Shown here one piece after another: positions 1 through 45,507 of a stretch of DNA of 45,507 nt. The notes below the pieces were generated by a model. The model made no database searches. It saw only the letters and a list, made by a program, of their open reading frames with translations, and had not been told where the DNA came from. Origin of the DNA: Bacillus sp. (in: firmicutes) (lineage in GTDB: Bacteria; Bacillota; Bacilli; Bacillales; Bacillaceae); assembly GCA_031180805.1 (NCBI GenBank), contig JAPSLL010000033.1, positions 1 to 45,507 of the forward strand, written 5' to 3'. Positions within the stretch are counted from its first letter, which is position 1; the number at the start of each line of letters is the position of its first letter. Both the position numbers and the translations under genes were made by a program.

Positions 1-28
1 AAACTGCAATTTTAAGTGCAGTTTTTTT
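1..28 (+). terminator. Rho-independent terminator of an upstream gene
   Basis: An 8-bp perfect stem (positions 1-8 with 17-24) is followed by a run of seven T (22-28). It would end a + strand transcript whose gene lies to the left of the window; in B. subtilis that neighbour is mdh, but no coding sequence for it is present here. Confidence 0.8.
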
Positions 29-612
29 CATTAGGTTCCTTTTTTAGATGTTGTTTTTAAAACTAATCTGTGTTTTGGAAGGAGTAAAGTTCGAAACTTC
101 TGCTTAAAGGAGCGAACTAGGTGAGACATAAACATGCGTTTTATACTGTACAGTAAGCTAGTATAGCGGAAATTAACCACTGTACTACTTTAAAAAAAGC
201 AGTTATCAAAAACAGCCTTTTATTAAGTTAATTTGTAAATTTAGTATTTGATTAATTAAAGGTACAATCTTAATTCAATAGCGAATTGGAATGGGGTCTG
301 CTTAAATTTAAAAAATCCTCCGAAAATCCTATTAATTTGAAGTTTCTTATAGTTTGAGTTACGATATAATGAATTTACAAAAGGTGATAGAGTTTCGTGA
401 ATAGTAGAAAAGTGATTTTTATTAAGAAGTCTTTTCGATTATTCGTACTTTATTTTGGCAGTCAATGTTCTGCTGAAGATTTTTTTAAAATAGAGAGAAA
501 ATGGAAATGAGATTTCGTAAGGAAAACGCCACACGAAATAAGTTTTCGAGATATAATAGAAGTAAAAACAGATTGGTTGTTTGTAGGGGAATAATGAGTG
601 TTGGAGGACTTT
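29..612. other. Long intergenic region upstream of phoP
   Basis: No supported gene. A TATAAT hexamer at 365-370 and another at 552-557 are candidate -10 elements for phoP, but neither has a convincing -35 at 16-18 bp. A 37-codon open stretch (GTG at 397, stop at 508-510) has an AAAGGTGA-like site upstream but no recognisable product. A 6-bp inverted repeat (88-93 with 113-118) and a 12-bp palindrome (144-155) are present and could be chance. Confidence 0.5.
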
Positions 613-1335
613 ATGAGTAAGAAGATTTTAGTTGTGGATGATGAGCAATCGATTTTAACATTGCTACAGTATAATTTAGAGAAGGCGGGCTATCTCGTCC
701 AAACTGCTATGGATGGTGAAGTAGGGATACAAAGCTGTATAGCTGATGAACCAGATTTAATTGTTTTAGATCTCATGCTTCCAAAAATGGATGGACTTGA
801 GGTTTGTAAGGAACTTCGACAAAGAAAAATAATGGTTCCAATTTTAATGTTAACTGCTAAAGACGATGAATTTGATAAGGTATTAGGTCTTGAACTAGGC
901 GCTGATGATTATATGACTAAGCCATTTAGTCCGAGAGAAGTTGTAGCAAGAGTTAAAGCTATTCTTAGACGATCATCACATACTCATCAAGAAGTAGAAC
1001 TAAAGGAACCTGATGAACCAGAACAAATGATTATCGGTGATTTAAAAGTTTTACCAGAGCATTATGAGGCTTATTATGTGAATGAGAGATTGGATTTAAC
1101 ACCAAAGGAATTTGAGCTTCTTGTTTATTTAGCGAAACATAAAGGAAGAGTCTTGACGCGTGATCAACTTCTTAGTGCTGTTTGGGATTATGACTTTGCT
1201 GGAGATACAAGAATAGTTGATGTTCATATTAGTCACCTCCGCGAAAAAATTGAAAGAAACACGAAAAAGCCGCTTTACATTAAAACAATAAGAGGATTAG
1301 GCTATAAGTTAGAGGAGCCTAAAATGGATGAATAA
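613..1335 (+). CDS. phoP: Phosphate response regulator PhoP (OmpR family)
   Basis: Cytoplasmic transcription factor of the phosphate-starvation two-component system; when phosphorylated by PhoR it binds TTWACA-type direct repeats. The 240-aa product has an N-terminal receiver domain (about 1-120) with the acidic pair D9/D10, phosphoacceptor D53 and the conserved K in TKPF. A C-terminal winged helix (about 145-237) ends in the RGLGYKLE signature. The reading frame is open from a GTG at 598, but GGAGG at 603-607 lies 5 nt before the ATG at 613, and this start gives the 240-residue length known for B. subtilis PhoP. Its stop overlaps the phoR start by 8 nt, so the two are translationally coupled. 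A likely target site for the protein itself lies just past phoR (3108-3146). Confidence 0.97.
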   Translation: MSKKILVVDDEQSILTLLQYNLEKAGYLVQTAMDGEVGIQSCIADEPDLIVLDLMLPKMDGLEVCKELRQRKIMVPILMLTAKDDEFDKVLGLELGADDYMTKPFSPREVVARVKAILRRSSHTHQEVELKEPDEPEQMIIGDLKVLPEHYEAYYVNERLDLTPKEFELLVYLAKHKGRVLTRDQLLSAVWDYDFAGDTRIVDVHISHLREKIERNTKKPLYIKTIRGLGYKLEEPKMDE

Positions 1336-3097
1336 ATTTCGTTCCCGATTGCTTTTTGGATTATTTGTATTAATTGTATCGGTTCTTGTCGGTTTAGGTT
1401 TATTATTAGGACAAATTTTTCAAAACTATTATATTAATTCTTTTAAGGATATGTTACAAAAGGAAGCGAAACTAGCAAAAACTCTTGTGTTTGAGAAAGG
1501 GTTATCGAATGAAGAATCCACAAGTTTTGTCCTTGATTTGAGTGAGTCATTTACTTCGCACATTACAATATTAAATGAGAATGACGAGGTAATTTATGAT
1601 GCAGGGCAAATAGAAAGGGCACATGATCATCATCAAATGATTGAAAACGTCCTACCGGTTATGAAAAACAAAGAAGAAGGACATTATGCAACAGATCCGA
1701 CTAATAAAATCGGCTATTTTGGGTTACCGATTATTGAGGGAAATACGTATAAAGGGATTGTCCTAGTTAACACTTCAATTGAAGAACTAAATAAGATGAT
1801 TCAACAAATGTGGATATTGCTAGTCGTGAGTTTAAGTTTAGCTTTTATCATTATCCTTTTTATTGGCGTAAGAATTACACGACAATATACTCGCCCTATT
1901 GAGTCTGCCACAAAGGTTGCTATGGAGCTTGCGAAGGGAAATTATAAGGCACGCACTTATGAGGATCATCTCGATGAAACAGGAATGCTTAGTCAATATA
2001 TAAATATACTAGCAAGGAATCTTCAAGATATGACACGTGCTCAAGAAATGCAGCAGGACCGTCTCCAAACATTAATTGAAAACATGGGAAGCGGCTTAAT
2101 TTTAATTGATGGAAGAGGCTATATTAATTTAGTTAATCGAGCTTATAAAGAGCTATTTGAAGTGGAATCTGCAAAATTTCTTTATCAGTTATATTATGAT
2201 GCGTTTACTCACAATGAAATTATTGAGCTTGTTGAAGAAATCTTTATGACTGAAGTAAAAGTAAGAAAGCAGCTCCAGCTACCGTTAAATATAGAATTTA
2301 AGCATTTTGAGGTATATGGAGCTCCGATAATCGGAACGAATGATGAGTGGAAGGGAATCGTCCTTGTCTTCCATGATATAACTGAATTGAAAAAATTAGA
2401 GCAAATGAGGAAGGACTTTGTTGCAAATGTTTCTCATGAACTCAAAACTCCAATAACATCAATCAAAGGGTTTAGCGAAACTTTGCTAGACGGAGCGCTC
2501 AATGATAGGGAAACTGCTGAATATTTTTTATCGATTATTCTTAAAGAAAGTGATCGATTACAAACATTAATCCAAGATTTATTAGATTTATCAAAAATTG
2601 AACAGCAAGGCTTTAAACTATCTATTCAAGCTTGTGATGTAAAAGAAATATTAGAGGATATAGAAGTCATCCTTAAAGGAAAAGCAAAAGAAAAAGAAAT
2701 AGAATTAACGTATACCGTTCCAGAGGGCTTTTTCTTTGTTGAAGGGGATTTGTATCGATTAAAGCAAATTTTTATAAATTTAATTAACAATGCATTAACG
2801 TATACACCAAAGGGTGGCTCAGTTCATGTTCAAGTAGAGAAAGATGCTGGAGCTGTTATTGTTACAGTTTCTGATACAGGAATTGGAATAAAATCAGAAG
2901 AAATTCCGCGAATATTTGAACGTTTTTATCGAGTTGATCGTGCCCGAAGTAGAAATTCTGGAGGAACGGGTTTAGGATTAGCAATTGTTAAGCATTTAGT
3001 GGAGGCTCATAAAGGCTTAATAACAGTGAATAGTCAACTTGGTGAAGGAACTACTTTTACTGTAAGATTAAATGAAAAGTTTGAGTCAGAAATCTAA
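1328..3097 (+). CDS. phoR: Phosphate sensor histidine kinase PhoR
   Basis: Membrane sensor kinase that phosphorylates PhoP under phosphate limitation. Domain order in the 589-aa protein: transmembrane helix 1 (about 8-30), an extracytoplasmic sensor segment (about 31-160), transmembrane helix 2 (about 162-183), HAMP, PAS (about 245-355), HisKA with the phosphoacceptor H370 in VSHELKTP, and HATPase with N, DTGIGI and GTGLGL boxes. The length is close to the 579 residues of B. subtilis PhoR. The ATG overlaps the end of phoP by 8 nt, and the ribosome binding site AGAGGAG (1311-1317) lies inside phoP. No terminator follows directly; the first one is at 3212-3247, after a separate promoter-like block. 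Confidence 0.96.
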   Translation: MNKFRSRLLFGLFVLIVSVLVGLGLLLGQIFQNYYINSFKDMLQKEAKLAKTLVFEKGLSNEESTSFVLDLSESFTSHITILNENDEVIYDAGQIERAHDHHQMIENVLPVMKNKEEGHYATDPTNKIGYFGLPIIEGNTYKGIVLVNTSIEELNKMIQQMWILLVVSLSLAFIIILFIGVRITRQYTRPIESATKVAMELAKGNYKARTYEDHLDETGMLSQYINILARNLQDMTRAQEMQQDRLQTLIENMGSGLILIDGRGYINLVNRAYKELFEVESAKFLYQLYYDAFTHNEIIELVEEIFMTEVKVRKQLQLPLNIEFKHFEVYGAPIIGTNDEWKGIVLVFHDITELKKLEQMRKDFVANVSHELKTPITSIKGFSETLLDGALNDRETAEYFLSIILKESDRLQTLIQDLLDLSKIEQQGFKLSIQACDVKEILEDIEVILKGKAKEKEIELTYTVPEGFFFVEGDLYRLKQIFINLINNALTYTPKGGSVHVQVEKDAGAVIVTVSDTGIGIKSEEIPRIFERFYRVDRARSRNSGGTGLGLAIVKHLVEAHKGLITVNSQLGEGTTFTVRLNEKFESEI

Positions 3098-3107
3098 ATG
3101 GTTTAAA

Positions 3108-3158
3108 TTTCGACATACTTTACAAATAATTTACATGAGGTTTATCCTATCTTAATAT
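3108..3158 (+). promoter_or_regulatory. Pho box (PhoP-binding repeats) with promoter
   Basis: Four hexamers lie exactly 11 bp apart: TTTCGA (3108), TTTACA (3119), TTTACA (3130) and TTTATC (3141). The middle two match the PhoP consensus TT(A/C/T)A(C/T)A fully, the fourth at 5 of 6 and the first at 4 of 6. A -10 hexamer TAATAT (3153-3158) follows, placing the boxes at about -57 to -19 from a predicted start near 3165. That is the usual position for PhoP-activated promoters in B. subtilis. The 3130 box is also a 17-bp-spaced -35. What it drives (short RNA, hflKC or both) is inference. Confidence 0.6.
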
Positions 3159-3164
3159 ACAGTT

Positions 3165-3247
3165 GATATGATACAAAGTGAAAACCCCTTCATCCAAGGA
3201 GCCAATCTTTTGGACGAGAGCGTAAAGCTCTCGTCCCTTTTTTTTAT
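3165..3247 (+). ncRNA. Candidate short RNA or attenuated leader downstream of the Pho box
   Basis: From the predicted start to the terminator is about 80 nt. It contains three successive small hairpins: CCTT/AAGG near 3187-3200, CCAA/TTGG near 3202-3213, and a 10-bp GC-rich terminator stem (3212-3221 with 3227-3236) followed by eight or more T. It could be a free small RNA, an attenuator leader for hflKC, or only the end of the phoPR transcript. A 28-codon open frame (ATG 3168, stop 3254) runs through it but has no ribosome binding site. I recognise no RNA family. Confidence 0.35.
3212..3247 (+). terminator. Rho-independent terminator between phoR and hflK
   Basis: A perfect 10-bp stem (GGACGAGAGC with GCTCTCGTCC) closes a 5-nt loop and is followed by a T run from 3238. 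It separates phoPR from hflKC. No T-box or riboswitch motif precedes it. Confidence 0.85.
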
Positions 3248-3346
3248 GCAGTAAGATTTTTCTATTACTGAGTAATATTTGAAACTTTCTCCGATGAAAT
3301 ACGTATGAAAGGTGAGGTAAAAGTACGTAAAGAAAGTAGGGGTAGG

Positions 3347-4375
3347 ATGTTAAGTATAAAGAGAATTTTTACCATCATCGGATTTGCAATACTGCTTATT
3401 TTACTGTCGATTATTGTATTTACATCTTGGTATACAGTTGATGAATCCGAACAGGCGGTAATGATTACACTCGGTAAAGTTGAGGAAGGTGTAAGTGAGC
3501 CTGGTTTACATTTAAAATATCCATGGCCAATTCAATCTGTAGAAATCCTATCAAAGGAAACATTTAGTTTACAATTTGGATATAAAGAATCAAAAGACGG
3601 AGAAGTAAAGGATTTTCCAAAAGAGACTAAAATGATTACCGGTGATGAAAACATTGTTTTAGCAGATATGGTTGTCCAATGGAAAATAACAGAGCCTGGT
3701 AAATATTTATTTAATGCTGAAAATCCGAAAGAAATATTAGGGGATGCAACATCAGCATCTTTAAGAAGTATTATTGGTAGCTCAACAATAGATGATGCTT
3801 TAACATCTGGTAAGGTGGAAATCGAAAAACAAGTACAAGAGCTTTTATCAACACTTATAAAAAATTATGATATCGGAATTACAATATTAGCTGTTAAATT
3901 GCAGGATGTTGACCTTCCTAATGAAGAGGTGCGTAAGGCGTTTACAAATGTAACGGATGCTCGTGAAACAATGAACACAAGGAAAAATGAAGCAATGAAA
4001 TATCGTAATCAACGGACTGAAGAGGCTAAAGGGGAAAAGGATGCAATTATTCATGCGGCAAATGGAGATAAAGCATCCCGTATTGAAGAAGCCCGGGGCG
4101 ATGTCGCACAATTTAATGCTATTTATAACGAGTATGTCAATAATAAAGACATAACGAAAACAAGACTTGTGCTAGAAACAATTGACCAAGTATTACCTAA
4201 TGCAGAAATTTATATTATGGAAGATGACGGTAATACAATGAAATACTTACCAATAAAAGAAACAACTACAAACAAGATGGTAGTACCTGAAGAAGAGAAA
4301 CCATCAGATACGTCAGAGCCATCAGATGCATCAGATGCATCTGATAGTAAAGGAAGTGAAACAAATGGCCGATGA
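3347..4375 (+). CDS. hflK: HflK-like SPFH/band-7 membrane protein
   Basis: Membrane-anchored SPFH-family protein; HflK forms a complex with HflC that surrounds and modulates the FtsH protease in proteobacteria, and the same role is inferred here. The 342-aa product has one N-terminal membrane helix (about 7-27), the SPFH domain starting at YTVDESEQAV with GLH and PWPIQ motifs, a charged coiled-coil stretch rich in E/A/K, and an unusual C-terminal tail of repeated S-D-A/T units encoded by near-identical 9-nt repeats (about 4304-4345). The frame is open from an ATG at 3305, but that codon has no ribosome binding site; ATG 3347 follows AGGGG at 3338-3342 and begins just before the helix, so it is preferred with moderate certainty. 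The gene overlaps hflC by 11 nt. This pair is not found between phoR and polA in B. subtilis. Confidence 0.85.
   Translation: MLSIKRIFTIIGFAILLILLSIIVFTSWYTVDESEQAVMITLGKVEEGVSEPGLHLKYPWPIQSVEILSKETFSLQFGYKESKDGEVKDFPKETKMITGDENIVLADMVVQWKITEPGKYLFNAENPKEILGDATSASLRSIIGSSTIDDALTSGKVEIEKQVQELLSTLIKNYDIGITILAVKLQDVDLPNEEVRKAFTNVTDARETMNTRKNEAMKYRNQRTEEAKGEKDAIIHAANGDKASRIEEARGDVAQFNAIYNEYVNNKDITKTRLVLETIDQVLPNAEIYIMEDDGNTMKYLPIKETTTNKMVVPEEEKPSDTSEPSDASDASDSKGSETNGR
4304..4345 (+). repeat. Tandem ~9-nt repeats in the 3' end of hflK
   Basis: Units of the type (G)CATCAGAT recur in frame and encode a Ser/Asp/Ala-rich tail (SDTSEPSDASDASDSK). The GATGCATC palindromes inside could allow slippage, so tail length may vary between strains. 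Confidence 0.7.
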
Positions 4376-5291
4376 AAAAATAGTGAACATGGGTGAAAAG
4401 AAGCTTCCATTTATTAAAGGATATATCCGTGCGGGAATTATCCTTTTGATTACGATTATTTTGCTTGTAATCGTATTAACAAATATCTTTATTGTTAAGG
4501 AAAATGAATTTAAAGTGGTGAGGCAATTTGGTGAAGTAGTTCGCATCATTGAACAGCCTGGATTAAATATTAAAATACCGTTTGTTCAGTCTGTGACAAC
4601 TCTCCCTAAATATCAAATGACTTATAACGTTCAGGAAGCAGAGATTAACACAAAGGACAAAAAACGACTCATAATTGATAACTATACAGTTTGGAAAATA
4701 GATGATCCGAAAAAGCTTATTGCAAACGCTCGTACCCTTGTAAATGCAGAAACAAAAATGGCGGAATTCGTATTTTCAACAGTTCGTTCAGAGTTTGGTC
4801 AATTAAATTATGAAGAAATTATTAATGATGAAAAATCGTCAAGAGGCAGTTTAAATGACCAGGTTACAGATATCGTAAATGAATTATTAGAAAAAGATGA
4901 TTATGGTATAGTCGTAACAGATGTGCGAATGAAGCGAACTGACCTACCAGAAGAAAATGAACAATCGGTTTTTACTAGAATGATTTCTGAACGGGAATCA
5001 ACTGCACAAGGATATTTATCGAAGGGGGATGCAGATAAAAATAGAATTATTGCGGAAACAGATAGCGAAGTAAAGGAAATGCTTGCAAATGCAGAAGCAA
5101 ATGCAGAGGAAATTCGAAGTCAAGGTGAAAGTGAAGCAGCTAAATTGTATAATTCAGCCTATTCAAAGGACCCAGAGTTTTATGAAATGTATCGCACTTT
5201 GCAGTCGTATAAACAAACGATAAATGATGAAACAGTCATTATAATTCCTTTTGATTCTCCTTATGCACAATTGCTTAAAGGTGCTCAATAA
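4365..5291 (+). CDS. hflC: HflC-like SPFH/band-7 membrane protein
   Basis: Partner of HflK in the membrane SPFH complex thought to regulate FtsH. The 308-aa protein has one membrane helix (about 20-41), an SPFH domain beginning FIVKENEFKVVRQFGEV with QPGLNIKIPF, the DVRMKRTDLPEE segment typical of HflC, and an A/E-rich helical region near the C-terminus. The frame is open from 4326, but AAAGGAAG at 4349-4356 fits an ATG at 4365, and MADEK matches a natural N-terminus. The start lies 11 nt inside hflK, indicating translational coupling and equimolar production. An 18-bp terminator stem follows directly. Confidence 0.88.
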   Translation: MADEKIVNMGEKKLPFIKGYIRAGIILLITIILLVIVLTNIFIVKENEFKVVRQFGEVVRIIEQPGLNIKIPFVQSVTTLPKYQMTYNVQEAEINTKDKKRLIIDNYTVWKIDDPKKLIANARTLVNAETKMAEFVFSTVRSEFGQLNYEEIINDEKSSRGSLNDQVTDIVNELLEKDDYGIVVTDVRMKRTDLPEENEQSVFTRMISERESTAQGYLSKGDADKNRIIAETDSEVKEMLANAEANAEEIRSQGESEAAKLYNSAYSKDPEFYEMYRTLQSYKQTINDETVIIIPFDSPYAQLLKGAQ

Positions 5292-5318
5292 AATTTGAAA
5301 ATAAGCAATAACAACCAA

Positions 5319-5373
5319 CCGTTTTCCATTCTATTTAGACTCGTGATAAAATAGAATGGGAAATGGTTTTTTT
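5319..5373 (+). terminator. Strong terminator after hflC
   Basis: An 18-bp stem (5319-5336 with 5349-5366; only two G-T pairs) is followed by seven T. It isolates hflKC from polA. Confidence 0.92.
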
Positions 5374-5477
5374 GTTGATAATTTCAATAAATGTTATGTT
5401 AGCATATTCGATTAAGGTGAATTGGCAAATGCCACGACTTGTTTGTATATGAAGTAGAATTAAGGGAGGAAGAAAAT

Positions 5478-8114
5478 TTGACAAAAAAAATAGTATTAAT
5501 AGACGGGAATAGTATTGCTTATCGCGCGTTTTTTGCTTTGCCGTTATTAAATAATGATAAAGGTGTACATACAAATGCTATCTATGGCTTTACGATGATT
5601 TTAATGAAAATTCTTGAAGAGGAAAAGCCATCACATATGCTAGTTGCATTCGATGCAGGAAAAACAACGTTTCGTCATGAAACCTTTCAGGAATATAAAG
5701 GCGGGCGCCAAAAAACACCACCTGAGTTATCTGAGCAGTTTCCATTTATTCGAGAGTTGCTAGATGCATATCAAATTTCAAGATATGAGCTTGAAAATTA
5801 TGAGGCGGATGATATAATCGGTACGCTTTCAAAAAAAGCTGAGAACGATGGATTTGAAGTAAAGGTTATCTCTGGTGATAAGGATTTGACCCAGCTTGTC
5901 ACAGAGCATATTACAGTTGATATTACAAGAAAAGGGATTACAGATGTTGATTCCTATACACCTGATTTTGTTCAAGAAAAGTATGGGCTGTCACCAGAAC
6001 AAATTATAGATATGAAGGGACTTATGGGAGATACATCAGATAATATCCCAGGAGTACCTGGAGTTGGAGAAAAAACAGCGATTAAGCTATTAAAGGAATT
6101 TGAGACATTAGAAAATGTATTGGATTCTATTGATAAAGTTAGCGGAAATAAGCTGAAAGAAAGATTACAAGAAAATCGTGAACAAGCATTGATGAGTAAA
6201 AAGCTTGCAACAATTGATTGCCAGGCACCGATTGATATTACGGTTGATGATGTTATGTATGAAGGTTTTGATGTTAAAAAGGTTACGGTAATTTTTAAGG
6301 AATTAGGATTTAACACATTACTTGAAAAGCTTGGTGATGAGGCTACTGAAGAGGAAATAAGTGTTGAAGATATCGGATATGAAACTATAGTGGAAGAAAA
6401 TTTATTGAATAAAGCATTAACTAATGAAGCGGCGCTCTATGTTGAGGTATTAGAAGAGAGCTATCATCAAGCAGACATTCATGGAATCGCTATTCACAAT
6501 GAGAACGGAAATTATTTTATTCCTGTAGAGGTCGCTTTATCATCTCAAGCTTTTAAAGATTGGGCAGAAGACGATTCGAAGCAAAAAATCGTTTATGATG
6601 GAAAGAAAACAGCTGTAGCTCTCCATTGGAAAGGAATTGAGCTAAAAGGTGTGTTATTCGATGTATTAATTGCTGCGTATTTGTTAAATCCTTCAGAAAA
6701 CTTTGATGATGTCGCAAGTATAGCAAGAAAAAATGGATTAACCATTGTACAGTCAGATGAAGTTGTCTATGGAAAAGGTGCTAAGCGGGCAATTCCTGAT
6801 AAGGAAAAGCTTAGTGATCATCTAGTACGGAAGGGACAAGCAATCTACGATTTAAAAGAAAGGCTTGTCAATCAATTAGAGGAAAACGATCAATCCTCAC
6901 TTTTCTATGATTTAGAAATGCCACTTTCCGTTATCCTTGCTGAAATGGAATCAACTGGAGTAAAGGTTGATATCGAACGCTTAAAGGAAATGGGAATAGA
7001 TTTAACAGAACAATTAAATGCATTGGAAGAGAAAATTCATAAGTTGGCTGGAGGAGAATTTAATATAAATTCACCTAAACAATTAGGTGTTATTCTCTTT
7101 GAAAAATTAAATTTACCTGTTATTAAAAAAACGAAAACAGGATATTCAACCTCTGCTGACGTCTTAGAAAAACTTGAAGACCAGCATGAAATTGTGAGAG
7201 AAATTTTACATTATCGTCAACTAGGTAAGTTGCAATCAACTTACATTGAAGGGCTATTAAAGGTTGTCCACAAGGATTCTCATCGTGTTCATACTCGTTT
7301 TAACCAAGTATTAACGACAACTGGCCGACTAAGCTCAACAGACCCAAATCTTCAAAATATTCCAATTAGACTAGAGGAAGGGAAAAAAATCCGTCAGGCC
7401 TTCGTTCCTTCTAAAAAAGATTGGGTGATTTTTGCGGCAGATTATTCCCAGATTGAATTACGTGTGTTAGCTCATATTGCAAACGATCAAAATCTAATTG
7501 ATGCATTTCAGCATGATTTAGATATTCATACAAAAACAGCTATGGATGTTTTCCATGTAAATGAGGATGAAGTAACTTCAAATATGAGAAGACAAGCAAA
7601 GGCGGTAAACTTTGGAATTGTATATGGGATAAGTGATTATGGTCTTTCACAAAGTCTTGGAATTACACGAAAAGAAGCTGGTGAATTTATTAAACGCTAT
7701 TTAGAATCATTTGTCGGGGTACAGCAATACATGGAAGATATTGTTGTTGATGCTCGTGAGAAGGGCTATGTAAAAACATTGCTACACCGAAGACGGTATA
7801 TTCCTGAAATTACTAGCCGTAATTTTAATTTGCGTAGTTTTGCTGAAAGAACAGCAATGAATACACCAATTCAAGGGAGTGCTGCAGATATTATCAAGAA
7901 GGCTATGATAGACATGGCCGAGAGATTAAAGAAAGAAAATACTCAAACAAAATTATTATTACAGGTTCATGATGAACTTATTTTTGAGGCGCCAAAAGAA
8001 GAAATTCCGTTGCTAGAGAAAATTGTTCCAGAAGTTATGGAAAATGCAGTAGAGCTTAAAGTACCGTTAAAGGTTGATTATTCTTACGGTGATTCATGGT
8101 ATGATGCTAAATGA
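5478..8114 (+). CDS. polA: DNA polymerase I
   Basis: Cytoplasmic DNA polymerase for Okazaki fragment processing and gap filling in repair. The 878-aa product has the 5'-3' exonuclease/FEN domain (about 1-290), a degenerate 3'-5' exonuclease domain (about 310-470), and the family A polymerase with motif A DYSQIELRVL, motif B RRQAKAVNFGIVYG and motif C QVHDELIFE. The DxE metal ligands of the Klenow exonuclease are missing: the corresponding strand reads LYVEVLE. Proofreading is therefore probably lost, as in other Bacillus PolA. The frame opens at 5439, but AGGGAGG (5463-5469) points to a TTG start at 5478, giving a length next to the 880 aa of B. subtilis PolA. It heads a polA-mutM unit. Confidence 0.97.
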   Translation: MTKKIVLIDGNSIAYRAFFALPLLNNDKGVHTNAIYGFTMILMKILEEEKPSHMLVAFDAGKTTFRHETFQEYKGGRQKTPPELSEQFPFIRELLDAYQISRYELENYEADDIIGTLSKKAENDGFEVKVISGDKDLTQLVTEHITVDITRKGITDVDSYTPDFVQEKYGLSPEQIIDMKGLMGDTSDNIPGVPGVGEKTAIKLLKEFETLENVLDSIDKVSGNKLKERLQENREQALMSKKLATIDCQAPIDITVDDVMYEGFDVKKVTVIFKELGFNTLLEKLGDEATEEEISVEDIGYETIVEENLLNKALTNEAALYVEVLEESYHQADIHGIAIHNENGNYFIPVEVALSSQAFKDWAEDDSKQKIVYDGKKTAVALHWKGIELKGVLFDVLIAAYLLNPSENFDDVASIARKNGLTIVQSDEVVYGKGAKRAIPDKEKLSDHLVRKGQAIYDLKERLVNQLEENDQSSLFYDLEMPLSVILAEMESTGVKVDIERLKEMGIDLTEQLNALEEKIHKLAGGEFNINSPKQLGVILFEKLNLPVIKKTKTGYSTSADVLEKLEDQHEIVREILHYRQLGKLQSTYIEGLLKVVHKDSHRVHTRFNQVLTTTGRLSSTDPNLQNIPIRLEEGKKIRQAFVPSKKDWVIFAADYSQIELRVLAHIANDQNLIDAFQHDLDIHTKTAMDVFHVNEDEVTSNMRRQAKAVNFGIVYGISDYGLSQSLGITRKEAGEFIKRYLESFVGVQQYMEDIVVDAREKGYVKTLLHRRRYIPEITSRNFNLRSFAERTAMNTPIQGSAADIIKKAMIDMAERLKKENTQTKLLLQVHDELIFEAPKEEIPLLEKIVPEVMENAVELKVPLKVDYSYGDSWYDAK

Positions 8115-8153
8115 TTTATTAGCTCTAACTAAGGAAGTAAAGGAAGTGACATT

Positions 8154-8978
8154 ATGCCAGAATTACCAGAGGTTGAAACGGTACGTCGAACCCTTTTACA
8201 GCTTGTAAAAGATAAAACAATAAAGCAGGTTAGGGTACTTTACCCTAAAATAATTAAAAAGCCTTTTGAGATTGAACAATTTAAGGATGCATTACAAGGG
8301 CAAACCATTTATGATGTGAGTCGCAGAGGCAAGTTTATAAAATTTATATTAGATGACTATGTCCTAGTCTCACATTTACGAATGGAAGGTCGATATGGAT
8401 TGTTTCAGCCTGAAGAGGAGATTGATAAGCATACTCATGTAATCTTTGAATTTCTCGATGGAAGTGAATTAAGATATAAAGATGTTAGGAAGTTTGGAAC
8501 GATGCATTTGTTTAAAAAGGGAGAGGAGGAAGCTGAGTTGCCATTATCTCAGCTTGGTCCTGAACCTTTTTCAAAACAATTTACTTCATCCTATTTAAAA
8601 GAAAGGTTGAAGAAAACATCCAGAAAAATAAAATCAGCTTTGTTAGATCAGACTATAGTAGTCGGTCTCGGAAATATTTATGTTGACGAAGCATTATTTC
8701 GCGCAGGGATTCATCCTGAACGGATTGCGAATCAATTAACGGAAAAGGAATATAATGCGCTCCACAAGGAAATTATTGCGACCCTAAATGAAGCGGTAGA
8801 AAAAGGCGGGAGTACGATCCGTTCTTATGTTAATACCCAAGGTGAAATAGGAATGTTTCAGCTCCAATTATTTGTTTATGGAAGAACAGATGAGCCATGT
8901 AAAACTTGTGGTACACCATTAACGAAAACAGTTGTTGGTGGAAGAGGGACTCATTTTTGTAGGAAATGTCAAAAATAA
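8154..8978 (+). CDS. mutM: Formamidopyrimidine-DNA glycosylase (Fpg/MutM)
   Basis: Base-excision enzyme removing 8-oxoguanine and formamidopyrimidines, with AP-lyase activity. The 274-aa protein begins MPELPEVETVRR, carrying the catalytic Pro2 and Glu3 required after Met removal, and ends in a CxxC...CxxC zinc finger (CKTC ... CRKC). The H2TH region (VVGLGNIYVDEALFRAGIHP) is intact. The ribosome binding site AAGGAAG lies just upstream, and the gene follows polA by 39 nt, as in other Bacillus. It is followed by a 500-nt repeat-bearing gap with no simple terminator. Confidence 0.97.
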   Translation: MPELPEVETVRRTLLQLVKDKTIKQVRVLYPKIIKKPFEIEQFKDALQGQTIYDVSRRGKFIKFILDDYVLVSHLRMEGRYGLFQPEEEIDKHTHVIFEFLDGSELRYKDVRKFGTMHLFKKGEEEAELPLSQLGPEPFSKQFTSSYLKERLKKTSRKIKSALLDQTIVVGLGNIYVDEALFRAGIHPERIANQLTEKEYNALHKEIIATLNEAVEKGGSTIRSYVNTQGEIGMFQLQLFVYGRTDEPCKTCGTPLTKTVVGGRGTHFCRKCQK

Positions 8979-8988
8979 TGGTAATGAA

Positions 8989-9365
8989 AATGAGGTTGGG
9001 ACAAAAGATTTTCAACATAAGAAAAATCCGAACTATAATTTGGAATTCCGCTTTAAACTTCGTGTTTTTTTGTAAATGGCAATACTTGTATACATTATTA
9101 CTTTTTACTGGTAGTTGTTCTGGTTGATTTCCGCTACAGTACTCGCTTTCCGCGGGGTGGGTGGTGAGCCTCCTCGGTGTAAACCTGCGGGGTCTCACCT
9201 CTCCCACGCATCCCGCAGGAGTCTCGCACTTACGCTCCAATCAACCTTAATAAAGTTTGCACAAAAAACCGACCTCTTCGTAAAGAGTCTTTTCTTTTAT
9301 AGTTTTTTGCAATAAGCAATTTTCGGTTTTCATTAGAAATATTTTCGTTATGTCCCAGCCTCATT
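8989..9365. mobile_element. MITE-like element with GAGGYTGGGACA terminal inverted repeats
   Basis: The ends 8989-9003 and 9351-9365 are inverted copies of AATGAGGYTGGGACA (14 of 15 identical). The sequences next to them are also loosely similar in inverted orientation (GGGACAWAA, then A-rich blocks with CCGAA). The roughly 377-bp interior has no gene and encloses a second repeat (9117-9247). The right end with its T run (9366-9371) could work as a terminator with the left end. No target-site duplication is obvious. Mobility is inference. Confidence 0.45.
9117..9247 (+). repeat. GC-richer Bacillaceae-type intergenic repeat, copy A
   Basis: The ~130-bp block is bounded by GGTTGATT (9122-9129) and its complement AATCAACC (9239-9246). 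Inside are CTTTCCGCGGGG, GGTGAGCCTCCTCGG and CCCGCAGGAGTCTCGC. The reverse complement matches copy B at 11972-12099 along most of its length. Similar sequence recurs between genes of many Bacillus genomes, where it produces spurious ORFs. Confidence 0.8.
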
Positions 9366-9490
9366 TTTTTTATCTTCAAAGCTTTATATGGTGCACCCAA
9401 TTTTTTTAAACCTCCTTCTTTTTTTATTAACATTATCTAGGCGGCTATCATACACTATGTTAGCTTTTAGAAGGAAGGAGCTAGGCATTA

Positions 9491-10129
9491 ATGTTTCAAA
9501 TATCTTCACTTTTATTATTAGCGTTCGCAGTAAGCTTAGATAGTTTTTCGGTTGGTTTTACCTATGGAATGCGAAAAATGAAGATCCCGTTGAAATCAAT
9601 TTTCATTATTGCATGCTGTTCAGCCGGAACGATGTTAATTGCAATGGTTATTGGAGACTTACTAACGAGAATTTTCCCAGTATTTGTAACTGAAAGGCTT
9701 GGTGGGGTTATTTTAGTTTTAATCGGTGCTTGGGTTTTATATCAGTTTTTTAGACCGGAAAAGGAGAACTCAGAAGAACAAGAATCGGAGACAACGTTAA
9801 TTATGTTTGAAATAAAAACACTTGGCATTGTGATTAATATCTTAAAAAAACCAATGTCTGCAGATTTTGATAAGTCTGGAACGATAACTGGAGTAGAAGC
9901 ATTATTACTTGGTCTCGCCTTATCGTTAGATGCTTTTGGAGCAGGAATTGGCGCAGCTTTATTAGGTTACTCTCCCATTGTTATGAGCATTCTAGTTGCA
10001 TGTATGAGTTCCCTATTCGTTTCATTTGGAATAAAATCAGGCTATTTATTAACGAGGTTCTCTTGGGTAGATAAATTTTCTTGCTTGCCAGGGATTATTC
10101 TTATTATGATAGGAATATGGAAATTATAG
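9491..10129 (+). CDS. ytaF: Sporulation membrane protein YtaF (MntP/YtaF family)
   Basis: Integral membrane protein of the YtaF/MntP family, annotated as a sporulation protein in Bacillus; its substrate is unknown. The 212-aa sequence has about six membrane helices in two similar halves, each beginning with an ALxLDxFxxG motif (AFAVSLDSFSVGFTYG near 11-26 and GLALSLDAFGAGIGAA near 139-154). A short charged loop after helix 3 (PEKENSEEQES) separates them. AAGGAG lies 9-10 nt before the ATG. It is 17 nt upstream of coaE, as in B. subtilis, so the two are probably cotranscribed. Confidence 0.92.
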   Translation: MFQISSLLLLAFAVSLDSFSVGFTYGMRKMKIPLKSIFIIACCSAGTMLIAMVIGDLLTRIFPVFVTERLGGVILVLIGAWVLYQFFRPEKENSEEQESETTLIMFEIKTLGIVINILKKPMSADFDKSGTITGVEALLLGLALSLDAFGAGIGAALLGYSPIVMSILVACMSSLFVSFGIKSGYLLTRFSWVDKFSCLPGIILIMIGIWKL

Positions 10130-10146
10130 TTGATGGAGGGCATAGT

Positions 10147-10737
10147 GTGACAATTGTTATAGGTCTAACAGGTGGAATCGCAAGTGGGAAAAGTACTGTT
10201 TCAAATATGATACGAAGACAAGGGCTTCGTGTAGTAGATGCTGATATTATTGCTAGAGAGGTTGTTGAAATTGGGCAGCCTGCATATAAGAAAATTATTG
10301 AAACGTTTGATGGAATTCTAGATGATGATAAATCAATAAATCGACAAAAGCTAGGTTCAATTATTTTTGCGGATGAGAAGAAGCGACAACAGCTTAATTC
10401 AATTGTTCATCCTGCTGTTAGAGAGGAAATGCTGAAGCAAGTTGAATTTGAGAAACAAAAGAATGCATTAGCTGTCGTATTGGATATTCCACTATTGTTT
10501 GAAAGTAAGCTAACTCATATCGTTGATAAAACAATTCTTGTATATGTTGATGAACATATTCAGTTAGAACGATTAATGGAACGAAATGGTTATACAGAAC
10601 ATGAAGCTAGAATGAGAATCGAAGCACAAATGCCTTTAAAGGAAAAGTTGAAGCTTTCAGACTATGTGATTATTAATAATGGATCTTTGGAAGAAACAGA
10701 AAGACAATTACAAAACATATTGGATACGCTCATTTGA
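10147..10737 (+). CDS. coaE: Dephospho-CoA kinase
   Basis: Catalyses the last step of coenzyme A synthesis, ATP-dependent phosphorylation of dephospho-CoA at the ribose 3'-OH. The 196-aa protein opens with the P-loop GLTGGIASGKST and has the DAD and DIPLLFE motifs of the family. The frame is open from 10081, inside ytaF, but GGAGGG (10135-10140) sits 6 nt before the GTG at 10147, and this start gives a length matching B. subtilis CoaE (197 aa). In B. subtilis several genes including gapB separate coaE from speD; here speD comes next. Confidence 0.95.
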   Translation: MTIVIGLTGGIASGKSTVSNMIRRQGLRVVDADIIAREVVEIGQPAYKKIIETFDGILDDDKSINRQKLGSIIFADEKKRQQLNSIVHPAVREEMLKQVEFEKQKNALAVVLDIPLLFESKLTHIVDKTILVYVDEHIQLERLMERNGYTEHEARMRIEAQMPLKEKLKLSDYVIINNGSLEETERQLQNILDTLI

Positions 10738-10833
10738 ATTTTATTGTATACTGATTTGGAAAAAGTAGGATGAATTTAATGGTAATTTCCATGTTATTAA
10801 TGTAAAGGATGATCTATTTATTGCCCCTTAGAC

Positions 10834-10867
10834 TTTTGGAACACTTTCTCTAAAAGTGTTGCAAAAC
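10834..10867. repeat. Inverted repeat overlapping the speD -35 region
   Basis: TTTTGGAACACTTT (10834-10847) is mirrored by AAAGTGTTGCAAAA (10852-10865) with one mismatch across a 4-nt spacer. No T run follows on either side, so it is a poor terminator. The right arm contains the TTGCAA -35 of the promoter before speD, which suggests an operator; no regulator is recognised. Confidence 0.6.
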
Positions 10868-10887
10868 ATATACAAACAAAGTATACT
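10859..10887 (+). promoter_or_regulatory. SigmaA-type promoter for speD
   Basis: TTGCAA (10859-10864) and TATACT (10882-10887) are separated by 17 bp. The predicted start near 10894 leaves a leader of about 134 nt before speD. Confidence 0.65.
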
Positions 10888-10893
10888 ATTTTT

Positions 10894-11027
10894 CGTGAAC
10901 TTCTTACAAAAGCCAAGGTGTAAGGCTACTTAAAGGGTTAGGACCTCTTAGGACTAACTTTCCCCCGTGGTAGTTGACTATATGCCATTAGCGAAGAATT
11001 CATGTAAAAATAGTAAAAGGGGGATCC
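10894..11027 (+). promoter_or_regulatory. Structured 5' leader of speD (candidate cis-regulatory RNA)
   Basis: The leader can fold into a hairpin AGCC/GGCT (10911-10914 with 10924-10927) and a longer hairpin 10932-10961 (AAA, 2-nt bulge, GTTAG pairing with CTAACTTT; inner CCT/AGG). TCCCCC (10961-10966) is complementary to the speD ribosome binding site GGGGGA (11019-11024). Masking of the site would allow translational control. No known riboswitch family is recognised; the ligand, if any, is unknown. Confidence 0.45.
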
Positions 11028-11414
11028 ATGAATATGGAAACAATGGGTAGACACGTAATCTCAGAATTATGGGGTTGCGATTTTGATAAGTTAAATGACA
11101 TGGATTATATTGAAAGAACGTTTGTAAATGCAGCGTTAAAATCAGGTGCTGAAATAAGAGAGGTAGCATTCCATAAGTTTGCTCCACAAGGAGTAAGTGG
11201 TGTCGTTATTATCTCTGAATCTCATTTGACAATCCATAGTTTTCCTGAACATGGGTATGCAAGCATTGATGTGTATACTTGCGGTGATTTAGATCCTAAT
11301 ATCGCAGCAGACCATATTGCGGAATCGTTAGGAGCACAAACACGTGAGAATATTGAAATTCCAAGAGGAATGGGACCTGTAGAAATAAAACAATCACAAG
11401 CAAAAGCTTTGTAA
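11028..11414 (+). CDS. speD: S-adenosylmethionine decarboxylase proenzyme
   Basis: Pyruvoyl enzyme making decarboxylated SAM, the aminopropyl donor for spermidine. The 128-aa precursor is the short prokaryotic class 1B type. Self-cleavage between E64 and S65 in SESHLTIHS would give the pyruvoyl group; H70 and C85 (VYTCGDLDP) are the conserved processing and catalytic residues, two positions later than in B. subtilis. ATG 11028 lies 4 nt after GGGGG, and ATG 11034, 10 nt after it, would give the 126-aa form matching B. subtilis; either is possible. It is monocistronic here: own promoter, structured leader and a terminator directly after. In B. subtilis it follows gapB, which is missing. Confidence 0.96.
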
Positions 11415-11433
11415 ATATAAAAAGAAAATTTCC

Positions 11434-11466
11434 GAGGTGCAGATTATTTAATCAGCACCTCTTTTT
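11434..11466 (+). terminator. Terminator after speD
   Basis: GAGGTGC (11434-11440) pairs with GCACCTC (11455-11461), extended inside by GATT/AATC, and five T follow. Confidence 0.9.
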
Positions 11467-11553
11467 ATTATGATGATTTTTCAGTATGATAGAGTTAGGG
11501 GAAAATTGTAGATACAATAAAATATATTTTATTGGAAAGGGGAAGCTATACAT

Positions 11554-11949
11554 ATGAGTTTGATGAATAAATTAAAGGACTTTTTTAGTACCCATCAAGA
11601 AACACGTGAAAAACATTATAACCCAAATTTACAAAGTCATTATTATAAACTTACATATAAAAAAGCGGTACAATCAGTAAAGGAATTGATTGAACAAACA
11701 CCTGGAATGACGATTACATCTATTTCTGAGGATCGCGGTGAAATGAGTGTAAATATCACTTCACCTAGGAAGGCTTTTTTAGTTGTTACAATTGTTTCGG
11801 TACGCCCACTAGAAACAGCTGTAGACTTTACCGTTACAACAAATACGTTTTTGCCAACAGATTTTGGTTATAGTAGGAAGGTTATTTTAGGACTATATAA
11901 CAAACTTGATAAAAAAGAAAACTTTATTGGGACAAATCGAAGTAATTAA
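11554..11949 (+). CDS. Conserved hypothetical cytosolic protein
   Basis: A 131-aa soluble protein with no signal peptide or membrane helix. It resembles small Bacillus proteins annotated only as 'cytosolic protein', starting M-x-x-M-x-K-x-K-x-F-F-S-T-H-Q-E-T-R and containing an HYYK segment and a PTDFG(Y/F)SR motif near residue 109. The AAAGGGGAA ribosome binding site lies 9 nt before the ATG. The predicted fold alternates strands and helices with a repeated TxxT pattern. Function is unknown to me. It stands alone between the speD terminator and repeat copy B, ahead of nrdR. Confidence 0.8.
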   Translation: MSLMNKLKDFFSTHQETREKHYNPNLQSHYYKLTYKKAVQSVKELIEQTPGMTITSISEDRGEMSVNITSPRKAFLVVTIVSVRPLETAVDFTVTTNTFLPTDFGYSRKVILGLYNKLDKKENFIGTNRSN

Positions 11950-11971
11950 TCTAAGTCTCTTTTCTAAAATA

Positions 11972-12099
11972 TTTGATCGCAGTGTTAGTGTGAGACTCCT
12001 GCGGGATCCGTGGTATAGGCGGGTGCCTGAGCAGGTGTTTACAACGAGGAGGCTCACCACCTACCCACAGAAAGCGAGCACTCGTGCTGAAATCAACCA
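11972..12099 (-). repeat. GC-richer Bacillaceae-type intergenic repeat, copy B (inverted)
   Basis: The block shares with the reverse complement of copy A the strings GAGACTCCTGCGGGAT, GAGGAGGCTCACCACC, AAAGCGAG and AAATCAACCA in the same order. It has diverged in the middle and lost the perfect terminal repeat (TTTGATC at the left end). It fills most of the gap between the 131-aa protein gene and nrdR. Confidence 0.8.
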
Positions 12100-12184
12100 A
12101 AGCGAATATCAATAAAAAGCAACAAAGTTTACAGCATAATATAAAAAACATATTTGATTTGACATTTTTTATGGAGGTGATAAG

Positions 12185-12643
12185 ATGAGATGTCCTTCAT
12201 GTCAGCATAACGGTACAAGGGTACTAGACTCGAGACCTGTTGATGATAGTAGAGCTATAAGACGTCGGAGAGAGTGTGAAGAATGTTTATATCGTTTTAC
12301 TACATTTGAAAAAGTGGAAGAAATTCCATTAATCGTTGTTAAAAAGGATGGAGCACGTGAAGAGTTTAGTCGCGAGAAGATATTAAGAGGATTAATTAAA
12401 GCTTGTGAAAAACGGCCTGTACCGCTTCAAAAATTAGAAGATATTGTTCATGAAATTGAAAAGGAATTAAGAAATCAAGGTGTATCTGAAGTAAATAGTG
12501 AATTAGTTGGGGAAATGGTCATGGACAGGCTTGCTCGATTAGATGAGGTCGCATATGTTCGTTTTGCTTCTGTTTACCGTCAATTTAAAGATATAAATGT
12601 GTTTATAGAAGAACTGTCAGATTTAATTAAAAAGGTAAGATAG
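12185..12643 (+). CDS. nrdR: Transcriptional repressor NrdR
   Basis: Zinc-ribbon/ATP-cone repressor of ribonucleotide reductase operons that senses ATP/dATP. The 152-aa length equals B. subtilis NrdR (YtcG). A four-cysteine zinc ribbon (C3, C6, C31, C34) with the RRRREC DNA-binding segment precedes an ATP-cone (about 49-139, starting [16 protein letters not shown]). A near-perfect ribosome binding site GGAGGTGAT lies just ahead of the ATG. It is followed by a terminator, so it is separate from dnaB here. No clear ACACWATATATWGTGT-type NrdR box is seen in the window. Confidence 0.97.
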
Positions 12644-12658
12644 ATAATATGATAGTAA

Positions 12659-12693
12659 AGAGAGCTATTGAAGAATTCTTCAAGCTCTTTTTT
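12659..12693 (+). terminator. Terminator after nrdR
   Basis: AGAGCT (12661-12666) pairs with AGCTCT (12683-12688), continued inside by a TTGAAGA/TCTTCAA stem and followed by a T run. Confidence 0.85.
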
Positions 12694-12734
12694 CAATGAT
12701 GTAAAATGAATTAACTAAAGGAAGGTTGAAGGGG

Positions 12735-14180
12735 ATGGAACAGCAACATTGGAAAGAGTTACTTGCAATTGATCGGTACACTGTAAAAAGTAGTTCTGTC
12801 CTTCAAGAATTAGAACGGAAAATAATAACCTTATTGTACCAGCCGTTAATTGGTACAAAGGGCTTCAGCCTCTATATGACATTGTGGGGGGAGCTTGAGC
12901 AAAACCGGTTATGGGGAGAGGAATCGACTCACCATAGCTTGATGACACTTATGCAAAGCAATTTACGAGATATTTATCATGAACGTTTAAAGCTTGAAGG
13001 GCTAGGTTTATTGAAGACATATGTCAAGGAAACAGACGAATCAAAAAAATACATTTATGAACTGCAGGCCCCATTAACACCTGATGAATTTTTCCAAGAT
13101 GGTGTCTTAAATATTTATTTATATAATCGAGTAGGTAAAAATAAATTTTATCAGCTAAAACGGTTCTTTTCTGATAAGAAAATCGATGAAGAGATGAAGG
13201 AAATCACACGTTCATTTAATGAAATATTTGATTCGGGACAATCAGCAAATATGATTGCAAAAGTAAATCATGAAACGTTAGAGGATTTAACATTAGTAGC
13301 TGAACGTGAATATATCCAAACGACAAAACGGGCATCATTGGATATATCTGATCAAGTATTTGATTTTGAGTTATTCCTATCTGGTTTAGCTGATGCGATA
13401 ATCCCAGCTCGTGCCATTACACCAACTGTCAAAGAGGTTATCAAAAAATTGTCCTACTTATATGGAATCAATGCAGTTGATATGAAAAATGTCGTTATGA
13501 ATAGTATTACGCAAGATGATAGCATTGATATTGAAATATTGAGGAAGTCAGCACGAGATTGGTACCAGTTTAGACATGGTGACGAATTACCTGGGCTCTT
13601 AGATAAGACACAGCCTATTTCATTACGTACTGTAACAGATGAAAAATCGACAAAACGAACGCAAGAGGAAGAGCTTGCTTATCAATTAGAAACAATCTCA
13701 CCAAGGCAATTTTTAACAGATATCGCTGGTGGTGTACCGCCAAGCAGTGGAGATTTAAAAATAATTGAAGATGTTCTCTTCCTGCAAAAATTAGAGCCAG
13801 GGGTAGTAAACGTCTTAATTTACTATGTAATGTTAAAAACAGATATGAAATTAACGAAAGCTTATGTTCAAAAAATTGCTAGTCATTGGGCTCGAAAGCA
13901 AATTACAACTGTTAAGGAAGCTATGCAACTTGCGAAAAATGAACATCGCCAATATCAACAGTGGGCTGAGGAAAAAACATCTAAAAAGACTACTGCAACG
14001 AAAAAGAAGCCGATTCGAAAAGAAATGCTTCCATCCTGGCTCAAGGAAGAGGAGCAAACTGATAACGGTGAAAACGAAACTAAAGCTGATGTACCTGATC
14101 TCGATCGCGAACAATTTGAGGCAGAAAAAAAGAAATTATTTGATCGAATAAAAAAATACAAGGATAATAAAAACAATTAA
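12735..14180 (+). CDS. dnaB: Replication initiation and membrane attachment protein DnaB
   Basis: Firmicute DnaB (not the helicase) helps load the replicative helicase at oriC and at restarted forks together with DnaD and DnaI, and contacts the membrane. The 481-aa product has the N-terminal winged-helix region and a C-terminal DnaB/DnaD homology region with the YxxxIxxxW motif (YVQKIASHW near residue 380). A Lys-rich tail follows (TSKKTTATKKKP) and an acidic/basic end. The frame is open from TTG 12726, but GGAAGG (12720-12725) suits the ATG at 12735, and MEQQHWKELLAIDRYTV aligns with the start of B. subtilis DnaB. It is immediately followed by dnaI. Confidence 0.94.
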   Translation: MEQQHWKELLAIDRYTVKSSSVLQELERKIITLLYQPLIGTKGFSLYMTLWGELEQNRLWGEESTHHSLMTLMQSNLRDIYHERLKLEGLGLLKTYVKETDESKKYIYELQAPLTPDEFFQDGVLNIYLYNRVGKNKFYQLKRFFSDKKIDEEMKEITRSFNEIFDSGQSANMIAKVNHETLEDLTLVAEREYIQTTKRASLDISDQVFDFELFLSGLADAIIPARAITPTVKEVIKKLSYLYGINAVDMKNVVMNSITQDDSIDIEILRKSARDWYQFRHGDELPGLLDKTQPISLRTVTDEKSTKRTQEEELAYQLETISPRQFLTDIAGGVPPSSGDLKIIEDVLFLQKLEPGVVNVLIYYVMLKTDMKLTKAYVQKIASHWARKQITTVKEAMQLAKNEHRQYQQWAEEKTSKKTTATKKKPIRKEMLPSWLKEEEQTDNGENETKADVPDLDREQFEAEKKKLFDRIKKYKDNKNN

Positions 14181-14219
14181 TCCTTTTAAATGTCATTGCA
14201 GGAAAGAGTGGTGAACAAA

Positions 14220-15158
14220 ATGGAACATATGAGTAACTCATTTAAATCATTAACGAATCGAAAAGATTTTAAAACTCGATATAATGACATGAAAAAGCAA
14301 GTTTTAAATCATCCTGATGTACAAGCCTTCTTAACAAAGCATTCTGCTGAGATAGAGGAAGGAATGGTTGATCGAAGTCTTGTAAAGCTATTTGAATTTA
14401 TTGAACAGAGTAAAAATTGCCAGGATTGCCCCTCTTTAGCAGAATGCAAGAACTTATTGGAAGGATATCATCCGCGATTAGTCATCGAAGGAAGAATGAT
14501 TAATATTCAATATGAAAAATGTCCTACAAAGGTAATCCACGATGAGCGTAAAAGACATGCATCACTTATTAAAAGTATGTATATCCCTAAAGACATTTTA
14601 GAGGCACAATTTGATAACATCGAAATTGAAATGGATGAAACAAGTCGAATTAAAGCGGTTGGACTTGCACATGATTTTGTTGAACAATACAATAATGGGA
14701 AACGTCCTAAAGGTTTGTATTTATACGGATCCTTTGGTGTTGGGAAAACCTATATATTAGGTGCGATTGCGAATGAACTTGCCTCATCCAAGGTTTCCTC
14801 AATGCTCGTTTACGTCCCGGAATTTATGAGAGAGCTTAAAGGATCTTTTCAAGATTCTTCCTTAGATGAAAAATTGGATGCAGTTAAAAAGGTACCGGTT
14901 TTAATGTTAGATGATATCGGTGCCGAGTCAATGTCAAGCTGGATGCGGGATGAAATTCTTGGAGCAATTCTTCAATATCGTATGTTAGAAAATTTACCAA
15001 CATTCTTCTCCTCAAACTTTAATTTAAAAGAGCTGCAGCATCACCTCTCTTATTCACAACGTGGTGAGGAGGAGCCTGTAAAAGCAGCGAGAATTATGGA
15101 ACGAATTAAACATATGGCAATTCCGATTGAGCTTATTGGTAGGAACCGAAGAGATTAA
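14220..15158 (+). CDS. dnaI: Primosomal helicase loader DnaI
   Basis: AAA+ ATPase that loads the replicative helicase. The 312-aa protein has an N-terminal helicase-binding domain with a zinc site (C67, C70, C76, C101), then the ATPase with Walker A GSFGVGKT (170-177), Walker B VLMLDDIG and sensor SSNF. The frame extends upstream to an ATG at 14190, which has no ribosome binding site. ATG 14220 begins MEHMSNSFKSLTNRKDF, in register with B. subtilis DnaI, and follows a weak GGTGA; GTG 14211 is an alternative. It lies 39 nt after dnaB and ends in a hairpin with a T run. Confidence 0.94.
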   Translation: MEHMSNSFKSLTNRKDFKTRYNDMKKQVLNHPDVQAFLTKHSAEIEEGMVDRSLVKLFEFIEQSKNCQDCPSLAECKNLLEGYHPRLVIEGRMINIQYEKCPTKVIHDERKRHASLIKSMYIPKDILEAQFDNIEIEMDETSRIKAVGLAHDFVEQYNNGKRPKGLYLYGSFGVGKTYILGAIANELASSKVSSMLVYVPEFMRELKGSFQDSSLDEKLDAVKKVPVLMLDDIGAESMSSWMRDEILGAILQYRMLENLPTFFSSNFNLKELQHHLSYSQRGEEEPVKAARIMERIKHMAIPIELIGRNRRD

Positions 15159-15165
15159 TGTTTAG

Positions 15166-15230
15166 GCTATTTCAGTGATAAGGAATTCTTCTTTTTGAAG
15201 GATGTCTTTTCATTTGAAATAGCTTTTTTT
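15166..15230 (+). terminator. Terminator after dnaI (long loop)
   Basis: GCTATTTCA (15166-15174) pairs with TGAAATAGC (15215-15223), followed by seven T. The 40-nt loop can form its own small hairpin. Confidence 0.65.
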
Positions 15231-15382
15231 ACTGATTTCGTAACTTTATTGCTAAGCGGGAGTCCCACATATACGCTTCAAGCACCTTTACAAATTTATA
15301 AAAACAACAATTTTTAAGAAATGAACCTTATTATAAAAAGTTCTTTATGAAAAATTTATATTTCCTACTTCTATTTCATTCA

Positions 15383-15426
15383 GTCCCCCATATACATAGA
15401 ACTAGGTGTTGGCAAATAGGGGGGAC
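15383..15426 (+). promoter_or_regulatory. Hairpin hiding the ytxC ribosome binding site
   Basis: GTCCCCC (15383-15389) is perfectly complementary to GGGGGAC (15420-15426), which is the ytxC ribosome binding site 4 nt before its ATG; two more pairs extend it past a bulged G. The 7-bp GC-rich stem should restrict translation unless opened. Confidence 0.5.
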
Positions 15427-15430
15427 AATC

Positions 15431-16252
15431 ATGCTTGAGATTTTATTAGGGTCTCCGAAAGAGGCAAAATTGATTTATTCAATCTTTCGTTCATTGTGTA
15501 ATGATTATGAATCAGAATTAAAAATCGTTAACCAACGATGCATTAAAATTAACCCGAAAATTTGGGAGAAATCAATTGAACGATTAATTATTCCTGGTCT
15601 TGTTCAATTTATTATAAATCATAAAGAACAGCAATTAATGTTAACGATGATTAAGGAACAATATTATTTTTCAGAGGAAGAAGAGCAGCAGCAAATCATA
15701 CATATTGCACAATCTATTATGGAAGGTGAACGGGAGGATATTCCAGGTGTAAAACAATTTCCTCAGCGTGAGTTAATTTTAAAAGAAGCGCTAGAACAAT
15801 TTTTACGACCAGATTTATATTTTAGCTATACGTCTTTTGAAAAGTTTCGATTACACGAATATACTACTGGCTTACGGTCAATTGTTGAGCTAGCAATTGA
15901 GGAATATAAGCTTGAACAGGAATATCAAAATTTTATTCAAAGCTTGCGGGATTATCTCGTAAATAGAGAATGTGTTCTCGATGAAATTACAATCGTATAT
16001 GATACACATTTTCAGGTGTTCAATCATTATGATGAAATGACTGAAGATGAATTAAAAGCCTATATAGATAAAAAATTTATCAGACAACATCCGATGTATA
16101 TTGATACAAATTTATTAGGGCCAATTGTGTCAATTGCACCGAAGCAAATAAAGCTTTTTTCAGATGATCCTTTCGATGGTATGATCCAAACGATACTTAA
16201 TGTTTTTGAAGAACGTGTGAGCATACATAGCTTAAGTGAATTTCAAAATTAG
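15431..16252 (+). CDS. ytxC: YtxC-family protein (putative sporulation protein)
   Basis: The 273-aa cytoplasmic protein is placed, as in B. subtilis, between dnaI and thrS; the family is known by name only and is annotated as sporulation-related. It is rich in acidic and aromatic residues, with many amphipathic helices, an E-E-E-E-Q-Q-Q stretch near residue 84, and no catalytic motif that I recognise. The frame is open from 15347, but AGGGGGGAC at 15418-15426 supports the ATG at 15431. The intervening ytxB of B. subtilis is absent. The unusual hairpin over the ribosome binding site suggests translational control. Confidence 0.82.
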   Translation: MLEILLGSPKEAKLIYSIFRSLCNDYESELKIVNQRCIKINPKIWEKSIERLIIPGLVQFIINHKEQQLMLTMIKEQYYFSEEEEQQQIIHIAQSIMEGEREDIPGVKQFPQRELILKEALEQFLRPDLYFSYTSFEKFRLHEYTTGLRSIVELAIEEYKLEQEYQNFIQSLRDYLVNRECVLDEITIVYDTHFQVFNHYDEMTEDELKAYIDKKFIRQHPMYIDTNLLGPIVSIAPKQIKLFSDDPFDGMIQTILNVFEERVSIHSLSEFQN

Positions 16253-16412
16253 TTTAGAGGTTACTCTTCTTGTATTTTCCGCTACCATTGCTATAACTTT
16301 ATTCGTTTAGCATAGGCTTTTAGCTCCTTTGCACCTTTAGCTCTATCTTAACCGCTTTAATTTTAGCAAGAGTTGCCACTAAAGTGGATAAAAAGATCTT
16401 CCTATAGAAATC

Positions 16413-16441
16413 TTGATTTTTAGCTAAAAAGACATTATAAT
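16413..16441 (+). promoter_or_regulatory. SigmaA promoter for the thrS T-box leader
   Basis: TTGATT (16413-16418) and TATAAT (16436-16441) are 17 bp apart, giving a start near 16448. The preceding 16253-16412 stretch holds no gene or terminator that I can support. Confidence 0.7.
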
Positions 16442-16447
16442 TTGTGG

Positions 16448-16725
16448 TAATTAAAGATTAAACAGTTATGATAAGGACAATAGTTTGTATATACGGTTTT
16501 CAGAGAGGGAAGGTTTGCTGGGAGCTTCCTAACACGATAAACAAACTTACCACCTTTGAACTTCAGTTGTGAACAGTTTTCTTAGTAATAACTGACGGTC
16601 ACCCCGTTATCGAATGAAAGCCAAGCTATTCTTGTAAATATTAATAGTTTGGGAATTAGGGTGGAACCACGATCCATTGACTTGAGTATAACTCGTCCCT
16701 TTATTAGGGGACGAGTTTATTTATT
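16448..16725 (+). promoter_or_regulatory. T-box leader (threonine)
   Basis: tRNA-sensing antitermination leader. Visible elements are an AGAGAGGG block (16502-16509), a GCTGGGAGC loop, a specifier ACC (threonine, 16549-16551) inside TTACCACC, the T-box AGGGTGGAACCACG (16658-16671) and a terminator. TGGA in the T-box would pair with the acceptor end of uncharged tRNA-Thr. Uncharged tRNA should stop termination and switch on thrS. Confidence 0.93.
16690..16725 (+). terminator. T-box terminator upstream of thrS
   Basis: AACTCGTCCC (16690-16699) pairs with GGGACGAGTT (16708-16717) and is followed by a T-rich run. It is the regulated terminator of the threonine T-box. Confidence 0.9.
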
Positions 16726-16850
16726 TTCGGGAATTTTTGATAAAAATATGAAAAGATCCGATAACTGAGGTTCCTTCATATAGGATGTACTTCATGAGAT
16801 GCTAGTCTTTAAGAGAAAAGCACGATACAAATTAAAGGAGCGAAAGAATA

Positions 16851-18788
16851 ATGTCAGATGTTATTAAAATTCAATTTCCAGATGGGGCAATAAAGGAATT
16901 TCCCCTTGGTACAACAACAGAGGAGATTGCTGCTTCAATTAGTCCTGGTTTAAAGAAGAAATCTTTAGCGGGAAAAATAAATGGTCAATTACTTGATTTA
17001 CGGACACCGATTAATGAAGATGGAAAAATTGAAATTGTGACTCAAGATAGTAATGAAGCACTAGAAATTATGCGCCACTCAACAGCACATTTAATGGCAC
17101 AGGCGATTAAACGTCTTTTCAAGGATGAATCAGTTAAGCTTGGTATAGGTCCAGTCATTGAAAATGGATTTTATTATGATATTGATATGGAGCGAGCAAT
17201 AACTCCTGAGGACCTTCCAGCTATTGAAAAAGAAATGAAAAAGATTGTAAACGAAAACCTTGAAATCGTTCGAGTTGAGGTTAGTCGTGAAGAGGCAAAA
17301 CACCGCTATGAAGAGATTCAGGACCCATTAAAGCTAGAACTTTTAGAAGCTATACCGGAAGGTGAAACGGTTTCTATTTATAAGCAAGGTGAGTTTTTTG
17401 ATTTATGTCGTGGGATCCATCTTCCATCAACAGGAAAAATAAAGGAATTCAAGCTATTAAGTGTTGCGGGTGCGTACTGGCGTGGAGATAGCAATAATAA
17501 AATGCTTCAACGAATCTATGGAACAGCTTTCTTCAAAAAGGCGGATTTAGATGAGCATCTACGAATTCTTGAAGAAGCAAAGGAACGTGATCATCGTAAA
17601 TTAGGTAAAGAACTAGGTTTATTTACTACCTCGCAAAAGGTTGGTCAAGGGTTACCGTTATGGCTGCCTAAAGGTGCAACAATTCGTCGTATTGTAGAAC
17701 GATACATTGTGGATAAAGAGCAGCGTTTAGGATATCAGCATGTATATACACCTGCATTGGGAAGTGTAGAGTTATATAAAACATCAGGACACTGGGATCA
17801 TTATCAAGAAGATATGTTTCCTAAAATGGAAATGGATAATGAAGATTTAGTCCTTCGCCCAATGAACTGTCCGCACCATATGATGGTTTATAAAAATGAT
17901 ATTCATAGCTATCGTGAACTACCAATCCGTATTGCAGAACTTGGACTAATGCATCGCTATGAAATGTCTGGAGCTTTAACAGGTTTACAGCGTGTTCGTG
18001 GAATGACATTGAATGATGCACATATTTTTGTTCGTCCTGATCAAATAAAAGATGAATTTATTCGTGTCGTTCGCTTAATTGAGGCTGTTTATAAAGACTT
18101 TGGAATTGACAAATATTCATTTAGATTGTCATATCGTGATCCAGAGGACAAAGAAAAGTATTTTGATGATGATAATATGTGGGAAAAGGCACAAGGGATG
18201 CTAAAGGAAGCTATGGATGAATTGGGTCATGATTACTATGAAGCAGAAGGGGAAGCTGCCTTCTACGGCCCAAAACTTGATGTACAGGTAAGAACAGCAC
18301 TTGGTAAGGATGAAACATTATCAACTGTTCAATTAGATTTCCTTCTGCCAGAGCGTTTTGATTTATCATATGTTGGAGAAGATGGTAAACAGCATCGTCC
18401 AGTTGTTATTCACCGTGGTGTCGTATCAACAATGGAGCGCTTTGTTGCATTCTTAATTGAAGAGTACAAAGGAGCATTCCCAACATGGCTTGCACCTGTT
18501 CAAGTTCAGGTTATCCCAGTATCACCTTCCATTCATCTTGAATATGCTAAGCAAGTACAAGAACAGCTGCAAGAGGCTGGATTACGAGTTGAATTAGATG
18601 CTCGTGATGAAAAAATCGGTTATAAAATTCGTGAAGCACAAATGCAAAAAATCCCTTATATGCTTGTCGTTGGTGATAATGAAATTGCTGAGCAAGCAGT
18701 TAATGTAAGAAAATATGGTGAACAAAAATCGGAAACAGTTGCATTTGAGAAATTTCTTAATACAATTACGCAAGAGGTTAAGAGATAA
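16851..18788 (+). CDS. thrS: Threonyl-tRNA synthetase
   Basis: Class II synthetase charging tRNA-Thr. The 645-aa protein has an N-terminal TGS domain (about 1-62), the SAD editing domain with its [10 protein letters not shown] motif (about 70-240), and the catalytic core with zinc-binding Cys in RPMNCPHHM and the second zinc ligand in NDAHIF. A C-terminal anticodon-binding domain follows, with [10 protein letters not shown] and [15 protein letters not shown]. The length agrees with B. subtilis ThrS (643). AAAGGAG lies 8 nt before the ATG. Expression is controlled by the upstream threonine T-box. Confidence 0.98.
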
Positions 18789-18869
18789 ATATTAACCATA
18801 AAAAAACTCTTGCAACATATTGTCGGATTTGATAGAATGAATTTTGTTGTTAAATAAGTTAAATCATTC

Positions 18870-18898
18870 TTGCAAAATCTTTGTTATGATGTTATAAT
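18870..18898 (+). promoter_or_regulatory. SigmaA promoter of the infC-rpmI-rplT operon
   Basis: TTGCAA (18870-18875) and a perfect TATAAT (18893-18898) lie 17 bp apart, just before the L20 leader. Confidence 0.75.
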
Positions 18899-18924
18899 TT
18901 GCAAGGTAATTGAATAGTCTATCA

Positions 18925-19048
18925 TTAAATAAAGAAGAAGCACCCGCTTCTCACCTGATTGACACATCCGATTGTAGTTGGCAGGTTACGATGAACTCTT
19001 AAAGAATACAATCGTAGTGTGGGTGTTTTGTGCATCCACACTTTTTTA
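18925..19048 (+). promoter_or_regulatory. Ribosomal protein L20 leader
   Basis: Autoregulatory leader in front of infC-rpmI-rplT. The AAGAAGCACCCGCTTCTCACCTG start, the GGCAGGTT partner strand, GTGTGGGTGTTTTGTGCATCC and a terminator match the Firmicute L20 leader layout. Free L20 is known to bind such leaders and promote termination. The terminator stem is 19017-19025 with 19033-19041, followed by six T. Confidence 0.88.
19016..19048 (+). terminator. Attenuator terminator of the L20 leader
   Basis: GTGTGGGTG pairs with CATCCACAC (one G-T pair) and is followed by TTTTTT. Confidence 0.85.
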
Positions 19049-19131
19049 TTTTTCGTAAATAAAAAAACCAATCAACAAATCTGGATTTAATTATTACTAT
19101 TCAGTTTATTAAACCTTGGAGGTGGCTAATT

Positions 19132-19650
19132 ATTAGCAAAGATATGATGGTAAATGACGGAATTCGCGCACGTGAGGTTCGTCTAATTGGTGCCAATGGA
19201 GATCAGCTTGGAATTAAATCTCGTCAAGAGGCGTTAGAAATTGCTGCTAGAGCTAATCTTGATTTAGTTTTAGTTGCACCGAATGCAAAGCCTCCTGTCT
19301 GCCGCATCATGGATTACGGAAAATTCCGTTTTGAACAGCAAAAGAAAGAAAAAGAGGCGCGTAAAAATCAGAAGGTCATCAATATTAAAGAGGTTCGCTT
19401 GAGTCCAACAATTGATGAGCATGACTTTAATACTAAGCTTCGAAATGCACGTAAGTTCTTAGAAAAAGGCGATAAAGTAAAAGCTTCTATCCGTTTCAAA
19501 GGACGTGCCATTACACATAAAGGAATTGGTCAGAAGGTGCTTGATCGGTTCTCAGCTGAATGTGCAGACGTTAGTACGATTGAATCACATCCAAAAATGG
19601 ATGGTCGTAGCATGTTCTTAGTTTTAGCACCGAAAAATGAAAAGCAATAA
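19132..19650 (+). CDS. infC: Translation initiation factor IF-3 (ATT start)
   Basis: IF-3 binds the 30S subunit, prevents premature 50S joining and checks the start codon. The 172-aa protein has the N domain ([21 protein letters not shown]), the lysine-rich linker and the C domain with [13 protein letters not shown]. The first in-frame ATG (19144) is 19 nt from the strong GGAGGTG (19118-19124). An in-frame ATT at 19132 is 7 nt from it and gives Met-Ser-Lys-Asp, the known start in Geobacillus IF-3. The rare AUU start is the basis of IF-3 self-control in bacteria. First gene of infC-rpmI-rplT. Confidence 0.95.
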
Positions 19651-19670
19651 TACTTAAGGAGGAATACCTT

Positions 19671-19871
19671 ATGCCAAAAATGAAAACTCACCGTGGAGCA
19701 GCAAAGCGTTTCAAAAAGACCGGAACTGGTAAACTTAAACGTTCACATGCTTACACTAGTCACTTATTTGCAAACAAATCTACAAAAGTAAAACGTAAAC
19801 TACGTAAATCAGCAGTAGTAAGCAAAGGTGACTTCAAACGCATTCGTCATTTATTAGATAATATTAAATAA
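19671..19871 (+). CDS. rpmI: 50S ribosomal protein L35
   Basis: The 66-aa, very basic ribosomal protein L35 has the family start [20 protein letters not shown] and the end [15 protein letters not shown] is placed 9 nt ahead of the ATG. It sits 20 nt after infC and before rplT, the standard operon in bacteria, under the L20 leader. Confidence 0.98.
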
Positions 19872-19891
19872 TCGTAAACACCGTAATATAG

Positions 19892-20263
<372 letters not shown>

Positions 20264-20272
20264 TTTACGATT

Positions 20273-20309
20273 AAAGAGCTGACTTGCTATATATGTCAGC
20301 TCTTTTTTA
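20273..20309 (+). terminator. Terminator of the infC-rpmI-rplT operon
   Basis: AGAGCTGAC (20275-20283) pairs with GTCAGCTCT (20295-20303) and six T follow. Confidence 0.92.
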
Positions 20310-20500
20310 TAGGCTATTTTTGAACTGATTGTTTAAGTAGAAGGTTTTAAAGCCTGTGACACCTAAAAATCAACTAAATGTATTAGAGGGGGATTTTTAA
20401 TCGCACGATAGTAAGACAGTCATTTTAACGACTAAATATATGAACTATTATGCAATGAGAGACAAAATCCTTTTATTGATTTGAAGATAAGGAGAAAACG

Positions 20501-20770
20501 ATGGTTTATTTCATTTGTATTTATTTGTTACTTAATTTAATTTGCTTTATTTTAATGGGGCTTGATAAACGAAGAGCTAAACGTGGTGAATGGAGAATTA
20601 AAGAATCGACATTATGGACAATTGCAATTTTAGGTGGTGCTTTAGGAGGGACATTAGCAATGAACATATTTCGTCATAAAACGAAACATGCTTCGTTTAA
20701 ATTTGGGTTCCCGACTGTTTTGCTCGTCCATTTCCTTCTAATTATCTATCTTTTTAAAACGATGGCATAA
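20501..20770 (+). CDS. ysdA: DUF1294 membrane protein YsdA
   Basis: A small 89-aa membrane protein of the DUF1294 family at the same place as B. subtilis ysdA (downstream of rplT, also 89 aa). It has two to three hydrophobic helices (about 2-19, 38-56, 68-86). The family motif GLDKRRAKRGEWRIKE lies between the first two, and GGALGGTLAM follows. AAGGAG lies 7 nt before the ATG. The preceding 190 nt hold no recognisable gene. Function is unknown. Confidence 0.92.
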   Translation: MVYFICIYLLLNLICFILMGLDKRRAKRGEWRIKESTLWTIAILGGALGGTLAMNIFRHKTKHASFKFGFPTVLLVHFLLIIYLFKTMA

Positions 20771-20832
20771 TCATAAATTTCTCTCGTAAACTGTATCGAA
20801 CACTACATGCATCAAAGATTGCTAACAAGAAA

Positions 20833-21420
20833 GTGGTGAGGACGATTGACCTTGCAACACCATCTGTAGTAAATGCGATTGAAACGACTGGTTTTTTTGC
20901 TCCGATTGTTTTTATATTGTTTCATCTTATCAGGCAATTTTTGCTCATTCCTGTAGCGGTTGTTTGTGTTGTTGGCGGTATTTTATTCGGCGGGGTATTT
21001 GGAACAATTTATTCGATTGTTGGTTTGACAGGCTCAAGTATATTATTTTATTTTTTACCAAAGCTCTTTCCTTCGTTTTATCAGAAGCTTGTAAAAATGA
21101 AGGAAAAATATATTGGAATGTATACGACATTCTCAATCGGACAAATCATTGTTCTTCGGTTAATTCCATTTATGAATTTTTCCCTAATATGTTTATGTAT
21201 TTTAGAAAAAACAAAGTCTTTTCGTCGGTATGTAAAAATATCATTCTTAACACATATTCCTTCATGCATATGCTTTACATTTTTAGGTGTGTCATTGCAA
21301 AGTTTATCACCTGTCATTTTGGGAGGCATCGTGATTATCTTATTCGTTCTTGTTTATTTGTTAAGAGAAAAGAAAGCGTTTATTAAGTGGGAAGAGTTTT
21401 TTGTTAAGGAAAAAGGCTAA
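20833..21420 (+). CDS. TVP38/TMEM64 (SNARE-associated/DedA-like) membrane protein
   Basis: A 195-aa integral membrane protein of the VTT/DedA-like superfamily, whose members are thought to move or flip lipids in the membrane. About five to six hydrophobic segments are present. The re-entrant signature region is GGILFGGVFGTIYSIVGLTGSS near 48-69, and RLIPFMNFSLICL near 112-124 matches the family's R-x-x-P motif. The GTG at 20833 is used; a second GTG follows directly, and the ribosome binding site is only a weak AAGAAAG, so the start is uncertain. It lies between ysdA and ysdB, where B. subtilis has no such gene. Confidence 0.8.
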   Translation: MVRTIDLATPSVVNAIETTGFFAPIVFILFHLIRQFLLIPVAVVCVVGGILFGGVFGTIYSIVGLTGSSILFYFLPKLFPSFYQKLVKMKEKYIGMYTTFSIGQIIVLRLIPFMNFSLICLCILEKTKSFRRYVKISFLTHIPSCICFTFLGVSLQSLSPVILGGIVIILFVLVYLLREKKAFIKWEEFFVKEKG

Positions 21421-21544
21421 CGGTGAAAGGGCTCCTTATAGGAACTTTCTTATTAATTTAAGAATATGTGTTTATTACACATTTGGATGTTCCGGCTGAT
21501 TATTGTGCAAACTAATGAAAAAAAATTGAAGGTGACAAGTCACA

Positions 21545-21700
21545 ATGGAAAAATCGAAAGCTAAGGAACGTCAAAAACATGATGATACGTATCGAATTTT
21601 AAATAAGCCTATGGAAGTTGACACAGATGTAAATGAGGATCCAGTGAGAGAAAAACTTTTGGATGATTCCCTTGAATCACTTCTAGAAAATGAAAGTTAA
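21545..21700 (+). CDS. Small acidic hypothetical protein (51 aa)
   Basis: A 51-codon ORF with good translation signals: GAAGGTGA at 21528-21535, 9 nt before the ATG, and a clean terminator 17 nt after the stop. The product starts MEKSKAKERQKHDDTYRIL and turns strongly acidic (DTDVNEDP, DDSLESLLENES). It has no Cys, Trp or membrane segment and is likely helical and soluble. I do not recognise a family. The signals and the reasonable codon use make it a credible gene. Confidence 0.65.
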   Translation: MEKSKAKERQKHDDTYRILNKPMEVDTDVNEDPVREKLLDDSLESLLENES

Positions 21701-21716
21701 GCTGAATAAAATGATT

Positions 21717-21744
21717 AAAAGCTGTCGGGGAGACAGCTTTTTTT
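21717..21744 (+). terminator. Terminator after the 51-aa ORF
   Basis: AAAGCTGTC (21718-21726) pairs with GACAGCTTT (21732-21740) across a 5-nt loop, then more T. The A run on the left may also let it serve the convergent ysdB transcript. Confidence 0.88.
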
Positions 21745-21760
21745 AAATCTGTTATTCATC

Positions 21761-22156
21761 TTATTTTTCTCGCTTTTTTACTAATAGCTCCTTTATCGGA
21801 CTTTTCCAATCTATTTTTGCATGTGGATAGTGCTGCTTTACGTTCTCTTCTATATATTTAAAATCATCAAGTGACAAGCCTTGTAGTTCACTAGTTGATT
21901 TTGCCCAAATAAAGATAGAAACAACTTCAAATGAATTAGTGGTTGTACCTAAGTATTTTTCACCTTCAAAAATAGCACCCTTATACGTAACCATAAAATT
22001 TTTACGGACATTATTTTTATCATCTAAAAAATAATATTGCTTTTGTTCATGAGCTAATTCTAATTTTCTTTTAGGGTTAACTAAATATTTGAATCCACTA
22101 TAGATTAGAAAAATTATCAGTGAAATAAATAGTAATCTAATAAGCAACACAATCAT
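21761..22156 (-). CDS. ysdB: YsdB, sigma-W pathway protein
   Basis: A 131-aa membrane-anchored protein: one N-terminal helix (about 4-24) followed by a soluble alpha/beta domain (KQYYFLDDKNNVRKNFMVTYKGA, then FEGEKYLGTT, VVSIFIWA). Length and position match B. subtilis YsdB (130 aa), which is linked to control of the sigma-W response. The ribosome binding site on the minus strand is AGGAGGG, 5-6 nt before the ATG. It is transcribed against its neighbours and diverges from the dUTPase gene. Confidence 0.88.
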   Translation of the reverse strand: MIVLLIRLLFISLIIFLIYSGFKYLVNPKRKLELAHEQKQYYFLDDKNNVRKNFMVTYKGAIFEGEKYLGTTTNSFEVVSIFIWAKSTSELQGLSLDDFKYIEENVKQHYPHAKIDWKSPIKELLVKKREK

Positions 22157-22277
22157 AATAGGCCCTCCTGGGGGAGATTTTTTCTCATATATACGAAAAG
22201 GTTCGAAAAAGGTTTCAAGTTTTTTTCAATTTGATATAATTTTTTTAGAACGTTAAATAGATATTGGAGGTAGCATT

Positions 22278-22769
22278 TTGAATATTGAAAGATTATTTTC
22301 CTTGCAAGAAGCATTGGATCGTAAAATAGAAACTCAGCATGGGTTGCAAAATGAAAATTTAGTAGAGAAGAAAATATTAGCATTACTAGTTGAGGTTGGC
22401 GAGTTAGCAAATGAAACAAAATGTTTTAAATTTTGGAGTTTAAAACCGTCCGCTCCTCTTGATGTCATACTTGAAGAATATGTAGATGGTGTTCATTTTA
22501 TTTTGTCGTTAGGATTAGAATTAGGCATTGCCCCTGAACAATTAGAGTTAAGAGATATCCAAGGTGAAATTAGTTTAACAGAACAATTTTTAAATGTGTT
22601 TGCTGCCATTAATATATATAAAGATAACCAATCGGTGTCAACTTACATAGAACTCTTCAATCAATATATTTATTTAGGTCAATTACTAGGCTTCACTAAC
22701 GAGCAAGTTGAGATGGCCTATTTTTCAAAAAATGAAGTTAATCATGAGAGACAAAAACAAGGGTATTAA
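22278..22769 (+). CDS. Dimeric dUTP diphosphatase (dUTPase, MazG-like all-alpha)
   Basis: Hydrolyses dUTP (and dUDP) to dUMP, keeping uracil out of DNA. The 163-aa all-helical protein belongs to the dimeric dUTPase_2 family. Metal-binding acidic motifs are visible in EVGELANETKCFKFW (about 38-52) and, one helix later, EEYVDGVHFIL (about 65-75). The start is TTG at 22278, 7 nt after GGAGG. A TATAAT at 22235-22240 is a likely -10. It is not part of the B. subtilis order at this place (ysdB-ysdC), so it is a local insertion. Its role fits the repair genes nearby but it is not in an operon with them. Confidence 0.87.
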   Translation: MNIERLFSLQEALDRKIETQHGLQNENLVEKKILALLVEVGELANETKCFKFWSLKPSAPLDVILEEYVDGVHFILSLGLELGIAPEQLELRDIQGEISLTEQFLNVFAAINIYKDNQSVSTYIELFNQYIYLGQLLGFTNEQVEMAYFSKNEVNHERQKQGY

Positions 22770-22853
22770 ACAGTTGGATATGTGGAACATTTCTTATGAT
22801 TAGGTTTTTCATGTATACTTATTGTTAGGCTTTTAACTGAAGGAGGCAAATAG

Positions 22854-23939
22854 ATGAAAAAGCTTGATGAAACATTAACAATGCTAAAGGATTTGACTGA
22901 TGCACGCGGAATTCCTGGAAATGAACGAGAAGTACGTGACGTAATGACAAAATACATAAAGGATTATGCTGACGAAGTAGTGACTGATCATTTAGGGAGT
23001 TTAGTTGCTAAAAAAGTTGGAAATGAATATGGTCCGAAAATAATGATTGCTGGACATTTAGATGAAGTTGGCTTTATGGTAACACAAATTGATGATAGAG
23101 GCTTTCTTCGTTTCCAAACAGTTGGTGGCTGGTGGTCACAGGTAATGCTCGCACAACGAGTAACCATTTTAACTAAAAAAGGTGATGTAACTGGAATTAT
23201 TGGTTCTAAACCACCACATATTCTTCCTCCAGAAGCACGTAAAAAGCCTGTAGACATTAAGGATATGTTTATCGATATCGGCGCATCAAGCCGTGAGGAA
23301 GCGAAGGAATTCGGGGTTATGCCAGGTGACCAGGTTGTTCCATATTTTGAATTTACAGTGATGAAAAATGAGAAAATGCTTTTAGCTAAGGCTTGGGATA
23401 ACCGAATTGGCTGTGCAATTGCGATAGATGTATTGAAAAATTTAAAAAATGAGAATCACCCTAACATCGTTTATGGAGTTGGTACAGTTCAAGAGGAAGT
23501 TGGTTTGCGTGGGGCAAAAACGTCAGCTAACCTTATTCAGCCTGATATTGCGTTTGGTGTTGATGTTGGAATAGCTGGGGATACACCAGGAGTTTCGGAT
23601 AAGGAAGCTGCAAGTAAAATGGGGGAAGGTCCGCAAATTGTCCTTTATGATGCATCAATGGTATCCCATAAAGGCTTGAGAGATATGGTCATCTCAACTG
23701 CTGAAGAATTAAATATTCCTTATCAATTTGAAACAATTCCAGGTGGTGGAACTGATTCAGGTTCAATCCATATTTCTGCAAACGGAGTACCATCCTTGTC
23801 AATCACAATTGCAACGCGCTATATCCATTCACATGCCGCTATGCTTCATCGTGATGATTACGAAAATGCAGTAAAATTAATTACAGAGGTAGTAAAACGA
23901 CTTGATCGTGAAACAGTAGATAAAATTACTTATGATTGA
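22854..23939 (+). CDS. ysdC: M42-family metallopeptidase YsdC
   Basis: Cytoplasmic M42 aminopeptidase (often misnamed endoglucanase in this family) using two metal ions. The 361-aa protein carries the expected ligands and catalytic residues in order: AGHLDEVG (first His/Asp), AWDNRIGC (bridging Asp), QEEVGLRGA (catalytic and metal Glu), [13 protein letters not shown] (metal Asp) and RYIHSHAAM (metal His). The PDZ-like insert occupies about 70-165. AAGGAGG lies 7 nt before the ATG. A TATACT (22814-22819) may be its -10. A two-way terminator separates it from convergent sspI. Confidence 0.94.
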
Positions 23940-23943
23940 TAAT

Positions 23944-23977
23944 AAAAAGGAGCTAGGATTTTCCTAAGCTCCTTTTT
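23944..23977. terminator. Bidirectional terminator between ysdC and sspI
   Basis: AAAAAGGAGCT (23944-23954) pairs with AGCTCCTTTTT (23967-23977), with inner AGGA/TCCT pairs. A and T runs on the two sides let it work in both directions. Confidence 0.93.
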
Positions 23978-23988
23978 GATGAATAAAT

Positions 23989-24198
23989 TTACTTTTTAAG
24001 GCCTTGCTCCAATGTTTCTAACATTTCTTGCTTTTCATTGCTATCGGCATTTTGCCAAATCACTTCAAAAAGTACACCTAGCCCTGGAAGCATTTTTTCC
24101 TCGCCACTTTGAATTGCATCAACAATGGTATCTTCTAATTGTGCTTGAGTATTACCTGATACATTTGAAATAACCGCATTTCTTAAATTTAAATTCAT
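23989..24198 (-). CDS. sspI: Small acid-soluble spore protein I (SspI)
   Basis: A 69-aa spore core protein made in the forespore; in B. subtilis it is a minor SASP expressed under sigma-G. The sequence starts [22 protein letters not shown] and includes [21 protein letters not shown], nearly the same as B. subtilis SspI. The ribosome binding site AAGGAGAG is well spaced on the minus strand. No convincing sigma-G promoter was found upstream by eye. It marks the organism as a spore former. Confidence 0.96.
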
Positions 24199-24280
24199 TT
24201 CGGACTCTCCTTCTGTTTTATACTATTGTGCTACTATTGCCATCTCTGACATCTAGGCACCATACTTTTAGGATTAGCAT

Positions 24281-24309
24281 TTGTCTATCAGGCGAGAATT
24301 ATGTATGAT
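24281..24309 (+). promoter_or_regulatory. SigmaA-type promoter for ysgA
   Basis: TTGTCT (24281-24286) and TATGAT (24304-24309) are 17 bp apart, about 40 nt before the GTG start. Confidence 0.55.
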
Positions 24310-24353
24310 TGATTAGAGTATTTGGAAATGTTGATTAAAGGAGTTTTATACCT

Positions 24354-25106
24354 GTGGAAAGAATTGAATCAGTAAAAAATCCAAAAGTAAAGCAATGGAA
24401 AAAGCTACATACTAAAAAGGAACGTGAGGCAACAGGAACGTTTATAATAGAAGGCTTTCATTTAGTAGAAGAAGCTTTGAAGAAGAAAGAACAAATTAGA
24501 GATATAATTGTCTCTGAGGAAGTTAATCTTCCAGCAACATGGAATCTTGATCAGGTGAACATGAAGCTTGTTACGAAAGATGTAATGAAGGCAATAAGTG
24601 ATACTGAGACACCACAAGGAGTTGCAGCTATTTGTGAGATGCAAATTCCAAAATCAACAGAAAGCTGGACAAAAATTCTACTTGTTGATAGTGTGCAGGA
24701 TCCGGGGAACTTAGGGACAATTATTCGAACTGCCGATGCAGCAGGTGTAGATGGAGTTGTTTTAGGAGAAGGAACGGTTGACCATTATAATTCAAAAGTA
24801 ATCCGTTCAAGTCAAGGTTCCTTGTTTCATTTGCCGATCATAAAGGGGGATTTATCAAGCTGGATTGACCAACAGCACGAAAAGGGAACCCCGATCTATG
24901 GAACATCCTTGCAAAATGGAGTAAGCTATAAGGAGATTTCTCCAAGTGCACAATTTTGTCTACTCATCGGTAATGAAGGTAGTGGGGTAGACGAGGGATT
25001 GTTACAAAAAACAACGAAAAATTTGTACATACCAATTTACGGTGGAGCAGAATCGTTAAATGTAGCGATAGCAACAGGAATTCTTCTTTATCATTTGCAT
25101 GGGTAG
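24354..25106 (+). CDS. ysgA: SpoU/TrmH-family 23S rRNA 2'-O-methyltransferase YsgA
   Basis: SAM-dependent ribose methylase of the SPOUT superfamily; in B. subtilis YsgA (RlmP) is reported to methylate a 23S rRNA A-loop guanosine. The 250-aa protein has an N-terminal substrate-binding domain (about 1-95, with FIIEGFHLVEEAL) and a knotted SPOUT domain. The three SpoU motifs are DSVQDPGNLGTIIRTADAAG, LLIGNEGSGVDEGL and IPIYGGAESLNVAIATGILLY. GTG start, with AAAGGAG about 10 nt upstream. It ends within the -35 region of the pheS promoter. Confidence 0.92.
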   Translation: MERIESVKNPKVKQWKKLHTKKEREATGTFIIEGFHLVEEALKKKEQIRDIIVSEEVNLPATWNLDQVNMKLVTKDVMKAISDTETPQGVAAICEMQIPKSTESWTKILLVDSVQDPGNLGTIIRTADAAGVDGVVLGEGTVDHYNSKVIRSSQGSLFHLPIIKGDLSSWIDQQHEKGTPIYGTSLQNGVSYKEISPSAQFCLLIGNEGSGVDEGLLQKTTKNLYIPIYGGAESLNVAIATGILLYHLHG

Positions 25107-25107
25107 C

Positions 25108-25136
25108 TTGCGGTAACAATTCATTTTGATTATAAT
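25108..25136 (+). promoter_or_regulatory. SigmaA promoter for the pheST T-box leader
   Basis: TTGCGG (25108-25113) and TATAAT (25131-25136) are spaced 17 bp. The -35 begins 2 nt after the ysgA stop codon. Confidence 0.7.
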
Positions 25137-25142
25137 AAAATA

Positions 25143-25426
25143 GAAATTACATAAGAATGAAACGTTGACAGAGAATAGTAATTTACCGTTCGTCCAATCA
25201 GGGAGAAATGTCATAGACTGAAAGCATTTCTGGATAGAAGTAAATGAATTCACCTCTCGAGTTGACACTTGGACCGTTAAGGAGAAATTCATTTTTCTTG
25301 AACGTAAAGGTGCTCCGGTTTTTACCGTTATGGAAATGAAGTGAGTCGAATATTTTTTTAAGTTTCGACTAACAAGGGTGGTAACGCGATATCAACTCGT
25401 CCCTTTATTGGGGCGAGTTTTTTATT
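25143..25426 (+). promoter_or_regulatory. T-box leader (phenylalanine)
   Basis: tRNA-sensing antitermination leader. AGGGAGAAATG and GACTG blocks are followed by the specifier TTC (phenylalanine, 25249-25251) in GAATTCACC, the T-box AGGGTGGTAACGCG (25375-25388) and a terminator (25394-25403 with 25410-25419). TGGT in the T-box would match a tRNA with discriminator A, as expected for tRNA-Phe. Confidence 0.93.
25393..25426 (+). terminator. T-box terminator upstream of pheS
   Basis: AACTCGTCCC pairs with GGGGCGAGTT (one G-T pair) and six T follow. The stem is nearly the same as the thrS terminator. Confidence 0.9.
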
Positions 25427-25516
25427 TTGGCAAAAAAGTAGCATATTTACTATCAATTAAAAATGGATGCGATCTTTGCTTTGCTATTTTGAAATCAATT
25501 AAAGGAGGAATTACAG

Positions 25517-26551
25517 ATGCAGGAGCAATTAAAACAGCTTCAACAAGAGGCGCTGGAAAAGATTGAACAGGCGCAGGAATTAAAAGAATTAAATGATATT
25601 CGAGTAGCGTATTTAGGAAAGAAAGGACCTATTACCGAAGTATTACGTGGCATGGGGAAGCTTTCAGCTGAAGAACGTCCTGTCATGGGAGCTTTGGCAA
25701 ATGAAGTTCGTGAAGCAATTGCAACAGCTATTACTAGTAAACAGGAGCATTTAGAGCAAATCGCTGTTGAACAGAAATTAGCTAAGGAAACAATCGATGT
25801 GACGTTACCTGGAAGACCTGTTCGAGTAGGAAACCATCATCCACTTACTGCTGTATTAGAGGAGATTGAAGATTTGTTTCTTGGAATGGGTTATCAAATT
25901 GCAGAAGGTCCTGAGGTTGAAACAGATTATTTTAACTTTGAGGCATTAAATTTGCCAAAGGGACATCCTGCACGTGATATGCAAGATTCATTTTACATTA
26001 CGGAAGAGCTTTTATTGCGTACACACACTTCCCCTGTTCAAGCAAGAACAATGGAGAAACACGAAGGGAAAGGACCAGTTAAAATTATTTGTCCTGGAAA
26101 AGTATACCGTCGTGACAATGATGATGCGACACATTCTCATCAGTTTACACAAATTGAAGGTCTTGTCGTTGATGAAAACATTCGAATGAGTGATTTAAAA
26201 GGAACTCTCGAAGTGTTTGCAAAGAAAATGTTTGGTGAAGAAAGAGAAATTCGCTTACGTCCGAGTTTCTTCCCATTTACAGAGCCTTCAGTTGAAGTAG
26301 ATGTATCATGTTTTTCTTGTGGTGGTAAGGGATGTAATATCTGTAAAGGTACAGGCTGGATTGAAATGCTAGGGGCTGGTATGGTTCATCCAAACGTTCT
26401 GCAAATGGCTGGCTTTGATCCGGAAAAATATAGCGGCTTTGCCTTCGGTATCGGTGCAGAGCGAATTGCGATGTTAAAATACGGTGTCGATGATATCCGT
26501 CATTTTTATACAGATGATGTACGATTCTTAAAACAATTTAAACGAGCTTAA
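25517..26551 (+). CDS. pheS: Phenylalanyl-tRNA synthetase alpha subunit
   Basis: Catalytic subunit of the alpha2-beta2 class II synthetase. The 344-aa length equals B. subtilis PheS. It has an N-terminal coiled-coil region (about 1-85, E/Q/L rich), then class II motif 1 near [17 protein letters not shown], motif 2 ([20 protein letters not shown]) and motif 3 ([16 protein letters not shown]). A CxxC...CxxC segment ([12 protein letters not shown]) is also present. AAAGGAGG lies 6-7 nt before the ATG. It is co-transcribed with pheT, 17 nt downstream, under the Phe T-box. Confidence 0.98.
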
Positions 26552-26568
26552 TAAGGGAGGCTTTCTTC

Positions 26569-28983
26569 ATGTTTGTTTCATATAAATGGTTATCGGAGTA
26601 TGTTGATTTATCGGGCATAACACCGGAAGAATTAGCAGAAAAAATTACGAGAAGTGGTATAGAAGTAGAAGGTGTAGAGGTTTTAAACGAAGGATTAAAT
26701 GGTGTAAAAGTCGGCTATGTTGTTGAAAAGGAACAGCATCCAGATGCAGACAAATTAAATAAATGCCAGGTTGATCTCGGAGACGGAGAAGTTGTCCAAA
26801 TCATTTGTGGTGCGAAAAATGTTGATAAAGGACAAAAGGTTGCTGTTGCAACAGTTGGGGCTGTTTTACCAGGGAATTTTAAAATTAAGAAGGCAAAGCT
26901 TCGTGGAGAAGTCTCAAACGGTATGATTTGCTCGCTACAAGAGTTGGGGATTGAATCGAAGCTTGTTGCGAAGGAATATTCAGAAGGTATTTTTGTTTTT
27001 CCAAACGATGTAGAAGTTGGTCTTGATGCGCTAGAACAATTAGGCTTAGATGATGCGATTTTGGAATTAGGCTTAACTCCAAACCGTTCTGACGCATTAA
27101 GCATGCTTGGTGTAGCTCATGAAGTAGCAGCAATATTAGGTAGAGAAGTGAAATATCCTGAAATAGCTTATGAAAGTATTTCTGAAAAAGCAGAAGCAGC
27201 TGTAACTATTCATGTTGAAGCAACGGATGATAATCCATTATATGTTGCTAAAGTAATCAAAAATGTAACGATTGCTCCTTCACCATTGTGGATGCAATCC
27301 CGTCTAATGGCTGCGGGAATTCGCCCACATAATAATGTAGTTGATATTACAAATTTAGTTTTACTTGAATATGGTCAACCATTACATGCATTTGATTACG
27401 ACCGATTCGGTTCGAAGGAAATTTTAGTTCGTCGTGCACATGAAGGGGAGAAAATTGTTACATTAGATGATCAGGAAAGAACTTTATCAACTAATCATTT
27501 AGTGATAACAAATGGAAAAGAACCAGTAGCATTAGCAGGTGTTATGGGTGGTGCAAATTCAGAGGTTCAATCTGATACAAAGACGGTTTTATTAGAGTCT
27601 GCACTATTTAATGGGCAAACGATACGAACTGCATCAAAGGATCACGGTTTGCGCAGTGAGGCAAGTGCTCGCTTTGAAAAGGGAGTTGATCCGAATCGTG
27701 TGCATGCTGCGGCTGAAAGAGCAGCTGCGTTAATTGTATTATATGCAGGAGGAGAAGTACTTGAAGGAACTGTTGAGGTTCAATCTAAATCGTTTGAACC
27801 AGCAGTCGTACAAACAACAGTGAGTAAGGTGAATCGTCTTCTAGGTATGAATATTTCTGGAGAAGAAATGAAAGATATTTTAGACAGACTCCAATTTGGT
27901 GTTGTTCTAGATAATGACACGTTAACTGTAACTGTTCCAACTCGTCGTGGAGATATTACGATTGAGGAAGATCTTGTTGAAGAGATTGCTCGTTTATATG
28001 GATATGATAACATTCCAACAACATTACCAATTGGGCAAGCTTATCCTGGTAAATTAACAGACTATCAACAAAAACGTCGCAAGGTCCGTAGATATCTTGA
28101 AGGTACTGGTTTATATCAAGCAATTACCTATTCTCTAACGAGTGAAGAAAAAGCATCTAAGTATGCATTAGAACACTCGGAATTAATCAAATTAGCTCTT
28201 CCGATGAGTGAGGAGCGCAGTGTTCTTCGCTTAAGCTTACTTCCGCATTTATTAGATGCATTAAAGTATAATCTTGCTAGACAAATTGACCAAGTCGCAT
28301 TATTTGAAATAGGTTCTGTTTTCCTTTCGCAAGGGACGGCAAAACAACCACTTGAAAAAGAAAGATTAGCAGGTGCGATAACAGGACTATGGCATTCACA
28401 TTTGTGGCAAGCAGAGAAAAAGCCTGTTGATTTTTATGTAATAAAAGGAATTCTTGAAGGTCTATTTGATGTGTTAGGATTAACTAGTCAAATCCAATTC
28501 AAACAGGTGAAACGTGAAGGGATGCATCCTGGGCGTACGGCGGAAATTTTATTAGCTGGAAAATTTATTGGATTTGTCGGACAGGTTCATCCAACAGTTC
28601 AAAAGGAAATGGATTTAACAGAAACATATGTGTTTGAGTTATCTTTAGTTGATTTATTAAGCTACAATGTGGAAGAGACTCAGTTTGAGGTGATTCCAAG
28701 ATATCCATCTATAACAAGAGATATTGCATTAGTAGTTAATAAAGATACAGTTGCAGGGGATATTGAACAGGCCATTACAGAAGCCGGTGGTAAAATGCTC
28801 AAGGAAGTTGTCGTTTTCGACCTTTATGAAGGTGACAAACTTGAAGAAGGAAAGAAATCAGTAGCATTTTCTCTTCGCTATTTTGACCCAGAACGTACAC
28901 TTACAGATGAAGATGTAACGAAAGCTCATAATAAAGTATTAAAAGCAGTTGAAGAAAAATTTGGTGCAACATTAAGAGGGTAA
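26569..28983 (+). CDS. pheT: Phenylalanyl-tRNA synthetase beta subunit
   Basis: The 804-aa beta subunit carries the EMAP/tRNA-binding domain (about 40-150), the B3/B4 editing domain with [11 protein letters not shown] and VMGG motifs, B5, a degenerate class II core, and a C-terminal FDX-ACB anticodon-binding domain ([14 protein letters not shown] to the end). Length agrees with B. subtilis PheT. A GGGAGG ribosome binding site lies in the short pheS-pheT gap. Followed by a terminator. Confidence 0.98.
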
Positions 28984-28997
28984 TTAGAAATAAAACA

Positions 28998-29046
28998 AGA
29001 GGTTTCGCATGAGGATTTACTCCTTTTGTGATAACCTCTTTTTAAT
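28998..29046. terminator. Terminator between pheT and rnhC
   Basis: AGAGGTT (28998-29004) pairs with AACCTCT (29033-29039), with further pairing in the 28-nt interior; TTTTT follows for pheT. On the other strand the U run is weaker but may stop rnhC. Confidence 0.7.
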
Positions 29047-29049
29047 AAT

Positions 29050-29988
29050 TCACATCTTAGCCAATTTTCTTGCTTTCTCCGTATTGGCAAAGTGTTTCTT
29101 TGTGATAGATTCTAAAAATTGTTGGCCATTTGTCTTTAAAATCTTTGCTGCAGCAAGATCAACCTGTGAGCCGGCACCTTTTGGGATATAAATCCCCGCC
29201 ATTTTAGACAATCGCTCAAATTCTTTGAGAAAAGAATATCTTGCAATAATGGAAGCAGCAGCAACTGATAAATGGACACCCTCTGCTTTAGTTGAAAAAT
29301 AGATATTTTCTTTGCTGATATGTTTTCCTTTTAAATAATTGAAATACACCCCAGGTTCAGCAAATTGATCGATTAAAATCCCATCAGGTTTTTCAGGTGT
29401 TATTTTCTCAAGTAAGTGATTTATCGCTTGATTGTGCAATAATGCTTTCATCTTACCTTGTGACATTCCCTGCTGTTGTAACTGATTGTATTTCTCGTTA
29501 TGAAGAATTAACAGGCTGTAGGGAATGGAATGAATTAAATCCTTTGCAATCCCAACAATCTGTGGATCCTTTAAGTTTTTTGAATCTCTTACTCCGAGTT
29601 CTTTTAGTAAAGGAATTTGTTCCTTTTTTACATAAGCAGCAACTACAGTAATTGGTCCAAAGAAATCTCCAGTCCCTACTTCGTCTGATCCGATAATCGA
29701 TTGATCGAAAATATTGCTCGGGGGCTGGTATCTTGCTGGTGTTTTGCTAAGATTTGGCGCAGATATCTTTGCCTTTTTTTCTAATTGCTCTCCCCATTTG
29801 GCACTTTCGAGCTCAGCATTTTTTCCTTGAAATAATACTTTTCCGGATTTGTAAGCAGTTAACGTACAGCCATTTACTTTTGCTGAAAAAATGGCTCCTT
29901 GTGGTGTTTTTTCAGTTTTATTTGCAGAATAATGAGTTTCCATTTGTTTTATAATTGAGCCATTTACTTGTATTACTGATTGGGCCAT
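29050..29988 (-). CDS. rnhC: Ribonuclease HIII
   Basis: Removes RNA from RNA-DNA hybrids. The 312-aa protein has the RNase HIII-specific N-terminal substrate-binding domain (about 1-90, with TAYKSGKVLFQGKNA) and the type 2 RNase H fold with active-site acids in IGSDEVGTGDFFGP, VRDSKNL and LIDQFAEP. The frame is open from an ATG at 30000, but that codon directly abuts the AAAGG site. ATG 29988 is 11 nt from it and MAQSVIQVN lines up with B. subtilis RnhC, so it is preferred. It diverges from zapA. Confidence 0.95.
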   Translation of the reverse strand: MAQSVIQVNGSIIKQMETHYSANKTEKTPQGAIFSAKVNGCTLTAYKSGKVLFQGKNAELESAKWGEQLEKKAKISAPNLSKTPARYQPPSNIFDQSIIGSDEVGTGDFFGPITVVAAYVKKEQIPLLKELGVRDSKNLKDPQIVGIAKDLIHSIPYSLLILHNEKYNQLQQQGMSQGKMKALLHNQAINHLLEKITPEKPDGILIDQFAEPGVYFNYLKGKHISKENIYFSTKAEGVHLSVAAASIIARYSFLKEFERLSKMAGIYIPKGAGSQVDLAAAKILKTNGQQFLESITKKHFANTEKARKLAKM

Positions 29989-30185
29989 ACATAAAAACAT
30001 CCTTTCACATAATAGCTTAACAATTTTATGTCATATAGGTAGTTTTACCTGGTTTTTCCATATTGTTATGTAGATAACTTTATTATCCGATTATCATTGT
30101 AAGCTCCTTATCTGAATTTCTTTCCATATCGTTAAGTCTCATGGTATGATAAGGAATAGGATTTGCAGAAATGGAGGATTTATCG

Positions 30186-30443
30186 TTGTCAAATCGCCCA
30201 AAAACGAAAACGACAGTAGATATATATGGTCAACAATATTCAATAATCGGTTCTGAAAGCACAAGCCATATTAGAGCCGTTGCTTCTATAGTAGATGATA
30301 AAATGAGAGAGATAAATAGTATGAACCCTTCTCTTGATATAAATAAACTAGCCGTCTTAACAGCCGTAAATGTTGTCCACGAATATTTAAAGTTAAAAGA
30401 AGATTATGAAAAGCTAGAGAAACAATTATTAGAAAAGGATTGA
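30186..30443 (+). CDS. zapA: Cell division protein ZapA
   Basis: Small FtsZ-ring stabiliser that bundles FtsZ filaments. The 85-aa protein (same length as B. subtilis ZapA/YshA) has the ZapA fold start [18 protein letters not shown] and a C-terminal coiled coil ([16 protein letters not shown]). An ATG at 30171 is in frame, but GGAGG at 30173-30177 sits inside it and is 8 nt ahead of the TTG at 30186, which is therefore the start. TATGAT (30145-30150) may be its -10. It is followed 9 nt later by cvpA. Confidence 0.94.
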
Positions 30444-30452
30444 AGCTAAGAA

Positions 30453-30992
30453 ATGCTTGATTTAGTATTATTAATTATTTTTATATTTGGGATACTGGTC
30501 GGCTTAAAACGCGGTTTTATCCTTCAATTTGTTCACCTAACGGGATTTATTGTAGCATATATTGTAGCATATCAATATTTTGATGACTTTGCACCAAAAT
30601 TAAAGCTGTGGGTCCCTTATCCCATGTCAAATGATGGTCCAGTTATACTTTCCTTATTAAAAGGTGAAGATTTAGAGGGTGCTTATTATCGTGCAGTTGC
30701 CTTTGTGATCTTATTTATTGGAACAAAAATCGTTATGCAAATTATCGGTTCGATGTTGGACTTTGTTGCATTATTACCAATATTAAAGCAATTAAATCGT
30801 TGGGCTGGGTCAATATTAGGCTTTTTGGAATCATATTTAGTTGTTTTTATTTTACTATTTATCGGTGCACTCCTTCCAGTCGAACAACTTCAGCAATTAT
30901 TAGATCAATCGATACTTGCAGACCTTATTGTCAATCATACACCTTATTTTTCAGATAAGGTAAATGAGCTTTGGATACAGTATATGTCATAA
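30453..30992 (+). CDS. yshB: CvpA-family membrane protein YshB
   Basis: A 179-aa inner-membrane protein of the CvpA family (colicin V production protein relatives; the Bacillus function is not defined). Four hydrophobic helices lie near 2-19, 25-42, 75-95 and 112-137, with the family motif GLKRGFILQ after helix 1. The ribosome binding site is weak (GAAGCTAAG), and the start is 9 nt after the zapA stop, so translation is probably coupled. The zapA-cvpA order is as in B. subtilis. A terminator overlaps its stop. Confidence 0.9.
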   Translation: MLDLVLLIIFIFGILVGLKRGFILQFVHLTGFIVAYIVAYQYFDDFAPKLKLWVPYPMSNDGPVILSLLKGEDLEGAYYRAVAFVILFIGTKIVMQIIGSMLDFVALLPILKQLNRWAGSILGFLESYLVVFILLFIGALLPVEQLQQLLDQSILADLIVNHTPYFSDKVNELWIQYMS

Positions 30993-31018
30993 ACTTCTCT
31001 CAAATGGGAAGTTTTTTT
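30991..31018 (+). terminator. Terminator after zapA-yshB
   Basis: AACTTCTC pairs with GGGAAGTT (one G-T pair) around a 6-nt loop, followed by seven T. Its left arm overlaps the yshB stop codon. Confidence 0.85.
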
Positions 31019-31124
31019 GTCGTGATTTATTTCTCTAATTGAATTTTGAAGGCAATTTAATAATACATGTATTTATTGTACTTTTTCTCTGTTTATTAGT
31101 ATCATTTTTATCGAGGTGAAAAGA

Positions 31125-32846
31125 GTGGATATTCATAAAAAAGATGTTATTCGTTTATTAGAAAAAATCGCAGTATTAATGGAACTTAAAGGAGAAAATC
31201 CGTTCAAAATATCAGCTTTTAGAAAAGCAGCAAATGCTCTTGAAACAGATGATCGTAGCCTTGCTCTTATCGATGATTACACAACGATATCGGGTATTGG
31301 TAAAGGAACTTCTGCTGTAATAAAGGAATATATAGAAACAGGAAAATCTGAAGTATTGAGACAATTAGAGGAAGAGGTGCCGCAAGGACTGCTTCCGATG
31401 TTAAAGCTTCAAGGATTAGGTGGCAAGAAAATTGCTAAGCTGTATAAAGAGTTACAAATTGATAGCATTGAAGCGTTAAAGCAAGCGTGTATTGATAATA
31501 AGATCCAGTCATTGGCGGGCTTTGGGAAAAAATCTGAAGAGAAAATCCTAGCAGCTATTGAAGAACTTGGTAATCGTCCTGATCGTCTACCGCTTGCATT
31601 TATGCTTCCAATTGCAAATGAAATTGAAGATTATTTACGAAAATGTGAAGGGATTGAAAGTTTTTCTCGTGCTGGTAGTCTTCGCAGAATGAGAGAAACT
31701 GTGAAGGATTTGGACTTTATTATTGCAACAAATGAACCAGAAAAGGTCCGTCAACAGCTATTAGAAACTCCAAAGCTATCTGATGTAATAGCAAGCGGTG
31801 ATACGAAGGTCTCAATTCAGCTTAATTACGATTATGAGGTAAGCGTAGATTTTCGGCTAGTTAAACCAGCTGAATTTGCAACAACCTTACATCACTTTAC
31901 AGGTTCAAAGGATCATAACGTAAGAATGAGACAGCTCGCAAAAGAGCGTGGTGAAAAAATAAGTGAATATGGTGTTGAAAATATTGAAACAGGAGAAATA
32001 AAAACTTTTGAAACCGAAGCAGACTTTTATTCGTATTTTAGTTTGCCGCATTTTTCTCCGGAAATAAGAGAGGATGGAACAGAGGTTGATACATTTCACC
32101 ATGAAAATAAACTGATACAGCTAGAGGATATAAAGGGAGATTTGCATATGCATACGACTTGGAGTGATGGTGCATATACGATTAAAGAAATGGTAGAAGC
32201 TTGTCGTGAAAAGGGATATCGCTATATTGCAATTACAGACCATTCTCAATATTTGAAGGTAGCAAATGGGCTAACACCTGAACGTTTACGGGCACAACGA
32301 GATGAAATTCGAGAATTAAATAAACAATATGATGATATTACGATATTAGCTGGAGTGGAAATGGATATATTACCTGATGGTTCACTTGATTATGATGATG
32401 AACTTTTAAGTGAAATGGATATCGTTATTGCTTCAATTCATTCGAGTTTTTCACAATCTCAGGATGTTATTATGAGTCGATTGAAAGCAGCACTTAATAA
32501 TCGCCATGTAGACATTATTGCACATCCTACCGGTCGATTAATAGGCAGAAGAAATGGTTATGATGTCGATATTGATATGTTAATTGAATTGGCAAAGGAA
32601 ACAGATACTGCCTTGGAATTAAACGCGAATCCTCACCGATTGGACTTAAATGCAGAACATTTAAAGAAAGCACAGGCTGCAGGTGTTAAACTTGTTATTA
32701 ATACAGATGCTCACAATAAAGAAATGTTGATGGATATGGCAATTGGAGTTTCAACAGCCAAAAAAGGCTGGGTCGAGAAAGATAATGTTATCAATGCGTG
32801 GGATTTAGACAAGCTTTCTGCATTTTTACAGCGTCATAATCGATAA
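31125..32846 (+). CDS. polX: DNA polymerase/3'-5' exonuclease PolX
   Basis: Family X repair polymerase with a C-terminal PHP phosphoesterase/exonuclease domain. The 573-aa protein has the 8-kDa helix-hairpin-helix region (SGIGKGT, GLGGKKIAKLYKEL, GFGKKSEEKI) and a nucleotidyl transferase motif AGSLRRMRETVKDLDFII with the catalytic DxD. The PHP metal motifs are GDLHMHTTWSDG, ITDHSQY, GVEMDI, IASIHS, IAHPTGR and NTDAHN. GAGGTGA (31112-31118) fits the GTG at 31125 better than the GTG at 31116, which lies inside it, and the residues then match the N-terminus of B. subtilis PolX. mutS2 follows 69 nt later. Confidence 0.95.
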   Translation: MDIHKKDVIRLLEKIAVLMELKGENPFKISAFRKAANALETDDRSLALIDDYTTISGIGKGTSAVIKEYIETGKSEVLRQLEEEVPQGLLPMLKLQGLGGKKIAKLYKELQIDSIEALKQACIDNKIQSLAGFGKKSEEKILAAIEELGNRPDRLPLAFMLPIANEIEDYLRKCEGIESFSRAGSLRRMRETVKDLDFIIATNEPEKVRQQLLETPKLSDVIASGDTKVSIQLNYDYEVSVDFRLVKPAEFATTLHHFTGSKDHNVRMRQLAKERGEKISEYGVENIETGEIKTFETEADFYSYFSLPHFSPEIREDGTEVDTFHHENKLIQLEDIKGDLHMHTTWSDGAYTIKEMVEACREKGYRYIAITDHSQYLKVANGLTPERLRAQRDEIRELNKQYDDITILAGVEMDILPDGSLDYDDELLSEMDIVIASIHSSFSQSQDVIMSRLKAALNNRHVDIIAHPTGRLIGRRNGYDVDIDMLIELAKETDTALELNANPHRLDLNAEHLKKAQAAGVKLVINTDAHNKEMLMDMAIGVSTAKKGWVEKDNVINAWDLDKLSAFLQRHNR

Positions 32847-32915
32847 ATTTAAAGAAAAGGACCAACTGAAACGCTAATTAGAGAAGCGCTTTCGTATATT
32901 AGGAGGTTTTCCACT

Positions 32916-35279
32916 TTGCAAGAAAAAGCATTACATGTATTAGAATTTGATAAAGTAAAAGAACAACTTATCAAACATACATCTTCTTCATTAGGAAAGG
33001 AAAAAGTGAAGGCATTATTCCCTTCAAGTCAATATGAAGAAGTTGTTAAACTTCAAGAGCAAACTGATGAAGCCGCTAAGGTATTACGTTTAAAGGGAAA
33101 TATTCCACTTGGCGGTTTAGTTGATGTTAGACAAACAGTAAAGCGTGCAAAAATAGGTGGGTTATTAAGTGCAACAGAATTAAATGAAGTATCTGGCACC
33201 TTATATGCGACGAAAAATATGAAACGTTTTATTGAAAAAATGGTAGAAGAAGGGATTGAATTACATCATCTACCAGACTTAGCTGAAAAAATGGTTGTAT
33301 TGCAGGAATTAGAACGAAATATTACGCAATGTATCGATGACAATGGTACAGTTCTAGATAATGCAAGTGAAGCATTAAAAGGAATCCGACAACAGCTGAG
33401 AACAACAGAAGCGAGAGTTAGGGACAAGTTAGAGTCGATGATTCGTTCTTCTTCGGCAACAAAAATGCTTTCAGATGCAATTATTACAATTCGAAATGAC
33501 CGATTTGTTTTACCAGTTAAACAAGAATATCGTGCATCATATGGTGGAATCGTTCATGACCAATCGAGCTCAGGTGCGACGCTTTTTATTGAGCCTCAGG
33601 TAATCGTTGATTTAAATAATACACTTCAACAAGTAAAAGCAAAAGAAAAGATCGAGATAGAGAGAATTTTGAGAATGCTGTCCGACCAGGTTGCTGAAAT
33701 TAGTGAGGATATTCTCCAAAATGTATACTGCCTAGGTGAAATGGATTTTATGTTTACAAAGGCGCGTTATGCGAAGGAAATTAAAGGGATTAAACCAAGC
33801 GTAAATAATGATGGAATAATTCGGATGTATAAAGCGAGACATCCACTTTTACCAATTGATGAGGTAGTCCCAAACGATATAGAGCTTGGAACAGACTTTA
33901 CAACGATCGTTATAACTGGGCCTAATACAGGTGGGAAAACAGTAGCATTAAAGACATTAGGATTGTGTACGTTAATGGCACAAGCGGGACTACAAATTCC
34001 TGCCTTAGAGGAATCCGAAATTGCAGTATTTAATGCTGTTTATGCAGATATAGGCGATGAGCAATCAATTGAACAAAGTTTAAGTACGTTTTCGTCCCAT
34101 ATGGTCAATATCGTTGACATACTGGATAAAGTGGATCATAAAAGCTTAGTGCTTTTCGATGAGTTAGGGGCAGGAACAGATCCTCAAGAGGGAGCAGCAC
34201 TTGCAATTTCGATTCTTGATGAAGTTTATAATCGGGGTGCAAGAGTTGTTGCGACTACTCATTATCCAGAGCTTAAAGCATATGGATATAATAGAAGCGG
34301 TGTAATTAATGCAAGTGTCGAATTTGATATTACAACTTTAAGTCCAACATATAAATTATTAATCGGAGTTCCTGGACGAAGCAATGCATTTGAGATATCA
34401 AAAAGATTAGGACTTCAAGAACGAGTCATAAAGATGGCAAAATCGCAAATGAGTGATGAACGAAACGAGGTCGACACGATGATTGCCTCGTTAGAAACAA
34501 GTAAAAAATCGGCAGAGCAAGAAATGATTGAGGCTGGAAAAATACGTAAAGAAGCTGAGAAGCTGCATAAGGAGTTACAGCAGCAAATTATTGCTTTTAA
34601 TGAGCAAAGAGATTCATTATTTGAAAAAGCCGAACGTGAGGCAGAGCAAAAACTAGAGGCTGCAAGAAAAGAAGCTGAGGCTATTATTCAAGAGTTAAGA
34701 AGCATGAGAAAACATCAGCATGCACAAATAAAAGAGCATGAGCTTATTGAGGCTAGAAAACGTCTAGAAGGCGCAGTCCCTGTTTTTGAAAAGAGTAAGA
34801 AGGATGAGAAAAAAGAACCAACGAAGCAACATAGCTTTTTACCAGGTGACGAAGTTAAGGTCATTAGCTTTGATCAAAAAGGCCATTTAATTGAAAAAGT
34901 AAGTGACAATGAATGGCAAGTACAAATGGGGATTATGAAAATGAAGGTAAAAGAAAAAGATCTTCTCTATATAAAACGAGCTAAACAAGAAGTCCAAGAA
35001 AAACCATTAGCTACAGTTAAAGGGAAGGATTATCATGTCTCTTTAGAATTAGATTTGCGTGGGGAGCGCTATGAAAGTGCGTTATTAAAGGTTGAAAAAT
35101 ACTTGGATGATGCTGTGCTAGCTGGGTATCCTAGAGTATCAATTATACATGGTAAAGGAACAGGAGCACTAAGAACAGGTGTAAAGGAATTGCTGAAAAA
35201 CCATCGTAGTGTTAAAAGCACTCGCTATGGAGAAGCAGGAGAAGGCGGAAATGGTGTAACGATTGTCGAACTCAAATAG
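32916..35279 (+). CDS. mutS2: MutS2 (DNA recombination / ribosome rescue ATPase)
   Basis: MutS-like ATPase with a C-terminal Smr domain; Bacillus MutS2 has been linked to recombination and to splitting of collided ribosomes. The 787-aa protein has the core lever and clamp region (about 1-310), Walker A GPNTGGKT near 333, Walker [12 protein letters not shown] and the ATPase His in [10 protein letters not shown] long coiled coil (about 510-635), a KOW-like stretch ([10 protein letters not shown]) and the Smr nuclease domain follow, with [12 protein letters not shown] and [14 protein letters not shown] start, 9 nt after AGGAGG. Length matches B. subtilis (785). Confidence 0.97.
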
Positions 35280-35294
35280 TGGGGAGAAGATAAG

Positions 35295-35699
35295 ATGAGT
35301 AACTTTTGGGAAAATGAATTAGTTGAAACAGCTGCCTATTATAGTGTTGTTGTTCTGTGTATTATCCTATTTTTAGCCGTTTTTGAACTTGTGACATCTT
35401 ATAAAAATTGGGAAGAAATTCAAAATGGGAATTTTGCTGTAGCGATGGCAACCGGAGGGAAAATCTTTGGGATTGCCAATATATTTAGATTTTCAATTGC
35501 TCAACATGATAGTTTATTACAAATGATCGGGTCTGGTTGCTTTGGCTTTATACTATTGTTATTAGGATATTTTATCTTTGAATTTATGACGCCTAAATTC
35601 AATATAGACAAAGAGATTAAAAATGACAATCGTGCGGTTGGATTTGTTTCACTCGTGATATCAGTCGGTCTTTCATTTGTCATTGGAGCGGGGATATAA
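35295..35699 (+). CDS. yshE: DUF350 membrane protein YshE
   Basis: A 134-aa membrane protein of the DUF350 family, located right after mutS2 as in B. subtilis. Four hydrophobic helices are seen (about 14-33, 45-62, 76-95, 113-132). The second and third contain Gly-rich stretches (ATGGKIFG, GSGCFGFILLLLG) and a charged loop (KFNIDKEIKNDNRA) links the last two. GGGGAG ahead of the ATG is the ribosome binding site. Its stop codon overlaps the AAGGAG of the next small ORF, implying coupled expression. Function unknown. Confidence 0.88.
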   Translation: MSNFWENELVETAAYYSVVVLCIILFLAVFELVTSYKNWEEIQNGNFAVAMATGGKIFGIANIFRFSIAQHDSLLQMIGSGCFGFILLLLGYFIFEFMTPKFNIDKEIKNDNRAVGFVSLVISVGLSFVIGAGI

Positions 35700-35711
35700 G
35701 GAGATTGGGAA

Positions 35712-35792
35712 ATGGAAACATTAGCGAAGGTTATGTTTGTGATAAGTGGATTATTTATTATCATTGGAATTATCTATTTAGTATTTTTCTAA
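35712..35792 (+). CDS. Single-helix membrane microprotein (26 aa)
   Basis: A 26-codon ORF beginning METLAKVMFV, the rest almost wholly hydrophobic (I, L, V, F, G), so a single membrane helix from about residue 7 to 26. It is directly downstream of yshE: the AAGGAGA ribosome binding site (35698-35704) starts inside the yshE stop codon and is 7 nt from the ATG. A terminator starts 25 nt after the stop. I do not recognise a family. The organisation suggests a partner of the DUF350 membrane protein. Confidence 0.7.
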   Translation: METLAKVMFVISGLFIIIGIIYLVFF

Positions 35793-35816
35793 AATCAAAA
35801 AAATATAGATGATTTT

Positions 35817-35847
35817 GGCTTGACATCAAGTATGTCAGGCCTTTTTC
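35817..35847 (+). terminator. Terminator of the polX-mutS2-yshE unit
   Basis: GGCTTGACAT (35817-35826) pairs with ATGTCAGGCC (35832-35841; one G-T pair), followed by five T. Confidence 0.9.
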
Positions 35848-35890
35848 GTTATTTCTAAATTTATCTGCTGCTATTTCAGCTTTTTTAATA

Positions 35891-35919
35891 TTTCTGAAAA
35901 TAAAAAAGTCTGCTATACT
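35891..35919 (+). promoter_or_regulatory. Extended -10 promoter upstream of lcfA
   Basis: TGCTATACT (35911-35919) is an extended -10, with a weak TTTCTG at -35 (17-bp spacing). The resulting leader of about 150 nt holds no FadR-type TGAATGA repeat and no terminator. Confidence 0.45.
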
Positions 35920-36079
35920 TTTATATGAAGGTAGGGGGTAAAGCAATTAATTTAAAAATCTGACTTAAAAATATGACAATAATATACACATTATAGTCTC
36001 CTATCCATCTGCGTGATACTAAAATAATAGTTATCAGTTAGTTGGTTTCGATTTCGAACAACGTAAAGGAGGAGATAAG

Positions 36080-37768
36080 ATGGAAAGCCAAAAGCCATGG
36101 TTACAACATTACCCAAACGATATCCCTCATCATATAAATATTGATGAAAAGCCACTCTTTTATTATTTACAACAGACCGCTAAAGAATTTCCAACGAAAA
36201 CTGCTATCCACTTCTTAGGGAAAGAATTATCTTATACTGAGCTTTATATTCAATCATTGAAATTAGCAAATTATTTGCAGTCAATCGGATTACAAAAAGG
36301 TGACAGAGTATCCATTATGCTACCTAATTGCCCTCAGGCTGTCATCGCGTATTATGGAACAATCCTTTGTGGCGGAATTGTTGTCCAGACGAATCCGCTT
36401 TATATGGAACGAGAGCTAGAATATCAATTAAAGGATAGTGGCTCAACATATATCATTACGCTTGATTTATTGTATCCTAGGGTATCTAAAATGAAAGCGT
36501 TAACAAATCTGAAGCATATCATTGTTACAGGTATTAAGGATTATTTGCCATTCCCAAAAAATTTGCTTTATCCACTTGTACAAAAGAAAGAAAAGCAAGT
36601 AGTAGTAAAAGTTGAACATCAAGGAGATACACATTTATTCAAAAAAATTATGCTAACTGCATTACCTAACGTCACAATTCCGGATATTAATCCAAAGGAG
36701 GATATAGCGATCCTCCAATATACAGGGGGAACAACAGGCTTTCCGAAGGGCGTCATGCTTACACATGAAAATCTTGTTGCAAATACACAAATGTGTGCTG
36801 CTTGGATGTATAAGTGTAAAAAAGGCGAAGAGTCTGTATTAGGGATTATTCCATTTTTTCATGTTTATGGGATGACTGCAGTTATGAATTTATCCATCAT
36901 GCAAGCATTTAAAATGATTTTACTGCCGAAGTATAATCCGACAGATACGTTAAAAACAATCCAAAAATTAAAGCCAACCCTTTTTCCTGGTGCACCAACG
37001 ATTTATATATCTTTATTAAATCACCCTGAATTAAAAGAATATGATTTATCATCAATTGATGGCTGTATTAGCGGATCTGCGGCTTTACCTGTAGAAGTTC
37101 AAGAGCAATTTGAGGGAATTACAGGAGGTAGACTTGTAGAAGGATACGGTTTATCAGAAGCTTCACCAGTTACTCATGCAAATTTTTTATGGAGTAATAG
37201 AAAAACAGGAAGTATCGGTGTGCCGTGGCCGAGTACAGATGCAATTATTATTTCGTATGAATCAGGTGGGAGAGCAGAACCTAATGAGCTTGGAGAATTA
37301 CTCGTTAAGGGACCGCAAGTAATGAAGGGGTATTGGAATCGACTTGAGGAAACTGAAGCAGCTTTACGAGATGGCTGGCTATATACAGGTGATATTGGCT
37401 ATATGGATGAGGAGGGTTATTTTTATATTGTAGACAGGAAAAAAGATATGATTATTGCAAGTGGATATAATATTTATCCTCGAGAGATTGAAGAAGTGTT
37501 ATATGAACATGATAAGGTCCAAGAGGTAGTTGTAGCTGGAATTCCAGATCCTTATCGGGGTGAGACTGTAAAAGCATACATTGTTCTAAAAGAAGGGGTA
37601 ACAGCAACTGCTGAAGAGTTTAACGAGTATGCGAGAAAACATTTGGCAGCATATAAGGTACCGCATATTTATGAATTTAGAAATGAACTACCAAAAACAG
37701 CGGTCGGAAAAATATTAAGGCGTGCTCTTATTGAGGAAGAGAAAGAAAAACTAAAAAACGCAAATTAA
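36080..37768 (+). CDS. lcfA: Long-chain fatty acid-CoA ligase
   Basis: Activates fatty acids to acyl-CoA with ATP, the entry to beta-oxidation. The 562-aa ANL-superfamily protein has the P-loop LQYTGGTTGFPKGVMLTH, the A5 motif EGYGLSEASP, the hinge motif TGDIGYMDEEGYFYIVDRKK and a C-terminal catalytic Lys in PKTAVGKILRR. Length is near B. subtilis LcfA (560). AAAGGAGG lies 8 nt before the ATG. In B. subtilis lcfA-fadR-fadB-etfB-etfA is a FadR-controlled operon. Here the same order is kept, but a promoter and FadR box lie between lcfA and fadR. Confidence 0.95.
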   Translation: MESQKPWLQHYPNDIPHHINIDEKPLFYYLQQTAKEFPTKTAIHFLGKELSYTELYIQSLKLANYLQSIGLQKGDRVSIMLPNCPQAVIAYYGTILCGGIVVQTNPLYMERELEYQLKDSGSTYIITLDLLYPRVSKMKALTNLKHIIVTGIKDYLPFPKNLLYPLVQKKEKQVVVKVEHQGDTHLFKKIMLTALPNVTIPDINPKEDIAILQYTGGTTGFPKGVMLTHENLVANTQMCAAWMYKCKKGEESVLGIIPFFHVYGMTAVMNLSIMQAFKMILLPKYNPTDTLKTIQKLKPTLFPGAPTIYISLLNHPELKEYDLSSIDGCISGSAALPVEVQEQFEGITGGRLVEGYGLSEASPVTHANFLWSNRKTGSIGVPWPSTDAIIISYESGGRAEPNELGELLVKGPQVMKGYWNRLEETEAALRDGWLYTGDIGYMDEEGYFYIVDRKKDMIIASGYNIYPREIEEVLYEHDKVQEVVVAGIPDPYRGETVKAYIVLKEGVTATAEEFNEYARKHLAAYKVPHIYEFRNELPKTAVGKILRRALIEEEKEKLKNAN

Positions 37769-37805
37769 ATGAAACGATGAATGTTGCATTGGCATTTTTA
37801 AATGT

Positions 37806-37834
37806 GGAATAGGGGACGGATTGTCTTCTATTCC
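37806..37834. repeat. Hairpin downstream of lcfA
   Basis: GGAATAG (37806-37812) pairs with CTATTCC (37828-37834), with an inner GAC/GTC. No T run follows, so it is not a typical terminator; it may stabilise the lcfA 3' end. Confidence 0.4.
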
Positions 37835-37874
37835 TACTATTCAAATACTTTATAGGATAAATAATTAAAGATAC

Positions 37875-37929
37875 TTGACAGAAATGGGCTTGAAAAACTA
37901 ATATTAACTTATGAATGATTGCTCATTCA
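37875..37929 (+). promoter_or_regulatory. fadR promoter with FadR operator
   Basis: TTGACA (37875-37880) and TAATAT (37899-37904, 18-bp spacing) are followed by TGAATGATTGCTCATTCA (37912-37929). The latter matches the B. subtilis FadR box TGAATGA-N4-TCATTCA and covers the predicted start. FadR bound here should block transcription; long-chain acyl-CoA should release it, giving autoregulation of fadR and the downstream genes. Confidence 0.85.
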
Positions 37930-38007
37930 TTTTATGTAAGCTTAGTAGAAAATCTTGGTTAGAAAATATTAGAATAAGTCATTGCATGGAAAAAGGGGAG
38001 TATTACG

Positions 38008-38595
38008 TTGAAACAGAAAAAACCTAAATATAAACAAATAATCGATGCAGCAGTCATTGTGATAGCGGAAAATGGCTATCACCAAGCACAGGTTTCTAAA
38101 ATAGCAAAGCAAGCAGGAGTAGCCGATGGAACAATCTACTTGTATTTTAAGAACAAGGAGGATATCCTCGTTTCCCTTTTTCAAGAAAAAATGGGGGAAT
38201 TTATTGAAAAAATAGAGGTTGAAATAAAATCCGTTGAGACAGCAGCAGAAAAACTTTATAAGCTCATAAAAACACACTTCTCATTATTAGCAGCAGATCA
38301 TCATTTAGCGATTGTGACACAACTCGAGCTTAGACAATCTAATAAGGAATTAAGACTTAGAATTAACGAGGTACTTAAAGGTTATTTAAATGTTGTGGAT
38401 AAGATTATCCGCACAGGTATCGAAACTGGTGAATTTAGAGATGAAATTGATACTAGATTAGCAAGGCAAATGATATTCGGTACGATCGATGAAATCGTTA
38501 CGACTTGGGTTATGAATGAACAAAAATATCATTTATCAGAACAGACGCAAAAGGTTCATCAATTACTTATAAACGGTTTTGCCAAATCAAATTAA
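38008..38595 (+). CDS. fadR: Fatty-acid degradation repressor FadR (TetR family)
   Basis: TetR-type repressor of beta-oxidation genes, released by long-chain acyl-CoA. The 195-aa protein has the N-terminal helix-turn-helix (VSKIAKQAGVADGTIYLYFKNKEDIL, about 29-54) and a helical ligand domain with family motifs (QLELRQSN, FGTIDEIVTTWV). Length agrees with B. subtilis FadR/YsiA (194). TTG start, 7 nt after GGGGAG. A near-perfect FadR box lies 79 nt upstream, so it is autoregulated. Confidence 0.95.
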   Translation: MKQKKPKYKQIIDAAVIVIAENGYHQAQVSKIAKQAGVADGTIYLYFKNKEDILVSLFQEKMGEFIEKIEVEIKSVETAAEKLYKLIKTHFSLLAADHHLAIVTQLELRQSNKELRLRINEVLKGYLNVVDKIIRTGIETGEFRDEIDTRLARQMIFGTIDEIVTTWVMNEQKYHLSEQTQKVHQLLINGFAKSN

Positions 38596-38681
38596 CGATT
38601 AGCGGTCTTAATCTATGTACATTTCTTTTTCTTCCTGTCATACATTAGATTATAAACTAGCCGATTTAGATGGAGGGTATC

Positions 38682-39455
38682 ATGAATTACTTAAACCTAA
38701 AGAAAAATGAAAACATTGCAATGATTGAAATCAATCATCAGCCAGCAAATGCTTTGTCTTCAGATGTTTTAAAGGAATTATCAATGCTCATTGACGAGCT
38801 TGAATATGATGATGATGTTAGGGTAGTAGTACTTCATGGCAAAGGAAAAATCTTTTCAGCAGGAGCAGATATAAAAGAATTTGTTCACTTTTCCTCTGAG
38901 GGTAATTTTTCGATATTATCCAAAAATGGGCAAAGCGTTTTTGAGAAGATTGAATCGTTGCGAAAGCCAGTCATAGCTGCAATACACGGTGCCGCTTTAG
39001 GTGGAGGGCTTGAGTTAGCGATGGCATGTCATCTTCGACTTGTCTCAAATGATGCAAAATTAGGACTTCCTGAATTACAGCTCGGGATTATTCCGGGATT
39101 TGGTGGGACTCAGAGACTTCCAAAATATATTGGGAATGGACGGGCATTAGAAATGATGCTAACTAGTGAGCCTATTACTGGTGAAGAAGCAGTAATGATC
39201 GGATTGGCAAATCACTCTTATCCTGAGGAAATTCTTTTGAATGAAGCAAAACGTTTAGCTGCTAAATTTGCAGCAAAAAGTCCAAAAACAGTTAGTGCAG
39301 TTCTCTCACTTCTTAATGAAGCTAATTCAAAATCAGATCAAGAAGGGTATGAAAAAGAAGCAATTGCTTTTGGAGATGTATTCGGTAGTTCTGATGCAAA
39401 AGAAGGAATATCAGCATTTATTGAGAAAAGAGAGCCGAAATTTACAGGGGAATAA
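38682..39455 (+). CDS. fadB: Enoyl-CoA hydratase
   Basis: Crotonase-family enzyme adding water to trans-2-enoyl-CoA in beta-oxidation. The 257-aa protein has the oxyanion-hole segments FSAGADIKEF and HGAALGGGLELA and the second catalytic Glu in LPELQLGIIPGFGGTQ; both catalytic glutamates of true hydratases are kept. An in-frame ATG at 38670 exists, but GGAGGG (38672-38677) lies 4 nt before the ATG at 38682, which gives the length seen in B. subtilis FadB. It lies between fadR and etfBA. Confidence 0.94.
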   Translation: MNYLNLKKNENIAMIEINHQPANALSSDVLKELSMLIDELEYDDDVRVVVLHGKGKIFSAGADIKEFVHFSSEGNFSILSKNGQSVFEKIESLRKPVIAAIHGAALGGGLELAMACHLRLVSNDAKLGLPELQLGIIPGFGGTQRLPKYIGNGRALEMMLTSEPITGEEAVMIGLANHSYPEEILLNEAKRLAAKFAAKSPKTVSAVLSLLNEANSKSDQEGYEKEAIAFGDVFGSSDAKEGISAFIEKREPKFTGE

Positions 39456-39528
39456 ATGACGTAATCAAGGGCTTGGTGAATGGTAAGTAAAGTTTAAGGT
39501 TTACAATTAAACAATGGGGGAATGGGTA

Positions 39529-40302
39529 ATGAATATTTTCGTACTTATGAAAAGAACATTTGATACAGAAGAAAAGATTGTTTTACAGAATGGTCAAATC
39601 GTTGAAGATGATGCTGAATTTATTATAAACCCATATGATGAATACGCAATAGAGGAAGCGCTAAAATTACGGGATAACCATGGTGGAGAGGTAACGGTCA
39701 TAACGATTGGAAATGATGAATCTGAAAAACAATTACGTACAGCATTAGCAATGGGCTGTGACAAGGCAGTGCTGATAAATATTGAGGATGATATCGAAGC
39801 GTGTGATGCTTATACGACATCTCGAATACTTGCAGAGTACTTTAAAGATGTTGATTTTGATATTATTTTGGGAGGAAATGTTGCGATTGATGGAGGATCT
39901 GGTCAGGTAGGACCACGTTTAGCAGAATTATTAACGATACCATATGTGACAACAATTACGAAGCTTGAAGTTAGTGGAAATACTGCAACGATTGTACGTG
40001 ATGTAGAAGGGGATTCGGAGGTTATTGAAACGACATTACCGTTATTAGTAACTGCACAACAAGGGTTAAATGAGCCGAGGTATCCATCTTTACCTGGGAT
40101 TATGAAAGCTAAAAAGAAGCCTTTAGATGAGCTTGAAATTGACGATTTAAATCTTGATGAAGATGAGATTGCAGCAAAGACTAAAACGATTGAGATATAT
40201 TTACCGGCTAAAAGGGAGGCAGGAAGAATACTTGAAGGGGAATTAAATGAACAAGTTACTGAATTAATTTCACTTCTTCATAACGAAGCAAAAGTTATAT
40301 AA
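39529..40302 (+). CDS. etfB: Electron transfer flavoprotein beta subunit
   Basis: Forms with EtfA the soluble flavoprotein that takes electrons from acyl-CoA dehydrogenases. The 257-aa protein (same length as B. subtilis) starts MNIFVLMKRTFDTEEKI, binds AMP through its GGNVAIDGGSGQVGPRLAELL segment and has the ETF-beta signature around VEGDSEVIETTLP. The frame extends to 39514, but GGGGG (39516-39520) supports the ATG at 39529. etfA follows 45 nt later. Confidence 0.96.
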   Translation: MNIFVLMKRTFDTEEKIVLQNGQIVEDDAEFIINPYDEYAIEEALKLRDNHGGEVTVITIGNDESEKQLRTALAMGCDKAVLINIEDDIEACDAYTTSRILAEYFKDVDFDIILGGNVAIDGGSGQVGPRLAELLTIPYVTTITKLEVSGNTATIVRDVEGDSEVIETTLPLLVTAQQGLNEPRYPSLPGIMKAKKKPLDELEIDDLNLDEDEIAAKTKTIEIYLPAKREAGRILEGELNEQVTELISLLHNEAKVI

Positions 40303-40347
40303 CTAGGCTTAACAGTTTACGGGATAACATGAATAGGGGGAATAATG

Positions 40348-41331
40348 ATGGCGAGAAAAATTCTTGTTTTGGCAGAGACACGTGAACAGGTATTGCGTAA
40401 TGTTTCTTATGAGGTCATCGCTGCGGGGAAGGAGATTTCAGAAGGCGGAGAGGTTGTTAGTGTATTAATTGGAGAGAACATTTCATCATTAGCAAGTGAG
40501 TTAATTCATTATGGGGCAGATCGTGTCATAACAGTAGAAGACGCAAATTTATCTACCTATACTCCAGATGGATATGCACAAGCTTTATTAGCAACAATAA
40601 AGGAGGAAAATCCGGAAGCAATTATTATAGGTCATACAGCATTGGGTAAGGATTTATCACCAAAAATTGCTGCAAAGCTACAATTAGGATTAATTTCTGA
40701 TGTAACTGCGATTGAAATAACAGGTGGAAATGTTATTTTTTCAAGACCGATTTATTCAGGTAAAGCCTTTGAAAAGCAAATTATAACAGATGGACTTATC
40801 TTTGCGACAATCCGCCCAAATAATATTAATCCGTTACGTAAGGATGATACAAGGACAGGTGAAATTCATTCACTATCGGTAGAAATTAAAGATTTACGGA
40901 CAATTGTAAAAGAGGTTGTTCGAAAAGCAACTGAGGGTGTTGACTTATCGGAAGCAAAAGTGATTATCGCTGGTGGTCGAGGAGTGAAAAGTGAAGAAGG
41001 ATTTGAACCACTAAAAGAATTGGCTAATGTCCTTGGTGGTGCTGTAGGTGCATCGCGCGGGGCATGTGATGCTAATTATTGTGACTATTCATTGCAAATA
41101 GGTCAAACAGGTAAGGTTGTGACACCTGATCTGTATATTGCTTGTGGAATTTCCGGGGCAATACAACATTTAGCTGGAATGTCAAATTCAAAAGTTATTG
41201 TCGCAATCAATAAAGATCCAGAGGCAAATATTTTTAATGTGGCTGATTATGGCATTGTTGGTGATTTATTTGAGGTTGTACCATTATTAACGGAAGAAAT
41301 TAAGGCATTAAAGTTAAATGTAAATAGTTAA
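40348..41331 (+). CDS. etfA: Electron transfer flavoprotein alpha subunit
   Basis: FAD-binding subunit of ETF. The 327-aa protein has the N-terminal adenine-nucleotide-hydrolase-like domain (about 1-195) and the C-terminal FAD domain with GGRGVKSEEGF, GASRGACD, GQTGKVVTPDLYIACGISG and AINKDPEANIF. The tandem ATGATG at 40345/40348 leaves two starts; the second is 7 nt from GGGGG and gives a length closer to B. subtilis (325). No terminator is evident before the trxA promoter. Confidence 0.97.
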   Translation: MARKILVLAETREQVLRNVSYEVIAAGKEISEGGEVVSVLIGENISSLASELIHYGADRVITVEDANLSTYTPDGYAQALLATIKEENPEAIIIGHTALGKDLSPKIAAKLQLGLISDVTAIEITGGNVIFSRPIYSGKAFEKQIITDGLIFATIRPNNINPLRKDDTRTGEIHSLSVEIKDLRTIVKEVVRKATEGVDLSEAKVIIAGGRGVKSEEGFEPLKELANVLGGAVGASRGACDANYCDYSLQIGQTGKVVTPDLYIACGISGAIQHLAGMSNSKVIVAINKDPEANIFNVADYGIVGDLFEVVPLLTEEIKALKLNVNS

Positions 41332-41421
41332 AAGTCTAAAATCAAAATTAAAAAACTAATAATGATGAAATTCATGTTTTGAACTGGAAACATAGGGGAA
41401 AATAGATTTGAAGCAAAATGA

Positions 41422-41450
41422 TAGCTAACTTTTAAAGTCGATGCTATACT
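41422..41450 (+). promoter_or_regulatory. Extended -10 promoter for trxA
   Basis: TGCTATACT (41442-41450) is an extended -10 about 38 nt before the ATG; the -35 (TAGCTA) is poor. A second, stress-type promoter as in B. subtilis was not seen. Confidence 0.45.
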
Positions 41451-41488
41451 TTAATCATATTTACCCCACAATTTTAGGAGGAATTACA

Positions 41489-41803
41489 ATGGCAATAACA
41501 CATGTTACAGATGAAACATTTACAAATGAAACAAGCGAAGGTGTTGTACTAGTTGACTTTTGGGCACCATGGTGCGGACCTTGTAAAATGATTGCTCCAG
41601 TATTAGAAGAGCTTGATTCTGATATGGGAGATAAAGTGAAAATTGTAAAAGTTGATGTTGATGAAAACCAAGAAACAGCAGGTAAATACGGTGTAATGAG
41701 TATTCCAACACTACTTGTATTAAAAGATGGAGAAGTTGTTGATAAAGCTGTAGGCTATCAACCAAAAGAAGCATTGGCTGATGTTTTAAATAAACATGTT
41801 TAA
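41489..41803 (+). CDS. trxA: Thioredoxin
   Basis: General disulfide reductase for ribonucleotide reductase and other partners. The 104-aa protein (same size as B. subtilis TrxA) has the active site WCGPC with C29 and C32, the cis-proline loop MSIPTLLV and the buried Asp in LVDFWAPW. The frame is open from 41441, but AGGAGG (41476-41481) sets the ATG at 41489. Own promoter and terminator, so it is expressed as a single gene. Confidence 0.98.
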
Positions 41804-41810
41804 AAAAATT

Positions 41811-41837
41811 GGATTGACATTTGTCAGTCCTTTTTTT
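41811..41837 (+). terminator. Terminator after trxA
   Basis: GGATTGAC (41811-41818) pairs with GTCAGTCC (41823-41830; one G-T pair), then seven T. Confidence 0.92.
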
Positions 41838-41939
41838 AATCTGCTTAAAGGAAAACTTTGCATTCATTACGTATAGTTAACATAGCTGAAATGAGCGAAA
41901 TCTGATACGATAAAGAGGTGTTTTTTTGGTTATGGACTG

Positions 41940-41986
41940 TAATCCGCCAATATAATTTAATCTAATACGATTATGTTTGCGGATTA
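41940..41986. repeat. Inverted repeat in the uvrC leader
   Basis: TAATCCGC (41940-41947) is perfectly mirrored by GCGGATTA (41979-41986) around a 31-nt AT-rich loop that contains a TATAAT (41951-41956). It could be an operator pair flanking a -10 or an mRNA hairpin. It does not match the LexA (CGAAC-N4-GTTCG) box. Confidence 0.45.
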
Positions 41987-42020
41987 ACGTCTATAAAATT
42001 TGAAAAAAGGAGTGTTTGCT

Positions 42021-43796
42021 ATGATTGATCATATAAAGGAAAAGCTTGCACTTCTTCCTGATCAACCAGGATGCTATATCATGAAAGATCGCCAAGGTAC
42101 GGTCATTTATGTAGGTAAGGCAAAAGTATTAAAAAATCGTGTTCGTTCGTATTTTACAGGATCACATGACGGAAAAACACTTCGTTTAGTGAATGAGATT
42201 GTTGATTTTGAATACATTGTAACGTCCTCAAATATTGAAGCATTAATTTTAGAATTGAATCTTATAAAAAAATATGATCCAAAATATAATGTAATGCTAA
42301 AGGATGACAAAACATATCCGTTTATTAAAATAACAAATGAACGTCATCCTAGGTTAATTGCAACGAGACAAGTGAAAAAGGATAAAGGAAAGTACTTTGG
42401 TCCTTACCCAAATGTACAATCAGCGAGAGAAACAATTAAATTATTGGACCGGTTATACCCTCTTCGTAAATGTTCAACAATGCCAGATCGGGTATGTCTA
42501 TATTATCATATGGGCCAATGCCTTGCTCCATGTGTAAATGATATATCAGAAGAAACGAATCGAGAAATGGTTGAGGAAATTGCTAAATTTTTAAATGGTG
42601 GATATAAAAAGATAAAAGAAGAGCTTCAGGAGAAAATGACTACGGCTGCAGAGCAATTAGAATTTGAACGCGCACAGGAGTATCGAGATCAAATTATTCA
42701 CATTGAAGCAACGATGGAAAAACAAAAAATGACAATGAATGATTTTGTTGATAGAGATGTTTTTGGGTATGCTTATGATAAAGGATGGATGTGTGTTCAA
42801 GTATTTTTTATTAGACAAGGGAAATTAATTGAACGTGATGTGTCAATGTTTCCAATTTATGATAGCCCAGAACAAGAATTTTTAACTTTTATCGGGCAAT
42901 TTTACTCAAAAGCAAATCATTTTTTACCAAAAGAGATTTTACTACCTGATAGCGTTGAAATTAAATTAGTTGAACAGCTGTTAGATGTATTAGCTCTTCA
43001 GCCAAAACGCGGTAAAAAGAAGGATTTAATATTACTAGCACACAAAAATGCCAAAATTGCCTTGCAGGAAAAATTTTCTCTGATTGAAAGAGATGAGGAA
43101 CGTACCGTTAAAGCTGTTGAAAACCTTGGAGATAAACTAGGCATCCATACACCTCACCGAATAGAGGCGTTTGATAATTCAAATATTCAAGGAACAGATC
43201 CAGTATCGGCGATGGTTGTATTTGAAGATGGTAAGCCTGCAAAAAAATATTACCGTAAATATAAAATCAAAGGTGTAAAAGGACCGGATGATTATGAATC
43301 AATGAGAGAGGTTGTACGACGAAGATATAGTCGTGTATTAAAGGAGGATTTACCACTTCCAGATTTAATTATTATAGATGGTGGTAAAGGGCATTTAGCT
43401 GCAGCACAGGATGTCCTGGGAAATGAGTTAGGTCTAGACATTCCAATCGCAGGTCTTGTGAAGGATGATAAACATAGAACTTCAGAACTAATAATCGGCT
43501 CACCTCCTGAATTTATTCCCCTTGCTAGGAACAGTCAAGAATTTTATTTATTGCAAAGAATTCAAGACGAGGTTCATCGGTTTGCGATTACCTTTCATAG
43601 ACAGCTTCGCGGGAAAAGTGCCTTTCAATCTATTTTGGATGATATTCCTGGTGTCGGTGCACAGCGGAAAAAAATGCTTCTTAAGCATTTTGGGTCATTG
43701 AAAAAGATGAAAGAAGCAGATATTGAACAATTCAAAGAAGCTGGGATGCCTGAGAATATTGCAAAGCAAATCTTTGAGCATTTGAGTGATAAATAG
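42021..43796 (+). CDS. uvrC: UvrABC excinuclease subunit C
   Basis: Makes the two incisions in nucleotide excision repair. The 591-aa protein has the GIY-YIG nuclease ([19 protein letters not shown], about 17-35), the Cys-rich turn around [22 protein letters not shown], the UVR domain ([13 protein letters not shown], about 210-222), the RNase H-like 5' nuclease ([20 protein letters not shown]) and tandem helix-hairpin-helix at the end ([18 protein letters not shown]). AAAGGAG (42006-42012) fits the ATG at 42021 rather than the in-frame TTG at 42000. Confidence 0.97.
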
Positions 43797-43894
43797 ATTG
43801 AAATTTTTGTGGTATTGCTAAAGTGCTTGCGCTTTTCATTAAAGTTTGATAATCTTGTTAGTAATTTCATAGTATGATCGTTATTTATTGAATG

Positions 43895-44136
43895 AAGGTA
43901 GAGGTGCGAAATTCAAGAGTAGCCAGTTTGAGGAGGATGGTCTCCAATGAAAGCTGGTGAAAGGGAATTTTGCCGAAGCTGTTATAGTACCATTGCTATA
44001 ATGGCTGGTTTTACATTTAACAGATGTAAAACTGTCAAGAAAATGTAATTTCTTGGAGAGCTATCTCATTGTGAAAGCGAAGTTTATTATTTTCGTTTTG
44101 TATGGCAATGGGATATTAATATCTCATTGCCTTTTT
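43895..44136 (+). promoter_or_regulatory. Lysine riboswitch (L box)
   Basis: Lysine-binding leader of lysC. It has conserved blocks GAGGTGCGAAATTCAAGAGT, AGCCAG...GAGGA, TGAAAGCTGGTGAAAGGG and TTGCCGAAGC. P1 can form between AGGTAG (43896-43901) and CTATCT (44061-44066). The overlapping strand TATCTCATTG (44062-44071) can instead pair with CAATGGGATA (44106-44115), the left arm of the terminator. Lysine should thus favour P1 and termination. Confidence 0.94.
44104..44136 (+). terminator. Terminator of the lysine riboswitch
   Basis: GGCAATGGGATA (44104-44115) pairs with TATCTCATTGCC (44120-44131) with one G-T pair, followed by five T. Confidence 0.93.
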
Positions 44137-44242
44137 GTTTTTGTTGCTTTTTTAGAAAATGAGTAAACGGTTAGTAGTAGCTTTTATGCCTTCTATCATA
44201 CATGACTGATCATTTGAATAATCAATGAAGGGTGAGATTGTG

Positions 44243-45472
44243 TTGGGAATCATTGTACAAAAATTCGGTGGAACATCTGTTGGATCTGCTGAAAGAATAA
44301 TGCATGTTGCTAATCGTGTAATTCAAGAAAAACAAAAAGGAAATCAAGTGGTTGTTGTTGTATCTGCAATGGGAAAGTCAACAGATCAATTAGTTGATTT
44401 AGCAGGAAAAATAACATCAAAACCAAGTAAAAGAGAATTGGATATGCTCCTTACGACAGGAGAACAAGTAACGATATCACTTCTAGCATTAGCCTTAATA
44501 GAAAAGGGATATGAAGCAATTTCATATACTGGATGGCAGGCAGGTATTGAAACAGAAGAACAGCATGGGAATGCAAGAATTACAAATATTAATCCGGAAA
44601 AAATAAAAACAGAATTAGATAGAGGAAAAATCGTTGTTGTCGCTGGATTTCAAGGAGCTACAAAGGATGGCCAGATTACGACGCTTGGAAGAGGTGGTTC
44701 TGATACAACTGCAGTAGCTTTAGCTGCTGCTTTAGAAGCAGATAAATGTGATATTTATACGGATGTAACAGGAGTATTTACTACTGACCCTAGAGTAGTG
44801 AAAAATGCACGGAAATTAGCGGCAATATCATATGATGAAATGTTAGAATTAGCTAATTTAGGTGCAGGTGTACTTCATCCACGTGCAGTAGAATTTGCAA
44901 AAAATTATAAAATACCTTTAGAAGTACGTTCAAGTATGGAGGATGAAAGAGGAACAATAGTTGAGGAGGAAACGAGCATGGAGGAAAACTTAATCGTAAA
45001 GGGAATTGCATTTGAGGATCAGGTCACAAGAGTATCGGTTATAGGACTTCCGAATGAATTAACTACACTTTCTACAATTTTTTCAACATTGGCAAGTCAC
45101 GGTTTAAATGTTGATATTATTATTCAGAGCACAACGAATGATAAAAAAACAACCATCTCCTTTTCAATAAAAACAAGTGATCTTGACGAGACGATTTCAA
45201 TTCTTGAGCAAGAAAAGAGCAGTTTGAAATATGAAAAAATTGAATCTGAATCCAATCTTGCAAAAGTCTCAATTGTAGGATCAGGTATGGTGTCAAATCC
45301 AGGAGTTGCTGCTCGGATGTTTTCAGTTTTAGCTGATAATGGAATTGATGTAAAAATGGTTAGTACCTCTGAAATTAAGGTATCAACTGTCATTTTAGGA
45401 GAACAAATGGTTACAGCAGTCGATGCTCTACATAGTACGTTTGAGCTTTCGAAAGAAGCTGCACAAGTATAA
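44243..45472 (+). CDS. lysC: Aspartokinase II (lysine-sensitive), alpha and beta subunits
   Basis: Phosphorylates aspartate, the first step to lysine, threonine, methionine and diaminopimelate. The 409-aa protein has the kinase domain (VQKFGGTSVGS, TTGEQVTISLL, TLGRGGSDTTAVALAAAL, YTDVTGVFTTDPR) and two C-terminal ACT domains (from about 265). ATG 44225 is in frame, but GGGTGAG (44230-44236) points to TTG 44243, which gives (M)GIIVQKFGG in register with B. subtilis LysC (408 aa); GTG 44240 is possible. An internal in-frame start at 44978 should give a separate beta subunit. Lysine riboswitch upstream. Confidence 0.97.
   Translation: MGIIVQKFGGTSVGSAERIMHVANRVIQEKQKGNQVVVVVSAMGKSTDQLVDLAGKITSKPSKRELDMLLTTGEQVTISLLALALIEKGYEAISYTGWQAGIETEEQHGNARITNINPEKIKTELDRGKIVVVAGFQGATKDGQITTLGRGGSDTTAVALAAALEADKCDIYTDVTGVFTTDPRVVKNARKLAAISYDEMLELANLGAGVLHPRAVEFAKNYKIPLEVRSSMEDERGTIVEEETSMEENLIVKGIAFEDQVTRVSVIGLPNELTTLSTIFSTLASHGLNVDIIIQSTTNDKKTTISFSIKTSDLDETISILEQEKSSLKYEKIESESNLAKVSIVGSGMVSNPGVAARMFSVLADNGIDVKMVSTSEIKVSTVILGEQMVTAVDALHSTFELSKEAAQV
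44978..45472 (+). CDS. lysC: Aspartokinase II beta subunit (internal in-frame start)
   Basis: Within lysC, GAGGAGG (44963-44969) sits 8 nt before an in-frame ATG at codon 246. In B. subtilis the smaller beta subunit starts at the same codon number of the same reading frame and forms an alpha2-beta2 enzyme. The predicted 164-aa product begins MEENLIVKGIAFEDQ and contains both ACT regulatory domains. The internal ribosome binding site is as good as that of most genes in the window. Confidence 0.85.
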   Translation: MEENLIVKGIAFEDQVTRVSVIGLPNELTTLSTIFSTLASHGLNVDIIIQSTTNDKKTTISFSIKTSDLDETISILEQEKSSLKYEKIESESNLAKVSIVGSGMVSNPGVAARMFSVLADNGIDVKMVSTSEIKVSTVILGEQMVTAVDALHSTFELSKEAAQV

Positions 45473-45483
45473 AAAGAAAGAAT

Positions 45484-45507
45484 AGGGTCTATCAATGGAT
45501 AGACCCT
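45484..45507 (+). terminator. Terminator after lysC (cut by window end)
   Basis: AGGGTCTATC (45484-45493) pairs perfectly with GATAGACCCT (45498-45507) around a 4-nt loop. The T run, if any, lies beyond the window. Confidence 0.75.

Follow-up and report, generated by a model that had tools for sequence, protein, structure and literature searches.

A putative PhoP-dependent small RNA behind phoR, very probably an ortholog of PhoS, and its predicted pairing with the phoP leader

Comparative analysis indicates that the 45,507-nucleotide stretch of Bacillaceae DNA considered here (the window) very probably carries, between phoR and hflK, a genuine and conserved ortholog of the small RNA PhoS in another genus of the family. 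We are confident that this is the phoS gene of the genome, i.e., that it encodes a PhoP-activated RNA of ∼67 nt behind phoR which pairs with the phoP leader and acts in positive feedback. According to the passages on PhoS in three later papers (PMC13001227, PMC12101431, PMC13340098), the RNA was published in 2024 by Li et al. for B. velezensis FZB42 and B. subtilis; its level is raised through PhoP in low phosphate, and it enhances translation of phoP in that an inhibitory structure of the 5' UTR is kept from forming. One of these papers, a 2025 review, describes in its text a 66-nt sRNA from the phoR 3' UTR with its own promoter, and differs in a figure legend, where PhoS is said to stabilise phoR mRNA (PMC12101431). 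Fan et al. 2015 (PMC4634765) name neither phoR nor phoP in their main text, as judged by a term search. To what the reviews relate of the work of Li et al. 2024 we add an ortholog in another genus, the spread of the RNA, and co-variation of RNA and leader.

Results

The start of phoP was placed at ATG 613 because of the Shine-Dalgarno sequence and of where aligned relatives start. The genes of the window, which we take by homology to be phoP, phoR, hflK, hflC and polA in this order, leave a gap of 207 bases between phoR and hflK (frames as listed) that contains the hexamers and the terminator (Table 1), and the RNA follows phoR directly and on the same strand, as PhoS does. Elsewhere in the window, the leaders at 16459-16703, 18926-19053, 25156-25407 and 43891-44071 correspond in Rfam to two T-boxes, an L20 leader and a lysine riboswitch, all of them ordinary.

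Table 1. Positions of observed and predicted features in the window.
Feature	Position	Strand	Basis and remarks
Predicted phoP promoter -10 (TATAAT)	552..557	+	Sequence; mRNA start presumably near 564
Small-RNA-complementary site CAGATTGGTTGTTTGTAGGGGA in phoP leader	569..590	+	Duplex computation; 23-44 nt ahead of start codon
phoP Shine-Dalgarno sequence TTGGAGG	601..607	+	Sequence
phoP (from ATG 613)	613..1335	+	Mechanical ORF starts at GTG 598
phoR	1328..3097	+	ORF; relatives by tblastn
TTTCGA half-site	3108..3113	+	Optional extra (see text)
Pho box 1 TTTACA	3119..3124	+	Sequence and relatives
Pho box 2 TTTACA	3130..3135	+	Sequence and relatives
Pho box 3 TTTATC	3141..3146	+	Sequence and relatives
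Pho box 4 TTAATA	3152..3157	+	Sequence and relatives; exact 11-bp phase; absent from the preliminary description
Extended -10 TGATATGAT	3164..3172	+	Conserved, 9 bp past box 4; TG 3164-3165, TATGAT 3167-3172
Predicted small RNA, putative PhoS ortholog	3178..3244	+	Model R1 match; predicted ends
Core ACCCCTTCATC	3184..3194	+	Pairs with phoP leader jointly with bases up to 3209 (computed duplex)
Terminator hairpin and T run	3212..3244	+	10-bp stem 3212-3236

The preliminary description of this DNA, made from the sequence alone, had named hexamers at 3108 (TTTCGA), 3119 (TTTACA), 3130 (TTTACA) and 3141 (TTTATC). These are correct, and the idea of four boxes in 11-bp phase holds, but the register has to be shifted, the array consisting of the boxes at 3119, 3130, 3141 and 3152. 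The -10 element then seen at 3153 (TAATAT) overlaps the fourth box, which is conserved in aligned relatives, and because the conserved -10 is TATGAT at 3167-3172, transcription presumably starts near 3178-3180 rather than near 3165 as had been assumed. TTTCGA at 3108 is kept in the genus only (exact in 16 of 21 genus members and in none of nine loci from other genera) and is therefore considered an optional extra. The aligned relatives exhibit TTTACA, TTTACA, TTTAt and TTAATA in 11-bp steps, followed after 9 bp by the -10, which is usually preceded by TG, and at all 62 strong RNA matches examined (see below) none of 200 shuffles of the 100 nt upstream matched the observed box score. Genome-wide, a loose three-box pattern is unspecific (13 matches versus 11 for the reversed pattern), and it is therefore conservation and position on which the case for the boxes depends. 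At pstS (L122; gene assigned by eye), the promoter in the same genome exhibits TTTACA, TTTACA, TTAAAA and TTAATA in the same steps with a -10 nine bases on. The small-RNA gene is thus, like that of PhoS, one with its own predicted promoter bearing PhoP boxes. For B. subtilis, a 2018 review (PMC6232261) states, where it treats this region, that PhoP~P binds behind phoR and that the boxes there augment phoPR expression, and calls the mechanism of this effect unknown. Several phased TTTACA-type boxes were also observed at L117 (G000 C32:7510-7546) by a divergent frame that resembles, by eye, a Na/phosphate cotransporter, which may represent a further Pho promoter.

Model R1, built from 33 distinct sequences including that of the window, matches positions 3177-3243 with 89.3 bits; nucleotides A7-C18 of the RNA are invariant in all 33 training sequences, and its core, ACCCCUUCAUC, has its complement in the phoP leader. 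The strong terminator recognised earlier at 3212-3247 is borne out as a 10-bp stem with a T run behind it, and each of the ten stem pairs exhibits changes in both arms, with 97.2% of cells paired, in an alignment that was fitted to the structure and included the weak matches too. Inspection of the phoR-hflK and phoR-polA gaps across relatives, suggested earlier as a check, found the boxes kept and the hairpin retained with changes on both sides of its stem. From the -10 and the hairpin a length of 67 nt is predicted, replacing the initial estimate of ∼80 nt; published PhoS has 66 nt. Over the small-RNA stretch no Rfam family reached its gathering score, permissive thresholds yielding sub-threshold matches only, and a match to ncr1241 (RF02451; 30 bits versus a gathering score of 60) was rejected as too low and is limited to the hairpin region. 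Short frames are present in the RNA, and a conserved peptide is unlikely because the letters past the core vary (L033, L035, L037, L039). Locus L033 also contains, at 1417-1486 of the + strand, an Rfam match to Bacillaceae-1 RNA (32.8 bits versus a cut-off of 35) on the strand opposite to the PhoS-like RNA.

Reading of phoP leaders revealed a G-rich site complementary to the core, perfectly so over 15 nt in G112, and the pairing with the phoP 5' UTR that is described for PhoS is obtained here by computation. In the window, the duplex of RNA and phoP leader has -23.3 kcal/mol (z -4.2; none of 200 shuffles as good) versus at best -16.4 among 38 ORF leaders as called; the phoP leader yields -13.0 when taken at the mechanical start 598, and the pstS leader pairs weakly with the RNA (-10.0 kcal/mol). 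When each genome's own RNA was combined with its own phoP leader (dinucleotide shuffles, Shine-Dalgarno sequence excluded), p < 0.05 was found in 48 of 63 genomes with a median z of -3.3. This set includes five of the 24 named records introduced below; it leaves out G197 (L285; no recognised core) as well as L290 and L298, the genomes of which are present as L300 and L301. Pairing is not significant in the other 15 genomes, including G021, G022, G015 and G030 of the window family, and likewise in B. atrophaeus (L101). Among 27 family representatives, hand-picked one per family, 22 exhibit significant pairing (the exceptions being f2, f7, f13, f19 and f37), f38 (G072) being counted among them with a long duplex at an unusual place; permuting the leaders among these 27 families equaled or beat the real total once in 20,000 trials. 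Where the duplex reaches -14 kcal/mol or better (54 of the 63 pairs, long duplexes trimmed to 24 nt), the site ends a median of 22 nt (range 15-31) ahead of the start codon and, in the 48 pairs with a predicted -10, begins a median of 6 nt past the predicted message start. Blocking the site increases access to the Shine-Dalgarno sequence by 0.197 versus 0.135 in the shuffled control, a small gain (Wilcoxon p 0.009, calculated on related rows).

Natural co-changes across families support direct pairing of PhoS with the phoP leader. The RNA of G303 reads AUCCGA and its leader UCGGAU, the own core reaching -25.2 versus -16.3 for the typical core, and in G056 CCCCAAC in the RNA is accompanied by GUUGGGG in the leader (z -5.6). 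Two genomes of f22 co-change too, by a smaller margin; in the third (L319) and in G082 the typical core pairs slightly better than the own core. No pairing with the RNA was found for hflK leaders (n = 27; median z 0.02, one below -2) or polA leaders (n = 14; median z 0.17), nor at the phoP leaders of ten RNA-free genomes (simple letter shuffles), where GGGG is absent from the site in all ten versus present in 40 of the 63 genomes with the RNA.

A DNA search with positions 3000-3420 matched 43 of 60 genomes, namely the genome itself, all 20 of the genus, all 15 of the family and 7 of 24 from the rest of the order, the match in most of the listed relatives spanning boxes to terminator only. Within the order, model R1 finds a match in 151 of 299 genomes and in 53 of 117 genera, a count that misses diverged copies and includes some weak false positives since L137 and L147 are bare terminators; the spread is thus roughly half of the sampled order. 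In a class-wide draw, 22 of 299 genomes match, 16 of them in the order and 6 weakly. From the loci set, 69 of 93 matches were examined, 22 strong near-duplicates and two weak second matches being left out. In all 62 strong ones (≥44 bits), of which 30 had played no part in training, the match start is preceded at 47-58 nt by a four-box array, and phoR lies immediately upstream in the same orientation, as judged by tblastn for 61 and by its frame for the window; both phoR and boxes are lacking at the seven weak ones (<37 bits), namely in six genomes outside the order and at a second match in G028. Twenty further matches comprise the two bare terminators and 18 located behind phoR, some with degenerate boxes. 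Among the latter, L131, L133 and L144 (G217, G249, G082) have the core altered to CCCTTTCATC or CCTTTCATC and no significant phoP pairing; promoter and target seem to decay together in these. An exact pattern occurs in 24 named records, all of them Bacillus, including B. spizizenii, B. velezensis, B. atrophaeus and B. pumilus. The B. velezensis locus (L099; R1 match of 67.7 bits) lies behind phoR and was equated with PhoS by this place, so identified being the same RNA as in the window. The gene 3' of the RNA varies among genomes between hflK and polA, with RNA and terminator persisting.

Twenty of the 148 R1-negative genomes were inspected by eye. Five have kept boxes and a diverged core (L150-L153, L159), in four the boxes precede an RNA that is different and longer (L155-L158), nothing recognisable was seen by eye in nine (L154, L160-L167), and two exhibit no clear phoR ortholog (L168, L169). 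The longer RNAs of L155-L158 (G063, G040, G060, G037) likewise lie behind phoR, with GGTTTCATC near the start in some and CATCCCCTT ahead of the terminator; these variant RNAs do not pair significantly with their own phoP leaders.

Discussion

Comparison among relatives supports the predicted boxes, promoter layout, RNA, terminator and place as well as the computed pairing and its co-variation, and suggests how the element might work. Upon phosphate shortage, PhoP~P would bind to the four boxes and the RNA would be transcribed, the unpaired C-rich 5' half of which would then pair with the phoP leader near the predicted 5' end of the message. The site ends ∼22 nt ahead of the start codon and is therefore probably too distant to block the ribosome; pairing most likely prevents a fold in which the leader covers the Shine-Dalgarno sequence, and the 5' end of the message may in addition be protected from RNase J1, so that more PhoP and PhoR would be made and a positive feedback loop closed. 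We infer that regulation is the same in this organism; where the RNA and the phoP message begin and end is likewise predicted, as would be any 5'-end protection. The earlier main idea of a Pho-driven, short terminated RNA right behind phoR is thus supported by boxes and promoter layout and by what the treatments of this region and of PhoS in PMC6232261 and PMC12101431 report; the accompanying remark that no such Pho-controlled small RNA had been described is outdated by the 2024 publication of Li et al.

One may ask whether the boxes are indeed those of PhoP. The related regulator WalR has the consensus TGTWAH-N5-TGTWAH, which the boxes fit on the other strand, the reverse complement of TTTACA being TGTAAA. 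An assignment to WalR is nonetheless very improbable, considering that the four boxes are oriented as in a PhoP-activated promoter with the same layout as at pstS in this genome, and that they lie behind phoR, where PhoP~P binding is reported in B. subtilis (PMC6232261, as treated there). It also appears quite improbable that the boxes act as DNA, with PhoP~P at the 3' end helping the phoP promoter, e.g., by looping, and the RNA a by-product: even with the mechanism called unknown in that part of the 2018 review (PMC6232261), the invariant RNA core, the co-varying terminator and the matched leader sites would then have no explanation. The preliminary description had also envisaged an attenuated leader feeding hflKC, in keeping with a terminator that sits between promoter and hflK; the presence of polA instead of hflK in many genomes that share the RNA and terminator, the lack of pairing with the 27 hflK leaders and the fact that no conserved alternative fold was seen render this exceedingly unlikely.

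If the RNA does pair with the phoP leader, the sign of its effect could be the opposite, lowering phoP in negative feedback as described, in the account of PMC7398697, for OppZ and CarZ of Vibrio cholerae, 3' UTR-derived RNAs that repress their own operon's message by pairing. We would hardly expect this with a site ending a median of 22 nt ahead of the start codon, with boxes that augment phoPR expression in B. subtilis (PMC6232261, in part) and with a PhoS that, as related in PMC13001227 and PMC12101431, enhances phoP translation. It is less improbable, yet still unlikely, that the RNA acts mainly on other messages, with phoP a minor target or one among several: near-invariance of the core extends to genomes with differing phoP leaders, five family representatives retain the RNA with no detectable phoP pairing, and C-rich sRNAs like RoxS have several targets, as outlined in PMC5419742. 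Against this, a search of 28 chosen genomes for exact complements of the core (pattern GATGAAGGGGT) hit 118 places, 28 of them the RNA itself (48 for the reversed pattern, a control biased by codon use), and among the 80 of 90 non-RNA sites read the ORFs formed ten related clusters, in none of which the site precedes the start codon, the search detecting exact 11-base matches only.

Activation of phoP by PhoS through its leader would account for why PhoP boxes at the phoPR 3' end matter for full induction, and the natural co-changes provide this loop with a comparative test. We tentatively suggest that the PhoS-phoP leader loop is an old feature of the order and that PhoS was retargeted or replaced in the five non-pairing families and at L155-L158 with their longer, different RNA, or else that a second conserved target explains the near-invariant core. 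Because the stretch reaches no Rfam gathering score, an R1-type model could serve to annotate the RNA in many species.

The system most closely resembled is PhoS of B. velezensis and B. subtilis, with its place in the phoR 3' UTR, its own PhoP-stimulated promoter, its phoP 5' UTR pairing and its 66 nt versus ∼67 nt predicted here; the window differs in belonging to another genus of the family and in having hflK rather than polA as the 3' gene. The position of the pairing site and the gain in Shine-Dalgarno access fit activation as by RoxS on yflS in B. subtilis, where, in the description given in PMC5419742, an sRNA bound to the very 5' end keeps RNase J1 off and aids ribosome binding. RoxS is likewise a C-rich, activating sRNA whose binding site lies close to the very 5' end, ahead of the ribosome site, but it has another sequence and other regulators, and its target is not its own operon. 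The likeness to ncr1241 (RF02451) concerns a similar terminator hairpin. OppZ and CarZ likewise come from an operon's 3' end and pair with the message of the same operon, but they are, as far as the account in PMC7398697 goes, processed by RNase E, devoid of a promoter of their own, and repressing.
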